NCBI GenBank assembly: GCA_016928995.1
Contig: JAFGJS010000125.1
Coordinates: 31,600 to 95,599, forward strand
Direction of reading: 5' to 3'
Length of the DNA stretch: 64,000 nt
Source: Candidatus Sumerlaeota bacterium
GTDB taxonomy: Bacteria > Sumerlaeota > Sumerlaeia > JAFGJS01
The notes under the pieces are model-generated. The model searched no databases and had not been told where the DNA came from. It worked only from the letters and a program-made list of their open reading frames with translations. The position numbers and the translations under genes were made by a program. How positions within the stretch are numbered: position 1 is the stretch's first letter; every line of letters starts with the position of its first letter. Shown one piece after another: positions 1 to 64,000 of this stretch.

Positions 1-920
1 GTCTTCACGCAATAGCCCTGGAAGAAGCGCTCGTACACGGTGTTGAGGAAATGCTGCTTGTCGCTGAAGTGCGTCAGCGTGCGCGCGGCGGATTCGATGG
101 CCAGATAGAAGCGGTCGAGCGAGGCGAGGTATTCCTTGCGGTTGAAACTCTGGCTGACCAGCGCGTCGATGACTTTCTCCACTTCGGCGGCGATGACGTT
201 GCGGCGGGTGAAGTCGGCGTTGTCGAAGATCGTGCGGATCAGGCGCTCGGTGAGGAGATGCTGCACGAGCATTTCGTCCACGGCTTCGCGCGCGAGGTTC
301 GGGTTGAGCGACTCGCGGCAGAGGGCGAAGAATTCCTTGAAGGATTGCTGGAAGCGGCGGTTGCTCTGGTGCGCCTCTTCGATTTTGTCCACGAGTCCGC
401 GCGCGAGTTCGGGCACACGCTCCTTGAAGGATTCCACGGCCTGCTCGAACTCATGAATATCCGGCTCGACGTGGGCGTAAAAGCGCTGGAGCAGATCGGC
501 GAGTTGCTGTTTATCGGTGAGATCGGCGCGCAACATTTCGCGTCCGTCCTGATAGAGCAGGGCATCACGGGAATTCTCAAAGATAGTGTTGGTCAGCGGA
601 TAGCCGCGCTCGGTCTTGGCTGCTGCGGCGGCGGCAAGATCGTCATCGGGATCCTTTGCCTCCCAGTAACCGCGCGGCAGGCTGTTGGCGTCGCGCAACG
701 TGCCGTCCGGGCGGATGGAGCGTCCTTCGGCGGAATGGGCGCTGAGTTCGGGGATCAAGACCCATTTATGCGTCCTGGCCGTTGTGGTCAGCAAATCCTG
801 AAACGCGGAACGCAACGCGCCTTCGTGTTTGACTCCTTCTTTCTCATAACGGCGCAATGTGGCGTAGTAATCGCGGATGGCTTTGGGGCTGATTGATGCG
901 CTGGAGCGTTGAGCAGTCAT
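1..920 (-). CDS. Type ISP restriction-modification enzyme, N-terminal part (partial at left edge)
   Basis: This reading frame is not in the ORF track because it runs off the window. Reading the minus strand from the ATG at 920 gives 306 open codons starting MTAQRSSASISPKAIRDYYA. The order of motifs (Y.ATLRRYEKEGVKHEGALR, then RPDGTLRD, then YWEAKD) matches the N-terminal nuclease region of single-chain type ISP enzymes such as LlaBIII, where the D and the E-x-K form the PD-(D/E)xK site. The later stretches NPNLAREAVDEMLVQHLLTE and FLNTVYERFFQGYCVK are also typical and lead into the helicase or methyltransferase part, which lies outside the window. Such enzymes cut and methylate DNA from one polypeptide. 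It is divergent from the glycosyltransferase to its right. Family assignment is from motif recall, so the exact domain boundaries are inferred. Confidence 0.82.
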   Translation of the reverse strand, partial: MTAQRSSASISPKAIRDYYATLRRYEKEGVKHEGALRSAFQDLLTTTARTHKWVLIPELSAHSAEGRSIRPDGTLRDANSLPRGYWEAKDPDDDLAAAAAAKTERGYPLTNTIFENSRDALLYQDGREMLRADLTDKQQLADLLQRFYAHVEPDIHEFEQAVESFKERVPELARGLVDKIEEAHQSNRRFQQSFKEFFALCRESLNPNLAREAVDEMLVQHLLTERLIRTIFDNADFTRRNVIAAEVEKVIDALVSQSFNRKEYLASLDRFYLAIESAARTLTHFSDKQHFLNTVYERFFQGYCVK

Positions 921-1109
921 GAGCAATGAGACCTTGTTCGCATTTTCTGTTCGTTTCTGGGATGACTAAGCGCTAGATAGATTATGAGAATCGTGTTTGT
1001 TCGTGCAAGTGAAAGGTTTCAACTGCTTCGAAGTTCTTTTAACTTTCTTCGAGGTTTTGATCAGGTCTTTGTGCTTGCGTGGGGCGGGGAGGTTTGGAAG
1101 AGTTCGGGC

Positions 1110-2228
1110 ATGGATGAGCGGGATTCACAGTCTGGTTTGCGCACACTTCACATCGACACGGGATTGGAGTGGCGCGGGGGGCAGAATCAGTCCTGGCAAT
1201 TGTGCCTGGGATTGCTGGCGCGTGGTCATGAGGTGTTGGCGCTGGCGCAGCCGGGATCGCCTTGGGCGGAGCGGTTGCGGGAGGCGGGCGTAGAGGTGCG
1301 GGAGATTCGCATGCGCGGCGAGTTCGATCCGATCGCCGTGCGCGGCATCCGGCGCGCGATCCGGGAATTCAAGCCGCACTTGATTCATACGCACACGGCG
1401 CATGCGCATGGGCTGGCCGTGTGGGCCGCTGGACGGCGCCCGGACATTCCGGTGGTCGTGTCGCGGCGGGTGGATTTCGCCATCGGCGGCAACTGGCTCT
1501 CGCGGCGCAAGTACGGCCATCCGGTGTGCCGCTATCTGGCGATCAGCAACGGCGTGCGCGACGTGCTGATCGACGGCGGGATTCCGGCGGAGCGCATCCG
1601 CATCGCGCCGTCGGGCGTCGATCCGATGCGATTCGAGGGCGCGCATGACCGGGCGAAGGCGCGCGGCGAGTTGGGGCTGGATGACGGCGCGTTCGCAATC
1701 CTGAACGTCGCGGCGCTGACGGATCACAAAGATCAAACCACGCTGATCCGCGCCGCGCAAGGAGTCGTCCGTCAGGCGGAAAACGCGACGGTGTTGATCG
1801 CCGGCGAGGGTGAATTGCAGCCGGAGTTGGAACGGCTGATCGCGGAACTGGGGCTGGCCGGCAAGGTGCGCTTGCTGGGTCATCGCGCGGATGTGCCGGA
1901 GTTGCTGGCCGCGAGCGATCTGTTTGTCATGTCGAGCAAGCTCGAGGGGCTGTGCACCTCGATCATTGATGCGATGTTGATGCGCGCGCCTGTCGTGGCC
2001 TGCGCGGCTGGCGGCATTCCCGACCTTGTCATTCACGAGCAGACCGGCTTGCTCGCGCCGCCGCAGGAGCCGCAGGCTCTGACCGAGGCGATCTTGCGGT
2101 TGCATGGTGACGCGGCGTTGCGCGAGCGTCTGGCCGAAGCCGCCCACAAGCATGCCATGCAGCATTTCACCTGCGACAGCATGGTCGAAGCCACGCTGCG
2201 CGCTTACCGTGAATTTTTGGAATCCTAG
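1110..2228 (+). CDS. Glycosyltransferase family 4 (GT-B fold)
   Basis: A 372-residue GT-B glycosyltransferase that would transfer a sugar from a nucleotide donor onto a lipid-linked or surface glycan at the cytoplasmic face of the membrane. The N-terminal half has the usual early strand (LRTLHIDTGLEWRGGQNQSW) and an IHTHTAHAHG segment. The C-terminal donor half has GEGELQPELERLI and a SSKLEGLCTSIIDAML stretch at the place of the EX7E motif, with D in place of the second E. The ORF track starts at 984, but the first 42 residues do not resemble the family. The ATG at 1110 follows a GGGGAGG ribosome-binding site and starts MDERDSQSGLRTLHID, so I use it. No partner genes lie beside it, so the acceptor is unknown. 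Confidence 0.85.
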   Translation: MDERDSQSGLRTLHIDTGLEWRGGQNQSWQLCLGLLARGHEVLALAQPGSPWAERLREAGVEVREIRMRGEFDPIAVRGIRRAIREFKPHLIHTHTAHAHGLAVWAAGRRPDIPVVVSRRVDFAIGGNWLSRRKYGHPVCRYLAISNGVRDVLIDGGIPAERIRIAPSGVDPMRFEGAHDRAKARGELGLDDGAFAILNVAALTDHKDQTTLIRAAQGVVRQAENATVLIAGEGELQPELERLIAELGLAGKVRLLGHRADVPELLAASDLFVMSSKLEGLCTSIIDAMLMRAPVVACAAGGIPDLVIHEQTGLLAPPQEPQALTEAILRLHGDAALRERLAEAAHKHAMQHFTCDSMVEATLRAYREFLES

Positions 2229-2258
2229 GCCGATTCGAACTTTCCTTTCCCCATTTAA

Positions 2259-2290
2259 CAATTCGCAATTCGCAATTCACAATTCACAAA
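2259..2290. repeat. Short tandem repeat of a CAATTCRC-like 8-mer
   Basis: About four imperfect copies of an 8-bp unit (caattcgc/caattcac) lie just after the glycosyltransferase stop. No coding role is visible. Similar AT-rich spacer repeats are common in bacterial intergenic DNA. Confidence 0.6.
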
Positions 2291-2342
2291 GCGCAATAGC
2301 CAATTGCCGACTGTACACGGTCAGGGAAAGAGAACTTCTTAA

Positions 2343-2440
2343 GAGCGTGTGTGAAAAATGTGGCACGGGCGTCTCGCCCGTGATTGGCCGAAGAAACGAA
2401 TTCCTATAAAATACATGGGCAAGATGCCCATGCCACGCTC
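2343..2440. repeat. Compound palindromic repeat: two hairpins within outer inverted arms
   Basis: Two perfect palindromes lie close together: cacgggcgtctcgcccgtg (2364-2382) and catgggcaagatgcccatg (2414-2432). They are bracketed by GTGGCA on the left and TGCCAC on the right, with GAGCGTG/CACGCTC further out, so the whole block is itself an inverted repeat. It fills much of the 422-bp gap between the glycosyltransferase and the NSS transporter. It looks like a dispersed intergenic element rather than a terminator, since no T-tract follows. No second copy of these exact arms was noticed in the window. Confidence 0.7.
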
Positions 2441-2505
2441 CAAGTCCTTTTTAAATGCGCTCTGAGAGATATTTCACCATCAAGGCGCAATGCTGGCAAT
2501 AGCGC

Positions 2506-2534
2506 TTGACAGGCGGAATGGGAAAATAATTAAT
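2506..2534 (+). promoter_or_regulatory. Possible sigma-70-like promoter for the NSS transporter
   Basis: A perfect TTGACA at 2506-2511 is followed 17 bases later by ATTAAT inside an AT-rich tract. It lies about 115 bases before the transporter start. Other spacings in the same tract would also fit, so this is only a candidate. Confidence 0.35.
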
Positions 2535-2650
2535 TAGCGCGACTGTGCGAAATTCCGGCGGCAAAACAGCCGTCCATACATCGAGCGGCGTAAGCCGCGG
2601 CCACGCCTGACGCGATGCGTCCACACCAAATAACCGGAGAGATGGATTCG

Positions 2651-4192
2651 ATGGAACGACAGCAGTGGAAAAGCAATCTGGGATTCCTTGCCGCGGCCGT
2701 GGGCAGCGCCGTTGGACTGGGAAACATCTGGCGTTTCAGCTACGTCTGCTATGAAAACGGCGGAGGCGCATTTCTCATCCCGTATTTCATCGCTCTATTC
2801 ACGGCGGGCATTCCGCTGATGATCCTGGAATTCGGGCTGGGGCATCGCAAACAGGGCTCCGCGCCCAAGTCGCTGCATCTCGTGGCGCCGCACTGGGAAT
2901 GGCTCGGATGGTATTCCGTGCTGTTCGTGATGTTCGGCATCATGCTTTATTACAGCGTGGTGATCTCCTGGTGTGTGAACTATTTGGGCTTCTCCTTCAC
3001 GTTGGACTGGGGCGAGGAGACGGGCAAGTTTTTCGGCGTGAACTTTCTGAATGCCATCACTCCGGGCAAGGACGGGCATGGCGCGTTGAATTTAGGCTCG
3101 ATCCGCTGGAATGTGCTGGGGACGGCCGTCTTCGTTTGGGCGTTGTTCTGGCTGATCTGTTTCCGCGAGATCAACAAGGGCATCGAACTGGTCTGCAAGG
3201 CTTTCATCCCGGTGCTGCTGCTGCTGATCGTCATTCTGGTCGTCTGGTCGTCGCAACTGGACGGCGCCTGGGAAGGAATCAAGGCGTACCTGACTCCGGA
3301 TTTCAAGCGGTTGTTCGGCCGCGGCGCCAGTAAAATCTGGCTCGCCGCCTATGGGCAGATTTTCTTCAGCCTATCCCTCGGTTTCGGGATCATGATCGCC
3401 TACGCCAGTTACCTTGACCGCCAGGCCAACATCGCCAAACTGGCGTTGATCACCGCGTGCAGCAATAGTTTTGTCGAAGTTTTCGCCGGTTTTGCCGTAT
3501 TCAGCACGCTCGGTTTCATGGCGGCGCAAAAAGGCGTGCCGGTTTCCGAAGTCGCCGTGGGCGGCGGAGGGCTTGCGTTCATTGTATATCCTGCGGCGAT
3601 CAATCAGTTGCCCTTTGGCAATATCGCCTTTGGCGTCATTTTTTTCCTTGCGTTGGTTATCGCAGGCATCTCGTCCGCCATTTCGATCATTGAAGCGTTT
3701 ACCTGCGCGCTGGAGGACAAGTTCGGCTGGAAACGGATCAACATCGTCACCGTGGCCTGTGCGATTGGTTTCCTGGGCAGCATGCTTTATTGCACTCAAG
3801 CTGGACCGAACATACTGGACATCACGGATCAATTTCTTAACACTTATGGCTTGGTCGTCGTTGGATTGATGGAGTGTGTGATTCTAAGCTACTTTTACAA
3901 GATGCTGCATCTGCGTGAACATGTCGATCGACTATCTAAACGGCGTTGGTCTTTCCTTTGGGCCAATTCCGTCAAATTTTTCGTGCCGCTTATCTTGATC
4001 TATATGCTAACGCAAAATTTGATTGATGAAATCACACCGCCCTTTTTTGGCGGATATCCGGGAGCTTCCATTCTCGTTTTCGGCGTGGCTTTTGTCGTCG
4101 TTGCATTGATCGGCGGAATTGTCTTCTCGCTCATCCCCTGGCGCCGGCCATGCGTCATGCCGGAGTATGAATATGAAAAGGAATTGGAATAA
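2651..4192 (+). CDS. Sodium-dependent transporter, NSS (SNF) family
   Basis: A LeuT-like secondary transporter of 513 residues, the usual length for bacterial members, which take up amino acids or related solutes with Na+. The first membrane segment carries the family hallmark WKSNLGFLAAAVGSAVGLGN followed by IWRFSYVCYENGGGAFL, the unwound TM1 region that binds Na+ and substrate. About twelve hydrophobic segments follow to the end, with a short charged C-terminus. The ORF track starts at 2615, but GGAGAG at 2636-2641 sits about nine bases before the ATG at 2651 (MERQQWKSN), so I prefer that start; the ATG at 2642 is too close to it. It is a single gene ended by the strong hairpin at 4220-4260. 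The substrate cannot be read from the sequence. Confidence 0.93.
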   Translation: MERQQWKSNLGFLAAAVGSAVGLGNIWRFSYVCYENGGGAFLIPYFIALFTAGIPLMILEFGLGHRKQGSAPKSLHLVAPHWEWLGWYSVLFVMFGIMLYYSVVISWCVNYLGFSFTLDWGEETGKFFGVNFLNAITPGKDGHGALNLGSIRWNVLGTAVFVWALFWLICFREINKGIELVCKAFIPVLLLLIVILVVWSSQLDGAWEGIKAYLTPDFKRLFGRGASKIWLAAYGQIFFSLSLGFGIMIAYASYLDRQANIAKLALITACSNSFVEVFAGFAVFSTLGFMAAQKGVPVSEVAVGGGGLAFIVYPAAINQLPFGNIAFGVIFFLALVIAGISSAISIIEAFTCALEDKFGWKRINIVTVACAIGFLGSMLYCTQAGPNILDITDQFLNTYGLVVVGLMECVILSYFYKMLHLREHVDRLSKRRWSFLWANSVKFFVPLILIYMLTQNLIDEITPPFFGGYPGASILVFGVAFVVVALIGGIVFSLIPWRRPCVMPEYEYEKELE

Positions 4193-4219
4193 CGGCGCGC
4201 CCATTCTAATTAGAAAAGC

Positions 4220-4260
4220 ATAAGAGAAACGCCCGGCTTCTCGCCGGGCGTTTCTCTTAT
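4220..4260. terminator. Perfect 18-bp stem, bidirectional terminator
   Basis: The arms ataagagaaacgcccggc and gccgggcgtttctcttat are exact reverse complements around a 5-base loop. The hairpin lies between the convergent NSS transporter and the small membrane protein, and has T-rich or A-rich flanks on both strands, so it can stop transcription from either side. Confidence 0.85.
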
Positions 4261-4288
4261 AGCCCTCTATATTGCGCTGATAGCCGAA

Positions 4289-4696
4289 TTACATCAGCAG
4301 TTTACCGGCGAGATAGATCAAGCCGGGCGAGACGGCGAGGAGGAGCATGCCCAGGCAACCCCCTTTTTTGCCTTTGGCGCCGCCGGCCTTGCCCTCCGGC
4401 GCCCATTGATGGGACATGCTCCACTTCGGGCGATTGTCCATGTAGGCTTTGGCCAGCGTCGTGACGGACTGCTTGGAAAGGTACGTGTCGCCGCAAACCA
4501 GCACGAGGCGGGTGGCCGGATCTTGCATGCGCAGCTTCAAACCTTGGGCTTCGATGCCGATTTCCAGCCAGTCGTCCTCGGCGCGATCCAAACGGATCAT
4601 TGAAGGCTGATTGGGATTGAATGCGTCGATCAGGGCGGCCACTTGTTCCGGATCGGGAGCAGCCTGTGTCGTGCCGTCAGGGAGCGTGAGTTGCAT
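4289..4696 (-). CDS. Hypothetical protein with C-terminal membrane segment
   Basis: A 135-residue protein I do not recognise. The N-terminal 90 residues look soluble and acidic (MQLTLPDGTTQAAPDPEQVA), then comes a Gly/Lys-rich linker (GKAGGAKGKKGG) and one hydrophobic segment (CLGMLLLAVSPGLIYLAG) at the extreme C-terminus, as in a tail-anchored protein. The start has a clear GAGGAGG site about six bases upstream. It follows the next gene (5289-4711) after only 14 bases on the same strand, so the two are probably co-transcribed and may form one envelope-associated unit with the gene at 5400-5660. Confidence 0.7.
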   Translation of the reverse strand: MQLTLPDGTTQAAPDPEQVAALIDAFNPNQPSMIRLDRAEDDWLEIGIEAQGLKLRMQDPATRLVLVCGDTYLSKQSVTTLAKAYMDNRPKWSMSHQWAPEGKAGGAKGKKGGCLGMLLLAVSPGLIYLAGKLLM

Positions 4697-4710
4697 CGGG
4701 CGCCTCCTCT

Positions 4711-5289
4711 TTATTTGGTGTTGATGTAGATGTTGTCGTTGACGATGACATATTCCTGATTGGGTTTGAGCGGCGGGAAACTGAAGCCGGTCTTGCGAAG
4801 ATTCTCAATGGTGACCGGCTGATCGGGATGGCTCAGTTTCCACATCTGCAGATTTGTGTTTAAGGTTTGGGTGTTGACCGATGTGCTCAGGCGGCGGGCA
4901 CGGCCGATGTTGCCGAGCATGCCGGGTTCCGGTCCGGGCGCCGGAGCGCCGCCAGCGGTGGTTTGCATGCTTTGCACGGCTTGCAGCGGATTGGCCGGCT
5001 GTTGTTCCTGAGCCTCCGCCTGTTGCTTTTGCCGTTCGGCTTCCTCCTTGGCGCGTTTTTCCGCGATGGCTTGCTGCACATTTTGATCGGTGAAGCCCAG
5101 GTTTTGCTGATTCATTTCATCCAGCGAGTCAAGTTCCCGATCGATGGCGTTCGTCGTGGGCGTAGGGCCTCCGAGCCAGTTTCCCCCGTTAAACATCATG
5201 ATCGTAAGGACTAAGATGATCAGCACGACGATCATCACGCCAATCATGCCCCAGCCGCGCTGTGAGTTATGATTTGTTTTTAAGTTCAT
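4711..5289 (-). CDS. Small single-pass membrane protein with coiled coil, possibly pilin-like
   Basis: A 192-residue protein with a short basic N-terminus, one membrane helix (RGWGMIGVMIVVLIILVLTI), a Glu/Gln/Lys-rich coiled-coil stretch (about residues 70-110), a Pro/Gly-rich linker and a compact C-terminal part ending YVIVNDNIYINTK. The C-terminal LQMWKLSHPDQPVTIENL resembles the alpha-beta part of pseudopilins, but the N-terminus lacks the normal G-FTLIEL prepilin signal, so the pilin link is only inference. The ORF track begins at 5307; the ATG at 5289 has an AGCAGG site upstream and is preferred. The RGW motif before the membrane helix is shared with the upstream gene. Confidence 0.62.
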   Translation of the reverse strand: MNLKTNHNSQRGWGMIGVMIVVLIILVLTIMMFNGGNWLGGPTPTTNAIDRELDSLDEMNQQNLGFTDQNVQQAIAEKRAKEEAERQKQQAEAQEQQPANPLQAVQSMQTTAGGAPAPGPEPGMLGNIGRARRLSTSVNTQTLNTNLQMWKLSHPDQPVTIENLRKTGFSFPPLKPNQEYVIVNDNIYINTK

Positions 5290-5399
5290 GATTCGGCCTG
5301 CTTTCATATCGATTGATGGAATAGCGCACGAGCTTTAGAACACAGATCCACGATTTTGTTGACGGATATTTTCAGAAAAAAGCCTTGGTCCGTAAAGAC

Positions 5400-5660
5400 C
5401 TAATCGCGGGCGTAGCCATCGTCGTCATCGTCGGATTCATTGTATTCGCCGCTGCCGCCGCGAGTGTCGCGCAGATCCTGTGTCTGCTCCATCGTGGTCA
5501 AGCGGCCTTCCAGCGATATTTTCGAAGGCTGGTCGCTGTCGTCCGTCAATCTTCCGCCGAATTGGATGAAGTAAATCGTCAGTCCGATGGCGACAGCCAG
5601 GAGGATCACGATGAGCGCCCATCCACGGCTGGAGCGTGTTTTTGCGGAGCGTGTCAACAT
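5400..5660 (-). CDS. Small membrane protein with acidic C-terminus
   Basis: An 86-residue protein with a basic N-terminus (MLTRSAKTRSSRGWALIV), one membrane helix and a strongly acidic tail that ends in NESDDDDDGYARD. A GGAGG site lies nine bases before the ATG. The RGW[AG]xI sequence entering the membrane helix is shared with the downstream gene at 4711-5289, and both are on the same strand about 110 bases apart, so they may be paralogous envelope proteins of one operon. I do not recognise a family. Confidence 0.62.
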   Translation of the reverse strand: MLTRSAKTRSSRGWALIVILLAVAIGLTIYFIQFGGRLTDDSDQPSKISLEGRLTTMEQTQDLRDTRGGSGEYNESDDDDDGYARD

Positions 5661-5913
5661 GGCTAAATACCTCCATTGAGATATTTTTTATAAGCATGGC
5701 GCAAATCCGCAGGAATTTCAACGGATTTTTGAGATTTTACGAGTGCGAGGCCGATCATCATTGTTTATTCAGTTGAAAATATAGGCGCGAAGCATTAAGC
5801 CATACATCAAGGCATACATATCATCGAAATTGGCGGACGGCGCAACGGCATTGAGTCCGCATGATGACGTTTGGAATTCAAACAGCGATTTAACGATTGA
5901 AGGAGACGCGCTC

Positions 5914-6258
5914 ATGGCAGAGACGATTTTCACCAAGATCATGGCCGGGGAGATTCCTGCGGAGATCGTGTATCAGGACGAGCACGTAGCTGCGTTCCGT
6001 GATATTAATCCGAAAGCCCCGCACCATTTGCTGGTCGTGCCGCGCAAGGTGATTCCGACGCTGAACGACGTGACGGCGGAAAATTCGGGCAGCGTGGCGA
6101 AGATTTTCGAGGCCTTGCCGAAGATCGCGGAGCAGCTCGGCTTCAAAGAATCCGGTTATCGCGCGGTGTTCAACTGCGGTCCGGATGCGCATCAGGAGGT
6201 GATGCACATTCATCTGCATGTGCTGGGCGGACGCGATATGACCTGGCCGCCAGGATGA
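5914..6258 (+). CDS. HIT family nucleotide-binding protein (HinT-like)
   Basis: A 114-residue histidine-triad protein that would hydrolyse nucleoside phosphoramidates or related AMP conjugates in the cytosol. The active-site signature HIHLHVLGG is present near residues 97-105, and the N-terminal FTKIMAGEIPAEIVYQDEH plus DINPKAPHHLLVVPRK are the usual HinT segments. The ORF track starts at 5830, but AGGAG at 5901-5905 and the family N-terminus point to the ATG at 5914 (MAETIFTKI). Length agrees with HinT. It stands alone, followed by an inverted repeat and then the M16 peptidase. Confidence 0.93.
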   Translation: MAETIFTKIMAGEIPAEIVYQDEHVAAFRDINPKAPHHLLVVPRKVIPTLNDVTAENSGSVAKIFEALPKIAEQLGFKESGYRAVFNCGPDAHQEVMHIHLHVLGGRDMTWPPG

Positions 6259-6272
6259 TTTTTATAACAGCA

Positions 6273-6372
6273 TTTTTTTCGCACAGAGCCACAGAGCGCA
6301 CGAAGCCAGTGATTTATTGACACACCATATCAAGTTATCCTCTGTGTTCTCAGTGCCTCTGTGCGAAAAAAA
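6273..6372. repeat. CACAGAG-type inverted repeat
   Basis: Sixteen-base arms tttttttcgcacagag and ctctgtgcgaaaaaaa are perfect reverse complements about 68 bases apart. The region between holds further partial copies of the CACAGAG/CTCTGTG word. It fills the gap between the HIT gene and the M16 peptidase. The same kind of word occurs in dispersed intergenic repeats of several bacterial groups. As RNA it would form a long hairpin with a U-tract, so it may also terminate HIT transcription. Confidence 0.7.
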
Positions 6373-6384
6373 TAAAAGAGGTAA

Positions 6385-7650
6385 ATGAACTTGGACTCAG
6401 AATTTGAAAAACATACGCTCAGCAACGGCGTGCGGGTGTTGATGGACCGGATGGATCATGTGCGGTCGGTAGCGATGGGATTCTTCCTCGAGGCGGGCAG
6501 CCGCGATGAGTCATCACCGGAAAATGGCCTGGCGCATGTGATCGAGCACATGCTGTTCAAGGGCACGGAACGGCGGGATGCGTTGCGCATCGCCACGGAG
6601 TCCAATACGCTTGGCGGGCACTTCAATGCCTTTACGACGCAGGATACGGTCTGCCTGCATGCGCGCGTGGTGGATGAGAAGCTGGACGCGGCGCTGGATT
6701 TGCTGGCCGATCTGCTGGGGCATTCGCGGCATGCGCCGGAAGAACTGGAGCGCGAACGGAACGTGATTCTGGAAGAGATCTACATGTACCAGGACACGCC
6801 GGATGAGCAGGTCGTGGACAATTTCACCGAGGCGCTCTGGCAGGCGAGTTCGCTGGGGCGGCCGATCCTGGGAACGCCGGAGACCGTGTCAGCATTCACA
6901 CGCGAGCACATCCTGGATTTCACCGGACGGCATTTCGCGGGCGACCGGCTGGTTGTGGCGCTGGCGGGAAACTTTGATCCGCAACACGCTTTGGCGGAAG
7001 TGGAGCGGCAGTTGGCCGGATTTCAGCCCAAGGGAGCGCAACGGACCATTGAGCGGCCTGCGCCGGTATTCAGCCATGTTTTCGACGAACGCGACCTGGA
7101 GCAGGAGCATATCTGCATCGGCTGCGAATCGATTACGCGCGCCTCGGAGGATCGCTTCGCCTATAGCATCATGAATTGGATTCTGGGGGGCGGGATGAAC
7201 TCGCGCATTTTCCAGGAGGTGCGCGAGAAACGCGGACTGGCGTATTCCATCGGGTCGTTTTTCCGGCCGTATGTGGATACGGGCTATTTTGCGATCAGCG
7301 GCGGCACCCGGCCGGAAAACGCGGAGGAAGTGATGGAAATTGTGCTGCGCGAGACGCGCAAGATCTACAATGAGGCGGTGGACGCGGAGGAACTGGAAAG
7401 CGCGCGCGAGGCGCTCAAGGGCGGCGTGCTGATGGGGCTGGAATCGACCAATTGGCGCATGCATCGTCTGGCGGATATGGAACTGACTTTCGGGCGTTAC
7501 ATCGAGGTGGATGAAGTGATCCGGCGGCTCGATGCGGTGACGGTCAAAGACGTGCAGGACGTGGCGGAGCGCTACCTCAAAGGCTCCCCGGTCGGCATGG
7601 CGGTGATTGGTCCGAAGGCTTTGCCGCAATCGGATGAGCTGAAGTTTTAA
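6385..7650 (+). CDS. M16 family zinc metallopeptidase (processing-peptidase-like)
   Basis: A 421-residue zinc endopeptidase of the pitrilysin/MPP family. The inverted zinc motif HVIEHMLFKGT (HxxEH) lies near residues 52-62, and the third zinc ligand is the Glu of ERNVILEEI about 75 residues later. The N-terminal HTLSNGVRVL and GFFLEAGSRDE, and the C-terminal half with EVREKRGLAYSIGSFF, are the two normal M16 domains. Length equals the single-chain PqqL/YmxG-like bacterial enzymes that process peptides. It ends just before the convergent mutM, separated by a 12-bp palindrome (gtagaattctac). The start follows AAAGAGG closely. Confidence 0.93.
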   Translation: MNLDSEFEKHTLSNGVRVLMDRMDHVRSVAMGFFLEAGSRDESSPENGLAHVIEHMLFKGTERRDALRIATESNTLGGHFNAFTTQDTVCLHARVVDEKLDAALDLLADLLGHSRHAPEELERERNVILEEIYMYQDTPDEQVVDNFTEALWQASSLGRPILGTPETVSAFTREHILDFTGRHFAGDRLVVALAGNFDPQHALAEVERQLAGFQPKGAQRTIERPAPVFSHVFDERDLEQEHICIGCESITRASEDRFAYSIMNWILGGGMNSRIFQEVREKRGLAYSIGSFFRPYVDTGYFAISGGTRPENAEEVMEIVLRETRKIYNEAVDAEELESAREALKGGVLMGLESTNWRMHRLADMELTFGRYIEVDEVIRRLDAVTVKDVQDVAERYLKGSPVGMAVIGPKALPQSDELKF

Positions 7651-7668
7651 TGTAGAATTCTACTGGTC

Positions 7669-8487
7669 TTATGACTGACATTTTGCGCAGAAAAAGGTGC
7701 TGCGCTGCTGCTGCACGATGCGCTGGATCGGGGCGCGGCACTTTTTACATGGCTGGCCATGGCGCTTGTACACGAGCAGGAGATTTTGATAAGAGCCGGT
7801 CATCTGATGGGCGGCCTGGAAGTCGCTGACCGTCGTGCCGCAGTGCTTGATCGCCAGGCGCAACGTCTTCACCGTGGCGTTGTGCAGCCGGGCGATTTCC
7901 TTTTGATTTAATGAACCGGCAATGCGCCGAGGATGAATGCCGGCGGTGAAGAGAATCTCCGAGGCGTAGATATTGCCCAGGCCGGTGATTTTGTCCTGCC
8001 GCAAAAGCCAGGGTTTGATTTCCCCCTTTGCATTTTGCAGTAATTCCTCTAACCGCTTCACGGTGAATGATCGAGCCAGCGGCTCGTCACCGGGCGGCGC
8101 CATTTCGCTTTCCGTACGGCAGAGTTTCAGTGTGCCGAAACGGCGCGGATCGATAAAGCCGATGAAGCCGTGGTCGAGCAGGATGCGCAGACGCATGTGC
8201 TTGCCGTCATTCGGCGGCTCTTGCCCCGGCTCGAAGCAGATCATCCTCCCAGTCATGCGCAGATGCACAGCGAGCCAGAGCGGATCGCCGCCGCGTGGAT
8301 CGTCGAGCCGGATCGAGAGTTGCTTGCCGACGCGCCGGATGCGTCCGATCACACGCCCTTTGATCCGGTTGGTATGATTAGTAAAACGCAGCAGGGGATC
8401 GAGATCCTTGACGGCGCGGATCGTTTGTCCTTCCGTAAGCGGGGCGAGTTGCCGCGCCACGGTTTCCACTTCGGGCAATTCAGGCAT
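7669..8487 (-). CDS. mutM: Formamidopyrimidine-DNA glycosylase (Fpg/MutM)
   Basis: A 272-residue bifunctional base-excision-repair enzyme that removes oxidised purines such as 8-oxoguanine and nicks the strand. The mature N-terminus PELPEVETV gives the catalytic Pro1 and Glu2; the beta-hairpin Lys is in RRVGKQLSIRL; HLRMTGRM and FIDPRRFG are family segments; LLRQDKITGLGNIYASEIL is the helix-two-turn-helix; and CKKCRAPIQRIVQQQRSTFF followed by CAKC forms the C-terminal zinc finger. Length and order are normal. It is convergent with the M16 peptidase gene and has no operon partner in view. Confidence 0.96.
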   Translation of the reverse strand: MPELPEVETVARQLAPLTEGQTIRAVKDLDPLLRFTNHTNRIKGRVIGRIRRVGKQLSIRLDDPRGGDPLWLAVHLRMTGRMICFEPGQEPPNDGKHMRLRILLDHGFIGFIDPRRFGTLKLCRTESEMAPPGDEPLARSFTVKRLEELLQNAKGEIKPWLLRQDKITGLGNIYASEILFTAGIHPRRIAGSLNQKEIARLHNATVKTLRLAIKHCGTTVSDFQAAHQMTGSYQNLLLVYKRHGQPCKKCRAPIQRIVQQQRSTFFCAKCQS

Positions 8488-8948
8488 GGATGCTCTTTCT
8501 GCGTCAAATCGAGTTGCACTGGCGGCCGCCTGGATGAAAACCGGTTGAATTTTGCCTTTGAGACGGCCTCATGAGCGGTATTCGCTGTTCATTTCTGCGT
8601 GAAATCGCCGCCGTTCGATGCAAACGGCCTTTTTTATCTTGATTTCGCTAGGTTTGAAAGTCATATTTTGCTAAGCAGAACATATCTGCGGCGAATTTGA
8701 TTTTCAAGCGGCGATTGACGCACGACGAAATCTGCCAGTGGTTTAGCATACTCCAGCCGGCCGTGCCGGAGCGGATCTGCCATCGCTGGTGAATAATGCT
8801 TGATTAGCCGTAAAGCGGACTGATAGAACCAGTGCTTTGCAGGCATTAGAAAAAGCCTGGATTTTCCAGCGAGGAATTATTGCGCTGATAATGGGGGCGG
8901 TTGCATTGATTGAGCGCCCTGTGAACGGCGACCCCGGATATAACGTCA
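8488..8948. other. Intergenic region without recognised gene
   Basis: About 460 bases between the start of mutM and the divergent J-like/TPR gene. The short minus-strand ORFs here have no family features. It holds one plus-strand hairpin with a T-tract at 8610-8635 and presumably the promoters of both flanking genes, but I see no clear promoter boxes. Confidence 0.5.
8610..8635 (+). terminator. Hairpin plus T-tract without an upstream plus-strand gene
   Basis: gccgtt and aacggc form a 6-bp stem with a 7-base loop, followed by CTTTTTTA. It reads as a weak rho-independent terminator on the plus strand, yet no plus-strand gene ends upstream. It could end a short antisense or small RNA, or be chance. 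Confidence 0.35.
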
Positions 8949-10241
8949 ATGGCAATGCGTGAGAAAAGTGCATATTCGATCCTTAATCTGCGGAAAGACG
9001 CAGACGACCAGGAGATCAAAAAGGCTTACGTCGAGCTTGTAAAAAAGTATAATCCGGAAGAGCACACTGACCGTTTTGTGCTGATTAAAAACGCCTATGA
9101 CCGGTTGCGCGATCCGAATAAGCGGGCGGCGGAGGACTGCTTCACCTTCAATTATGTCAAATTACAGTTCAGCTTCGCTCAGGATGAACGGACTCGGACA
9201 TCGGAGTTGGAGTTGAATAACCAGCTCAAGGGCGCGCGCATCCAACTCAAGGAACAGCCGCACAATCTGGACCTTGCCACTCAAGCCTGCCGGCTTTACA
9301 TGGCCCACAGCTGGTTGAATCTGAAGCAACGTAAGTACCGCGAAGCGATCCAGGACTGGAACAATGTGCTGGAACTGGACTCCACCCACCGCCGGGCGAA
9401 AAACAACCTTAATTACACATATATCTATCTGGGATATTATTACGCGGAGCATGATCTTTATGAGGAGGCGATTTCCTGCTGGGAGAGCGCGCTGAAGATC
9501 AATCCGGACAATATGCCCGTGCTGCACAACATCGCGCTGGCGTCGGAGTATTCCAACGATCTGGACCGCGCCCGGCGATATTGGACCGAGACGCTGAAGC
9601 GCTGGGAGAAAATGCTCCGGGAGAATCCGGAGAACGAATACATCAAGAATTGCATCATCGAGGTGCGCAAGCGGCACGGCGACAAGGCGATGGAGTCAAA
9701 ATCGCTCGGCGGCGGCGCCCAGGCGATTGATGAATACAAGGAAGTGTTGAAGATCGCGCCCAATGACGACCGCGCCCGGAGGCAGATCGCTCTGGCGCAC
9801 ATTGAGGCCAAGGAATTCGAGCAGGCGATCGAATCGTTGATCGAAGTCATAAAGAAGAATCCGCGGGACATCGAGATGCTGAATCTTCTCGGGCATGCGT
9901 ACCTGAACTGCGGATCGGTGAACGAGGCGTTCAACATTTGGCGCCGCAGCCTGAAGCTCGATCCGAAAAACGAAGGCACGCGGGAGTATATGGTGAAGGC
10001 GCATCTGAGCATCGGGCGCCGCTTCCGCGAAACAGGCCAGTTCACCCAGGCGCTGGTGCATTTCAAGCAGCTGGAGCGGCTGGCGCCGGGCAATGAGGAG
10101 GCGCATATCGAGTTGGGCATGACGTATCTGCAAAAGGGCGACAAGCGCTCGGCGCAGGCTCAATACGCGCATGTGCTGAAGCTCAATCCCAGCAACAAGT
10201 TCGCAATTAGGGCGATGTCGGAATTGCGATTGCGGGGATAG
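8949..10241 (+). CDS. Degenerate J-domain protein with tetratricopeptide repeats
   Basis: A 430-residue protein with an N-terminal J-like domain (about residues 5-62: SAYSILNLRKDADDQEIKKA ... IKNAYDRLRDPNKR) and at least eight TPR-like helices pairs from about residue 115 to the end (for example YYAEHDLYEEAISCWESALK and LGMTYLQKGDKRSAQAQYAH). In real DnaJ proteins the loop between helices II and III holds HPD, which triggers DnaK ATP hydrolysis; here the same place reads KKYNPEEH, so HPD is replaced by NPE. It is followed by a GrpE-like gene and a dnaK-like gene on the same strand, which suggests a dedicated co-chaperone or client adaptor. What is seen is the fold pattern and the missing HPD; the function is inferred. 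Confidence 0.82.
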   Translation: MAMREKSAYSILNLRKDADDQEIKKAYVELVKKYNPEEHTDRFVLIKNAYDRLRDPNKRAAEDCFTFNYVKLQFSFAQDERTRTSELELNNQLKGARIQLKEQPHNLDLATQACRLYMAHSWLNLKQRKYREAIQDWNNVLELDSTHRRAKNNLNYTYIYLGYYYAEHDLYEEAISCWESALKINPDNMPVLHNIALASEYSNDLDRARRYWTETLKRWEKMLRENPENEYIKNCIIEVRKRHGDKAMESKSLGGGAQAIDEYKEVLKIAPNDDRARRQIALAHIEAKEFEQAIESLIEVIKKNPRDIEMLNLLGHAYLNCGSVNEAFNIWRRSLKLDPKNEGTREYMVKAHLSIGRRFRETGQFTQALVHFKQLERLAPGNEEAHIELGMTYLQKGDKRSAQAQYAHVLKLNPSNKFAIRAMSELRLRG

Positions 10242-10307
10242 CGGCCGGGAAAGACGGTGGGACGGATGCTGTTAAAATCTCCCAAAGCCCTGTCGTTCAG
10301 GGAGACG

Positions 10308-10862
10308 ATGAAGTTTGGGGATTTCGTAATTGACGAAAAGCCCGTGGCGGTGTATCGCCGTGAAGAACCTCAACAACCGGCGATTCGTCTGCATACCGCG
10401 GATGGGGAAAAAAAGCCGTTGACCGCGGAGGATTTTCTCTCGCTCATCGGCCGGCTGCTGGTGGAGCACGAATCGCTGATCGAGATGAATCTGGAACTGG
10501 AGCGGCGGCCGACAGGAAATGAAATTGAAGGTTTAGCAAAAAAGTTTTTGACAGTATTTGACAGTTTTGAGCGGATTCTCTTTCTGGGAAGGGAATTTCC
10601 TCAGGAAAATGAGGTGATTGTCAACTGGCTGAAAAGCTTTGAATCGCTGTATTACCGGATACGCTCGCTTTTCGAACATTACGGCCTGGTGGAAATCAAG
10701 GCCATTGGCAAGACGGTAGACCTTGATTTTCATGAAGTCGTCGAACTTCGCCCCAGCCCGGATTATCCCGATAATACAGTGCTTGCTGAACGGCAAAAGG
10801 GATATATTTTTCAAGGCAAAATCTTGCGTGTGGCCCAAGTGGTCGTCGCGCAAAACTCATAA
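10308..10862 (+). CDS. GrpE-like nucleotide exchange factor, divergent
   Basis: About 184 residues. The C-terminal part matches the GrpE beta-wing: LDFHEVVELRPSPDYPDNTV, then ERQKGYIFQGKILRVAQVVV, the same pattern as GrpE P..HEAV...DGTV..ELQKGY...RVLRPA.V.V. The middle is helical (FLTVFDSFERILFLGREFPQ) in place of the long GrpE coiled coil, which is shortened. The track starts at 10257 with GTG, but CAGGGAGA just before the ATG at 10308 (MKFGDFVIDEKP) supports the later start; a start at 10266 is also possible. It lies between the J-like/TPR gene and the short dnaK, 26 bases before the latter, so it likely exchanges ADP on that DnaK. Confidence 0.72.
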   Translation: MKFGDFVIDEKPVAVYRREEPQQPAIRLHTADGEKKPLTAEDFLSLIGRLLVEHESLIEMNLELERRPTGNEIEGLAKKFLTVFDSFERILFLGREFPQENEVIVNWLKSFESLYYRIRSLFEHYGLVEIKAIGKTVDLDFHEVVELRPSPDYPDNTVLAERQKGYIFQGKILRVAQVVVAQNS

Positions 10863-10888
10863 ATTTTGGAACAAGCGATGGAGCAACC

Positions 10889-12646
10889 ATGAAGCGAATT
10901 CTTGGAATCGACCTCGGAACAACAACTTCGGCCGTCTCCGTAATGGACAAAAACGGCCCCTTTATCGTGCCGAATGCCACGGGAGAACGGGTCACTCCTT
11001 CCGTGGTTGGTTTCAGCAAGTCCGGCGATATTCTGGTGGGGAAGAAAGCCAAACGCGGCGCCGTGATGAACACGGGCCGCACGATCTTTTCGATCAAACG
11101 GCATATGGGAACCAACCACCGGGTGAACATCGACAGCAAGGAATACACCCCCCAGGAAATTTCCGCGATCATTCTGCAGAAGCTCAAGCAGGACGCGGAG
11201 GATTACTTCGGCGAGGCGATTGATCAGGCCGTTGTCACGGTGCCGGCTTATTTCACCGACGCCCAGCGCCAGGCGACCAAGGACGCCGGCGAGATCGCGG
11301 GTTTCAAGGTCCGGCGCATCATCGACGAGCCCACCGCCGCCGCGCTGGCTTACGGCTTGGATAAGGAAGAAGACCAGACGCTGCTGGTGTACGACTTCGG
11401 CGGCGGCACGTTCGACGTTTCAATCATCGAAGTCGTCTCCGGCGTGTTCCAGGTGCTGGCGATCCAGGGCAACACGCGACTGGGCGGCGATGACATCGAC
11501 CGGCGGATCGTGGATTTTCTGGTGGAGGATTTCCACAAACAATACGGCGTGAACCTGACGGAAGACCCGATCGCGATGCAGCGTTTAAAGGAAGCCGCCG
11601 AGGAGAGCAAAATCGAGCTTTCGGAACTGAAAGAAAGCCATATTATCATCGAAGCGGTGCATATGCAGGAGAAGGGCCCGTTGACGCTGGATATCGTGTT
11701 GACGCGCCAGAAATTTGAATCGCTGATCGCCGATCTGGTGGAAGCGACGGTGGAGCCGATGCAGAAAGCCCTGCGCGACGCCGGCCTCAGTTTCACGCAA
11801 ATTGACAAGGTTCTACTTGTCGGCGGCACCACACGCTGCCCGCTAGTGCAGAAAAAAGTGCGCGAAATCACCGGCAAGAATCCCGCGCGCGACATCAGCC
11901 CGGAAGAAGTTGTGGCGATGGGCGCCGCGGTGCAGACCCTCGTGCTTTCGCCGATCGAAGGCGAGATCGAAGAGACGCTCGCCGCGCGCTACGGCAAGGA
12001 AAAACCGGTGATCATCCACATGACGCCCTTCTCGCTCGGCGTGGGGCTGGAAAACGACCAGATGGGCGTGATCATCGAGCGCAACTCGACCTACCCGACG
12101 GAAGCTAAGGATATCTTCACTACTACGCGCGATTTCCAGGAGGCGATCTCCTTCCCGATTTACGAAGGCGAGGAGAGCGTGGCTTCGGAGAACACCTTCC
12201 TCGATCTGTTGCGGATCGACGGCGTGGCGCCGGCGCCGCGCGGCGTGCCCCGAATCGAGGTGACATTCCGCTTGACGCCGGACCGCATTCTGGAGGCGCG
12301 CGCCGAGGATCTGGCCACGGGCGCGGAGAAGACCATCACCATCGAAGCGACTGACAACCGTCTGGACGAAGGCGATAAGCAGCGCATGATCGCCGAGGCC
12401 AAGATGCGCGTGACGCGCATGCTGCGCGATCGCATTCAGCAGTCGCGCAACGAGGAAGCCGAGATGCTGATCGAGCGCGCCCAGCAGGTGGCGGAGCAGT
12501 ACGCCAGCGATCCGCGGGCAAAGCGGATCAACGATATGGTGGACGAGCTGACGAACAGCCTGGCTTCGGGCGACGAGGATGCGCTGGAGCGGACTATCGA
12601 GAACCTGAACGTTTTAATCACGGAGATCGAAACCAGCGGCAACTGA
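10889..12646 (+). CDS. DnaK/Hsp70-family chaperone, short second copy
   Basis: A 585-residue Hsp70. The nucleotide-binding domain is complete: [66 protein letters not shown] and [16 protein letters not shown]. The substrate-binding domain is divergent: [19 protein letters not shown] stands where canonical DnaK has STAADNQT...VLQGER, and the C-terminal lid is about 50 residues shorter with no acidic EEVD-like or Gly-rich tail. A canonical dnaK is present elsewhere in the window (54902-56812), so this is a specialised paralogue, probably serving the J-like/TPR and GrpE-like genes before it. A GGAG site precedes the ATG and a strong terminator follows. Confidence 0.9.
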
Positions 12647-12681
12647 CGGCTGGATTTCGGCTCCCGACGAAGCACCCGCCC

Positions 12682-12717
12682 GGCGGCGCGAGAGGATCGC
12701 GCCGCCGTGGTTTTTTT
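12682..12717 (+). terminator. Rho-independent terminator after the chaperone operon
   Basis: ggcggcgcga and tcgcgccgcc form a perfect 10-bp GC stem with a 5-base loop, followed by GTGGTTTTTTT. It ends the J-like/GrpE-like/DnaK operon. Confidence 0.9.
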
Positions 12718-12802
12718 CATGGCGGCATGGTGAAATTGTTTGCCAGTGCATTTTCAGGACAGTAACATTTCTGACTTACAGTTCGTTGCGAGAGGAACTC
12801 TC

Positions 12803-14218
12803 ATGGGCAAAAATCTATATCAAAAAGTGTTTGAACGGCACACCGTGCGGCAGCTGCCATCCGGTCAGTATCAGCTCCTGATGGGCTTGCAGATGATTCA
12901 CGAAGTCACGTCTCCGCAGGCTTTCTCGATGCTCGATGAACGCGGCTGGCCGGTGAAGTATCCGCATCGCAATTTCGCCACGGTGGACCATATCATCCCC
13001 ACGCACGATCAGAGCCGTCCGCTGGCCGATCCGCTGGCCGAGGAGATGTTGCAGCACATCGAGCGCAACACGGCGAAGCATAACATCGCGTTTTTCGACA
13101 CGAAAACCGGCGGGCAGGGCGTCGTGCATATCGTGGGACCGGAGCAGGGTTTGACGCAGCCGGGCATGACGATCTGCTGCGGCGACAGCCATACCGCGAC
13201 GCATGGCGCGTTCGGCGCGCTGGCTTTCGGCATCGGCACCTCGCAGGTGCGCGATGTGCTGGCCACGCAAACCCTTTCGATGGGCAAACTCAAGGTGCGC
13301 CGCGTCGAAATCAACGGCAAACTGGGTTCCGGCGTGTCCGCCAAGGACGTGACGCTGTACATCATCCAGCAGCTGGGCGTGAAGGGCGGCGTGGGCTATG
13401 CCTATGAATACGCGGGCGAGGTTTTCGATCATTTCAGCATGGAAGAGCGCATGACCGTGTGCAACATGGCCATCGAAGGCGGCGCGCGCTGCGGTTATTG
13501 CAATCCCGATCAAACGACCTACGGCTACCTGAAGGGCCGGAAATACGCTCCCTCTGGCGAGGCGTGGGATCGCGCCGTGGAGTACTGGGAGTCGATGAAG
13601 AGCGATCCGGACGCGGAGTATGACGACATCGTGAAGTTTGACGCCGCGGACATCGAACCCATCGTCACCTGGGGCATCACGCCTGGCCAGTCCATCGGCG
13701 TGACGGGCGTCGTGCCCGCCGCGGATGAGTTTCCCGAGGATGAGCGGCCGCTGATTGAAGAGGCGTATCAATATATGGGCTTCGAGGCGGGACAGCCCGT
13801 GCGGGGGACGAAGATCGACGTGGCGTTCATTGGCTCATGCACCAACGGCCGGCTTTCGGATTTCGAGGAAGTCGTTAATCTGTTACAAGAATGCGGAGGC
13901 AGGGTTGCGCCGCACGTGAATGCGATGGTTGTGCCCGGCTCGCAGCCGATCTATGAGGAAATGAAACGGCGCGGGTGGGATCGGATCATCACCAACGCCG
14001 GTTTCGAGTTCCGCGAGGCCGGATGTTCGATGTGTTTGGCGATGAACCCGGACAAGCTGAAGGGCCGCGAGATCTGCGCCAGCAGCAGCAATCGCAACTT
14101 CAAAGGCCGTCAGGGCAGCCCCACGGGCCGCACGCTGCTGATGAGTCCGGCGATGGTCGCCGCCGCGGCGCTGGCCGGCGAAGTGGTGGATGTGCGCGAA
14201 TTAAATCAAGCACGATAA
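12803..14218 (+). CDS. leuC: 3-Isopropylmalate dehydratase large subunit
   Basis: A 471-residue aconitase-family enzyme subunit that isomerises 2- and 3-isopropylmalate in leucine synthesis, working with LeuD. The [4Fe-4S] ligands are seen as the Cys in GSCTNGR and the pair in [11 protein letters not shown]; other family segments are [32 protein letters not shown] and [13 protein letters not shown]. The track starts at 12740, but GAGAGGAAC before the ATG at 12803 ([11 protein letters not shown]) and the family N-terminus support the later start. Its usual partner leuD is not next to it: two foreign-looking genes (14247-16498) lie between them. Confidence 0.96.
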
Positions 14219-14246
14219 TTTATAAAGTTCATCTCGCTGATCGAAT

Positions 14247-15458
14247 ATGAAAAACGAAGCGCAATATTGGGAAGACTGCTTGACTGATGTGGAAAATCAC
14301 TCTGTTGAGCGGAAGGAATCTCCCGCCGATAAAAACGAACTTCGGAGGCAGATTTGCGCTTTTGCCAATGATTTGCCGGATTGCCGTCAACCTGGGATTT
14401 TAATCATTGGGGCTACCGATAAAGGCGAATATGCAGGGCTAGAAATTACCGATCAATTGCTCACCAGCCTGAGCGAAATGCGATCAGATGGTAAAATCCT
14501 GCCTTTTCCAATGCTTCGAGTGGAAAAGAAAACGATTTTATCACATGACTATGCCATCATTTCCGTCGAGCCATCGAACTCCCCGCCAGTGAGAATGGAT
14601 GGGCGCGTATGGGTGCGTGTTGGACCAACGCTTCGTCAAGCCACGAGAGAAGAGGAAATCCGGCTGGCGGAAAAACGGAGATACAAGGATTTATCCTTCG
14701 ATCTGACGCCGGTGGAGTCCGCCAGCATAGAGGATTTTGACAAAACTCTCTTTGCGGATGTTTATCTCCGCCATGCTGTCGCGCCTGAGGTGCTGGAGGA
14801 AAATGAGAGAACCTTTGAGCAACAACTATCCTCGCTAAGGATGATTCGATCGGCTGCCGATCCATTGCCGACGGTCACGGGCATTCTCACTATCGGCGCG
14901 GATCCGCTGCAATACTTGCCGGGGGCTTATGTTCAGTTTTTGCGCATTCAGGGAGTTGAAGCAACTGATCCAATTAAGGATCGCAAGGAAATATCCGGAC
15001 CTTTGATCCAAGTGCTAAGAATGCTGGATGAGTTGATCAACGTGAATGTGGAAATTCGCACTGAGATTGCTCGATCCAATCTTGAAATACAGACTCCCGA
15101 CTACCCCATCGCAGCGATACAACAGGTCATCAGGAACGCAATCTTGCATCGTAACTATGACAGCACAAATGCTCCGGTGCGTATGTATTGGTACCAAGAC
15201 CGTATTGAGATTATCAGCCCTGGCGGAGCCTATGGTCAGGTCAATGACAGAAATTTTGGCCAACCAGGCGTGACGGATTATCGCAATCCGACATTGGCGG
15301 AAGTCATGCGCAACCTTGGCTATGTCCAAAAGTTCGGCATGGGAATTCCCATCGCAAAAAAAGAGATGGCGCAGAACGGCAATCCAGAATTAGAATTTAA
15401 TTTCCAATCGGGAATTATAACAGCTATATTAAGGCGAAGACCGGAGCACACACCATGA
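14247..15458 (+). CDS. AlbA_2 (Schlafen-like) domain ATP-binding protein
   Basis: A 403-residue protein of the AlbA_2/HATPase_c_4 type. The N-terminal part has the AlbA_2 core: HSVERKESPADKNELRRQIC, then FANDLPDCRQPGILIIGATD and the RVGPTLRQATREEEIRLAEK segment. The C-terminal half has the GHKL-like AIQQVIRNAILHRNYDST, RIEIISPGG and FGMGIPIAKKEM blocks. Proteins of this build are usually called divergent AAA or transcriptional regulators; some take part in phage defence. Its stop overlaps the start of the ParA-like gene by four bases (ATGA), so the two are translationally coupled. The base composition is visibly more AT-rich than leuC and leuD on each side, which suggests transfer. Biological role is not established. 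Confidence 0.78.
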   Translation: MKNEAQYWEDCLTDVENHSVERKESPADKNELRRQICAFANDLPDCRQPGILIIGATDKGEYAGLEITDQLLTSLSEMRSDGKILPFPMLRVEKKTILSHDYAIISVEPSNSPPVRMDGRVWVRVGPTLRQATREEEIRLAEKRRYKDLSFDLTPVESASIEDFDKTLFADVYLRHAVAPEVLEENERTFEQQLSSLRMIRSAADPLPTVTGILTIGADPLQYLPGAYVQFLRIQGVEATDPIKDRKEISGPLIQVLRMLDELINVNVEIRTEIARSNLEIQTPDYPIAAIQQVIRNAILHRNYDSTNAPVRMYWYQDRIEIISPGGAYGQVNDRNFGQPGVTDYRNPTLAEVMRNLGYVQKFGMGIPIAKKEMAQNGNPELEFNFQSGIITAILRRRPEHTP

Positions 15459-16498
15459 GCGCTGTTCCGATCCTGGCGTTTTTCAACAATAAAGGCGGCG
15501 TGGGCAAGACGTCGCTCGTTTACCATATTGCCCATATGTGCGCCATATTAGACATTCGTGTTCTGGCTGCGGATTTAGACCCGCAGTCGAATTTGACATC
15601 CGCGTTTCTGCCAGATGAGGAATTGGAAGATTTATGGAATGAGAAAACGGACTATACAACTCTGTATAAATGCGTCCACCCCTTGATTAAGGGAACTGGC
15701 GATGTCGACACTCCAGCGCCGTATCACATCGACGACAATATTTTCCTGCTGCCAGGGGATTTGCAGCTTTCTGGTTTTGAAGATCAATTATCTGAATCCT
15801 GGCCCAAATGCAATGATGGTGATGAGCGGGCATTCCGGGTGACATCGGCATTTTGGCGCTTGTTGCAACAATCTGCCAGCGACAATAATGTTCAATTGAT
15901 TCTAATGGATCTTGGGCCGAATCTTGGCGCATTGAATCGCGTCGCTCTCATCTCGGCAGATTATGTCGTTATGCCGCTAGCGCCCGATCTTTTTTCGTTG
16001 CAAGGTTTGAAAAATCTCGGACCAACGTTAAAACGATGGAACACTCAATGGAAAGAGCGCAGCCCTAGGGCTGATGATATGGATTTCGAGGTTCCTTTGG
16101 GAGACATCTCGCCTTTGGGATATGTGATTATGCAGCACAGCGAACGGTTAAAACGCCCAACCAAAGCATATGCCCAATGGGCGGAGCAAGTTCCTGCATT
16201 GTATCGTGAGTATGTATTGCAGCAAGCGCATGTCCAAGATGATCTTTCGCCAAGTGCGGATGAATATTGTTTGTCTTTCATTAAACATTTCCGCACACTG
16301 ATGCCGCTGGCGCAAGAAGCGAGAAAACCTATTTTTTTATTGAAAGCGGCAGATGGCGTTCTCGGAGGGCACAATAAATACGTGCAAGCTGCGTACGATT
16401 TATTCAAGAGTTTCACGGAGAAACTCTTGAGAGTTATTGGTCTACAGCCTTCAGAAATGATACAGCAAAGTTTATTCAGCGAAGGAAAAGGAAAATGA
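15455..16498 (+). CDS. ParA/MinD-like P-loop ATPase
   Basis: A 347-residue ParA-type ATPase. The deviant Walker A motif FFNNKGGVGKTSLVYHIAHM is at the N-terminus, ADLDPQSNLTSAFL is the A' motif, and LILMDLGPNLGALNRVALI is Walker B. The C-terminal region after about residue 190 (with LGYVIMQHSERLKRPTKAYA) is longer than in plasmid ParA. No parB or parS site is nearby, so plasmid or chromosome segregation is unlikely. It overlaps the AlbA_2 gene by four bases upstream and leuD by four bases downstream (ATGA at 16495), so it sits inside the leu operon as a coupled insert. Function is inferred only as part of that two-gene cassette. Confidence 0.83.
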   Translation: MSAVPILAFFNNKGGVGKTSLVYHIAHMCAILDIRVLAADLDPQSNLTSAFLPDEELEDLWNEKTDYTTLYKCVHPLIKGTGDVDTPAPYHIDDNIFLLPGDLQLSGFEDQLSESWPKCNDGDERAFRVTSAFWRLLQQSASDNNVQLILMDLGPNLGALNRVALISADYVVMPLAPDLFSLQGLKNLGPTLKRWNTQWKERSPRADDMDFEVPLGDISPLGYVIMQHSERLKRPTKAYAQWAEQVPALYREYVLQQAHVQDDLSPSADEYCLSFIKHFRTLMPLAQEARKPIFLLKAADGVLGGHNKYVQAAYDLFKSFTEKLLRVIGLQPSEMIQQSLFSEGKGK

Positions 16499-17112
16499 AT
16501 GAGACAATGAAGCGAGTGAAAATCAGCGGCCGCGCGGTGAGCGTGCGGGGCAACGATATCGACACGGACCGCATCATTCCGGCGCGTTACCTGCGTTGCG
16601 TGACCTTCGAGGGGCTGGGCGATCACGCCTTCGAGGACGACCGCAAGCAACTGGCGCTGCAGGGCAAGACGCACCCGCTGGACAATCCGCATTTCGCCAG
16701 CGCGACGGTGCTGTTTGGGAATAAGAACTTCGGCTGCGGCTCATCGCGGGAGCACGCGCCTCAGGCGATCATGCGCTGGGGCGACGGGATCCAGGCGATT
16801 GTGGGCGAGTCGTTCGCGGAGATTTTCTTCGGCAATTGCATCGCGCTGGGGATTCCCTGCCTGACCGTGTCCGCGGTGGACATCGCGCAGCTGATGGCGC
16901 AAAACGAGGCGGATCCGAAGACGGAATTCACTGTGGATCTGGAGGCGATGGAAGTGCGCTGGGACGGCGGCTGCGTCAAGGCGCAACTGGCCGATGGACC
17001 GCGCAGCCAGTTCCTCGAAGGTAAGTGGGACACCACGGCCGAGCTGATGGAAGATCCCGGCGCCATCGCCGCCACTGCGGCGAACCTGCCGTACTTCAAC
17101 CACTGGAAATAA
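16495..17112 (+). CDS. leuD: 3-Isopropylmalate dehydratase small subunit
   Basis: A 205-residue LeuD, the swivel subunit that completes the LeuC active site. Recognised by SVRGNDIDTDRIIPARYL, then FGNKNFGCGSSREHAPQAIM and GESFAEIFFGNCIALGIPCL. Length is typical. Its ATG overlaps the stop of the ParA-like gene (aATGA), with AAGGAAAAGGA just upstream, so its translation is probably coupled to the inserted cassette rather than to leuC directly. No leuA or leuB is in the window. Confidence 0.96.
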   Translation: MNETMKRVKISGRAVSVRGNDIDTDRIIPARYLRCVTFEGLGDHAFEDDRKQLALQGKTHPLDNPHFASATVLFGNKNFGCGSSREHAPQAIMRWGDGIQAIVGESFAEIFFGNCIALGIPCLTVSAVDIAQLMAQNEADPKTEFTVDLEAMEVRWDGGCVKAQLADGPRSQFLEGKWDTTAELMEDPGAIAATAANLPYFNHWK

Positions 17113-17635
17113 GCGCGGCCCAAAGGCTGTGCTGGTGTGACATTTTATCAAGGGGGATGAGGCGAGAGCGCTTCATCCTCTTTTCTTTTTATCACTCATG
17201 CTCATGCTCATGCTCTTGCTCTTTAAGGAATTATAACATGCTGTTTTTCGAGCAAGAGCATGAGCAAGAGCAAAAGCAAGAAAACTCGGACTGTGGCATT
17301 GGACGAATACAATTTCACTCATCGTGATGAGAAAACCGGACTAAGGATTTCCGCTCCTTTCATCGATTCGATCAATCGTGAAGCATTGTTGAATATAGAC
17401 TTGAGCATTAAAATGGTTGCTGGACCAGCCATGAAAATAAACAAGGCTGGAATAAATTGACTTGTCGGATGCGCGGGAATTTGACGGATCCGAATCTCCG
17501 GCCGGCGCTACAGCGGCTGCGGAGAAATCGTGCTTGACCATTCGAGGGATTTCACTTTAACATCATCGGTCTTTTAAACAGCATTGATACATTCCTGTTG
17601 CTGCGTTTTGCGCTCGCAGAAGTTTAAGCTCATAC
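17113..17635. other. Intergenic region with repeat element
   Basis: About 520 bases between leuD and the giant secreted protein. The left two fifths hold the GAGCAA-type inverted-repeat element (separate entry). The ORF at 17260-17460 begins inside that repeat (MSKSKSKKTR) and is probably not real. I see nothing further beyond the presumed promoter of the downstream gene. Confidence 0.5.
17195..17339. repeat. GAGCAA-type inverted-repeat element, copy 1
   Basis: Left arm CTCATG x3 + CTCTTG + CTC (17195-17221), a loop of about 28 bases ending ctgtttttc, and right arm GAGCAA/GAGCAT units (17250-17280). It is followed by a conserved tail tcatcgtgatgagaa (17319-17333). The second copy at 23634-23780 has the same arm-loop-arm-tail order in the same direction, so this is a dispersed element and not a simple terminator. 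Confidence 0.8.
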
Positions 17636-20600
17636 ATGGAGGCCGCGAAAGTGACTGGTCGTACGATATTCAAGGTGTGGATGGTGGCGCTTTGCCTGAG
17701 TCTTTGTGGCGGAGCATGGTGTTTCCCCGGGGATCTGAATGAAAACGGCTATGCGGATGAGGAGGATGTCATCCAAGTGCGGAATCATGTTCTCGGCGGT
17801 GAAATGTTGAGCGATTTGGATCAATTGCTCGCCGACACTAACGGGGATGGGGCGATTGATATCGCGGATCTGGTGAAAATTTTGGAATCGGTCCCGATTC
17901 CGGGTCTGATCGGCCTGATCAAAACGGGGCAGGCGATTTCTTACGCGACTTTCGATGACGGGTATTACGCGGATACGGTGGGTCTGCCGCGCAGTTACGT
18001 GAATAACGGCGACGGCACAGTGACTGACGCCTCCACGGGATTAATGTGGATCCAGGATCCCGCTTCAATCGGCCTGACTGGACCGTATACTTTTGATGAT
18101 GCGCTGGCTGCGGCAGATGCATTGGATTACGCAGGATTTGATGACTGGCGCCTGCCAACGGTCGGAGAACTTTTAACGCTGGTAGATTCAGGGAGACAAT
18201 ATCCAAACCCGACGATCGACACTGATTTTTTTGTGGTGGCGGCGCCCAGCGGCAACCAGAATACAAGATATTATTGGACCTTAACTGTAGTGGATGATCC
18301 AGGTGCAGCGACAGCAGTTGGCTGGGGAGTCGACTTCACAGGGGGCACTGCGGGGATTCTATCTCAAACAGGTACGACAGTATATTACAACATTCGGCCG
18401 GTAAGATCGGGATCTTCCGCGAATAATCAACGTCTTCCTTATCCTGTCTTTCGTCCCCATTTTGAATTAGTGGAGGATGGAACGATGGTGCATGATACTA
18501 CGACGGACCTGGTCTGGCTGCGCGATCCGTTGGTTGTGGATGATTCAATCCTGGTTGACGCTCCCGCAACGAGTCCTAAATCACGCGCACTCATCGAGCA
18601 ATTCAACTGGGCGGACGCGATTTCGGCCTGTGAGAATTATGAATTTCGCGGTTATACTAATTGGCGTATGCCGAATCGCAACGAGTTGCAGAGCATCGTG
18701 AAGTATAACAGTTTGAATCCCGTGATCGACACTGATTTTTTCAATATCGGCGCCGGCACTGTCTTTTGGACGTCCACTTCGAATGCGAACAATAATCTTC
18801 TCGCCTGGGTGTTATCGTTTTATCACGGCACGATCTATACTACGGGCAAGGCGAACGTGCTGCGCGTGCGGCCGGTGCGCAGCCGGACTTCCGTGCTGGT
18901 CGTTGATCCTGAAGCGCTGGATTTCGGCACTCTCCTCGATGAACTGACGCTGCAAATCAGCAACGGGGGCGACGATGCCTTGGCCTGGACGCTGTCCGAG
19001 GAGCCGATCGTGGATTGGCTCACGGCCTCGTCGGCCCAGGGCGACACCGCCGCCACGGGAACCTTTTACGGCACGGAAGATGAGACGGTGACTGTCACGG
19101 TATCCCGCGCCAATCTTGCTGAGGACACTTATTACACGTCGCTGCATCTGACGAGCACGGACGGCGCCGATCTTTACGTTCCCGTGACGATGATTTATGA
19201 AATACCGGATCCGGTTTTGCATGTCGAGCCATCCTCGCTCGATTTCGGCACGACGGAGACCTATCTGACTCTCGACATCACGAATCTCAGCTCGCCGACG
19301 CTCTACTGGACGGCGTATGACCCGAATGTGTCGTGGATGTATATGAGCGACAGCCAGGGAGAGGCGCCGGACAAGCAAACCAAGACGGCGCCCAGAATGG
19401 ACGTTTCCGGCGTTGAAGACGGGATTGTCTATCTGGATGTGTACCGCGGCGGCTTGACCAGCGGCACATATACCGCTACGATTATCGTGGACGCCGGCGA
19501 ATACGGCTATGAGGAGATACCCGTGCTGATGGAAGCGGACGGCGCACAGATCGTGCTGGAGCCGAGGTCGCTCGATTTCGGCACGACGGGGACGGACATG
19601 TGGTTCTATTTGACCAATCCGGGCAATGATCCGTTGCAATGGACGCTGACGGAAAACATCGACTGGGCTTCGGTCACCGATTATCAAGGCGCCCCGATGA
19701 CTGGCGGCACGTTGAATCCGGGGTATAGCGAATGGTTCTATGCGCATGTCGACCGGGTGGAATTGCCCAACGCCATTTACTCGGATTTCCTCGTGTTCGA
19801 CGGCGGTCCGGCGGGTGTCGTGAACATGCCGATTCAGATGCAAGTCGGCAATCCGCTGCTTGATGTGACGCCGACCACCTTCACGATGGGCGACACCGCC
19901 ACGACGTTCCCAGTCGATATTTCAAATCTGGGTATACTGGATATGAACTGGACGCTCACCCAGAATCCGCAAGGGCCTTCCTTCAATATTACTTCGCTGG
20001 GGGGCAATGGCGAAACGGCTTATGGGGCCAATCCGATCACCGGCGTGAATGACGACACGGTGGTCGTTGAGATCGAGCGCGTTGATCTGGATAACGCCGT
20101 GTATTATGGCTACTTTACGATCGACGCTGGATCGGCGGGAGATGTGACCGTCGAGTTCTCCTTCATCGTCAACGAGCCGGTTCTATACGTCGATCCGCCG
20201 ATCATTAATTTTGGCGAGACGACCACCAATTACGGAGTCGCCGTAAACAACCTCGGCGGCAAAGTGATGCCTTTCACCGTGATTGAGTCTCCCGTCGAAG
20301 ACTGGTTCGATGTCAGCGGACCCGGCGGATCGACCAGCGCCATGGGATCATATTCCGAGGCGGACGCCACGACATTGACCGTCACCGTGGACCGGTCAGC
20401 CCTGACGACCAACGGCGTATACAGCGGGTACTTCGACATCGACGCGGGCGATGCGGGTTTCGAGACGGTCTTTATTGAAATGACCGTGATGCCAATCCTC
20501 GATGTCAGTTCGAAGACGCTCAATTTCGGCGACAGCATCTCCACTTTGTCCTTCACCGTGAGCAACGCCGGCTACGGCACGATGAATTTCATCATCGATG

Positions 20601-23503
20601 AGTTCCCCCAGGAGCCTTGGGTCAAGGCTGTGACGGTGGATCAAGCCACGCACTATGACGACAGCACTTCCCCCACGGCTTATGAACGCAAGCCTGCCAT
20701 CGACACGGACGGCAACGGCGTCTTTGTTGCCGTCTGGCAAGCGGAAAATGAGCTCGGGACGGTTGGAAATATTCTGCTTTCGCGCTCGGAAGACTACGGC
20801 CAGACCTGGAGCGAGCCAATCGTCATCAGCCAGAACGGCTCGGGCGATGTGGAGGATTTTCACGCGGACATCTCGTGCAGCTCCTTGGGAGAGTGGATTG
20901 TCGTATGGGAATCGCGGGAAGACATCCTGGGCGCCGGTTCTGACTCGGATATTTTCTGCGCTTCTTCTTTTGACGATGGCATGACCTGGACCGCGCCGTC
21001 GCTGGTGAATAACGATGGCACGACGGACATGGATAACGACACCTTGCCGCGAGTGGCAGTCTGGGTTGAAGGGACGGCGTATTGCGTCTGGCAGACCGAC
21101 GGCGATCCCGATGACAATGGTCCGGATTTGGACATCATGATGGCCCGGACAGATACATTGGGCGCGAGTTTCGATGATCCGGCGCTCATCACGCCCAACA
21201 GTTTTGGCGTCGCGGACGACCGGAATCCAGACATTGAATATGACGAGAACGGCACGTGCATCGTCGTTTATGAGACGAACGAGAATTTCGGCATGATGGC
21301 GGGCACGGATTTCGACATCGCCTATTATTATACGAATGATTGGGGCACGAATTGGATCGGCCCCAGCATCCTCAATCCCGACGCGATGGGCGATGCTTAC
21401 GATTGCACACAGCCCCGCGTCGCGACGGAACGGACAGGCGGTTGGATGGTCGTTTGGACTTCCACCGGCGCGGAGTTAGCCTTTGGCCCCGATTTGGATA
21501 TCTTTTCGGTCTACTCGTATACGAATGGAACGATGTGGAGCGGCATGTATCCGGTGAATGTGGATGCCGCCTACGACGCCGAAGATGATTACGATCCCTA
21601 CATCGCCTTCAACGACGTTGAGTTTATGGCTTCCTGGACGGCGAGAAAGTATGACATGCAGCATAATATTTTCGTCGCGACTCCTTATTTGCTTAATATG
21701 CCCTCGCCGGAGCAGCCGGAAAAAGGCGATGTTCAGCCAGCCCCTAATATGTTCTTCGGCTGGAATGACATGTACTGCATCAGCACGGATATCTTCGAGA
21801 CAAATCTCAACCATGAAAGTTCGCAAATTGCTGGATACTTCGGCGAAAGCTCTAATTGGATTGGAGTCTGGGCGGCTGACGACAACGGCGGCGAATCCGA
21901 CATCCATTACAATACGTTGTCAGATTTCCAGGTCGCCTGGGATTCGCCGCATCAACTGGGCGTCAAGCATGAGCAGATCTACGGACTGCAGAGCGCGGAT
22001 GTCACTGTGTCCGTCGACCGGCGTCTGCTGCCGGCCGGATCGTATTTCATGACGATTCCAGTCATCGAAACAGAATTCTCTCAGTCGGAGAACATTAACG
22101 TCTTGGTGGATGTCCTGAATCCCACGATCAGCGTCATGCCGGGCATGCTGGATTTCGGCACGGTCATGCCGGCCATGCCGCTGACGATCAACGTCAGTCC
22201 GGGCTGCGACGCGCATTGGTCCGCCAGCGTCAACTCCGACGATCCCTGGATTTCGCTGGAGTCCGCGTATGGCTATGCCTACGAATATTACAGCATCGCT
22301 TCCGTCAACGCGCAGCAGCTGAACGTCATTGTGAACCGCAGCATGATCACGGAAAACACAACAGTGAATACCACGGTCACGATCTATTCCAACGATACAA
22401 GCCAGACTCTCGAGGTTCCGGTGCAAGTCACGATTGAGCCTGAATTGGGCGTATCCCCGCCCGCGATCGATTTAGGCCCGACGAGTTTGTATATGACGCT
22501 GGAAATCTTCCCGGCAAACGGCGGAGTGCTGGATTGGGCGACGACCACGACCGCCAATGACCAGTATCTCAGCATCGACACGCCATGCGGCAGCGGGACG
22601 CCGGCTTGTTCCGGCTCCACGTCGGGAGTCGTCGCGATTGAGATGATGGCTTTCCGCGATCCGATGCCGATGGGCATTTACGATACGACGTATGAAGTCT
22701 CCCAGACCAACGGCGCTCAATCGAATATCAGCGTGCCGGTTCGCATCGCCAAGGCTCCCGTGTTGGATGTCTTCACCGATGCCGGCAATCAGACCGTGCA
22801 TATCGCGTCCGATGAATCCCTGGGGGCGTTGGAGGCGCTGAACGTGGGGACATGGGGCACAACGATCAGTTGGACGTTTCAAGAGCAAACCCCGCAAGAT
22901 TTCTGGTACGCTTATATTGACGGCCAGGGCGGAATGGATCTTGGTCCGATGATCAGCGGACTGGGAGAGGCGATGATCGACATTCAGATCGACCGGCTTG
23001 CCATGCAGGCGGCGACATCAGACACGCTCGTGGTGACGACCGGCGTGCTGACGATCATGAATTACTTCGGCTACGGTCCGCAACAGATGTTCATCCGCAT
23101 TGAAATCGAGAATCCTCCGGTGTTGTCTTACTACAACGCGGATATCTTCTACAACGACGTGTTGTACGTCGATGAACTGGATTTCTTATACTACATGGAC
23201 AGCATCACAACCCGCACACTGCAACTCTACAACTCGGGCGGCGGCGATTTGATCAATTACTCCATCACTCGTCTTTCGGGCGCCGAATGGCTGCGCGCAG
23301 AGAATGAGAGCGAATCCTTCGGGCCGGAAGATACGGAAGTATTCACGATCAATGGTTTGACGCCATCCAACGTGGATATTGGCGTTCCGGACAACTGGCA
23401 AGCTTTGGGCGGATGCTCGAATAACACTTATCTTGAAATCAGGAATGAAGATTCGGGTGAATCGCAATTTATCTATATCAACGTCGATGTTTGCGGTCCC
23501 TGA
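17636..23503 (+). CDS. Giant secreted multidomain protein: dockerin, DUF1566-like, Ig/BACON-like and BNR domains
   Basis: A 1955-residue exported protein. A signal peptide (FKVWMVALCLSLCGGAWC) is followed by a type I dockerin at about residues 30-85, with the two Ca-binding loops GDLNENGYADEEDV and DTNGDGAIDIADL. Then come two DUF1566/Lcl-like domains (about 125-258 and 280-415; TDASTGLMWIQD, DDWRLPTVGELL and TNWRMPNRNELQS, each ending RPVRS). From about 420 a long series of Ig/BACON-like repeats begins, each opening with a form of VxPxxLDFGTT and WTL. A sialidase-like BNR block (about 1010-1350) carries Asp-box motifs SEDYGQTWSEP and SFDDGMTWTAP. More Ig-like repeats follow. It is likely a cell-surface or matrix protein; a substrate is not shown. 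A terminator follows. Confidence 0.85.
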   Translation: MEAAKVTGRTIFKVWMVALCLSLCGGAWCFPGDLNENGYADEEDVIQVRNHVLGGEMLSDLDQLLADTNGDGAIDIADLVKILESVPIPGLIGLIKTGQAISYATFDDGYYADTVGLPRSYVNNGDGTVTDASTGLMWIQDPASIGLTGPYTFDDALAAADALDYAGFDDWRLPTVGELLTLVDSGRQYPNPTIDTDFFVVAAPSGNQNTRYYWTLTVVDDPGAATAVGWGVDFTGGTAGILSQTGTTVYYNIRPVRSGSSANNQRLPYPVFRPHFELVEDGTMVHDTTTDLVWLRDPLVVDDSILVDAPATSPKSRALIEQFNWADAISACENYEFRGYTNWRMPNRNELQSIVKYNSLNPVIDTDFFNIGAGTVFWTSTSNANNNLLAWVLSFYHGTIYTTGKANVLRVRPVRSRTSVLVVDPEALDFGTLLDELTLQISNGGDDALAWTLSEEPIVDWLTASSAQGDTAATGTFYGTEDETVTVTVSRANLAEDTYYTSLHLTSTDGADLYVPVTMIYEIPDPVLHVEPSSLDFGTTETYLTLDITNLSSPTLYWTAYDPNVSWMYMSDSQGEAPDKQTKTAPRMDVSGVEDGIVYLDVYRGGLTSGTYTATIIVDAGEYGYEEIPVLMEADGAQIVLEPRSLDFGTTGTDMWFYLTNPGNDPLQWTLTENIDWASVTDYQGAPMTGGTLNPGYSEWFYAHVDRVELPNAIYSDFLVFDGGPAGVVNMPIQMQVGNPLLDVTPTTFTMGDTATTFPVDISNLGILDMNWTLTQNPQGPSFNITSLGGNGETAYGANPITGVNDDTVVVEIERVDLDNAVYYGYFTIDAGSAGDVTVEFSFIVNEPVLYVDPPIINFGETTTNYGVAVNNLGGKVMPFTVIESPVEDWFDVSGPGGSTSAMGSYSEADATTLTVTVDRSALTTNGVYSGYFDIDAGDAGFETVFIEMTVMPILDVSSKTLNFGDSISTLSFTVSNAGYGTMNFIIDEFPQEPWVKAVTVDQATHYDDSTSPTAYERKPAIDTDGNGVFVAVWQAENELGTVGNILLSRSEDYGQTWSEPIVISQNGSGDVEDFHADISCSSLGEWIVVWESREDILGAGSDSDIFCASSFDDGMTWTAPSLVNNDGTTDMDNDTLPRVAVWVEGTAYCVWQTDGDPDDNGPDLDIMMARTDTLGASFDDPALITPNSFGVADDRNPDIEYDENGTCIVVYETNENFGMMAGTDFDIAYYYTNDWGTNWIGPSILNPDAMGDAYDCTQPRVATERTGGWMVVWTSTGAELAFGPDLDIFSVYSYTNGTMWSGMYPVNVDAAYDAEDDYDPYIAFNDVEFMASWTARKYDMQHNIFVATPYLLNMPSPEQPEKGDVQPAPNMFFGWNDMYCISTDIFETNLNHESSQIAGYFGESSNWIGVWAADDNGGESDIHYNTLSDFQVAWDSPHQLGVKHEQIYGLQSADVTVSVDRRLLPAGSYFMTIPVIETEFSQSENINVLVDVLNPTISVMPGMLDFGTVMPAMPLTINVSPGCDAHWSASVNSDDPWISLESAYGYAYEYYSIASVNAQQLNVIVNRSMITENTTVNTTVTIYSNDTSQTLEVPVQVTIEPELGVSPPAIDLGPTSLYMTLEIFPANGGVLDWATTTTANDQYLSIDTPCGSGTPACSGSTSGVVAIEMMAFRDPMPMGIYDTTYEVSQTNGAQSNISVPVRIAKAPVLDVFTDAGNQTVHIASDESLGALEALNVGTWGTTISWTFQEQTPQDFWYAYIDGQGGMDLGPMISGLGEAMIDIQIDRLAMQAATSDTLVVTTGVLTIMNYFGYGPQQMFIRIEIENPPVLSYYNADIFYNDVLYVDELDFLYYMDSITTRTLQLYNSGGGDLINYSITRLSGAEWLRAENESESFGPEDTEVFTINGLTPSNVDIGVPDNWQALGGCSNNTYLEIRNEDSGESQFIYINVDVCGP

Positions 23504-23526
23504 TCCGCAAGCATCGCCTTCAACTG

Positions 23527-23567
23527 AAAACGGGAGCGCCAGGAATTACCGGCGCTCCCGTTTTTTT
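23527..23567 (+). terminator. Rho-independent terminator after the giant gene
   Basis: aaaacgggagcgcc pairs with ggcgctcccgtttt around a 10-base loop and is followed by TTT, 24 bases after the stop codon. Confidence 0.92.
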
Positions 23568-23633
23568 GTTAGTCAGGATCGAGTTCCCAGTCTGTATTTC
23601 TCACCACTCAGCATATTTTTGGCAGTGAATAAT

Positions 23634-23780
23634 TGCTTCACTTGCTCGTGCTTTTGCTCTTCATGCCCAACCATACACTGTTTTTGAGCGAGAGCAAAAG
23701 CAAGAGCAAGAGCAAGAGCAAGAATATTTGGTCTCGAGCACGAGACAATTACCATCTTATTCATCGTGGTGAGAAGGTCG
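23634..23780. repeat. GAGCAA-type inverted-repeat element, copy 2
   Basis: Left arm of CTTGCT/CTCGTG/CTTTTG units, a loop containing cactgttttt, a right arm of GAGCGA-GAGCAA-AAGCAA-GAGCAA units (23686-23722), then the tail tcatcgtggtgagaa at 23761-23775. It matches copy 1 (17195-17339) in order, orientation and tail sequence. On the minus strand the tail supplies the last codons and stop of the glycosyltransferase at 23757-24947. Confidence 0.8.
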
Positions 23781-24947
23781 GGTCAGAACCTCTTCATAGA
23801 TCTGCATCATCTGCTCCACGTGCGTCTGGATGCTGAAGCGGCGGCGGCAATCATCGGCGGCGGCGCGTCCGAGGCTTCGACGCAAAGCTTCATCGTTATG
23901 CAGCCGGGCTATGGCCTGCGCCAATTCTCCGGTGTCGTCGCAGGGAACAAGCAGACCGGTGCGCTGATCGTCGATCACTTCGGGAATGCCGCCCGTGCGC
24001 GCGCCGATGGAGGGCTTCTCAAAGGCGGCGGCTTCGACGATGACGCGGCCGAAGCCTTCCTCATTGGAAATCAGCAGATTGACATCGATGGCGGCAAAAA
24101 CGTCCCGGATTTTTTCGCGGAACGGAATGAAGTGGATTCGATTCGAGGCTGGGGAGCGCTGAGCCGCGTCGCGGACTTCCTGATGATAGCCGGCTTCGGA
24201 CGGCGTCGCGTCGCCCACGATGCAGAGATGCAGCCGCGGGCGCCCGTCGCTGACGCGATTGAAAGCCTCAATGGCGGCATGCTGCTGTTTGCGTTGGCTG
24301 ATCAATCCGATCTGGCCGAACAGAATCGCGTCCTCGGAAATTCCAGTTTCCCGCCGGAAGGCTGTTCCATCCGCATCTTGCATGAACGCCTCGAAGTCCA
24401 GCCCGTTATGCACGACGCGAATCCGGTCCTGGATTTGCGGAAAAGCGGAGAAATCATGCGCCACGGCGTTCGAGACGACGATGACACGATCCGCTTCGGT
24501 CAGGCGGTAGGTTTGAATCTGCCGTTCCGTGATGCTCAGCCGCACATGCACGAGCGTCGGGACGCCGGTTTTGCGCGCGATGGCCGCGGCATAAGGGTGG
24601 CTGTGAAACTCATTCGAATGGATCAACCGGGGTTGGATACGCTCCATGACGCGGCGCAATCGCCAAAGATGCCACGGCCGCAGCAGCATGTTTTTCCCTT
24701 TACGCCAGGGGGGGAGCGGTGAGATTTCCACCGCCACCTGCGCCGCTCGCAGGCGTTGTTCCAGGCCGCCGGGCCAGGGGCAGATCACGTGCGGGATGAA
24801 GCGTTCGCGGTCCAGACCAACGGCGAGCTGCAGGAGCGATTGCCGGGCGCCCAGCATGCGCACGCTTGGCGTGAGGATGGCGATTGGATTGGGATTTAAG
24901 GGATGATGCTGATCTGAAGAGGAATATTCTGGCACGAATCGATCCAA
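23757..24947 (-). CDS. Glycosyltransferase family 4
   Basis: A 396-residue GT-B glycosyltransferase. The N-terminal domain shows AILTPSVRMLGARQSLLQLA and RLIHSNEFHSHPYAA; the donor domain shows LFGQIGLISQRKQQHAAIEA, LCIVGDATPSEAGYHQEV and the EX7E motif in SNEEGFGRVIVEAAAF, followed by RTGGIPEVIDDQRTGLLVP. These bind the nucleotide sugar. The last residues RPSHHDE and the stop codon come from the tail of the repeat element at 23634-23780, so the natural end of the gene may have been replaced. It stands alone between the giant secreted protein and the division cluster. The acceptor is unknown. Confidence 0.9.
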   Translation of the reverse strand: MDRFVPEYSSSDQHHPLNPNPIAILTPSVRMLGARQSLLQLAVGLDRERFIPHVICPWPGGLEQRLRAAQVAVEISPLPPWRKGKNMLLRPWHLWRLRRVMERIQPRLIHSNEFHSHPYAAAIARKTGVPTLVHVRLSITERQIQTYRLTEADRVIVVSNAVAHDFSAFPQIQDRIRVVHNGLDFEAFMQDADGTAFRRETGISEDAILFGQIGLISQRKQQHAAIEAFNRVSDGRPRLHLCIVGDATPSEAGYHQEVRDAAQRSPASNRIHFIPFREKIRDVFAAIDVNLLISNEEGFGRVIVEAAAFEKPSIGARTGGIPEVIDDQRTGLLVPCDDTGELAQAIARLHNDEALRRSLGRAAADDCRRRFSIQTHVEQMMQIYEEVLTRPSHHDE

Positions 24948-25039
24948 AAACAGTAAAAAATGTCATTTCGGAATATACAATATATGGCACTTAGTCCGTT
25001 AAATTTCGAATTCCAGGCACAATATATAGCTACGGGTTG

Positions 25040-25067
25040 TTTTTTTGGGTAGAATACCCCCAAAAAA
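25040..25067. terminator. Hairpin with T-tract and A-tract arms upstream of mraZ
   Basis: gggta and taccc form a short stem with loop gaa, extended by tttttt and aaaaaa with a two-base bulge. It can act in both directions and may insulate the division cluster from upstream transcription. Confidence 0.45.
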
Positions 25068-25070
25068 CGA

Positions 25071-25130
25071 TTGACCTGGATCGGAAAAACCCGGAAAATC
25101 CCGGAACTATTTGGAATAAACTGGGATGAA
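25071..25130 (+). promoter_or_regulatory. mraZ promoter region with five 10-bp-spaced GGA repeats (MraZ-type operator)
   Basis: From 25081 five consecutive 10-base blocks read tcGGAaaaac, ccGGAaaatc, ccGGAactat, ttGGAataaa and ctGGGatgaa, so a YYGGAA-like word recurs exactly every 10 bp. MraZ of E. coli binds TGGG direct repeats at the same spacing upstream of its own gene. A possible -35 TTGACC (25071) with GAAAAT 17 bases downstream overlaps the repeats, as expected for autorepression. Confidence 0.6.
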
Positions 25131-25183
25131 CGGCCCCCATTAGCCTATAACAACGGAAATTTTGAAAGACGGTACGGACAATC

Positions 25184-25600
25184 ATGCCTTTTACAAAATT
25201 TCATAGTGTGACCATTGACGGCGGCCGTTTCAAACTTCCTAAGCCGATATTGGAAGTATACAAAGAGAGCTTCGGCGATCAAGGAAATATTTGGCAGATC
25301 TGCAAAGGCAAGGGTTCCGCGATAGCGATTGTGCCGCCCTCGGAGTTCGACGGAGTCGTGGAGCGCATGGTGAAGCAGCGGCCGGAAAAGGAAAACGCGA
25401 TTCGCCGGGCGATTCTTTATTCCAACACGCAGACGGAAATGGACGGCGTCGGCCGTATGAAGATCAGCCAGCCTTTGCTCGAGATCGCCGCGATCAGCAA
25501 GGAAGCGATGCTGGTCGGGTTGGATAATTACCTCGAATTGATGTCGTTCGAAAACTGGAAGAAGTACCTGACGAAGTCGATCGAGGAAGACGAAGATTGA
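25184..25600 (+). CDS. mraZ: MraZ-like transcriptional regulator of the division cluster
   Basis: A 138-residue protein with two SpoVT-AbrB-like halves, placed directly before rsmH as in standard dcw clusters. The second half is clear: EMDGVGRMKISQPLLEIA, then KEAMLVGLDNYLELMSFENW, matching the DxxGR...I...L and the L.G...IE.W pattern of MraZ. The first half is divergent (IDGGRFKLPKPILEVY, one residue short in DxxGR; then AIAIVPPSEFDGVVERM). MraZ is a DNA-binding protein that represses its own operon; the 10-bp-spaced GGA repeats upstream fit that role. The divergence may explain the altered operator word. Confidence 0.82.
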   Translation: MPFTKFHSVTIDGGRFKLPKPILEVYKESFGDQGNIWQICKGKGSAIAIVPPSEFDGVVERMVKQRPEKENAIRRAILYSNTQTEMDGVGRMKISQPLLEIAAISKEAMLVGLDNYLELMSFENWKKYLTKSIEEDED

Positions 25601-25682
25601 ACGGCGCGATCCGGTTAATGCGGATCGAGGCTCTTTGAAAGCTCAAGCGGCCAGGCGCAGGCCGCGCCAGGAAGGAAGAGAG

Positions 25683-26633
25683 TTGGAATCGCGGCCGCAT
25701 ATTCCCGTGATGCCGGAGGAAGTTGTCGCGGCGCTCTCGCCGCGCCCCGGCGGCGTTTACGTGGACGCCACGGCGGGTTTGCTGGGCCACACGCGGCTGC
25801 TGCTGGCGGCGGCGGAGGATTGCCGGGTGATTGCGATTGAGCGCGATCCGCGCGTGCTGGCCGAGGCGCAAAGGTTTTTGCAGGACGACGCGGCGCTGGC
25901 GGCCCGGATCGAACTGATCCAGGGCTCATACGCCGAACTCGAAATGATTTTGGATCGAGCGGGCGTCGAACGGATTGACGGCGTCATTTTTGATTTAGGA
26001 GCGAACAGCCTCCAGTTTGATCGAGGCGAATATGGATTTTCGTTTCAGCAGGACGGACCGCTGTCGATGCTTTTCGATCCGCAAAGCGGCGAAACATCGG
26101 CGGAGGAGTTCGTGAATCGAGCGGATGAAAGGACGTTGGCTGATGTCATATATCGTTACGGTGAAGAGCGCGCATCCCGAAAAGTTGCGCGAGCTATCGT
26201 CGAAGCAAGACGCCGACGACCTCTGCGCACGACTTTTGATCTGGCGCAAGTGGTGCGCTCAGTTGTTCGAAAGTCCCAGCGAGACCGGCAGGATGAGTGC
26301 GTGCGAACATTCCAGGCCTTGCGAATCTATTGCAACCGGGAGTTCGAGCATCTGAAGCAAGGCCTGCCGGCGGCGATCAACCGGCTGGCGGCAGGCGGAA
26401 CGGCGGCGACGCTCTCGTTCCATTCGGGCGAGGACCGGATTTGCAAGCAGATCATGCGCCAGGCGGCGGGAAAGTTGACCGAGATTCATGAGGCGCCGGT
26501 TCCGGAGGTGGAGTTCAAGGGCGAGTTTGAACTGGTTTGGAAAAAACCGCAACTGCCCACTCCGGCGGAGATGAGTCTGAATCCGCGCAGCCGCAGCGCA
26601 AAATTACGAGCGATTCGCCGGGTGAGCGGATAG
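25683..26633 (+). CDS. rsmH: 16S rRNA m4C1402 methyltransferase RsmH (MraW)
   Basis: A SAM-dependent methyltransferase that N4-methylates C1402 of 16S rRNA. Family segments: RPHIPVMPEEVVAALSPRPG, GVYVDATAGLLGHTRLLL (SAM loop), VIAIERDPRVLAEAQ, FDLGANSLQFDRGEYGFSFQ, RTFQALRIYCNREFEHLKQG, TLSFHSGEDRICKQ and NPRSRSAKLRAIRR. Several normally fixed positions differ: DLGVSS reads DLGANS, DGPLDMR reads DGPLSML and FHSLEDR reads FHSGEDR. The track starts with TTG at 25635, but AGGAAGGAAGAGAG immediately before the TTG at 25683 supports that codon, giving 316 residues. It lies 82 bases after mraZ and before ftsL. Confidence 0.93.
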   Translation: MESRPHIPVMPEEVVAALSPRPGGVYVDATAGLLGHTRLLLAAAEDCRVIAIERDPRVLAEAQRFLQDDAALAARIELIQGSYAELEMILDRAGVERIDGVIFDLGANSLQFDRGEYGFSFQQDGPLSMLFDPQSGETSAEEFVNRADERTLADVIYRYGEERASRKVARAIVEARRRRPLRTTFDLAQVVRSVVRKSQRDRQDECVRTFQALRIYCNREFEHLKQGLPAAINRLAAGGTAATLSFHSGEDRICKQIMRQAAGKLTEIHEAPVPEVEFKGEFELVWKKPQLPTPAEMSLNPRSRSAKLRAIRRVSG

Positions 26634-26723
26634 ACAAAATGCAGGCGGCGGAGAAACAAAGACAAGCAGAGCGAGTCTAAGACGATAGACAGCAGGAACA
26701 GCGGCAAAGGAGCCGCAAGAGCC

Positions 26724-27176
26724 ATGATCGGCCGATACATACAGAGATTGTTCAAGTACAAGAAGGGCGGCGTGAGCTATCGCACGATGGCTCGTGCGCT
26801 GATCATGATCACCATGTGCACGGCGCTGGCGTATGGCCGCGTGTGGCTGTTGTTCGACATGAAGGACAAACGGATCACGGCGGCGCAGCTGCAGGAGTTG
26901 TCTTTGAAGCATGAGCAGACGAAGCAGCTGTTGGCTAACGAGCTGCGGGAATTGCAGCGCGGCGACCGGTTGCTGGCCGTTGCGCGCGACGAGCTGAAGA
27001 TGGTTTCGCCGGCTCCGACGGAAATCGCCAAGTTGATCGTATCGAAGGAAATGCAAGCGAAGTATGACCTGGCGTCTACGCGCCAGGTTGATGCAGCAGG
27101 CGGCAAAGCTGATCCAGAGCGGGGGGGCCTAAGCGTGCTTGTGGCGGCTCTGACTTCTCTGGACGCCAGACGTTAA
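26724..27176 (+). CDS. ftsL: FtsL-like divisome protein
   Basis: A 150-residue bitopic protein: a short basic cytoplasmic N-terminus (MIGRYIQRLFKYKKGG), one membrane helix (ALIMITMCTALAYGRVWLLF), then a periplasmic coiled coil (AAQLQELSLKHEQTKQLLAN) ending in LLAVARDELKMVSPAP, which matches the FtsL AREELGMVxP end motif. After that comes a less ordered 40-residue tail longer than usual. Placement between rsmH and ftsI is the standard dcw position. FtsL forms a complex with FtsB and FtsQ to control FtsWI. Sequence similarity alone would be weak; the topology and position carry the call. GGAG lies upstream of the ATG. Confidence 0.8.
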   Translation: MIGRYIQRLFKYKKGGVSYRTMARALIMITMCTALAYGRVWLLFDMKDKRITAAQLQELSLKHEQTKQLLANELRELQRGDRLLAVARDELKMVSPAPTEIAKLIVSKEMQAKYDLASTRQVDAAGGKADPERGGLSVLVAALTSLDARR

Positions 27177-27914
27177 GAAATTAAGCGCGAGCGGTCTGGC
27201 AAAACAATGCGGCTGCGCCGGGAAGCCGGTTTTCGAATCGGTCCGCGCTCATTAGGATGATTGTACGGTCTCTGGAATGAGAGCGAAAATCGCAGGCGGA
27301 AATGGGGCCGACCCCCTCGCGGGATATGCGACAGGACTCCCGCATCGGCCCCTTTCCGGGTCTCTGGAAAATCTTAATTTCGCCATGGCTTTCAGGCAAG
27401 CGGAAAAACATGGCGAGGCGAAAAGAAAGGAGGACGCAGCACCTTCATGACATTTTGTGGCTGGGCCGGCCGCTGCTGGAACATGATTCAGCGCACGTAC
27501 CTGCACTTTCGAATGATCGCGCTGTGATCTCGCAGATTTTCTTGCTCTTTGCGGCGATCCTGATGAGGATCGCCGCTCGCTCCCGCGCCTGTGATCGTTA
27601 CCGTTCCTGTTCCCGCTGCGCTCTTGATGAAGCTGCCAATCCCGCTCGTAGGGGTTAATAGAGAACCCCAAGATTCATGTTGAAGCACCGACGGCCTCAG
27701 GCGCTGGAGGATCCAAACTTGATTCCGCATCGAGGCGTGCCCCCTCATTCCTCGAAGCAGCGAGTCCGGCTCAGCCCATAAAAAATTGTATTTTAGATTT
27801 GTGAATTTAGATTTTTGATTATTTGTCGGCGGCTTATTCAAAAATCGAAAATCTAAATTCTAAAATTGAGCGTATATTTCGCGCAGGCGAATCTTCCTTC
27901 AAGAAGCCAGCCTC
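27177..27914. other. 738-bp gap inside the division cluster with stacked hairpins
   Basis: ftsL and ftsI normally touch or nearly touch. Here the gap holds no ORF with family features, but three inverted repeats: a two-tier stem at 27304-27352 (ggggccga/tcggcccc enclosing gcggga/tcccgc), an 11-bp stem at 27551-27576 (gcggcgatcct/aggatcgccgc) and an AT-rich hairpin at 27803-27860. A tiny ORF at 27677-27781 (MLKHRRPQALEDPN, 34 codons) lacks a ribosome-binding site. It could be a structured leader of ftsI or the remains of a lost gene. Confidence 0.55.
27803..27860. repeat. AT-rich inverted repeat upstream of ftsI
   Basis: gaatttagatttttgatt and aaaatcgaaaatctaaattc are nearly perfect reverse complements around a GC-rich loop (gtcggcggctt). 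The word gaattTAGATTT recurs in the flank. It ends about 55 bases before the ftsI start. Confidence 0.6.
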
Positions 27915-29930
27915 ATGTTTCACAAATTCTACCGTGGCCGGATCATTCTAGCGTTATTTCTGTTTTGGGCTGCGACAATCGGCATTGTCGTGCGGCTGGC
28001 ATTCCTGCAATTCGTCAACCATGCTTATTGGCAGGAACTGGCCAACGAACAGCAACAGAGCACCGTGACCGTAAAGCCGCATCGCGGGCATATCTACAGC
28101 CGCAACCACGTGGCGCTGGCGTCCAGCCAGCAGATGAACAGCCTTTACGCTACGACGGCGGTGATCCCGGAATCCTTGCATTACGATCTCGCCGAGGAAC
28201 TGGGCAAAATTCTCGACATGAAACGCGGGGAGATTCACAAGGTTCTGAAGCGCAAAGGCTACCCGCCCATCGCGCGCAAGATCACGCTGGAACAAACCGA
28301 GCGTATCAAGGCGCTGAGCAGCAAATTCGAAATGCATGAGCAGGCGTTGTATTTTCAGAAGGAATCCAAACGGATCTATCCCTTCGGAGAGCTTTGTTCG
28401 CATATCCTGGGTTTCACGGAGTTCGATGATCTGGGCGACAATATCGGCGTGGCCGGCATTGAGCTGAAGTACAACGAGCAGATCAAGGGCGAGCTGAAAA
28501 GCGGACGCACTCGCCGGATTCTTGGCGCGGGGAACATGGATGCGTTGACGGAGCAGCTGGTCCAATCGGCCTATGGCGACGATGTGACGCTGACGATCGA
28601 CGAAAGCATCCAGGACGTGGCGGAGAAGGCGTTGCGGAATCAGGTGAATCAGTGCAAGGCGGCGGCTGGCTGCCTGATCGTGATGCATGCGTCGAGCGGC
28701 GAGATTCTGGCGATGGCCAACGTGCCGGCGTTCGACTTGAACGAGCGCGGCGATTCTCAGGCGTTTCAACGGCGGAATCGTTGCCTCACGGACGTGATCG
28801 AGCCGGGATCGGTGATGAAAACATTCGCCGCAGCCGCGTTGTTGAATGAGGGTCTGGCGGAGCCGGAGACGATGGTGGATTGCGGCAATGGCCGCCCGTT
28901 ATATATTGGCAAGCGCGCGATTCGCGACGCGCCAGGACACCGTCTGGATCGGGCGATGTATCAGGAAGCGTTCCAGTTTTCGAGCAATGTCGGGTGCGGC
29001 AGGATGGCCCTCGATTTTCTGGATTCGCCGACGTTGCGCGAGTACATTCAGAAGTTCGGATTCGGCCGGAAGACGGGCGTGGAACTGCCGGGAGAAGTGG
29101 CGGGCAATGTGCCTTCGGGCAACTGGACACCGTCCACGCGCGTCTCGGTGGGCATGGGGTATGAGGTGTCCGCCACGGCGATGCAGCTGACGTCGGCCCT
29201 GGCCTGCGTGGCGAACGGCGGCGTGCTGATGCAGCCGTACATCGTCAAGGAAATCAGAAAACCCAGCGGGGAGCTGGTCGAAGAAACCAGGCCGAAACCG
29301 GTCGACCGGGTGATCAGCACGCTGGCGTCGAAGAAACTGCTGAAGATGATGGAGGCCGTGGTGGATGAAGGCACGGCGACCAAGGCGCAGATCGACGGGT
29401 ATCGCATCGCAGGCAAGACGGGAACGGCGCAGAAGCTCAATCCTGAAACCGGCGTATACGAGAACCGTTATGTCGCTTCTTTTGGTGGGATCGTGCCGGC
29501 GGATAATCCACAGCTGGTGATCTATTGCTGTATCGATGATCCGCAGGGCTTGAAATATGGCGGCGACGTCGCCGCGCCGGTGTTCCGGATTGTCGCGATG
29601 CATGCGTTGAAGGTATTGAGCATCGAACCATCGGAATATCACTTGGATCCGGAATTGATTATTGATGAGCAGGCGCGGCAATTGCGCATGACCCAGGCGG
29701 CGGACTCCGTGCAACAGGATGCAAGCAACCGGGAACGTCAGCGCGAGGCGACGCTGGCGGCGGGCCGGATGCCTGATTTGCGCGGATTGACCATGCGCGA
29801 GGTCGCCGTGCAACTGGCGAAGAGCGGCGCGCGTGTGAAATTCACTGGAACGGGTTTGGCGCATAAACAATCGCCTGCGGCGGATGAGCCTTTGCGCCGC
29901 AGCCAGCTTTGCGAAGTCAGTTTTGAGTGA
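27915..29930 (+). CDS. ftsI: Penicillin-binding protein FtsI (class B) with C-terminal PASTA domain
   Basis: A 671-residue septal peptidoglycan transpeptidase. A short cytoplasmic tail is followed by a membrane helix (IILALFLFWAATIGIVV), the class B dimerisation domain (HRGHIYSRNHVALASS), and the transpeptidase domain with the active-site SxxK in EPGSVMKTF (about residue 298), SSN in AFQFSSNVGC and KTG in IAGKTGTAQK (about residue 500). A PASTA-like domain (GRMPDLRGLTMREVAVQLAK) ends the protein, as in Spo/Pbp2x-type enzymes. It is part of the dcw cluster but lies 738 bases after ftsL. The next dcw genes (murE and onward) do not follow; an opposite-strand regulator does. Confidence 0.94.
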   Translation: MFHKFYRGRIILALFLFWAATIGIVVRLAFLQFVNHAYWQELANEQQQSTVTVKPHRGHIYSRNHVALASSQQMNSLYATTAVIPESLHYDLAEELGKILDMKRGEIHKVLKRKGYPPIARKITLEQTERIKALSSKFEMHEQALYFQKESKRIYPFGELCSHILGFTEFDDLGDNIGVAGIELKYNEQIKGELKSGRTRRILGAGNMDALTEQLVQSAYGDDVTLTIDESIQDVAEKALRNQVNQCKAAAGCLIVMHASSGEILAMANVPAFDLNERGDSQAFQRRNRCLTDVIEPGSVMKTFAAAALLNEGLAEPETMVDCGNGRPLYIGKRAIRDAPGHRLDRAMYQEAFQFSSNVGCGRMALDFLDSPTLREYIQKFGFGRKTGVELPGEVAGNVPSGNWTPSTRVSVGMGYEVSATAMQLTSALACVANGGVLMQPYIVKEIRKPSGELVEETRPKPVDRVISTLASKKLLKMMEAVVDEGTATKAQIDGYRIAGKTGTAQKLNPETGVYENRYVASFGGIVPADNPQLVIYCCIDDPQGLKYGGDVAAPVFRIVAMHALKVLSIEPSEYHLDPELIIDEQARQLRMTQAADSVQQDASNRERQREATLAAGRMPDLRGLTMREVAVQLAKSGARVKFTGTGLAHKQSPAADEPLRRSQLCEVSFE

Positions 29931-29943
29931 ATGCTTTGCCTTT

Positions 29944-29967
29944 GGCGGCAGGGTGGAGCCTGCCGCC
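29944..29967. terminator. GC-rich hairpin between convergent genes
   Basis: ggcggcagg pairs with cctgccgcc around gtggag. It sits between ftsI and the convergent XRE regulator but lacks a T-tract on either strand, so its activity as a terminator is uncertain. Confidence 0.45.
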
Positions 29968-29974
29968 TCCACCC

Positions 29975-30514
29975 TCAGATTCTCTCCTGCCCGATGAAGG
30001 AACGCAGACTGCGCAGGGCTTCCGCGAAGAGGTCTTTATCGGCGCCGCGGAACATGCCGAACTTTTGCATCACGCCGTAGATTTCCGCACCGGTGGGCTT
30101 GAAGACAATCCAAAAGTCGTCATCGCTGATCAGGGTATGAAGTCCTTCCGGCAATTCTTTATCTTCCAGGATGGACTTGCGGAGTTTATCAGGATTCTTG
30201 ATGCGCGCGTATTGCGGTACGTCGCTCTTCAATTGGTAGCGCTCGTTGTCAAGGGACGCTGTTTCATCGACATCAAGAAGATGCCGGTATTGATCCGGCA
30301 GCTTGGCGCGGGCCCAGTGCAAAACGGATTCACGTTCAGCCATGTTGCAATCTTCCGCAATGCGCATCCAGAGGGCTAGTGATGGACGGACGTAGTCATT
30401 CTCAAATTTGAAGATTGCAGGTCCGGAGACATCGTACTTTGCTCCGAACTGGTCTTGAGTCAAATTGAGATTTTTTCTTAGGTTGTGGATGATCTGACCC
30501 AGAGTTTTCGACAT
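29975..30514 (-). CDS. XRE-family helix-turn-helix protein
   Basis: A 179-residue protein with an N-terminal Cro/CI-type HTH: LGQIIHNLRKNLNLTQDQFG, then AKYDVSGPAIFKFENDYVRP and LALWMRIAEDCNM, covering about residues 5-65. The remaining 110 residues have no family I know and end in a helical stretch (DKDLFAEALRSLRSF). The ORF track starts at 30625; the ATG at 30514 (MSKTLGQIIHNLRK) is the natural HTH start with AGAGAG upstream. It is probably a transcriptional regulator. No target gene is evident; the AT-rich stretch upstream could be an autoregulated promoter. Confidence 0.85.
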   Translation of the reverse strand: MSKTLGQIIHNLRKNLNLTQDQFGAKYDVSGPAIFKFENDYVRPSLALWMRIAEDCNMAERESVLHWARAKLPDQYRHLLDVDETASLDNERYQLKSDVPQYARIKNPDKLRKSILEDKELPEGLHTLISDDDFWIVFKPTGAEIYGVMQKFGMFRGADKDLFAEALRSLRSFIGQERI

Positions 30515-30907
30515 AGGAATCGCTCTCTCTGAAAGTAATAAAAATCCAAAAACCGTCTCCTGATGCTTATACAACGGTGTCGCTGGATTCAATAGATATA
30601 AGTCTGCTAGAAAAAGACTTAGCATTTCAAGTGTAAAATCAAAAAAAAGCAGTCCAGTAAATGGTATAATAACAGAATAATTATTTACTCTTATGGTTGT
30701 CGATGGATATTATATTGGAATTGTTTGAATTAGTTGGCTTTGATTGGTTGAATGAGGAGTGAACGCTCACAATGTATTGAATCGAGTACGGTTTTGTGAT
30801 TTTTTGGATAAAAAAAAGGGTTTTTGTATCAACAATGCATATTCTGAGATTCTGGAGGGTTGCAAAAATGCGCCTGAATAAAGCGTCTTTTCTTGCTATT
30901 TCAACTG
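30515..30907. other. AT-rich intergenic region
   Basis: About 390 bases between the XRE gene start and the 3' end of the GTPase gene. It is clearly more AT-rich than its surroundings and has an aataattatt palindrome near 30680, which could hold the XRE promoter. I see no ORF or RNA gene in it. Confidence 0.5.
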
Positions 30908-32299
30908 TTATTCCAGTTCGGTGATTGTATTTTGCAGGTCAATCGCCATTTTTTCAATGTACGGGAACTGTCCGGAAACAAGATGTGCTTTTTGAAGTTG
31001 GTTGATCTGGGTTTGAATTTTCTGGCGAACAGGGCGCGGCCAATGACGTACGATGCCGTCGCTGGAAGATGCGGCGAGATTGAGCATGTCGCGGCAGGCA
31101 TGGGCGCGATTGCGCAAAGCGTTCAAATGCAGCAAGGCGCGATCGAGCGCGATCCAGGGGAATTGCTGATTCTTAACGGGGCCGGCTTTCAGTTGTCCGC
31201 CGCCTAAAGAGATGCCGGCGATCTTCGTATGGGCCAGCGCGTCCGCGGTGAGCCAGGCCGAAACGCCGCCGATCGCTCCGCCGACCAGCGCGCCGGTCAT
31301 GAAGGTCGCTCCGCTGAGCGCCGCGTCAATGCCGCCGCCGATCAGGCCGCCGCTGATCATCCCGGAAACCGCCAACTGGTTGCGGCTGAGTCCGAGTCGC
31401 AGCCAGGTTGATTCGGCGAATAGATCCTCGTCAAGCAGCGCGAGGTTTTCCTCCTGCCGTTCGATGCGGCGATGTTGATAGATGTCTTCAATTTCATCGC
31501 GGCAGCGCCGTTCACGCAGGCGCAACTGCTCCAGAAAGCGCTTTTCCAAATTCTCGCGCTGACTTTCCGTCGGATCGCCTGCGGCGCGCTCGACGAGGGT
31601 GAGGCTGAGCATGTCGGCAAGCATAGCGGCGATGGCGCGGCAGCTCTCGCGCAAACGCCGTTCGCGCTCACGATTCAATGCGGCGATGGCTTCGTCCAGT
31701 TCGGCGCTCATGTCTTCGCGCAGTTCGCGGAAGGCGCGCAGCAGTTTCAGGCGCTCCTCAAAGCCTGCCTGCTTGGCGTTGAATTCGCGCACGATGCTGA
31801 AGTATTGATCGAGCGCGGCGCGCCAGGATTCGCTATGATCCGCTTCGCTGATGCGGTTGATTAGCGCCATGCGCGGCTGGCCGGTCCAGGCCAGGATCTC
31901 CATCTCCGTTTCGTACTCCGGGCTGTAAGGCCGGGAGCCGTCCACAACATAGAGGATGCCCGCGCCGTCCACGATAGGGCGGAGTAACTTGCACTCCTCG
32001 GGAAAGCGGCCCGTCGCGGCGTGCTCCTCCAGGAAACGGCGCACCGCCGCAGGACGACCCGCTGCGCCGCTTTCGTGCTCGCGCAGCCAGGCCAGCGCAT
32101 GACGGGCCTGTTCGAAACCGGGCGTGTCGATCAGCGTGAAGAGCGTCCGTCCGTCGATGCGCAAGGGAAACTCGCGGCATTCGATGGTCGTGCCGGCTTC
32201 GCGGGCGATGGCCACCGAGTCGTCTTCGGCTAGCGTGGAGACGATGCTGGATTTGCCCTTGTTCACATGGCCCACGACAGCGAAGAGGAAACGGCTCAT
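30908..32299 (-). CDS. GTPase with DUF3482-like C-terminal region
   Basis: A 463-residue TrmE/Era-like GTPase. It has the P-loop GHVNKGKSS, a switch-like TTIECREFPL, and DTPG at G3. The usual NKxD (G4) is replaced by LINRISEAD. The middle is helical and charged; near residue 310 there is a glycine-rich membrane-like stretch (SGMISGGLIGGGIDAALSGA ... GALVGGAIGG). It follows the DUF2868 membrane gene with an ATGA overlap, and the start at 32299 has GGAGGAG eight bases upstream (the track start at 32338 is too early). DUF2868 and DUF3482 genes are a recurring pair in bacteria; the job of the pair is not known to me. A membrane-associated GTPase switch is the inference. Confidence 0.8.
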   Translation of the reverse strand: MSRFLFAVVGHVNKGKSSIVSTLAEDDSVAIAREAGTTIECREFPLRIDGRTLFTLIDTPGFEQARHALAWLREHESGAAGRPAAVRRFLEEHAATGRFPEECKLLRPIVDGAGILYVVDGSRPYSPEYETEMEILAWTGQPRMALINRISEADHSESWRAALDQYFSIVREFNAKQAGFEERLKLLRAFRELREDMSAELDEAIAALNRERERRLRESCRAIAAMLADMLSLTLVERAAGDPTESQRENLEKRFLEQLRLRERRCRDEIEDIYQHRRIERQEENLALLDEDLFAESTWLRLGLSRNQLAVSGMISGGLIGGGIDAALSGATFMTGALVGGAIGGVSAWLTADALAHTKIAGISLGGGQLKAGPVKNQQFPWIALDRALLHLNALRNRAHACRDMLNLAASSSDGIVRHWPRPVRQKIQTQINQLQKAHLVSGQFPYIEKMAIDLQNTITELE

Positions 32300-33828
32300 G
32301 ACGCTCCTCCATTCTCGACGCGTTCGCAACGCAGCCACGGATCGCCGGTTTCCAGCGCGTGCGTTTCCCAGTCGCTGAATTCAGCGTCGCCGGGCGGAAT
32401 GAACGCGTCGTTTTCAAAATGCACGGGCAACAGGATGATGGATCGCCGCGGTCCGGCGGCTTTGCGCAGTTCCGCGATAAAGTTGAGACAATCGCGCGTG
32501 GGCGATTCGTAGGATTTCACCGCGAAGAGCAATGCGCCGTCTTGCTTGTCATTGCGGACGGCGTCGAGCGTGGCGCGGTCGGCCGCGATATCCGGCGCGC
32601 CGGCTTCGAGCACGCGCCGTACCGGGCGCAGCGAGACCGGGTGATCAAGCTGTTTGAGATTCTTCGCATCAAGCCCGGCGCCGCACCAGTTGATGATCGT
32701 CAGCGGCCCCAGTTCGTTGTCCAGCGGCGCCTTTTGCTTCGTTTGATGACTTGGATGATTTTCTCCGGCGGCCTCGGGATCCGGCGAACGCGCATCGATC
32801 AGAGCTTCGGTCATGCGTTCATACACGCGCTGGAATCCGGCGTGATCGAGCGGCGCATGGCGAGTGCTGTATCGCGTGCCGAGTCCGCAAACGGCGAGCA
32901 GCGCGATGCGCGGCAGCAGTCCATAGACCACGGCGCACATCAGCAGAAAGGGCCACCATTGTCCGGCGGATGCGCCGCTGAGTTTGGAGGGCGCGGCCGA
33001 GTTTTGCAGCCGGTAGTATTGCGTGTTTTCGATGACATCGAACGAAGGAACGGCGCCGGGCGCCCAGGCGAACCACGGCGCGGCGACGGTTTCAATCATG
33101 CCTTGAAAGCGCTCCGGTTTGATTTGCAATGTAGTGCTCCAGGCAAAGGCGAGATCCGTAAACGCAGCCAGCATGAGCAGCATGACGATCGCGGCAAGAT
33201 GAAACGCCGAACCGAAGACTTGCGCCAGTGTGAGCAGCAGCCTGTTGCGCAGCTCACCGTACAATGCATCGAGCGTAGCGGCTCGACCTATGACGTTGCG
33301 TAGCGCGTTGCGTTGCTTGCCCGGCAGCAAACGTCCGAGCAGTCCCAACCAGCGTCCGGGCGAGAGCGCGGCTAGCGTTCTTTGCAGCATAGTCATGCCG
33401 GGAATGCGCCGTGCAACGAAGCGCGGCAGCATCAGCAGCGCGCTGAGTAGCAGCAAGAGCAATTGCAGCGCGACGAAGACGCCAAGCCAGGGAATAATAT
33501 TGATCGGATGGGCGCCGTCATAATACAGCAGTCCGGCCGCGGCCGCCGATCCGGAGAGCAGACCCAGGACGAACAAGATCGCCGTTGCGGAGCGCAAGCC
33601 TTGCGTGGTCCACTGCCCCGGCGCGGCCTCCGGCGTTTTGCGGCGCTCGTCGAGCCATACGAGCAAGGCTTCTCTTCGGTCGAGTCCGCGATCGGCGATG
33701 CGCAGGCCGGTCTCACGATCGCGTTTGCGCAAGGTCTGGCGGTCGAGTGCGCGATCCTGCTCGAAGATCGCCTCGAAGTCAATCAGCGCCGCCAGGTCCG
33801 TCGCGCGTGATGTGGATGTTCGTGTCAT
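32296..33828 (-). CDS. DUF2868 family integral membrane protein
   Basis: A 510-residue protein. A charged N-terminus (LRKRDRETGLRIADRGLDRR) is followed by about four membrane helices: ATAILFVLGLLSGSAAAAGL, IPWLGVFVALQLLLLLLSAL, LAAIVMLLMLAAFTDLAFAW and PFLLMCAVVYGLLPRIALLA. A soluble C-terminal domain of about 170 residues starts with LGPLTIINWCGAG. This build and the coupled GTPase downstream (four-base overlap) match the DUF2868-DUF3482 pair. The track starts at 33930; I use the ATG at 33828 (MTRTSTSRATDLA) because the extra N-terminal residues look like upstream noise, but no strong ribosome-binding site decides this. Confidence 0.8.
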   Translation of the reverse strand: MTRTSTSRATDLAALIDFEAIFEQDRALDRQTLRKRDRETGLRIADRGLDRREALLVWLDERRKTPEAAPGQWTTQGLRSATAILFVLGLLSGSAAAAGLLYYDGAHPINIIPWLGVFVALQLLLLLLSALLMLPRFVARRIPGMTMLQRTLAALSPGRWLGLLGRLLPGKQRNALRNVIGRAATLDALYGELRNRLLLTLAQVFGSAFHLAAIVMLLMLAAFTDLAFAWSTTLQIKPERFQGMIETVAAPWFAWAPGAVPSFDVIENTQYYRLQNSAAPSKLSGASAGQWWPFLLMCAVVYGLLPRIALLAVCGLGTRYSTRHAPLDHAGFQRVYERMTEALIDARSPDPEAAGENHPSHQTKQKAPLDNELGPLTIINWCGAGLDAKNLKQLDHPVSLRPVRRVLEAGAPDIAADRATLDAVRNDKQDGALLFAVKSYESPTRDCLNFIAELRKAAGPRRSIILLPVHFENDAFIPPGDAEFSDWETHALETGDPWLRCERVENGGAS

Positions 33829-34344
33829 AGCGTATCCGTGCTGTCGCGCCGCATGGTGTTGAGGCTTATTGAAGCGCATACCGCCGCGCTTTGGCAAGCA
33901 AGAGATTGCCTGAGATGGGATATTCATCAAGATGATAATCTGCGGAATGAAGAAATGCGATCACTATAATACTGGCTTTTCGTAGCTGTACATGGTTTCG
34001 GGAATGTTGAAAGGAGACAGGTGATCGTTCTGAAGACAGGTGTATTGTTTCTATCGCTGAATGTTTATTGTATTGTTGTGAATTCTCATCAGTGCTCCAT
34101 CGATTGAAGGTGATTGGAAGGGTCGATTTCGTTGACGAAAATGATTCTGATTGAAATCCAACCAAAATCATTGATTTACATGTATATCTCGATGACTTAA
34201 CTTGATGAGATGCTGAATTAATGAAGGTTATGGCGTTAATAATTTTCGCTTATTGTGCATGTGAATTAATTCGCAATCCATGCTTGACAGTTGACAACAT
34301 TAAGTAGAATCTCAGCATGTGATTCAATGAAGAAGGATGCCACA
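33829..34344. other. AT-rich intergenic region before the hdr operon
   Basis: About 515 bases between divergent genes. The short minus-strand ORF at 33866-34171 has no family features. The right end holds the candidate hdrC promoter. The strong AT bias fits a regulatory region for the long hydrogenase locus, but I see no defined operator. Confidence 0.5.
34284..34310 (+). promoter_or_regulatory. Candidate promoter of the hdr-mvh-hyp locus
   Basis: TTGACA at 34284-34289 is followed after 15 bases by TAGAAT at 34305-34310; a second TTGACA lies at 34291. The spacing is slightly short for sigma-70. It sits 35 bases before the hdrC start, with AGAAGGA as ribosome-binding site. Confidence 0.45.
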
Positions 34345-34920
34345 ATGAATATTAAACAATCGATTCGCTATGACTCCGAGCGCTCCAATGAGTTCACGAA
34401 GGAAGTGATGGCGCGGCCCGGAGGTGAGATGATTCAGGCCTGCATTCAATGCGGGACTTGCTCGGGCGTTTGCCCCATGAGCAACTACATGGATCGCACT
34501 CCGCGTCAGATTATTTATATGGCGCGTGAGGGCTTCGGCGATGAGGTGCTGCGCAGCCGGACGATCTGGATGTGCACGTCGTGTTATGCGTGCACCGTGG
34601 AATGTCCGCGCGGCATCAAGATCACCGACGTGATGTACGCGTTGAAGCGCATGGCGATGGAGCGCGGCACGTATCCGCAGCGCTTTCCGACTTCAACAAT
34701 GGCGCGCGATTTTTTCAACATGGTGCGCAAGAACGGCCGCATCAACGAATCGCGGCTTGGTTTTCTGGTTTTCCTGAAGACCAACTGGATGCGCTTGTTG
34801 ACCAGCGCCGGGCTTGGCCTGGATTTAATTAAGACAGGCCGGTTTTCCTTAAAGCAGGAACAAATCAAGTCTAAAAACGAGTTGAACTCTATTCTTTCGG
34901 GCAACGGCAGACCCGAATAG
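34345..34920 (+). CDS. hdrC: Heterodisulfide reductase subunit C-like iron-sulfur protein
   Basis: A 191-residue electron carrier with two [4Fe-4S] motifs, CIQCGTCSGVCP and CTSCYACTVECP, separated by the usual 35 or so residues. These pass electrons between HdrA and HdrB in the cytosol. The C-terminal part (LTSAGLGLDLIKTGRFSLKQ) is typical of bacterial HdrC. The track starts at 34291; AGAAGGA before the ATG at 34345 (MNIKQSIRYDSE) supports the later start. It is the first gene of the hdrCBA-mvhDGA run and lies 11 bases before hdrB. Confidence 0.93.
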   Translation: MNIKQSIRYDSERSNEFTKEVMARPGGEMIQACIQCGTCSGVCPMSNYMDRTPRQIIYMAREGFGDEVLRSRTIWMCTSCYACTVECPRGIKITDVMYALKRMAMERGTYPQRFPTSTMARDFFNMVRKNGRINESRLGFLVFLKTNWMRLLTSAGLGLDLIKTGRFSLKQEQIKSKNELNSILSGNGRPE

Positions 34921-34931
34921 CGAGAGGTGTA

Positions 34932-35819
34932 ATGATGCAATACAGCTATTACCCGGGATGCTCACTGAAAGGATCCGGCCGCGCATACGAGGAATCGGTG
35001 CTGGCGGTCTTTGATCATCTGGGCATCGAGCTGAAGGAAATTGACGACTGGAATTGCTGCGGAGCCACGGCCTATATGTCGGTTGACGAACGCCGGTCGT
35101 TTGCTTTGGCGGCGCGCAACCTGGCGATCTCCGAGCGCGATATGCCGGAGAGTCCGATGGTCGTGCCGTGCAGCGGCTGCTACGTGACGCTGAACAAAAC
35201 GTGCCATGTGGTGAAGGATTATCCGGCGATCAAGGACGACGTGACGAAGGCGCTTGATCGGGCCGGATTGAAGTGGAAAAACCAGGTCCCGGTGCGACAT
35301 CCGCTGGATGTCTTGATGCAGGATGTCGGTTTGGACCGCATTAAAGAGGCGGTTGTCAAGCCGCTGAAGGGCCTGAAGATTGCGCCGTATTACGGCTGCC
35401 AGATCGTACGGCCATACGCCGAGTTTGATCATCAGATTCATCCCACCTCGATGGACCGCATGTTCGAGGCGCTCGGCGCGACCGTTGTTCATTATCCATT
35501 AAAGACCAAATGCTGCGGCGGTTCGATGACTGGCACTGCGCCGGAAGTCGGATTGCGGCTGGTATATCTTTTGTTGAAAGAAGCGGCGAAACGCGAGGCT
35601 GATCTGATGGCGACGGTCTGTCCGTTGTGCCAATTCAATCTCGACGCGTTCGCCAAAGAGGCCGCGCGGGCCTATGGTCCTGTGAATATGCCGGTGATTT
35701 ATTTCACCCAGTTGCTGGGGCTGGCGATGGGCCTGTCTGAGGAAAAATTAGGGCTTCAGCGCAACATTATTTCCGCCAAGAATGCGCTTAAAGGCGCTGC
35801 GGCGGCAGCTGCTCGATGA
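34932..35819 (+). CDS. hdrB: Heterodisulfide reductase subunit B-like protein (two CCG domains)
   Basis: A 295-residue catalytic subunit. It carries two cysteine-rich CCG domains: DDWNCCGATAYMS with PCSGCYVTLNKTCH, and KTKCCGGSMTGTAPEVG with TVCPLCQFNLD, plus YYGCQIVRPY. In methanogens these hold noncubane [4Fe-4S] clusters that split the CoM-S-S-CoB disulfide; in bacteria the acceptor is not known. Start at 34932 follows GAGAGG. It is followed by hdrA with the stop and a possible overlapping start (ATGA), though I place the hdrA start slightly further on. Confidence 0.94.
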   Translation: MMQYSYYPGCSLKGSGRAYEESVLAVFDHLGIELKEIDDWNCCGATAYMSVDERRSFALAARNLAISERDMPESPMVVPCSGCYVTLNKTCHVVKDYPAIKDDVTKALDRAGLKWKNQVPVRHPLDVLMQDVGLDRIKEAVVKPLKGLKIAPYYGCQIVRPYAEFDHQIHPTSMDRMFEALGATVVHYPLKTKCCGGSMTGTAPEVGLRLVYLLLKEAAKREADLMATVCPLCQFNLDAFAKEAARAYGPVNMPVIYFTQLLGLAMGLSEEKLGLQRNIISAKNALKGAAAAAAR

Positions 35820-35839
35820 ATCTTACCACGGGAGAAACA

Positions 35840-37849
35840 ATGATGGATCGCGGAAACGGAAACGGCCGCAGTGATTTACGCATCGGCGTTTATGTCTGCC
35901 ACTGCGGAATCAATATCGCGTCGATGGTCGACGTCAAACGGGTCGCGGAGCAAGCTGCGGCCATGCCGAACGTCGTTGTTGCGCGCGACTATAAATATAT
36001 GTGTTCTGATCCGGGCCAGGAAATGGTCCAGCAGGACATCAGGGAACTCAATCTGAATCGTGTCGTGGTGGCGGCATGCACGCCGCTGCTGCATGAACCG
36101 ACGTTTCGCGGCGCCTGCGAGCGCGCGGGATTGAACCCATTCTTCTGTCATATGGTGAACATCCGCGAGCATGACGCGTGGGTGCATGAAGACCGCGAAA
36201 AAGCCACGGTGAAAGCGATTGACCTGATCCGCGCGGCAGTGCGGCGCGTGAAGCATCACAAAGCCCTTGAGCGACGGACGGTGCCGATCAATCCGAACGT
36301 GCTGGTCGTCGGCGGCGGAATCGCCGGCATCCAGGCGGCGCTGAAAATCGCCAGCGCGGGCCGTCATGTTTATCTGGTGGAGCGCGAACTTTCCATCGGC
36401 GGGCATATGGCCAAATTCGACAAGACCTTCCCCACGCTGGACTGCGCGGCGTGCATCCTGACGCCAAAAATGTCCGATGTGAAAAAGCACCCCAATATTA
36501 CGCTTTGGACTTACTCGGAAGTCGATAAGGTCGATGGCTATGTGGGCAACTTCAAGGCCACGGTCCGGCGGAAACCGCGCTATATTAATGAAGATACGTG
36601 CGTGGGCTGCCTGGAGTGCATCGACGCGTGCGTGTTCAAAGAGCCAAGATTCACAGACGAATATAACGAGGGTTTGAGCAAGCGCAAACCGATGCATATT
36701 CCGTTTCCGCAAGCCGTGCCGCAAGTGACGGCCATTGATCCGGAAACCTGCCTGCGGTTCAAAACCGGCAAGTGCAAATCCTCCTGCGTGACGGTGTGCG
36801 ATCGTAATGCGATCGACTTCGACCAGAAAGAGCGCATTGAGGAAATCAACGTCGGCGCGATAATCCTCAGCACGGGCTTTCAAACCTTCGAGCCGAAAGA
36901 CCGGCTTCCGCAGTACGGCTATGGAATATACGACAATATCTATACGGCGCTGGAAGTGGAGCGGCTGGTCAACTCCGCCGGTCCGACGGAAGGCGAGGTT
37001 GTGTTGCGCGACGGCAGCAAGCCGCGCGCCGTGGGAATCATTCACTGCATCGGCTCGCGCGACACCAAGAGCAACATCTGGTGCTCACGTGTTTGCTGCA
37101 TGTATTCATTGAAACTGGCGCATTTGCTCAAGGAGCGCACGGGCGCTGAGGTCTATAACTTCTACATCGACATGCGTACACCGGGCAAGGGCTATGAGGA
37201 ATTCTACAACAAGCTGCTGGAGGAAGGCGTGCATTTCATTCGCGGCAAGGTGGGCGCCGTAAACGACTGGGCGATCACACCGGAAGAAGAAGGCCGTCTC
37301 GTGATTCGCGTGGAAGACACGCTGGGCGGTTTTGTCCGGCGCGTGCCCGTGGACATGGTGGTGCTTTCGACCGGCCTTGAGCCGCACAAAGATGCGGAAG
37401 ACGTGCGGCGGAAATTCAATATTTCATGCTCGCCGGGCGGCTTCTTCCTGGAACGGCATCCCAAGCTGGCGCCCGTCGAAACGGCCAGCGGCGGTATTTT
37501 CCTGGCGGGATGCTGCCAGGGTCCGAAAGACATTCCCGACACGGTCGCGCAAGCCGGCGCTGCCGCGGCTGAGGCGCTCGCGCTGATCGACAAGGGCGTG
37601 GTGGAACTGGAGCCCAATACGGCCTTCATCGACGCCGAGAGCTGCTCGGGTTGCAAGTCGTGCCTATCGCTGTGTCCCTATACCGCCATTTCGTTCATCG
37701 AGGCGGAAAAGCGCGCTGAGATCAACGAGGCGCTCTGCAAGGGATGCGGAACATGCGTCGCGGCCTGCCCGTCGGGTTCGATCATCCAGAACCTGTTTGA
37801 GGATGAGGAAATTTTCAGCGAAATCGCGGAGGTGCTTTCAAATGGCTAA
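35840..37849 (+). CDS. hdrA: Heterodisulfide reductase subunit A-like flavoprotein (electron bifurcating)
   Basis: A 669-residue FAD and iron-sulfur protein. It has the N-terminal HdrA motif GVYVCHCGINIASMVD, the FAD fold VLVVGGGIAGIQAALKIA with LVERELSIGGHMAKFDKTFP, the hallmark LDCAACILTPKM, an inserted ferredoxin-like CVGCLECIDACVF, and two C-terminal [4Fe-4S] motifs, CSGCKSCLSLCPY and CKGCGTCVAACPS. HdrA bifurcates the electron pair from MvhD, one to ferredoxin and one to HdrBC. GGGAGAAAC before the ATG at 35840 (MMDRGN) is a better ribosome-binding site than anything before 35816. Its 3' end overlaps mvhD by eight bases. Confidence 0.94.
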   Translation: MMDRGNGNGRSDLRIGVYVCHCGINIASMVDVKRVAEQAAAMPNVVVARDYKYMCSDPGQEMVQQDIRELNLNRVVVAACTPLLHEPTFRGACERAGLNPFFCHMVNIREHDAWVHEDREKATVKAIDLIRAAVRRVKHHKALERRTVPINPNVLVVGGGIAGIQAALKIASAGRHVYLVERELSIGGHMAKFDKTFPTLDCAACILTPKMSDVKKHPNITLWTYSEVDKVDGYVGNFKATVRRKPRYINEDTCVGCLECIDACVFKEPRFTDEYNEGLSKRKPMHIPFPQAVPQVTAIDPETCLRFKTGKCKSSCVTVCDRNAIDFDQKERIEEINVGAIILSTGFQTFEPKDRLPQYGYGIYDNIYTALEVERLVNSAGPTEGEVVLRDGSKPRAVGIIHCIGSRDTKSNIWCSRVCCMYSLKLAHLLKERTGAEVYNFYIDMRTPGKGYEEFYNKLLEEGVHFIRGKVGAVNDWAITPEEEGRLVIRVEDTLGGFVRRVPVDMVVLSTGLEPHKDAEDVRRKFNISCSPGGFFLERHPKLAPVETASGGIFLAGCCQGPKDIPDTVAQAGAAAAEALALIDKGVVELEPNTAFIDAESCSGCKSCLSLCPYTAISFIEAEKRAEINEALCKGCGTCVAACPSGSIIQNLFEDEEIFSEIAEVLSNG

Positions 37850-38360
37850 TCAGGAATTCGAACCTCGCATCGTCGCTTTCTTTTGCAACTGGTGCACATA
37901 TACAGCGGCGGACTTGGCTGGCGTGTCGCGGATGAAATACGCATCCAACATTCGCATCATTCGTTTGATGTGCTCGGGACGCGTGGATCCTCAGTTCGTC
38001 ATGGATGCCTTCGCCCGCGGGGCAGATGGCGTGTTGATCGGCGGATGTCATCCGGGCGACTGCCATTACATTTCTGGAAACTATAAATGCTTGCGCAGAT
38101 ATCACATGCTGGAGCGGATGATGGCCGATCTGGGAGTCGAAAAAGACCGGCTGCGCCTGGAGTGGATTTCCGCCAGCGAGGGCGATAAAGTCAAGCGCGT
38201 GGTCAATGAAATGGTTGAACAGGTGCGCGCCCTGGGTCCGCTGGACTTGCCCGGCCGGTTCGCCGACTGGGACGCGGAAATGCGCGAACTGGATGAAAAG
38301 GTTCAACGGGAACACGACGGCGCATGCGAGGCTCATGCGGCTAAGGAGACGCAATCATGA
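37842..38360 (+). CDS. mvhD: F420-nonreducing hydrogenase iron-sulfur subunit D-like (MvhD)
   Basis: A 172-residue [2Fe-2S] protein that links the hydrogenase MvhAG to HdrA. The family cysteines are seen in VAFFCNWCTYTAADL, RLMCSGRVDPQFV and GGCHPGDCHYISGNYKC. The ORF track starts upstream at 37797; the ATG at 37842 (MANQEFEP) has a clear GGAGGTG nine bases before it and lies inside the end of hdrA, so translation is coupled. It is followed by mvhG with an ATGA overlap. Confidence 0.93.
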   Translation: MANQEFEPRIVAFFCNWCTYTAADLAGVSRMKYASNIRIIRLMCSGRVDPQFVMDAFARGADGVLIGGCHPGDCHYISGNYKCLRRYHMLERMMADLGVEKDRLRLEWISASEGDKVKRVVNEMVEQVRALGPLDLPGRFADWDAEMRELDEKVQREHDGACEAHAAKETQS

Positions 38361-39364
38361 CAGACAAACCGAAAGTAGCTTTTTACTGGTGCGCCTCTTG
38401 CGGAGGGTGCGAGGAATCGACCGTGGATCTGGCTGAAGCAATCCTGGATGTCGCCAAACTGGTTGACATTGTCTTCTGGCCGGTGGCGATTGATGCGAAG
38501 AAAAAGGACGTTGAAGCGATGGCCGACGGCTCGATCGCGGTCTCGCTGATCAATGGCGCGATCCGCACCAGCGAGCAGGAGGAAATGGTGCGTCTATTGC
38601 GGCGCAAGAGCGGATTGGTCATCGCCTACGGCTCGTGCGCGCAATCGGGCGGCATCCCCGCGCTGGCGAATCAATTCACACGCGAGCAGATCATGCGGGT
38701 CGTCTACGAAGAGTGCCCGACGGTCGATAATCCGAATAAAGTGCATCCGCAGGAAACCTACGTTGATACGGACGGCATTGGCGTCACCCTTCCAGGATTC
38801 CGTAACATTGTGAGATCTTTGGATCAGGTGATCGACGTGGATTACGCCCTGCCGGGTTGCCCGCCGACGCCGAAACTGCTTGCCGAGGCGCTGCAGGCGA
38901 TTCTGGAAGGCAAACTGCCCCCGAAGGGAACCGTGCTCGCGCCGGACGTGGCGCAATGCGACACCTGTCCGCGAAAGGACACCAAGCCTCAGGATGTCAG
39001 TTACCTTGAATTCAAGCGGCCGCATTGGACGGATATGGATCCTGAGAAATGCTTTCTGGCGCAGGGCATCGTTTGCATGGGTCCCGCGACGCGCAGCGGC
39101 TGCGAATCGCAGTGCATCAGCGGCAATATGCCATGCACGGGATGCTTCGGTCCGACCTCGCGCGTGCGCGACCAAGGCGCGAAAATCATCTCATCGATTT
39201 GTTCGTCTGTCGCTTCCGAGGAGAGCGATCAGATTAAATCCGTGCTGAGCGGGATTCCCGATCCGATCGGCACGTTTTACCGCTACGGGTTAAGCAAGTG
39301 CCTGTTGCGCGGCCGTGTGGATACGGCTGTCACAACCTCGCAATCTCAGGAGGCCAGGAAATGA
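38357..39364 (+). CDS. mvhG: NiFe-hydrogenase small subunit (MvhG-like, group 3c)
   Basis: A 335-residue small subunit carrying iron-sulfur clusters that take electrons from the NiFe site. The proximal cluster cysteines are in FYWCASCGGCEESTVDL and in AYGSCAQSGG and DYALPGCPPTP; further Cys-rich segments are CDTCPRKDTK and SQCISGNMPCTGCFGPTSRV. No twin-arginine signal is present, so the enzyme is cytosolic. It overlaps both neighbours by four bases (ATGA), which couples it to mvhD and mvhA. Confidence 0.94.
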   Translation: MTDKPKVAFYWCASCGGCEESTVDLAEAILDVAKLVDIVFWPVAIDAKKKDVEAMADGSIAVSLINGAIRTSEQEEMVRLLRRKSGLVIAYGSCAQSGGIPALANQFTREQIMRVVYEECPTVDNPNKVHPQETYVDTDGIGVTLPGFRNIVRSLDQVIDVDYALPGCPPTPKLLAEALQAILEGKLPPKGTVLAPDVAQCDTCPRKDTKPQDVSYLEFKRPHWTDMDPEKCFLAQGIVCMGPATRSGCESQCISGNMPCTGCFGPTSRVRDQGAKIISSICSSVASEESDQIKSVLSGIPDPIGTFYRYGLSKCLLRGRVDTAVTTSQSQEARK

Positions 39365-40908
39365 ACGAAGAGTCCAAACAGGCTTGGAATGAAGGACAAC
39401 AGCGCGCGAACGCGTCTTATGGCGCGAAACGCAAGCGCATCACGATCGACCCGATCACCCGCTTGGAAGGGCACGGCAAGATCGATATATTCATGGATGA
39501 AAAGGGCGACGTCGAAAAGGCGTATTTCCAGGTGCCCGAACTTCGCGGCTTTGAGATTTTCAGCCTGGGTCGTCCGGCCGAGGATATGCCGCAAATCACA
39601 AGCCGCATTTGCGGCGTGTGCCCCACGGCGCATCATATGGCCTCGACCAAGGCACTGGATATGCTGTATTCCGTGGAGCCTACGTCAGCCGCCAAGAAAC
39701 TTCGCGAGCTGATTTACAGCACTTTCATGCTCGAGGATCATGCCTTGCATGTCTACATCCTCGGCGGTCCGGACTTCATCGTCGGACCGGACGCCCCTGC
39801 CGCGTTGCGCAACGTGCTGGGCGTGGTTGACAAAGTGGGCGAGGAAGTCGGCCTGAAGGTGATCAGCATGCGTCGCCGTCTGCGTGAATTCATCGCATAT
39901 CTCGGCGGCAAGGTGATCCATCCCGTGTTCGGTCTGCCCGGCGGCGTGGCCAAGGGCATCAATCCGGCCGATTTGGACGGATTCAAGCAATTGGCGGATG
40001 ACGGTGTGGCGTTTGCGGAATTCACGTTGCAGGTCTTCAATGACATCGTTCTGAAAAACGAAGAATATGTGAAGTTGATCACATCCGACGCCTTCACCCA
40101 TAAGACCCATTATATGGGACTGGTCGATGAGAACAACCATGTGAATTTTTACGACGGCAAGGTGCGCGTCGTCGATACCGACGGCAAGGAGATCGCCAAG
40201 TTCTCCGAAGTGGAATATCTCGACAACATCGCCGAACATGTCGAGCCGTGGAGCTATGTGAAGTTCACCTATCTGAAGAAAGTCGGCTGGAACGGCTTCA
40301 CGGAAGGCAATGACAGCGGAGTGTGCTGCGTCGCGCCGTTGGCCCGATTGAATGCTGCGGATGGTTTGGCCACGCCCAAGGCGCAGGCCGCGCTGGAGCA
40401 GTATTTCGGCATGCTGGGCAAGCCGGTGCATCACACGCTGGCCAATCACTGGGCGCGCGCGATCGAGATGCTTTACGCCGCCGAGCGCATTCAGCAGTTG
40501 ATCAACGATCCCGAGATCACCAGCCAGGACATTCGGACCATCCCGACCGCGACTCCGAAGCGCGGCATTGGCATCGTCGAGGCGCCTCGCGGAACGCTGT
40601 TCCATCATTACGAGACTGATGAGAAGGGCATCCTGAATATGGTCAACCTGATCGTGGCCACGCAAAACAACGCCGCAAGAATGGCAATGAGCGTGGAGAA
40701 CGCCGCGAAGGGATTGATCCACGGCGGCAATGTCGATGAAGGCATGTTGAACAAAGTCGAGATGGCCTTCCGCGCATACGATCCGTGCCATGCCTGCGCC
40801 ACGCATGCATTGCCCGGCCAGATGCCGCTAGTTGCGCGCGTGTGGAATAAGGATGGTGAAGTCATCCATACGTTGCGGCGCGATTCGCAGGTCGTGGGGA
40901 AGGTTTAA
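39361..40908 (+). CDS. mvhA: NiFe-hydrogenase large subunit (MvhA-like, group 3c)
   Basis: A 515-residue large subunit that holds the Ni-Fe(CN)2CO site. The four nickel-binding cysteines are in the L1 motif RICGVCPTAH (about residue 81) and the L2 motif DPCHACATH (about residue 474). After L2 there is a C-terminal extension of some 32 residues (ALPGQMPLVARVWNKDGE...), which fits removal by the protease encoded next door. The true start is the ATG at 39361 (MNEESKQAW) with AGGAGG upstream and ATGA overlap with mvhG; the track start at 39298 is too early. With mvhDG and hdrABC it should form the bifurcating H2:ferredoxin/disulfide complex. Confidence 0.95.
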   Translation: MNEESKQAWNEGQQRANASYGAKRKRITIDPITRLEGHGKIDIFMDEKGDVEKAYFQVPELRGFEIFSLGRPAEDMPQITSRICGVCPTAHHMASTKALDMLYSVEPTSAAKKLRELIYSTFMLEDHALHVYILGGPDFIVGPDAPAALRNVLGVVDKVGEEVGLKVISMRRRLREFIAYLGGKVIHPVFGLPGGVAKGINPADLDGFKQLADDGVAFAEFTLQVFNDIVLKNEEYVKLITSDAFTHKTHYMGLVDENNHVNFYDGKVRVVDTDGKEIAKFSEVEYLDNIAEHVEPWSYVKFTYLKKVGWNGFTEGNDSGVCCVAPLARLNAADGLATPKAQAALEQYFGMLGKPVHHTLANHWARAIEMLYAAERIQQLINDPEITSQDIRTIPTATPKRGIGIVEAPRGTLFHHYETDEKGILNMVNLIVATQNNAARMAMSVENAAKGLIHGGNVDEGMLNKVEMAFRAYDPCHACATHALPGQMPLVARVWNKDGEVIHTLRRDSQVVGKV

Positions 40909-40916
40909 TCCGCACG

Positions 40917-41399
40917 ATGTCGAGTCGTCCCAAACGCTTGTTGCTCGGTCTGGGCAACGATATTCTCACCGATGATGCAGTTGGCTTAGTGGCGGTTCGC
41001 GCGTTGCGAGAACGCTTCGGCGACACTGTGGACATGGTGGAAGCCGGGGAGAGCGGCCTGAGCATTCTCGATCACATCGAGGGCTACGATCAGGTTTTGA
41101 TTCTCGACGCCATGCAGTGCGGCCAGGTGGAAGTCGGCACGGTCATGGAAGTCTGCATGGATGACATGGGCATGCCGAGCGCGCCATCGCCGCATTTCAC
41201 GGGCATGCCGGAAATGTGGGAACTGGGCAAGCGGCTCAAGCTCAAACTGCCGGAAGAACTGCGCATCTTGGCTATGGAAGTCGCCAAGCCTTTTGTTTTT
41301 GGCGAATCCCTATCCGAAGAGACCGCCCCCGCCATGCCGGCGTTCATCGAAGCGGCGGCCAATATTTTACAGGAATGGGAGGAGCGATGCCATGCATGA
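40917..41399 (+). CDS. Hydrogenase maturation endopeptidase (HyaD/HycI/FrcD-like)
   Basis: A 160-residue protease that removes the C-terminal extension of the NiFe large subunit once nickel is in place. The family starts with LLLGLGNDILTDDAVGLVAV, where GLGN and the following acidic residues bind nickel; VEAGESGLSILDHIEGYDQV and LILDAMQCGQVEVGTV carry the second conserved Asp, and SPHFTGMPEM the expected His. It starts only eight bases after mvhA, the presumed substrate, and overlaps hypA by eight bases. Confidence 0.92.
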   Translation: MSSRPKRLLLGLGNDILTDDAVGLVAVRALRERFGDTVDMVEAGESGLSILDHIEGYDQVLILDAMQCGQVEVGTVMEVCMDDMGMPSAPSPHFTGMPEMWELGKRLKLKLPEELRILAMEVAKPFVFGESLSEETAPAMPAFIEAAANILQEWEERCHA

Positions 41400-41763
41400 A
41401 TACTCGTTGGTTGAAGGCATCGTCGAGTCCGTAAAGGATGAATTGCAAAAGCGGCAGATCGCTCCGGAAGACGTCGAATCGGTCTATCTGCGGGTCGGGG
41501 TTCTGGCGCTGCATTCGGTCGAGTCATTCGAGCAGGCCTTTCATATGCAGGTTCAAGACTCGCCGTTAAAGAATGCCGCTCTCAAAGTCGAGGTGTCGCC
41601 CGGCAAGTTTGAATGCGCATGCGGATACACGAAGCCGCTGAATCTCGGCGAGATCGATCCGCACGATCCAGTGCTTGAATGCCCGCAATGCCATCAGATC
41701 GGCCGCGCCTCGGGCGGCATGGGGCTTGAAGCGTTTGAGATCGAAGTCTCGACGGATAAGTAA
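41392..41763 (+). CDS. hypA: Hydrogenase nickel-insertion protein HypA
   Basis: A 123-residue nickel metallochaperone. The N-terminus MHEYSLVEGIVESV supplies the His2 and Glu3 that bind Ni2+, and the C-terminal zinc site is CACGYTK...CPQCH. The track lists a longer frame from 41161; the real start is the ATG at 41392, inside the protease gene end, preceded by GGGAGGAG. HypA normally works with the GTPase HypB, but no hypB is in this window. A 217-base gap follows before hypF. Confidence 0.95.
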   Translation: MHEYSLVEGIVESVKDELQKRQIAPEDVESVYLRVGVLALHSVESFEQAFHMQVQDSPLKNAALKVEVSPGKFECACGYTKPLNLGEIDPHDPVLECPQCHQIGRASGGMGLEAFEIEVSTDK

Positions 41764-41980
41764 TAGACTCCAGCAGCAGAAGACGGAATCAACGAAGGAT
41801 CAACCTCCAGGATTTCCGCCGACCGTTATTATCGTCTGAATCAACATCCTGCAACGAACATCGACAGCGCCATTGGCCGGCATCAAGTCGCGCCGATGGC
41901 GTTTGACTGTTTTAGCGGGTTTGGATAAAATCCTTTTTTTTACGCCGGGTGAAGATCGCCCTTCGAAAAGGTTCGATATT

Positions 41981-44392
41981 GTGTCCACAAAATCGACAGC
42001 CTCGTCCAGTCTGAAGCAGCGTCTCCGGCTGGAGGCGCGCGGCGCGCTGCAAGGCGTTGGATTCCGTCCGTTTGTCTACCGGCTGGCGCGCGAGCTGCAA
42101 CTGTGCGGCTGGGTGCGCAACGACGCGTCGGGCGTTTCGATCGAAATTGAAGGACTGAAGGATCGGCTGGATACATTCATCGCTCGATTGCAGTCGGAAT
42201 TGCCGCCGCATGCGTCCATTGCGCGTTTAAACTACGAATCAATTCCGTCCGCAGATGAAGACAGCTTTACAATCAAGGCCAGCGCCGAGGGCGCGCCAAC
42301 CGCGCGCGTGCTGCCCGACTTGGCGACTTGTCCGGATTGCCTCGCCGAAATATTCGATCCCGGCAACCGGCGCTTCCGGTATCCATTCACAAATTGCACG
42401 CATTGCGGACCGCGCTTTTCCATCATTGAAAGCATCCCCTATGATCGTACGAACACGACGATGAAGCAGTTTGCGATGTGCCCGGCGTGCCGCGAGGAAT
42501 ACGGCGATCCGGAAGACCGCAGGTTTCACGCGCAACCGAACGCCTGCCCGGAGTGCGGACCGCGACTTGCATTATGGGATGCGCAGGGCCGGATCATGGA
42601 ACGAAAAGACGAGGCTTTGCTGGCTTGCGCGCAGGCGATCCTGGCGGGAAAGATCGCAGCCGTGAAGGGCTTGGGCGGCTTCCATCTAATTTGCGACGCG
42701 TCGAATCAAGAGGCGGTCAAGCAGTTGCGAAACCGGAAGAATCGCGAAGAGAAGCCCTTCGCCCTGATGGCGCCCAGTTTGGAGAGCGTAAAGGCTTGCT
42801 GCTCCGTCAGCGCAAGCGAGGAAGCCTTGCTGAAATCAGCCGAAGCGCCGATCATGTTGCTGCAGCGCAGCGACGGAGCCGATGCATGGGTTTGCGAAGC
42901 CGTGGCGCCGGCCAATCCGTCGTTGGGCGTCATGCTGCCATATACGCCGCTACATCATCTGTTGCTCGATGCGATCAAGCGTCCTGTCGTGGCGACCAGC
43001 GGAAACCGGAGCGATGAGCCGATCTGCATTGATGAAAACGAGGCGTTGACGCGACTGGCCAGACTGGCTGATTTGTTTTTGGTTCATGATCGCCCGATCA
43101 AGCGTCCGATTGATGATTCCATCGTGCGCGTGGTCGCGGGCCGGACGATGATCCTTCGCCGTGCGCGCGGCTATGCTCCATCGCCGGTAGTCGTGGATGT
43201 GCAAATTCCGCCGGCCGTCGCTTTGGGTGGTCAGTTGAAAAACACAGTGGCGATCAGTCTCAATCATGATGTGTATCTCAGTCAGCATATTGGCGATCTG
43301 GACACCGGCCCGGCGCTTGATGCGCATCGGCGAGTGCGGCAGGATTTGGCGCGGCTCTACGGCCATCAGCCGGAGCGCATTGTCTGCGATCTGCATCCGG
43401 ATTATGTGTCCACGCATGAGGCGCAGCGGATGGGAGCGCCGGTCGTATCGGTGCAACACCATCTTGCCCATGTTTTCAGCTGCATGGCGGAGAATCGGCT
43501 CAAGCCGTCGCTGCTTGGCGTGGCATGGGACGGCACGGGATACGGCGACGATGGATTGGTCTGGGGCGGCGAGTTTTTTAAGGTGGATGCATCCGGAGCG
43601 GCGCGCATCGGCACGCTGCGCTCATTCCCACTGCCTGGCGGCGAGGCGGCGATTCGCGAAGGATGGCGCACGGCGATTGGCATGCTCAGCGAACTAGGAC
43701 TGGACGCGGATGCTCCAGTGATCGCCGGTCTGTTTCCGGACTCGTGGGATGAACGGCAGCGGCGCAATCTGTTTCGCATGATCGAGCGCGGCGCGAATTG
43801 TCCGCGCAGCACCAGCGCCGGACGCCTGTTCGACGCCGTGGCGGCGATCTGCGGCGTGTGCCGCGCCAATCGTTATGAAGGCCAGGCGGCGATGATGCTG
43901 GAGTATGCGGCATCCGGCGCGGGCAGCGCTCAAAGCAAATCGTATCCTTTCAGTATTGAGCGGCGGCTAGGTCAATCAGACGTGCCGGACAAGTCGGACA
44001 GGTCGGACGTGTCAGACTTGGAAGAAGATGAAAAAGCCGTCTTTATTTTGGACTGGGCGCCGATACTTGAGGCCATGCTGGAAGACCTTCGGCAGCACCG
44101 GGATGCCGCCGATATTGCGGCGGCGTTTCATTGGACATTGGCCCAGGCGATTGTCGCAATGGCGGATCACGCCGGGCAAAAACAGGTTGCATTATCCGGC
44201 GGATGTTTTCAAAACAAGACCTTGCTGGAAATGACCATTCAGGCGCTGGCGGAAAAAGATTATATTCCGCATTGGCATCGCCAGGTTCCGCCCGGCGATG
44301 GAGGATTGGCCTTGGGCCAGCTTGCGGCGCTGGGATTTCGATTGCATCAGAATGAGAAAATCTTGTCTGACCCGTCGGACAAGTCGGACTAG
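41981..44392 (+). CDS. hypF: Carbamoyltransferase HypF, with 9-bp repeat insertion
   Basis: About 803 residues. HypF makes the CN ligands by passing the carbamoyl group of carbamoyl phosphate to HypE. Domains in order: acylphosphatase (ARGALQGVGFRPFVYRLA), two zinc fingers (CPDCLAEIFDPGNRRFRYPF, CTHCG, CPACREEYGDPEDRRF and CPECG), a YrdC-like domain (KGLGGFHLICDASNQEAV) and a Kae1-like domain (VSVQHHLAHVFSCMAE, LSGGCFQNKTLLEM). GTG at 41981 with AAAAGG upstream is a better start than 41873. Two odd points: a Ser/Asp-rich stretch (VPDKSDRSDVSD, about residues 668-679) and the C-terminus SDPSDKSD with its TAG both come from a 9-bp GTCNGAC repeat that also occurs just past the gene. Confidence 0.93.
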   Translation: MSTKSTASSSLKQRLRLEARGALQGVGFRPFVYRLARELQLCGWVRNDASGVSIEIEGLKDRLDTFIARLQSELPPHASIARLNYESIPSADEDSFTIKASAEGAPTARVLPDLATCPDCLAEIFDPGNRRFRYPFTNCTHCGPRFSIIESIPYDRTNTTMKQFAMCPACREEYGDPEDRRFHAQPNACPECGPRLALWDAQGRIMERKDEALLACAQAILAGKIAAVKGLGGFHLICDASNQEAVKQLRNRKNREEKPFALMAPSLESVKACCSVSASEEALLKSAEAPIMLLQRSDGADAWVCEAVAPANPSLGVMLPYTPLHHLLLDAIKRPVVATSGNRSDEPICIDENEALTRLARLADLFLVHDRPIKRPIDDSIVRVVAGRTMILRRARGYAPSPVVVDVQIPPAVALGGQLKNTVAISLNHDVYLSQHIGDLDTGPALDAHRRVRQDLARLYGHQPERIVCDLHPDYVSTHEAQRMGAPVVSVQHHLAHVFSCMAENRLKPSLLGVAWDGTGYGDDGLVWGGEFFKVDASGAARIGTLRSFPLPGGEAAIREGWRTAIGMLSELGLDADAPVIAGLFPDSWDERQRRNLFRMIERGANCPRSTSAGRLFDAVAAICGVCRANRYEGQAAMMLEYAASGAGSAQSKSYPFSIERRLGQSDVPDKSDRSDVSDLEEDEKAVFILDWAPILEAMLEDLRQHRDAADIAAAFHWTLAQAIVAMADHAGQKQVALSGGCFQNKTLLEMTIQALAEKDYIPHWHRQVPPGDGGLALGQLAALGFRLHQNEKILSDPSDKSD
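43973..44017. repeat. 9-bp GTCNGAC repeat tract, copy 1 (inside hypF)
   Basis: Units caatcagac, gtgccggac, aagtcggac, aggtcggac and gtgtcagac follow each other without spacing. Nine bases equal three codons, so the tract stays in frame and encodes a Ser-Asp-rich linker in HypF. The core GTCGGAC/GTCNGAC is itself palindromic. Confidence 0.8.
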
Positions 44393-44407
44393 TCTGACAC
44401 GTCCGAC
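44363..44407. repeat. 9-bp GTCNGAC repeat tract, copy 2 (hypF 3' end)
   Basis: Units ttgtctgac, ccgtcggac, aagtcggac, tagtctgac and acgtccgac. The hypF stop codon TAG lies within the fourth unit, so the repeat makes the last residues of HypF and runs on into the spacer before hypC. Confidence 0.8.
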
Positions 44408-44436
44408 CGAACTGGAAAAACGGAGGATCATTCAAT

Positions 44437-44703
44437 ATGTGTTTAGGCATCCCAGGACGCATCGAATCGATTGATAATGAGGACGCCCTTGCGCGCAGCG
44501 GAACCGTGCGTTTTGGCGGTGTGGGCAAGACGGTCAATCTTGCCTACGTCCCGGAGGCGGAAGCCGGCGATTACGTCATCGTCCACGTCGGATTCGCCAT
44601 CAGCGTGATCGACGCGGAAGAGGCGGAGAAAACCCTCGCCATGATTGAGGAGATGGAAGGGCTGGCTGATTTGGAAGAAGCGTCTCCCGGAGAATCCTCA
44701 TGA
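44437..44703 (+). CDS. hypC: Hydrogenase assembly chaperone HypC
   Basis: An 88-residue HypC/HupF chaperone. It begins with the diagnostic [13 protein letters not shown], where Cys2 binds the iron or the large-subunit precursor, and has [20 protein letters not shown] and [18 protein letters not shown]. It forms a complex with HypD to build Fe(CN)2CO and delivers it to MvhA. CGGAGG precedes the start; the stop overlaps the hypD start (ATGA). Confidence 0.96.
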
Positions 44704-45797
44704 AGTATCTGGATGAGTATCGCGACGCCGAAACCGCGCGGCGCCTGGCCGCGGAGATCAAGCGCAGCGTCACGCGGCCTTGGCAGATCATGGAAATCTG
44801 CGGCGGGCAGACGCACAGCATCATGCGTTTCGGACTGGACCAGCTGCTGCCGGAGAGCCTGACGTTGATCCACGGTCCTGGCTGTCCGGTGTGCGTCACA
44901 CCGATTGAAATTCTCGACAAGGCCATGGCCATCGCCGCACGACCCGAGGCGATCCTGTGCTCGTTCGGCGACATGCTGCGCGTGCCCGGTTCAAAAAGCG
45001 ATCTGCTTTCAGTCAAGGCGGCTGGCGGCGATGTGCGCATCGTATACTCCCCCCTCGATGCGGTGCGCCTGGCGCGCGAACATCCTGAGCGTGAAGTCGT
45101 CTTCTTCGCGGTCGGTTTTGAGACCACGGCGCCCGCGAACGCCATGGCGGCGCTGCAGGCGGAACGTGAGAAGCTGCAAAATTTCTCCCTGCTGGTTTCG
45201 CACGTGCTGGTGCCGCCTGCGATCAGCGCCTTGCTGAGTTCGCCCGATTGCCGTGTGCAGGGATTTCTCGCCGCCGGCCATGTCTGCGCGATCATGGGCA
45301 TGCGCGAATACGAGGAGCTGGCGAGCAAATTTCAGGTGCCGATTGTGGCGACTGGATTCGAGCCGGTTGATATTTTGCGCGGTGTGCTGGATTGTGTGCG
45401 GCAACTCGAAGCCGGCCAGATCCGCGCGACGAATCAATATTCCCGCTGCGTGCGCGCTGATGGCAATGCGCCCGCGCGGCGGGCGATGGAGGATGTCTTT
45501 GAAGTCTGCGACCGGACATGGCGCGGACTGGGCGAAATACCCTCCAGCGGATTGAAATTGAACGCGCGATTCGCGGGCATGGACGCCGAGAAGCGTTTCG
45601 CCGTCGATCATCTTAAGGCGAGCGAATCCGAGCTGTGCATCAGCGGCGAGATTCTGATGGGCTTGCGCAAGCCGCACGAGTGTCCGGCGTTCGGCGTGGA
45701 ATGCACGCCGGACAAGCCGCTGGGCGCGCCGATGGTGTCCACGGAAGGCGCCTGCGCGGCCTACTTCCGCTATCGCCGCAATAAACGCTCAGCATAA
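44700..45797 (+). CDS. hypD: Hydrogenase Fe-(CN)2CO assembly protein HypD
   Basis: A 365-residue iron-sulfur scaffold on which the Fe(CN)2CO group is built with HypC. Conserved segments: [77 protein letters not shown] and [14 protein letters not shown]. Cysteines near the C-terminus ([20 protein letters not shown] and TEGACAAYF) bind the [4Fe-4S] cluster. Length is normal. It overlaps hypC by four bases and is followed by an unrelated hydrolase before hypE. Confidence 0.96.
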
Positions 45798-45820
45798 GGC
45801 GACGGGAAAGGACATTCTGA

Positions 45821-46687
45821 ATGCCGCTCTCACCGAAAACACGACAGGTCTTGAAGAAATATGTTCTCGGCGAGTTTTCGTGGAAGCGCGTTGTCCGTTC
45901 GACGATTCTGATTTATCTGATCCTGATGGTTTTCACCTGGCTGGTTGCGCCGCACAAGGTGTTTCAACCGCCGAATCCTTCATATAAAACCGGCGAACTT
46001 GAAGGCCAGTTTTTTATTCCGCTGCCCGGCGGCGAAAAGGTCGCGGCAATGTATCTGCCCGGGCATGCCGGCAGCGTCAGCGACGAGGATCGCAACACGA
46101 GTTTCACGTTGCTTTATTGTCATGGCAACGCGGAAGACCTGGGCGATGTGTCGTTTGTGATGGAGTTGTACCAAGAGCATGGCTACAACATCGTCGCCTA
46201 TGACTATCGGGGCTACGGTTTGAGCAGCCCGGGTTATGGAGAGGCGCGCGCATACGAGGAAGTCAAAGCCGTTTGGGATTGGCTGACGCAAAGCAAGGGC
46301 TTGCCGCCGGAGCAGATCATTATCTACGGCCGGTCCATGGGCGGCGGACCTGCCGTGTGGCTGGCCACGCAAGTTCAGCCTGCCGGGCTTATGCTCGAAT
46401 CCGCGTTCACCAGCGCCGTCCGCGTAATTACGCAGGTGCGCATCATGCCGACGGATGTCTTCAACAACATCTTCCGCATCGGCGATGTGCGTTGCCCGAT
46501 CATGATCATTCATTCGCGCAAGGATAAGACCATCCCGTTCAGCCATGGAAAAAAATTATTCGCCGCCGCTCGCGGTTCGAAGCAATGCCTGTGGCTGGAA
46601 CAATCCGGGCATGACGACCTGATTCTTGCGGACAAGGATCGATATTGGCCTGCGATTCAGGCTTTTCTCAACACGTTGAATCCGTAA
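45821..46687 (+). CDS. Membrane-anchored alpha/beta hydrolase (BEM46/FrsA-like)
   Basis: A 288-residue protein with one N-terminal membrane helix (STILIYLILMVFTWLVAP) and an alpha/beta-hydrolase domain. The nucleophile is the Ser of IIYGRSMGGGPAVWLA, the acid is Asp in IIHSRKDKTIPFSHG and the base is His in LEQSGHDDLIL; YCHGNAEDLGD is the oxyanion HG region. The type is that of BEM46/ABHD13 hydrolases, with an unknown acyl or ester substrate. It lies between hypD and hypE, 23 bases after hypD, although it has no known role in hydrogenase assembly; it may just be a passenger of the operon. Confidence 0.85.
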   Translation: MPLSPKTRQVLKKYVLGEFSWKRVVRSTILIYLILMVFTWLVAPHKVFQPPNPSYKTGELEGQFFIPLPGGEKVAAMYLPGHAGSVSDEDRNTSFTLLYCHGNAEDLGDVSFVMELYQEHGYNIVAYDYRGYGLSSPGYGEARAYEEVKAVWDWLTQSKGLPPEQIIIYGRSMGGGPAVWLATQVQPAGLMLESAFTSAVRVITQVRIMPTDVFNNIFRIGDVRCPIMIIHSRKDKTIPFSHGKKLFAAARGSKQCLWLEQSGHDDLILADKDRYWPAIQAFLNTLNP

Positions 46688-46764
46688 GATTATATTGCTT
46701 GCCGGCTTGATCGGCTGAAGAATACGGTTTGTCTGTTGAGTGTATTTCAAAAAGGATCTGATTC

Positions 46765-47820
46765 ATGGATCACACATCAAAACCTCCGGAAATGGCCTGC
46801 CCCTTGCCCATCTCCGATTATCCGCACGTCTTGATGGCGCATGGCGGCGGCGGGCGGCTGATGCATCAGCTACTCAGCAAGGTCTTCTATTCCGCGTTCG
46901 CCAATCCATTGCTTGACAATCATCATGACGGCGCCGCGCTGCAGATCGGCGACGGCAAGATCGCTTTCACCACCGACGGCTACGTCGTGCAGCCGATGTT
47001 TTTTCCCGGCGGCGATCTGGGGACGCTGGCGGTCTATGGCACGGTGAACGATTTGGCGATGTGCGGCGCGCGTCCGGCCTGGCTCAGCGCCGGATTCATC
47101 CTTGAAGAGGGTTTGCCAGTTGAAACGCTGACGCGCGTGGTCGAGTCGATGCGCCAGGCGGCGCAGATTGCGAAGGTGGTGATCGTCACCGGCGACACCA
47201 AGGTGGTCGAGCGCGGCAAGTGCGACGGCGTTTTTGTCACGACCGCCGGAGTCGGCGTAATAGAGCATGGCCGGACCATCGGCCCCACGATGATTCAGCC
47301 CGGCGATGCGGTGATCCTCAGCGGCGATCTTGGGCGGCATGGGATGGCGATCATGGCGCAGCGCGAGGGGCTTGAGTTTGACACGACCATCGAGAGCGAT
47401 TGCGCGCCGCTGGGCGAGCCGGTGCAGGCGTTGCTCGAAGCCGGCGTCGATGTGCATTGCCTGCGCGATCTGACGCGCGGCGGGCTTTGCTCCGCGCTGG
47501 TGGAGTTGAGCGGTCAGGCGCAGCTGGGCGTGCGGATTGAGGAGCGCAAGATTCCAGTCGATGAAAATGTCGCCAGCGCGTGCGAACTGCTGGGGCTTGA
47601 TCCGCTGTACGTGGCGAATGAAGGGCGGATGGTCGCGATTGTCGCGGCTGAGCATGCCGACCGGGCCGTTCAGACATTGCAGCGTTTCGAAGTGTGCGCG
47701 GGCAGCCGGATCATCGGCGAGATCGTGAAGGATCATCAAGACGTCATTCTCAACGGCGTCCTGGGCGTGGATCGCGTGCTGGATATGCTCAGCGGCGAGC
47801 AGCTGCCGCGCATCTGTTGA
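46765..47820 (+). CDS. hypE: Hydrogenase expression/formation protein HypE
   Basis: A 351-residue PurM/AIR-synthase-fold enzyme that dehydrates a thiocarbamate on its own C-terminal Cys to thiocyanate, the source of the CN ligands. It has MAHGGGGRLMHQLLSKVF, the ATP/Mg site in TTDGYVVQPMFFPGGDLGTL and YGTVNDLAMCGARPAWLS, and CLRDLTRGGLCSALVEL. It ends in LPRIC, with the required terminal Cys. AAAAAGGA lies upstream of the ATG. It closes the hydrogenase locus; the next gene is on the other strand. Confidence 0.96.
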   Translation: MDHTSKPPEMACPLPISDYPHVLMAHGGGGRLMHQLLSKVFYSAFANPLLDNHHDGAALQIGDGKIAFTTDGYVVQPMFFPGGDLGTLAVYGTVNDLAMCGARPAWLSAGFILEEGLPVETLTRVVESMRQAAQIAKVVIVTGDTKVVERGKCDGVFVTTAGVGVIEHGRTIGPTMIQPGDAVILSGDLGRHGMAIMAQREGLEFDTTIESDCAPLGEPVQALLEAGVDVHCLRDLTRGGLCSALVELSGQAQLGVRIEERKIPVDENVASACELLGLDPLYVANEGRMVAIVAAEHADRAVQTLQRFEVCAGSRIIGEIVKDHQDVILNGVLGVDRVLDMLSGEQLPRIC

Positions 47821-47839
47821 TGCGGTTTTCGAGGAGTTC

Positions 47840-48715
47840 TTAAACGTTGTGACCGCTGCAGACCGGGCCGCAGGTTTGGATGCGGTCGAGCAATTCCTGG
47901 CGGCGCGAGGGGATGCACGGAATCCAGTGCGTCAACAAGATGCCTGCGCCTCCGACTTCCAACAAGCGGTCGCGCATGCCTGCCACCAATTCGGGGTTGC
48001 CGCCGGGAGCGCCCCAGGGTTCGAAGCCTTCTTCGCGAATCCGGGATAAAGCATCCAGGTCATCGTTCCCATAATCCCATAAAACGTGAATCACGTCCTT
48101 GGGCAAATGCCGTTCCGCTTCAAGCGCCTTATCCCGATGGATCGCGGTTTCCGGCCAATGACACGCCGAATCGTTCCAGAATAAGGTGCGCAGGTGGCGC
48201 GTGACGAGTCCGTCGCGCAATGTTTTGATCGCCTTCACATATTGCCTGTAGCTTCGATCATGATCCTCATCCATGCCGATATGAAAAAATCTCGCAGGTT
48301 TTACAACGGCGATGAGCTCGTCGATGATTTTGAAGGCGTGTTCCCAATAGGCCGGCCGGTCGAATAGTTTTTTATGCGGACGGAACCAGTGGTTGTGCTG
48401 ATGGTAGGCGCTCTGCGAGAAGTTAAGTTTGATGGCTGTTTCGATTTCGTGTTGCGCGGCGCGGTCTGTCAGCTGCGCCAGCACGTCCATGTCCTGGGTG
48501 TATGGCCGGGCCAGTTCGGGATGGGAGGCGTAACGCACGCCGTCTTTCGGGTCGATCAAGAGGAGATTAAGACCGGCTTCCGCCATTGCGTCGATCAATT
48601 CCAAGCCCAGTTTGAGATTGAACGGCTCCTCTTTGTCCTTATTGGCGTTCCAGACAGGATCATAGTGCGTGATGTGCAGCAAGTAACCGCGTATTGGCAG
48701 CGTTTTTTGATTCAT
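47840..48715 (-). CDS. Glycoside hydrolase family 20-like TIM-barrel protein
   Basis: A 291-residue protein without a signal peptide. The strand order and the sequence LLLIDPKDGVRYASHPELAR, then AIKLNFSQSAYHQHNHW and PARFFHIGMDEDHDRSYRQY, resemble the catalytic barrel of GH20 beta-hexosaminidases, in which a [HG]xGxDE motif carries the catalytic Asp-Glu; here HIGMDE stands there. The C-terminal VIHVLWDYGNDDLDAL and TLFWNDSACHWPE fit the following barrel strands. The usual N-terminal GH20b domain is missing, so it may act on small sugars or not be an enzyme at all. It is convergent with hypE. Confidence 0.62.
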   Translation of the reverse strand: MNQKTLPIRGYLLHITHYDPVWNANKDKEEPFNLKLGLELIDAMAEAGLNLLLIDPKDGVRYASHPELARPYTQDMDVLAQLTDRAAQHEIETAIKLNFSQSAYHQHNHWFRPHKKLFDRPAYWEHAFKIIDELIAVVKPARFFHIGMDEDHDRSYRQYVKAIKTLRDGLVTRHLRTLFWNDSACHWPETAIHRDKALEAERHLPKDVIHVLWDYGNDDLDALSRIREEGFEPWGAPGGNPELVAGMRDRLLEVGGAGILLTHWIPCIPSRRQELLDRIQTCGPVCSGHNV

Positions 48716-48781
48716 TCCGCGTTTCTCCAGTGACCGTATATATCTCTCGAAATTACCATCGGTGCAAGGATGTTATATCAG

Positions 48782-49318
48782 CTATTCCACAGGTGAGAGC
48801 GGCGTTCCATACGTGCGGCGATGGATATGCGCGGTCATGGCGCGGGCGACCTTTTGCGATTGGTAGAAGATTTCTTCCTCGCTGCGGCAGGATTCGCGGA
48901 CGGCGGAGCCGGGGACGACGACGCCTTTCTCCACGCTGAACAGGCGCGCCACAATGGTGTAGTTGTCGTCGAGCTTCGACACGCTGCCTACGATCAGGTA
49001 GTCGGCGCCGGCCCAGGCGCCGAGCGCTTTCCAGCGCCGCTGCATCAGGCGGCTGTCTTTCGGCAGTTCCACGCCCTCCACCGGCTCCAGGAAGCGGTTG
49101 ATGTCCTGTCGTTCAAGCAGCACGATCCCGCGCTCGCCGCTCATGAAGGTCATGATGTATTCCGGCACGGCGATGGAGAGTTTGTCCGCGTCATTCGCGC
49201 CCGTGGCGCTTTCAAAGTTCATCACCAGCACTCGTTTATAATTCGCATAGCATCCAGCGCTGATCGCCGGGAAAACCAGCAGCATCAACAGCCGCAGCGT
49301 CCACAGTCGCATTCTCAT
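48782..49318 (-). CDS. Outer-membrane lipoprotein, CsgG/LpoB-like
   Basis: A 178-residue protein with a signal peptide and lipobox (LLMLLVFPAISAGC), so it should be lipid-anchored at Cys23. The mature part has YKRVLVMNFESATG, IVLLERQDINRFLEPVEG and WAGADYLIVGSVSKLDDNYT, followed by VARLFSVEKGVVV. This is the CsgG/LpoB/FlgO-type alpha-beta domain, in which the ERxxIxxxLxE and GADxLVxGxV elements are typical. A GGAG site precedes the ATG. Role in the envelope is not shown; CsgG-type secretion pores are larger, so an LpoB- or TolB-like helper is more likely. Confidence 0.7.
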   Translation of the reverse strand: MRMRLWTLRLLMLLVFPAISAGCYANYKRVLVMNFESATGANDADKLSIAVPEYIMTFMSGERGIVLLERQDINRFLEPVEGVELPKDSRLMQRRWKALGAWAGADYLIVGSVSKLDDNYTIVARLFSVEKGVVVPGSAVRESCRSEEEIFYQSQKVARAMTAHIHRRTYGTPLSPVE

Positions 49319-49346
49319 CGTTGCATCTCCGGGTCAAAACGAAATT

Positions 49347-49907
49347 TTATCGCTTCTTCGTATAAAAACTGTCTGAAAAGCATTTGAGAATATCATCTAA
49401 TTGTCTGATACTGAGACGTTGTTTCTCAAGCATCTCATGATTAAAAATGCGGTGATAATTTCCTGCTTGGGTCTTATCCTTTTTATTGAGATACTTCTCG
49501 TGAAATATCCCCTTCACTACGTCCGAACGCACGCATTGAATATTCGGCACATGGCAATTGAGTATTCGTAAAAACAAACTCTCAATGCATGGCTCCGATT
49601 TACTGAAAGACACTTTTGTTCCAGATATTGTTTTTAAAAGAATATTGGGCCACTTTCGATCGCCATTCATCAGCACGATACAGCGGTCAAACGCAGCATT
49701 ACGCAGCCTCTTTTTTGTCGTATGAATAATGGAATCAGGCGATCCTCCGCCAGCGTTTTCGACCTTGCAACTAATTCCGCTATCCCTTGCCAAGTAAAGT
49801 TCCTTTAAGTATATCAGAAATGCCTGTTCCGTTGGCCCCTCGCCCATCAGCAGGCAGGTGTGTTTGGCTTGCCTGTGCTTTTTCTTATAAGGATTAGTTC
49901 TTGACAT
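49347..49907 (-). CDS. RloB-like TOPRIM-type protein
   Basis: A 186-residue protein that begins MSRTNPYKKKHRQAKHTCLL followed by MGEGPTEQAFLIYLKELYL, with the Glu of the TOPRIM GEGxTE motif, then ENAGGGSPDSIIHTTKKRLR and DRCIVLMNGDRKWPN, where RloB proteins have a DxD-type acidic pair; only one Asp is clear here. The C-terminal half is helical. RloB and the AAA ATPase RloA are a two-gene unit often found in defence islands. The ATG at 49907 overlaps the stop of the ATPase (TGATG), so the genes are coupled; the track start at 49910 is an upstream TTG. AT-rich codon use sets both genes apart from their neighbours. Confidence 0.7.
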   Translation of the reverse strand: MSRTNPYKKKHRQAKHTCLLMGEGPTEQAFLIYLKELYLARDSGISCKVENAGGGSPDSIIHTTKKRLRNAAFDRCIVLMNGDRKWPNILLKTISGTKVSFSKSEPCIESLFLRILNCHVPNIQCVRSDVVKGIFHEKYLNKKDKTQAGNYHRIFNHEMLEKQRLSIRQLDDILKCFSDSFYTKKR

Positions 49908-51091
49908 CAACGAATATTCGGCACGCCGCCGTATGCTCCTGACATATATTTGGCATATATATTGTCATCGCTGCGAACGCCTGTCATTGAATCCAAACGC
50001 CACGATTCACTTTCGCACATATCATTTTTTTCGACAAGTTGAATCTGATATTTGTTCAGATAATTCAGGGTTTCCATCGAATGACAGCTAAATATCAGCT
50101 GCGCATTATTTGGATTTGTGTTTGGATTGCTAAATAAATCCAACACAGGCGGAATCATGTGTGGATGCAAATCAGACTCAAATTCATCAATGATCGCAAT
50201 CCCGCCGGAATTCAATACAGGCAATATATCGGAAAGAAGCACAAACAAACTTTGTGTCCCGCTTGATTCCTGCCAAAAAGGCAGCATTATTTTCTTCTTT
50301 CCAATTTGATGTGCGCCATAAGGCAAATAGAATTCTTCTTTTTTATCGTCATCTATAATTTTTCTTATCTCAACTTGCCGCAATCCCAAATCGAAATTGG
50401 CAAGCATGCTATCCACTTCTTGCTTCATATCACTACGCTGATAAAAATATTCTGCAGCCGCTAAAATATCATTGTCGGATAGCTTGTACATATTATGGCC
50501 GTGAACGTTGCTAGAAAATTGATTGAAATAACGCACTACCGACTCACTATCTTTATCTTCAGTTTGTTTAAGCAAAGAAACGATAGTGGAGTTCGGACGC
50601 AGTATTTTCGTTATCATCGATGACTTGATCCCCCAATCAGACCGAACCGTAGTTTTTTTGGTTACAGGATCAGTTGTGCGATGTATAAGATTGCGTGACC
50701 TCTTTCCCTTTAGGTGAAGAGTTTCATCAAGGATAGATTGTTCTGATAATACGATTTCATATGAATATATTTGTCCATTTATTTCGAAATCAATTCCCAG
50801 TTCGCTATTCTGTTTTGCTTGTAAAAAAAATGGATTGAAACGGAGAGGGGCATCCGGTTCCAGCATTTGAAAGCTATACAGCATCAGCCAGCGGAGATAA
50901 GTGGGGATTTTCAGCAGGTTTGTTTTACCAGAGCCATTGGGGCCGACGACTGCCATTACCTTGTTCAATCGAGCGCCAGATGGAGCCTGAGCGATATATA
51001 GGCTGTCCGGAGCCTTTTGATTAAGGACAAAGGATACCTCTACGGTGTCTTTGAACGAATAAAAATTTCGAGCGCGAAAAGCATGAAGCAT
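49907..51091 (-). CDS. AAA_21/AAA_15 (RloA-like) ABC-type ATPase
   Basis: A 394-residue SMC/ABC-like ATPase. It opens with MLHAFRARNFYSFKDTVEVS and the Walker A motif VMAVVGPNGSGKTNLLKIPT; the signature-like WQESSGTQSLFVLLSDILPV, Walker B SGGIAIIDEFESDLHPHMIP and the H-loop QLIFSCHSMETLNYL are near the C-terminus. These ATPases (OLD/RloA/AbiLii group) drive a nuclease or toxin partner. The track starts at 51139; the ATG at 51091 fits the family N-terminus. It is coupled to the RloB-like gene. The AT-rich sequence suggests acquisition by transfer. Confidence 0.86.
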   Translation of the reverse strand: MLHAFRARNFYSFKDTVEVSFVLNQKAPDSLYIAQAPSGARLNKVMAVVGPNGSGKTNLLKIPTYLRWLMLYSFQMLEPDAPLRFNPFFLQAKQNSELGIDFEINGQIYSYEIVLSEQSILDETLHLKGKRSRNLIHRTTDPVTKKTTVRSDWGIKSSMITKILRPNSTIVSLLKQTEDKDSESVVRYFNQFSSNVHGHNMYKLSDNDILAAAEYFYQRSDMKQEVDSMLANFDLGLRQVEIRKIIDDDKKEEFYLPYGAHQIGKKKIMLPFWQESSGTQSLFVLLSDILPVLNSGGIAIIDEFESDLHPHMIPPVLDLFSNPNTNPNNAQLIFSCHSMETLNYLNKYQIQLVEKNDMCESESWRLDSMTGVRSDDNIYAKYMSGAYGGVPNIR

Positions 51092-51244
51092 GATTGAGCC
51101 GCTTTCTATAGCGCAGAATAAGATATTGCGCGATGGCACAAAAAAATGTATATCATCGCCTATCTCCTATGTTTTTATGTCAAAAATATGCCAATATCAA
51201 CATAAAATTGTTAAAAGGATCGAAATCAAGCCACAATCTTCTTT

Positions 51245-52558
51245 TTACCAATACGCTGATTTGTTTTTGCAGCGGCGGGTGTAAAGCGCGCAGCCGATGA
51301 AGCAGAGCACGGCGATGAATTCCGTGGCGACGGTGGCCGCGGCCGCGCCGAACGCGGCGAAGCGAGGAATCCAGAGCAGGTTCAGCATCAGATTCGTCAC
51401 GGCCATCGCAGAGCCGATGATCATCACCTGTGTCTGGCGCTTCGTGGCGCCGAAGTAATTTCCCGTGCACATCGAGATGCAGTAAATCGGAAAGGACCAC
51501 GCCAGCAAGCCAAGCAGCGGCACGGTCATGGCGTATTCGCCGCTGCGATAAAGCACTTTGTCCACCCAGAACTCGCGGAAGGGAAAGACGACAAGCACGA
51601 ATCCGAGGCCGATGAGGATGAACAGCGGCAGCGTTTTGCGGTAAAGGGCCAGGGCTTTCTCGCCAGTGCGCTCCGCCATGGCGGGGAAGAGGACGTTGCA
51701 GAGGCTGCTGGGCACGACCAGCGCGGCCAGCACGAGCCGGTATCCGGCGTTATAGTACGCGACCACGTCGTCGTTCCACATCAGCCCGAGCATCACGGTG
51801 TCCATGTAAAAATAAAGCAGCGTGGCGAGCATCTGGAGCGAAAACGGCAGCGCGCCGCGCACGATGTCCTTGGCTTCGGGCTGCTCATCGCGATACGCAT
51901 TGTTTTGAAACAGCCCTGTCGCGATTTTACCCGAGATTAAATAATCCAGCGCTTCAATCACAAGGAGCGCGGCGAAAAGCAGCGTCACATTTTTTGTTTT
52001 CCATGCGATGGCCGTTCCCACGATCAGCGTCAGCGCGCGCATCAGCAGGTTCAGCGCGGCCGGCCATTGCATGCGCTGATGCCCATAAAACAGGGTGTCG
52101 AAATTCTGCTTCATGCCGCGTACGCATAGCGCGGCGACGGCCAGCGCCGTCATGACGATTAATGCGGATTGGCCCTTGAGCAGCGCGACGATCACGCCTG
52201 CGGCGACGCCGGCGATGAGCGTCATCGCGGCCAGCAGCGCCTTCATCCGGCGCAGCATCTGGAAGAGCTGCCATGAGCCTTTGGGCTGGCGCGCGATGTC
52301 CTGCACGGCCCAGCGGTGCAAGCCCATGTCGGGAAAGATCGAGAAGATTTGCGCCAGGCAGAAGACAAAGCTGAAGACGCCGAACAAGGCGCGGCCCAGC
52401 ACGTTGGCATAGACGATCGTCGTGATCATGCCGATCAGTTTCGCCAGCGTGTCGCAGCCGATCATCCAGAGCGTGTTGCGCCCCAGCTGCGAACGCAGCA
52501 GCCGGATCAGTCCATTGCGTTGTTCGCCGGGCGATGTGTCGTGGTTCGTCGCGGCCAT
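51245..52558 (-). CDS. Polysaccharide flippase (MOP superfamily, Wzx-like)
   Basis: A 437-residue integral membrane protein with about 12-14 hydrophobic helices. The start LIRLLRSQLGRNTLWMIGCD is followed by TIVYANVLGRALFGVFSFVF, the usual first pair of helices; VRGALPFSLQMLATLLYFYM, MDTVMLGLMWNDDVVAYYNA and GYRLVLAALVVPSSLCNVLF are the family hallmark of the central part. Such proteins move lipid-linked oligosaccharides across the membrane. It is divergent from the HAD phosphatase, about 190 bases away, and has no glycan genes beside it in this window, except the two glycosyltransferases far to the left. Confidence 0.9.
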   Translation of the reverse strand: MAATNHDTSPGEQRNGLIRLLRSQLGRNTLWMIGCDTLAKLIGMITTIVYANVLGRALFGVFSFVFCLAQIFSIFPDMGLHRWAVQDIARQPKGSWQLFQMLRRMKALLAAMTLIAGVAAGVIVALLKGQSALIVMTALAVAALCVRGMKQNFDTLFYGHQRMQWPAALNLLMRALTLIVGTAIAWKTKNVTLLFAALLVIEALDYLISGKIATGLFQNNAYRDEQPEAKDIVRGALPFSLQMLATLLYFYMDTVMLGLMWNDDVVAYYNAGYRLVLAALVVPSSLCNVLFPAMAERTGEKALALYRKTLPLFILIGLGFVLVVFPFREFWVDKVLYRSGEYAMTVPLLGLLAWSFPIYCISMCTGNYFGATKRQTQVMIIGSAMAVTNLMLNLLWIPRFAAFGAAAATVATEFIAVLCFIGCALYTRRCKNKSAYW

Positions 52559-52749
52559 TCATCCATCCTGCGTCGATCAACGTATCGATGCGCATCATCC
52601 GCAAGCAACCGGCATGCTGTCCAGCAAACAATGCATAATTCGCAGGAACCGATTGAGTTTACGGACTGCCGGGCGATTGACAGACGAATTTCCTACAGGC
52701 AAAATTTGCGTTCTGATTATAAGTTGATCTCGAAATTGGGAGAGAGTGA

Positions 52750-53406
52750 ATGAGCCGGGCATACGATGCAGTGATCTTTGATCTGGACGGCACGCTGATC
52801 GACAGTCAGCCGGCGCACGAGGCGTGTTGGAAGGCGGCGCTGATGCGCCAGGGGATCGAATTGGACGAACGGCAGCTGCGGCTTTGCCTCGGATTGACCA
52901 GCCCGCAATTCGCCGCGCGCATCGAGAAGATCCTAGGCCGCAGCATTCCAGACGTTGAGCTAGCCATTCGGGAGAAGCGGCGGCTGTATTTCAACCGTTT
53001 CGAGGAACTTGTCCGTCCGATTGACGGCGCGGCAGAATTGCTTCAGCGGTTGCATGGCCGGTATCGGCTGGCGCTTTGCACCACTGCCGGTCTTCGCGTC
53101 GTGGGTCAGACGTTGAAACGCATGAACTGGCGAGGGGTGTTCGAGGTTGTCACGGCGATCGATCATGTCCCCGCGCCGAAGCCGGATCCGGAGATTTATC
53201 GATTCACGTTGGATCGTTTGAAACTTGAGAGCTCGCGCGCATTGGCTTTCGAGGACAGCCCCGCAGGCATTCAGAGCGCCCTCGGAGCAAGGCTCGATGC
53301 CGTCGCCATCGCCTCGACGTACGATGCGCCGTTGTTGCTGGAGCATGGCGCGCATTGCGTGTTTGAAAATTGCGCCGATCCCGGGATCAATGCGATTTTG
53401 CCCTGA
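52750..53406 (+). CDS. HAD-superfamily phosphatase (beta-phosphoglucomutase/PGP-like)
   Basis: A 218-residue HAD subfamily IA enzyme. Motif I is AVIFDLDGTLIDSQPAH with the nucleophile Asp and the acid Asp; motif II is LALCTTAG; the motif III Lys is in APKPDPEIYRFTL; motif IV is ALAFEDSPAGIQSAL. A helical cap follows motif I, as in phosphoglycolate phosphatase or beta-phosphoglucomutase. GGGAGAGTGA lies before the ATG. The exact substrate cannot be told apart from sequence. It stands alone, with the bL25 gene convergent to it. Confidence 0.92.
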   Translation: MSRAYDAVIFDLDGTLIDSQPAHEACWKAALMRQGIELDERQLRLCLGLTSPQFAARIEKILGRSIPDVELAIREKRRLYFNRFEELVRPIDGAAELLQRLHGRYRLALCTTAGLRVVGQTLKRMNWRGVFEVVTAIDHVPAPKPDPEIYRFTLDRLKLESSRALAFEDSPAGIQSALGARLDAVAIASTYDAPLLLEHGAHCVFENCADPGINAILP

Positions 53407-53448
53407 TGTGCGTTGCGTTTCAGCGGGTGAGGACGGCTGGAAAAAGAT

Positions 53449-53482
53449 ACCGGGCGAGGTCCGTTTGCTGAACTCGCCCGGT
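53449..53482. terminator. Terminator hairpin between the HAD and rplY genes
   Basis: accgggcgag pairs with ctcgcccggt around a 14-base loop. On the minus strand it is followed by ATCTTTTTCC, which fits termination of rplY; on the plus strand it lies about 45 bases after the HAD stop. Confidence 0.75.
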
Positions 53483-53513
53483 TTGATGTTTATGATGCGC
53501 CGGTTGTTGGCGT

Positions 53514-54161
53514 TTATTCCTTGCCGGCTTCTTCCTTTTCGCCTTCGCCTTCAGCGCCTTCCGCCGCAGCGCCTTCCGCCGCCGCCTCTTCCGGCAGCGC
53601 TTCACGCGTCGCCTTCACTACGGCCACGGCGTCGTCCATGTGCTCAACCACTTCTAAGCCTTCGGGAATGGTGAGATCCGCGACGGTCAGTTTTTGCCCG
53701 ACGCGCAACGCCGTGATATCCGCGGCGACCAGCGCCGGGGCCTGGTCCGGCAGACAACGCACTGTGATCGAATTGAGCAGGTGCTCCAGGGAACCGCCCT
53801 GGCGCACGCCCACCGGCGTTCCGACGAGCTCGACGCGCACGCTGAACGTCATTTGTTTATCCAGCGTCAGCCGCATCAGATCGGCGTGCAAAATTTGTCC
53901 CGTGACGGGATGGCGCTGCACATCCTTAATCAAGGCGCGGATTTCTCCGTCGCCCTGCTTCCATTTGGCCGTGACCATCGGATTGTCGCGGATGTCGTGG
54001 CTCAGAACATACTCCACGTCATGCGCGTTTACTGCGGCGCTTTTCGGTTCGTTGTCCGCGCCATAGATGATCGCCGGTATTTTTCCCTCGCGCCGCAGAC
54101 GTCTGCCGGCTCCTTTGCCCGCTGTGCTACGCGGCTCAATCGTCAGTTGTTTCAGTTCCAT
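53514..54161 (-). CDS. rplY: Ribosomal protein bL25, CTC (long) form
   Basis: A 215-residue bL25. The 5S rRNA-binding domain is MELKQLTIEPRSTAGKGAGR, RLRREGKIPAIIYGADNEPK, and ALIKDVQRHPVTGQILHADL; the second beta-rich domain (VELVGTPVGVRQGGSLEHLL and VADLTIPEGLEVVEHMDDAV) is typical of CTC forms. It ends in an Ala/Glu-rich acidic tail (EEAAAEGAAAEGAEGEGEKE), a common but variable feature. It is ended by the hairpin at 53449-53482. Confidence 0.96.
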   Translation of the reverse strand: MELKQLTIEPRSTAGKGAGRRLRREGKIPAIIYGADNEPKSAAVNAHDVEYVLSHDIRDNPMVTAKWKQGDGEIRALIKDVQRHPVTGQILHADLMRLTLDKQMTFSVRVELVGTPVGVRQGGSLEHLLNSITVRCLPDQAPALVAADITALRVGQKLTVADLTIPEGLEVVEHMDDAVAVVKATREALPEEAAAEGAAAEGAEGEGEKEEAGKE

Positions 54162-54352
54162 TGTTTTTCACCCAAAGAGTGTTGAAAATCTTGCGGTTAT
54201 TTTGTGTCTCCGAACAAAGGCGATCAAACTATGTTTTGCCGGCCCGGCTGTCAACAGGAAAGTGAACGGTTTAATCGGGATTCGCGCAATTTTCTGCGCC
54301 GTGGCCGTTTTATTCGCATTTCTGGATTTTTCGATGCGAGTTTAATACAAAA

Positions 54353-54384
54353 CCGCCCGGACCGGATCAATTACGGCCGGGCGG
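54353..54384. terminator. Terminator after rpoZ
   Basis: ccgcccgg pairs with ccgggcgg around a 16-base loop. On the minus strand it is followed by a TTTTG run, 36 bases after the rpoZ stop. Confidence 0.7.
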
Positions 54385-54419
54385 ATTAGTTTTTCGAGCC
54401 TTTCGGCAAACAAGCCCGT

Positions 54420-54677
54420 TTAATCTTCGCGGTTGGCGATGTCCACGAGCTTCTCTGTTTTTTTCTTCTGCTGGACGTTCAGCACTCCCGCGAAGAATTC
54501 GCGCAGGGCGATGTTGTCCAGTGTTTCCTCGTCGCTGAGGCGTTCCACTTTGGGTTTAGCGCCGCGGCGCAGTTCGCGCACGCGCTGTGAAACGATGTTG
54601 ACGATGCGGTATTTCGCCTGGTTCGTTGCAGAGGAAATGTTGTCGAAGTCCTGCTCAAGTATGTTATCCACATCCAT
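54420..54677 (-). CDS. rpoZ: RNA polymerase subunit omega
   Basis: An 85-residue protein. The omega core is YRIVNIVSQRVRELRRGAKP, then KVERLSDEETLDNIALREFF; both correspond to the Y.LV..AA.RA..L..GA.P.V and to the A..E...G blocks that wrap the C-terminus of RpoC. The N-terminus and tail are divergent, so the call rests on these two segments and on the size. A GGGGAGG site lies before the ATG. It is a single gene; no gmk or spoT lies beside it. Confidence 0.85.
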   Translation of the reverse strand: MDVDNILEQDFDNISSATNQAKYRIVNIVSQRVRELRRGAKPKVERLSDEETLDNIALREFFAGVLNVQQKKKTEKLVDIANRED

Positions 54678-54901
54678 CGGGTGTCGTTACCTCCCCTTGC
54701 CCGAAATGATTGTCGAGAAGCGCCAAGCCTGAAATTCAACGGCTTGCGCCGTCCCGCTGCAACTTCTCCCGGTTGATTGCCTGCATACTTAGGCGCCGGA
54801 TTGTATTGTCCCTGTTTGAGGCAATCAAGAACGAAATTGTAAGATTTCCATGTTTTTTTGCTGTTGGCGCGAAAAAACACGGATCGCTGTGCATCGTTTA
54901 C

Positions 54902-56812
54902 TTATCTTTTGCCGCCGTCTTCCACTTCGTATTCGGCGTCCACGACGTCTTCCGCGGCGGCGGAGGATCCGGCTCCGGCATCCCCGCCAGCGCTCGATGC
55001 GCCGGCTCCCGCGCCTCCGCTTTGATACATCGCCGCTGAAATGGTGTGCAGGGTTTTGGTCAGCTGTTCGTGCTTGCTTTTCAGTTTGTCGGCGTCGCCG
55101 CTGCGCAATGCTTCGCGCAGTTCCTTGATGCTGTCTTCGATTTTGGTCTTATTCTCACCGGTGATCGCGCTGCTGTTGTCATGCATCGTACGTTCGGCGG
55201 CATAGATCAGGTTTTCCGCTTCATTGCGCAGCGTCGCGGTCTCCTTCTTTTTGCGGTCATCGTCCGCGTACTCGGCCGCGTTTTTCACCATGCGGTCGAT
55301 TTCATCGTCGCTCAGGCCGCTGGAGGATTCGATGCGGATCTTTTGCTCCTTGCCGGTGCCGAGGTCTTTCGCCGACACGTGGAGAATGCCGTTCGCGTCG
55401 ATGTCGAAGGTCACTTCGATCTGCGGCACGCCGCGCGGCGCAGGCGGCAGACCGACCAACTCGAATTTGCCCAGCGTGCGGTTGTCAATGGCCATTTCAC
55501 GCTCGCCCTGCAGCACGTGAATGTTCACCGCGGTTTGATTGTCCGCCGCCGTGCTGAAGATCTCCCGCTTCTCCACGGGGATCGTGGTGTTGCGTTCGAT
55601 CAGGCGAGTGAACACGCCGCCCAAGGTCTCGATGCCCAGCGAAAGCGGCGTCACGTCGAGCAGCAGCACGTCGGTCACTTCTCCGCCCAGCACACCGCCC
55701 TGGATCGCGGCGCCGATCGCCACGACTTCGTCCGGGTTCACGCTGCGGTTCGGTTCTTTCTCGAAGAGCTCGCTGACTTTCTTTTGGACCATGGGAATGC
55801 GTGTCGAGCCGCCGACCAGGATTACTTCGCCGATGTCCTTGGGCTCCACGCCGGCGTCCTTCAGGGCCATGCGGCATGGACCGAGCGTGTTTTGCACCAA
55901 ATCGCTGATTAGTGATTCGAACTTAGCCCGGGAAAGTTTCGTGTTCAGGTGCTTCGGGCCTGAGGCGTCGGCTGTGATGAACGGAAGATTGATGTCGGTC
56001 TCCGTCGAGGAGCTTAATTCGCACTTGGCCTTTTCCGCCGCTTCCTTCAGGCGCTGCAGGGCCATTTTATCCTGGCGCAGGTCGATGCCGTTTTCCTGCT
56101 TGAAACTATCCGCCAGCCAGTCGATCACTTTCTGGTCGAAGTCATCGCCGCCCAGGTGCGTGTCGCCGTTAGTCGATTTCACTTCAAAGACGCCGTCGCC
56201 CAGTTCGAGAATCGAGATGTCGAAGGTGCCGCCGCCCAAGTCGTAGACCGCGATTTTTTCTTCCTTGCCTTTGTCGAGGCCGTAGGCCAGCGCCGCGGCG
56301 GTCGGTTCGTTGATGATGCGCAGCACTTCCAGACCGGCGATTTGCCCGGCGTCTTTCGTGGCCTGGCGCTGGGAGTCGTTGAAGTAAGCCGGCACGGTGA
56401 TCACGGCCTGGGTCACTTTTTCGCCGAGGTAGTCTTCGGCGGTCTGTTTCATTTTTTGCAGGATGCGGGCGCTGATCTCAGGCGGGGTGTATTGCTTGCC
56501 GTGCGCCTGGATCGAGCAATCGCCGTTGTCGCGGCGAACCACGGTGTACGGCATGCGGGCGCGCTCTTTTTGCGCCTCGTCGTACTTCAGGCCGATGAAG
56601 CGTTTGATCGAGAAAATCGTGTTTTCCGGATTGGTCACGGCTTGCCGCTTGGCGACTTGCCCCACGAGCTGTTCGCCGCCGTCAGTATACGCCACGACCG
56701 ACGGAGTCGTGCGCGCGCCTTCCGCGTTGGTGATCACCTTCGGCTCGCCGCCTTCAATCACCGCCACACACGAATTTGTCGTTCCTAAGTCAATTCCAAT
56801 GATTCTTCCCAT
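54902..56812 (-). CDS. dnaK: Chaperone DnaK (canonical Hsp70)
   Basis: A 636-residue Hsp70. The N-terminus is [20 protein letters not shown]; other blocks are [80 protein letters not shown] and the substrate-binding [20 protein letters not shown]. The C-terminal lid is full-length, with a Gly/Ala-rich linker and an acidic end ([14 protein letters not shown]), unlike the short paralogue at 10889-12646. GGGAG stands before the start. No grpE or dnaJ lies beside it. No CIRCE-like inverted repeat was found upstream, so HrcA control is not indicated. Confidence 0.97.
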
Positions 56813-57223
56813 GATTGAATCTCCCTATTTATCGAATCGATTATATTTTTCATTCATCTCAGACATAAACACTCCGAAGAGTAATAGGCTAAAGTAGAGG
56901 AGGAATCATTTCTGCAACTCATAACCGGTAACATTGCCATAGCCACGAAAAAGACTAAAAGACTCACTGTGACTTTTATACGAATGGCGCTCGTGCTTGT
57001 TTTTATATTTTGATTTGCCATATATGTTACCTTTCTGATTGATGAAGATGCATCAAGAGTGAAATCGACTAAAGCAATGACCTGAGCCCGATTTTGTAGT
57101 CTTGATTCCGTTTTCTCTCTCAGAGTGTTCTTCTGCTTTAACCTGTTAATCTTTCATTCATGTCCTAAATTATCCTGCGCGAGTAAACCCCAGCCCCTAG
57201 ACCCTAGACCCTCAGCAGAAAAC

Positions 57224-57248
57224 GGGAGCCGTCGCGCTCATGGCTCCC
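57224..57248 (-). terminator. Terminator downstream of groEL
   Basis: gggagcc pairs with ggctccc around an 11-base loop; on the minus strand it is followed by GTTTTCT. It lies 117 bases beyond the groEL stop. Confidence 0.6.
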
Positions 57249-57302
57249 CCGCAGTTTCAGGACGCATTGTTGATTCGTCCGCAAGCTGCGGACTGCGCGG
57301 GG

Positions 57303-57342
57303 CAAGACGCCGGGAGCCGGGTTGATCGCCCCCGGCGTCTTG
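57303..57342. terminator. Strong stem just downstream of groEL
   Basis: A perfect 12-bp stem (caagacgccggg/cccggcgtcttg) with a 16-base loop begins 23 bases after the groEL stop. It lacks a T-tract, so it may stabilise the 3' end of the mRNA rather than terminate by itself. Confidence 0.5.
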
Positions 57343-57364
57343 GAGAACCGCGTATTCTTCATTC

Positions 57365-59056
<1,692 letters not shown>

Positions 59057-59077
59057 CTATCCGCATGCGGCGGATGT

Positions 59078-59368
59078 TTAGCTCAAGACGCCGACAATGT
59101 CGTCTTCGCGCATGATCAGGTACTCGATGCCGTCCAGTTTGACTTCCGTGCCGGCGTATTTGCCGAACAGGATTTCGTCGCCTTCTTTGACGTCCATCGG
59201 AATGCGCTTGCCGTCGTCTTGCTTTTTGCCAGCGCCAACGGCGATGATTTTGCCGCGCTGCGGTTTTTCCTTCGCGGTGTCCGGGATGATGATTCCTCCG
59301 GCGGTCTTGGCCTCGTCAGCCTCTACTCTTTGGACCAGCACACGGTCGCCCAGTGGTTTCAGGTTCAT
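59078..59368 (-). CDS. groES: 10-kDa chaperonin GroES
   Basis: A 96-residue co-chaperonin that caps GroEL. It reads [20 protein letters not shown], then [20 protein letters not shown] (the mobile loop region), [40 protein letters not shown] and [14 protein letters not shown]. The start has AAAGGAGG nine bases upstream, but that site and the AUG are both held in a hairpin (see the regulatory entry at 59361-59380). It is the first gene of the operon, before groEL. Confidence 0.98.
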
Positions 59369-59380
59369 GCCTATGAACCT
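59361..59380 (-). promoter_or_regulatory. Start-codon hairpin on groES mRNA (RNA-thermometer-like)
   Basis: On the minus strand the mRNA reads AGGUUCAU-AGGC-AUGAACCU. The two 8-base arms are perfect reverse complements around a 4-base loop. The 5' arm begins with the last bases of the AAAGGAGG ribosome-binding site and the 3' arm begins with the AUG of groES. Both sites are thus covered at low temperature in principle. Function is inferred from structure only. Confidence 0.55.
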
Positions 59381-59809
59381 CCTTTCACTTCAGATGTGAT
59401 GTATTTGATTAAATTTTCCTAATAATCGTGTTCTGTGGTTGGGCGTAGAAACACCCTCATCACAAGTTGTTGCAATGTAATGATCCTAAAGCAACCATCA
59501 CGCCATACGCTGGCAGTTTTTTCTATCTATGGATAAGATCAGTATTTATAGTATTTTGAGTCAGCCGGGATCGTTGCGTCGGAAGATCCAAAAAGCATGT
59601 TTCGATCTAATATCGGCTCATAATGATACAATGCGACACAGATGTTCGTGAAGTGTATCAGGATGGTGCTATAGAAGCGAAAATAGTCCTCTTCAGCGGC
59701 AGATGTGATCCAATTTGCGGCATTGAGCTTCATCGCCGGAAGGATGAGTGGAAAATGTAGACAGTTGAAATTATGGCATTTATGGTTGATGGCGATTCTC
59801 GTCTGGCGG
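59369..59809. other. Intergenic region between groES and the beta-helix gene
   Basis: About 440 bases. It must hold the groES promoter, but no sigma-32-like or CIRCE sequence stands out. The minus-strand ORF at 59539-59895 overlaps the 3' end of the beta-helix gene and has no family features; I do not call it a gene. Confidence 0.5.
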
Positions 59810-61780
59810 CTAGGGCCAAAACTGCCAGTGATTGGCGTTGGTGTAATTATGATACTCATATGCCCCAAGATCGGGACCGGAGCCGTAATAATCATGATTG
59901 ATCCCGGGGATCAGAAGGCCTTTGTCAATCAAAAAGCTGCTCGCCTGAAGGCGGTAGTTTCCTGATGCGGCGCTTCGGAACTTGGGCGGCAGATTGAATC
60001 CGTTGAGCTCCTGGCTGATTGCGGATTGGACTTCAGCCAGCGTTTCCAGATGCCGGTCGGCCAGACCGGACCACCAGACCAGTTCATCGGCGGGCGTGTT
60101 GACCAGATTGTCATAATCCAGGTCGATCGGCTGCGTGGGATTGGCGTTGTAGATGGCGTAATCCGTGCCGGACCAGATGTTGTTGCGCGCCACGATGCCG
60201 GCCCAGCTGCCCGGCGACATCACGGCCAGCGCGTTGTTGCCCGCATACCAGGCGTCGCAAGTGTTGTGGAACAGATACATCATGCCCGAGGCGTCATAGC
60301 CGCTGTTGAACTTGAAGGAAAGACCGGAGTAGGAGTTGTTGCCCACGCCCGTGCGATAGATCACGTTGCGGATGCAATATGTCGGGCCGGTATAGGTCGG
60401 CGCGAGCGAGATGCCGGCCAGCACGTCATGGATGCGGTTGTCCCAGATGCGGATGTTGCTGCTGTAGCCGTCGGCTTCCAGCGCGTCGTCGCCGCAATGA
60501 TGCACGTAGTTCTCATATACGTCCGTTTCGCAGGTGCGGTCGCTGCCCGACTCGGCGTTGCAGCCGAATCCATCGAAGAAGTCGTGAAAGGTGTTGCGGC
60601 GGATGATCGTGCCGCGGCCGGTCATGGGGCTGAAGAGCACGATGGCGCCCGCCTCCAGTCCGCCGGTGGTCTTCACGCCATCCCAATTCCAATTCGCTTT
60701 GGTGTCGAAAAATTCGCAGTGCTGGATCACGTTGCGATGCGAGTCGCGCTTGATGCCGACGCTGGAGTCGTTGACGCCGAACGTGCATCCGTGAATCAGG
60801 TTATCGTCGCCGCCGTCGATGTAGATGCCCTTCGGATAGCTCCCCAGGCCGAAATTACGGAAAGACAGGTTGACGAAGCAGTAATGCGAGCCTTGCACAT
60901 AGAAAGCGTGATTGAGTCCGGAGACGACGATTGTCTGCGTGTTGGGATCGATGCCGCCCATCAGGTGCAGATAGACCTGCGTGCCGCTATCCACGTAAAA
61001 ACCCGGCATGCCCCAGACGAGGTTTTGCAGATCGCTCAGCGACTCATAGGGAAACAGGCGCTGGCCGTTGTGCGTGATGAGATGGGGATCGGAGGCGTTG
61101 ACCGTGGTTTGATAGACGCCCGCCGAGACCAGGGCCCAGGCGAACGTCGCCGGATCGGCGCCGTCCAGGATCGCCGTTTCGCCGTCATAGCCGCGAATGA
61201 CGATTGGCGCCTCGGCGCTGTTTGCGCCCGAGAGCGTTATCTCGCCCTGATAATATACGCCTTCCCGCAACACTACATGATCGCCCGCTTGGGCGTCCTG
61301 CAGCGCGCGCGCGACCGTGGCGAAGGGATAACTCGTCGAACCGTCGCCGGGCGAGGTGTCGCTGCCCATGGGCGAAACGTAATACGTGTTTTGCGCGGGA
61401 GGAACGCTGACTTCCTGTCGTGTCGAGCCTGTTTGACTCAGCACGATTCCATCGAGCGCTGTATGGTCGGGATCGGTCAAGGTCACCCGGACGAGATAAT
61501 CCGTTCCGGGATTGAGCCAGAACAGGCTGCCAACGAAACGTGTGCCGCTCACGCGGGTCAGGGGGAATCCCTGCTGATAAGCCGCTTCCGTCGCAACGCG
61601 ATACTCCACAGCCGCGGTTGCATCGCCGTCCGGATCATCCGTTGCATCGATGTCAATGATCACGCCCATCGAATGGAACGTGCCATAAAGCTCGAACACA
61701 GCCGCGCCGTTGGCGATCCGGCAGAGCAAGAGACCGGCGGCGATCAGGCAAACGCAGATTTTTGACATGTTTGGCGTCAT
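59810..61780 (-). CDS. Secreted right-handed beta-helix protein (DUF1565-like) with a choice-of-anchor Q-like end
   Basis: A 656-residue exported protein. A signal peptide (CVCLIAAGLLLCRIANGA) precedes a short beta-domain (about 25-125), then NTYYVSPMGSDTSPGDGSTS and PFATVARALQDAQAGDHVVL, the classical start of DUF1565/pectate-lyase-like beta-helices, followed by helix turns such as NLIHGCTFGVNDSSVGIKRD and VYENYVHHCGDDALEADGYS. The C-terminus (INHDYYGSGPDLGAYEY) matches the choice-of-anchor Q end found in many extracellular proteins. Function could be polysaccharide lyase or adhesion; no catalytic residues can be assigned. A start at 61768 (MSKICVC) is also possible. Confidence 0.85.
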   Translation of the reverse strand: MTPNMSKICVCLIAAGLLLCRIANGAAVFELYGTFHSMGVIIDIDATDDPDGDATAAVEYRVATEAAYQQGFPLTRVSGTRFVGSLFWLNPGTDYLVRVTLTDPDHTALDGIVLSQTGSTRQEVSVPPAQNTYYVSPMGSDTSPGDGSTSYPFATVARALQDAQAGDHVVLREGVYYQGEITLSGANSAEAPIVIRGYDGETAILDGADPATFAWALVSAGVYQTTVNASDPHLITHNGQRLFPYESLSDLQNLVWGMPGFYVDSGTQVYLHLMGGIDPNTQTIVVSGLNHAFYVQGSHYCFVNLSFRNFGLGSYPKGIYIDGGDDNLIHGCTFGVNDSSVGIKRDSHRNVIQHCEFFDTKANWNWDGVKTTGGLEAGAIVLFSPMTGRGTIIRRNTFHDFFDGFGCNAESGSDRTCETDVYENYVHHCGDDALEADGYSSNIRIWDNRIHDVLAGISLAPTYTGPTYCIRNVIYRTGVGNNSYSGLSFKFNSGYDASGMMYLFHNTCDAWYAGNNALAVMSPGSWAGIVARNNIWSGTDYAIYNANPTQPIDLDYDNLVNTPADELVWWSGLADRHLETLAEVQSAISQELNGFNLPPKFRSAASGNYRLQASSFLIDKGLLIPGINHDYYGSGPDLGAYEYHNYTNANHWQFWP

Positions 61781-62029
61781 TTTTGGCTTTGGGAGGCATG
61801 GTTTTAATTAAAGCGCCCCATAATGTAACAAACCGAAGCGCCCCGCCAATTTCAGAAAATTGAATTCATGCGCGTTGCCGTTATCACCACACCGGGGCCT
61901 GGGTTTTTACTTGATATATCAAGCCTGATGATTTACAGGTTTTTTGGACTTCTGATAGCTTGGAGTTCATTGGGACAATGTAATGTCAGCATTACGTATT
62001 CCAAACCAGAATACGAGGAGGCTCTATCC

Positions 62030-63565
62030 ATGCAAAGCGTTAGCGCCGGTTCTTGTCAGTGTATCAAATGTATGTGTTTAATGGCGGCAAAAGGGGCAAA
62101 AAATGTGGTGTTTATCATGGCTTTGATGGCTTTGTCTGTTTCGTCCTATGGACAAAACAATGCGATGGGGCATGGAGATGCGAGTGAGCAAACTCGTGGC
62201 TATAAAAACTTCAAATCCACAGGAGAAAAATACCGGATCAGAAAAGACACGAAGCACAGCGATGTGTATGCCGTTTCAGAAAACGGCGAAATAATCGAAA
62301 CGGACGAACTTGTGCGGCTCGAAAAGCTCGATCGTGATTACTATCGCAAACAGCTTGGTTGCATCCAGCCGTCATTCCGGGAGAAACTGGATCAAAAAAA
62401 GGATGACGAGTTGCTGGAAGTTCTTGTGACCTTCCGGCATGAAGAAATCCGCAAATATGATAAAACGAAGCATACGCCGGAGTATCTCGCGGAATTAAGC
62501 CGCAATCATCAAAAGAAGCCGAAAACTCAAATTTCAACGGAAAGGATTTTGCAGAGATATCATTTGTTGGATGCGAAAACCCGGCAGCCGTTGCCAGCCG
62601 TCGAATCCGGACAAGTTGCCGTGCGATGCCTGGCGACTCGCTCCGCGCTGGAAAAAATGGCTTTTGATGACGACATCGCATCCATCAGTGAATTTGTGGA
62701 GCCGGAGCCGTGCGTGGCGGACTATATGAGTTGCGTCTATTCCGCTTATCAACCGGATATGACCGCAAGGGGCTGTGTGCAATTGCATAGCGCCACATCC
62801 GAACGTGGTTTGAGCGATGAATTTCTCCAGTGTATCGGGATGTGGCCAAGACCTGATGGCGTGGACGTAGTCAATCCGCCCACTCCCTATTCCGGCCCCT
62901 GGACTCCTGAACATTGCGAAGCCACGTTCAATTTTTTCCGCATGACAACGCCGGACACCACTCATTATCACTGTAATGAATTTTACTTTGTCGCGGAAGA
63001 TTGGATTATTAATTATGGAATCAGAACCGCCAGCAGAAGCACTTCCTCAATCGGCGATGCATTGGATTATGTGCACCGATTTATGGATGAATTTTCATTT
63101 CGATATCCCCAGCCGTTATTTTGCAATCCGACAGGCAACTCCGGATTCGATCTGACTTCCAGTTGGCAGTCATACAATGGATTGGATGTGGGCAACGTCA
63201 GGCATTGGTACGAGAAATTCTATTTCATTTTCGGCAGCACACAGACGAAAAATCCCGATGACCGGTATGGATCATGGTTTAATGACCGGGAGATGCCGTA
63301 TATTGTCGCCCCTGGCGCCCCGCCGGAAACAAACGGCGTGGTCTCTACGGAGTGTTCCATGAGCATCGGCAATACAGGGGGAACCAGCATGAGCGCTCCG
63401 ATTGTCAATGGCATCAGCGCCAATGTGATCAGCGCGGATTACGATTTCTTAAAGGATTGGCCGGAAGCCGTCCGGGCCATCATTCTGGCCACGGCGCGCA
63501 ATGTGGAATATGGAGAATGGAATCAATTCGAGGATCAGAAAGACGGCACAGGGGTGATTTGCTGA
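62030..63565 (+). CDS. Subtilase-like secreted protein, cut short by an in-frame TGA
   Basis: A 511-residue N-terminal part. GAGGAGG before the ATG at 62030 gives MQSVSAGSCQCIKC and a hydrophobic segment (VVFIMALMALSVSSYG) as signal; the track start at 61868 has no ribosome-binding site. An inhibitor-like prodomain spans about residues 120-210. In the peptidase part CNPTGNSG holds the oxyanion Asn and GNTGGTSMSAPIVNGISAN holds the catalytic Ser, but I cannot find the DTG and HGT motifs of the catalytic Asp and His. The frame stops at TGA (63563-63565) within the conserved DGTGVIC-stop-HDAEEF segment, and the same frame stays open to the window end. This may be a degenerate protease. Confidence 0.72.
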   Translation: MQSVSAGSCQCIKCMCLMAAKGAKNVVFIMALMALSVSSYGQNNAMGHGDASEQTRGYKNFKSTGEKYRIRKDTKHSDVYAVSENGEIIETDELVRLEKLDRDYYRKQLGCIQPSFREKLDQKKDDELLEVLVTFRHEEIRKYDKTKHTPEYLAELSRNHQKKPKTQISTERILQRYHLLDAKTRQPLPAVESGQVAVRCLATRSALEKMAFDDDIASISEFVEPEPCVADYMSCVYSAYQPDMTARGCVQLHSATSERGLSDEFLQCIGMWPRPDGVDVVNPPTPYSGPWTPEHCEATFNFFRMTTPDTTHYHCNEFYFVAEDWIINYGIRTASRSTSSIGDALDYVHRFMDEFSFRYPQPLFCNPTGNSGFDLTSSWQSYNGLDVGNVRHWYEKFYFIFGSTQTKNPDDRYGSWFNDREMPYIVAPGAPPETNGVVSTECSMSIGNTGGTSMSAPIVNGISANVISADYDFLKDWPEAVRAIILATARNVEYGEWNQFEDQKDGTGVIC

Positions 63566-64000
63566 CACGACGCGGAAGAATTTGTGAACCAGATGGTGCT
63601 TCGGCCTCCCATGAGTTATCCCGTGCCGCATGGCATCTGGCGGGATTCATGGTATCACGGCGACACCAGCGATCGAGTCTTTTGGCTTGAAGTGCCGTAT
63701 GATATCCCGGTAGGCAAGCACTTGCGCGTTGTGCTGACATGGGACAGCAACGCAAAAACTGCAACTGCCACCAACGATCTTACCGATTTCGATTTGTATA
63801 TGACGGGGGATAGCAAGGAATACGTTTCCGACAGCGCCAATAGCAACATTGAGATCATCAACATTCCACAAGAAGATCTGACGCCGGCCACTTATTATCC
63901 TTTTACGGTCAAGCATTCCATCGACCGCATCCCGGCCGGGGAATTCACGTATTTTTGCGTGGCCTGGACCTGGGCGGAAGACAGCGCGAACAGTTTGTAT
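63566..64000 (+). pseudogene. In-frame continuation of the subtilase-like gene after the TGA (partial at right edge)
   Basis: The same frame continues for 145 open codons: HDAEEFVNQMVLRPPMSYPV, WRDSWYHGDTSDRVFWLEVP, VGKHLRVVLTWDSNAKTATA and NDLTDFDLYMTGDSKEYVSD. This is the beta-sandwich (PPC/P-domain-like) that follows many bacterial subtilases, so the TGA interrupts one gene rather than ending it. There is no good ribosome-binding site after the TGA. A nonsense mutation is the simplest reading; read-through or a sequencing error are the alternatives. The ORF track did not list it because it has no stop inside the window. Confidence 0.65.

Follow-up and report, generated by a model that had tools for sequence, protein, structure and literature searches.

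Two GAGCAA hairpin elements beside a giant gene in a Sumerlaeota genome belong to a dispersed family of probable MITEs

The window, a 64,000-nucleotide stretch of DNA corresponding to C11:31600-95599 of a 4.55-Mb draft genome in 161 contigs, contains a 1955-codon giant gene (17636-23500) that lies between leuD and a glycosyltransferase ORF encoded on the minus strand (23757-24947). The leuD gene is followed on the plus strand by a terminator-like stem (17150-17183), identified by a consensus match only. The giant protein contains Lcl_C domains, a BACON domain (BACON_2), and a weak dockerin match. A leuD match was present in 20 of 39 genomes; in the 16 class relatives with flanks compared, the 1.5 kb to either side of leuD contained neither the giant gene nor the glycosyltransferase gene, and the gene order from leuD to the glycosyltransferase is not shared across the class.

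The sequence-only reading of this region described two elements flanking the giant gene, each with inverted GAGCAA-type arms, the loop word CTGTTTTT, and a matching tail, and both are found at the positions given for them. Copy 1 (17187-17343, plus strand) is placed by alignment and tree in sub-clade A2 of the MITE family A described below, of which it is a remnant; its start abuts the terminator-like stem 3' of leuD and its left terminal repeat is gone. The left arm of copy 1, comprised of TGCTCA/TTGCTC units, spans approximately 17187-17221 (units from 17195) and the right arm, comprised of GAGCAA/GAGCAT units, approximately 17250-17284 (units to 17281), both on the plus strand; the arms are 83% complementary and enclose a 28-nt loop. 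Its tail, TCATCGTGATGAGAA, occupies 17319-17333, and its right terminal inverted repeat, which reads TAGTCCGGTTTTCTCATCAC on the minus strand, occupies 17324-17343 with two mismatches to the family A end. Alignment and end matches identify copy 2 as a complete family A MITE of about 23588-23785 (plus strand), which is in the expected place and is larger than had been proposed, with both ends present: a left terminal inverted repeat at 23588-23607 (plus strand, three mismatches to the family A end) and a right one at 23766-23785 (minus strand, two mismatches). Between these lie a left arm of TTGCTC-type units (23641-23658) and a right arm of GAGCAA-type units (23686-23721), both on the plus strand, with 95% complementarity between 23641-23660 and 23691-23710, followed by the tail at 23761-23775. 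The tail is shared by both copies, as had been observed, and makes up the inner portion of the terminal inverted repeat on the right. The glycosyltransferase ORF terminates inside copy 2, with its stop at 23757, so that its last nine codons (LTRPSHHDE) and stop (23757-23785, minus strand) are element DNA.

The two copies share 64% identity. The window contains 12 arrays of three GAGCA units, every one of them within copy 1 or copy 2, versus an expectation of 0.06. The predicted hairpins of the two elements are far stronger than those of dinucleotide-shuffled sequences (z of -6.5 and -5.2), while Rfam models had no matches in the window at their gathering cut-offs.

Searches of the whole genome found at least 127 forward and at least 131 reverse matches to GAGCAA arrays. 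Among the matches listed, and pooled with other searches, GAGCAA-type elements occupy about 65 scattered places, an approximate count that includes a few places supported by end matches alone, and most of these are far from the giant gene. The elements constitute at least two MITE families, A and B, which are short (about 150-240 bp), present in many scattered copies, and devoid of a transposase gene; no gene lies within the 27-nt (A) or roughly 95-nt (B) loops. Of the two origins that had been offered for the window elements, a dispersed non-autonomous repeat family is supported by the dispersal, the terminal inverted repeats, the target duplications of family B, and the lack of an internal gene. 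Both families look non-autonomous and old. GAGCAA arrays were absent from 60 other genomes, none of them related more closely than at the level of the class, and family A DNA had no matches in other species. No transposase gene bearing A or B ends was found in the draft genome when PF01609, the sole transposase family searched in this way, was considered. The DDE_Tnp_1 loci were rejected as the autonomous partner of A or B, as their ends do not match.

Family A comprises about 16 copies, the two window copies among them, with ends TAGCCCGnnnTTCTCACCAC in inverted orientation, and 12 copies, including copy 2, can be aligned end to end. Allowing up to three mismatches, the family A ends had 29 matches, almost all of which are paired at element ends, whereas the reversed pattern had 5; no end pair enclosing a gene was found. 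In the family A tree, copy 1 and the copies on contigs C79, C85, and C43 form sub-clade A2 with a support of 0.999, also when array columns were masked, and copy 2 is sister to the copy on C22 (support 0.98). Target duplications, which had been suggested as a check, yielded divergent results for the two families: a scan of family A gave a best z of 3.1, below the 95% level of permuted maxima (3.68), so that a fixed-length duplication is non-significant there, whereas family B has one of 9 bp. The sequence YTAR is frequent at both edges of family A elements. The terminal repeats, the dispersal, and the analogy with family B suggest that family A has likewise been mobile. A sequence that starts with CCCATGTTCCGCAGTTT and may be the end of an insertion sequence adjoins elements at YTAR near contig ends (L336:1627, L337:1446, and the right flank of L049).

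Family B is represented by 20 or more copies with ends GGGCGCATCTYRASTTTRTCC, including 20 elements with both ends; these ends had 40 matches in the genome versus none in the control. The loop between its GAGCAA arms is mostly about 95 bp. A scan of lengths and offsets placed the target duplication directly outside the ends, with a length of exactly 9 bp (z = 10.6; p ≤ 5e-5 by permutation), represented by two exact and three 8/9 matches. Such a duplication is what transposition with a staggered cut, for example by DDE transposases, leaves behind. Together, the terminal repeats and the duplications demonstrate the mobility of family B. The end sequences and duplication length are reminiscent of the ISKra4, IS5/IS903, and IS1380 families, a resemblance that does not amount to membership.

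Although their ends differ, families A and B contain the same type of GAGCAA hairpin. One element, L311, is an A/B chimera in which a B end is joined to an A loop and an A end, and in two copies, L010 and L004, the loop is reversed in orientation relative to its flanks. The chimera and the inverted loops suggest recombination through the arrays. A third family consists of gene-less hairpins with CGAGAA units; its C97 copy is bounded by ends TGCTTTGTTGAAAA and, as read by eye in this one copy, shows a direct repeat of 9 bp, AGAGATGCT. These observations suggest that MITEs of the Sumerlaeota genome repeatedly have a hairpin core of hexamer arrays as their interior. The existence of two mini-transposon families with different ends and one such core, and of a third with a related core, provides a testable lead on the origin of the core. 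Hairpins of similar composition were also seen in other genomes. A Prosthecobacter MAG (L175:1640-1830) contains a GAGCAA hairpin flanked by ends GGGCGCATCCCAG, of which GGGCGCATC is common to the family B end, and Desulfobacterales bacterium HSG2 contains many gene-less hairpins in which GAGCAA is mixed with GATAAA or GATTAA units (L142, L163, L171, L195, L205, L217).

The two window elements are very likely old and independent family A insertions with the giant gene between them by chance. A trans-acting transposase recognizing the TAGCCCGnnnTTCTCACCAC ends would have moved each family A element of ~190 bp, the interior of which is a gene-less hairpin of GAGCAA hexamers. Copy 2 would have inserted at the glycosyltransferase 3' end, thereby supplying its last codons, while copy 1 would have inserted behind leuD and then lost its left end. 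Because family B, with other ends, has the same GAGCAA hairpin type, it is probable that recombination and slippage in the hexamer arrays exchanged the cores or formed them anew. The shared orientation of the two elements, one on either side of the giant gene, could instead suggest a composite transposon in which they served as paired ends that brought in the gene as a unit, the other origin considered in the sequence-only reading, and class 1 integrons flanked by identical MITEs are found in Acinetobacter (PMC10969869). However, copies 1 and 2 belong to different sub-clades and are not near-identical, copy 1 lacks its left end, and most copies are distant from the gene. Their 6.4-kb spacing is unremarkable, since 3 pairs of elements were seen within 6.5 kb versus 5.9 expected by chance for 65 elements, and Pfam recognizes no transposition domain in the giant gene. 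Joint movement of the gene and its flanking repeats is accordingly extremely improbable, which removes a tempting but wrong story of gene transport. A role for the hairpins as RNA or DNA signals that the host maintains and whose usefulness explains their spread, for instance as 3'-end sites, RNase III processing sites, or arrays bound by proteins, would fit their strong stems and the frequent location of family A copies at gene 3' ends or between convergent genes, as judged from crude ORF calls. Family A arms are also more alike within an element than between elements (p 0.0002; extraction was poor for three arms), although this likeness is absent in family B (p 0.99), and arm co-variation was given little weight because it is significant in one family and absent in the other. 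Moreover, terminal repeats and target duplications mark family B as mobile, a search at copy 2 detected no terminator-like site, and leuD is already followed by such a stem of its own; together these points render a host-signal origin quite unlikely.

Inverted arrays also surround genes of the 23S-rRNA-IVP (four-helix-bundle) type, PF05635, which is likewise unusual. Arrays of this kind, built of short units, flank 24 of the 31 PF05635 loci in the class, scoring above the 99% level of controls made from mismatched pairs; the median score was 41 and the mean of the controls 19, while the largest control score was 305, probably through near-identical loci among those compared. The array unit around these genes is 6-9 nt and differs from gene to gene, both in the Sumerlaeota genome and in class relatives (L068-L074, L114-L134, L140). 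The GAGCAA hairpin might be a gene-less remnant of an IVP-type element, a PF05635 gene between inverted arrays, that was captured inside MITEs. A PF05635 gene of Crocinitomicaceae bacterium HKST-UBA68 (Bacteroidota; L168:7330-7910) is enclosed by GAGCAA arrays and has an extended TTGCTC run to one side, although the purine-rich arm comes first there, the reverse of families A and B. At L071:1360-1960 of the Sumerlaeota genome, an IVP gene lies between CGAGAA arrays and shares with gene-less CGAGAA hairpins of the same genome both the arrays and a 30-bp non-array module; these findings support, without proving, a common module. Against such descent, no GAGCAA arrays were seen around IVP genes of the Sumerlaeota genome, no PF05635 gene was found between the arms of family A or B, and short arrays are able to arise repeatedly, so that capture of an IVP remnant is a doubtful account of the core. 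Similarly tentative is the broader proposal that inverted short-unit arrays may form a separable module, passed among MITE families that use different transposases and serving also to house IVP (S23p) genes; the hairpin MITEs with GAGCAA or CGAGAA units would then be gene-less forms of a little-described class of IVP-linked mobile elements. Among the papers searched, none described IVP genes with inverted arrays, and the comparison offers a lead on why inverted short-repeat arrays surround these widespread and poorly understood genes.

Among known systems, the IVS of Coxiella 23S rRNA, which carries S23p/IVP genes, resembles families A and B in having inverted terminal arms around a loop, and tandem heptamers lie upstream of its gene (PMC4990558). 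Families A and B differ in lacking a gene, and the copies examined are not in 23S rRNA. REP/REPIN elements, which go with RAYT (Y1_Tnp) genes, are likewise dispersed intergenic palindromic repeats, whereas A and B elements have longer terminal repeats and those of family B generate 9-bp duplications. No GAGCAA arrays were present within 1.5 kb of Y1_Tnp genes at nine matches; six RAYT loci with flanks read (L077-L082) each have other palindromic repeats of their own. Close parallels exist with prokaryotic MITEs such as Correia, Chunjie, and QMITE1/2, which, like families A and B, are shorter than 500 bp, gene-less, and bounded by terminal inverted repeats, with many truncated or diverged copies that are mostly intergenic, and which have direct repeats, as does family B (PMC10969869). 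Unlike those elements, families A and B have an interior composed of an inverted hexamer array, and a GAGCAA hairpin core common to MITEs with different ends is unusual.
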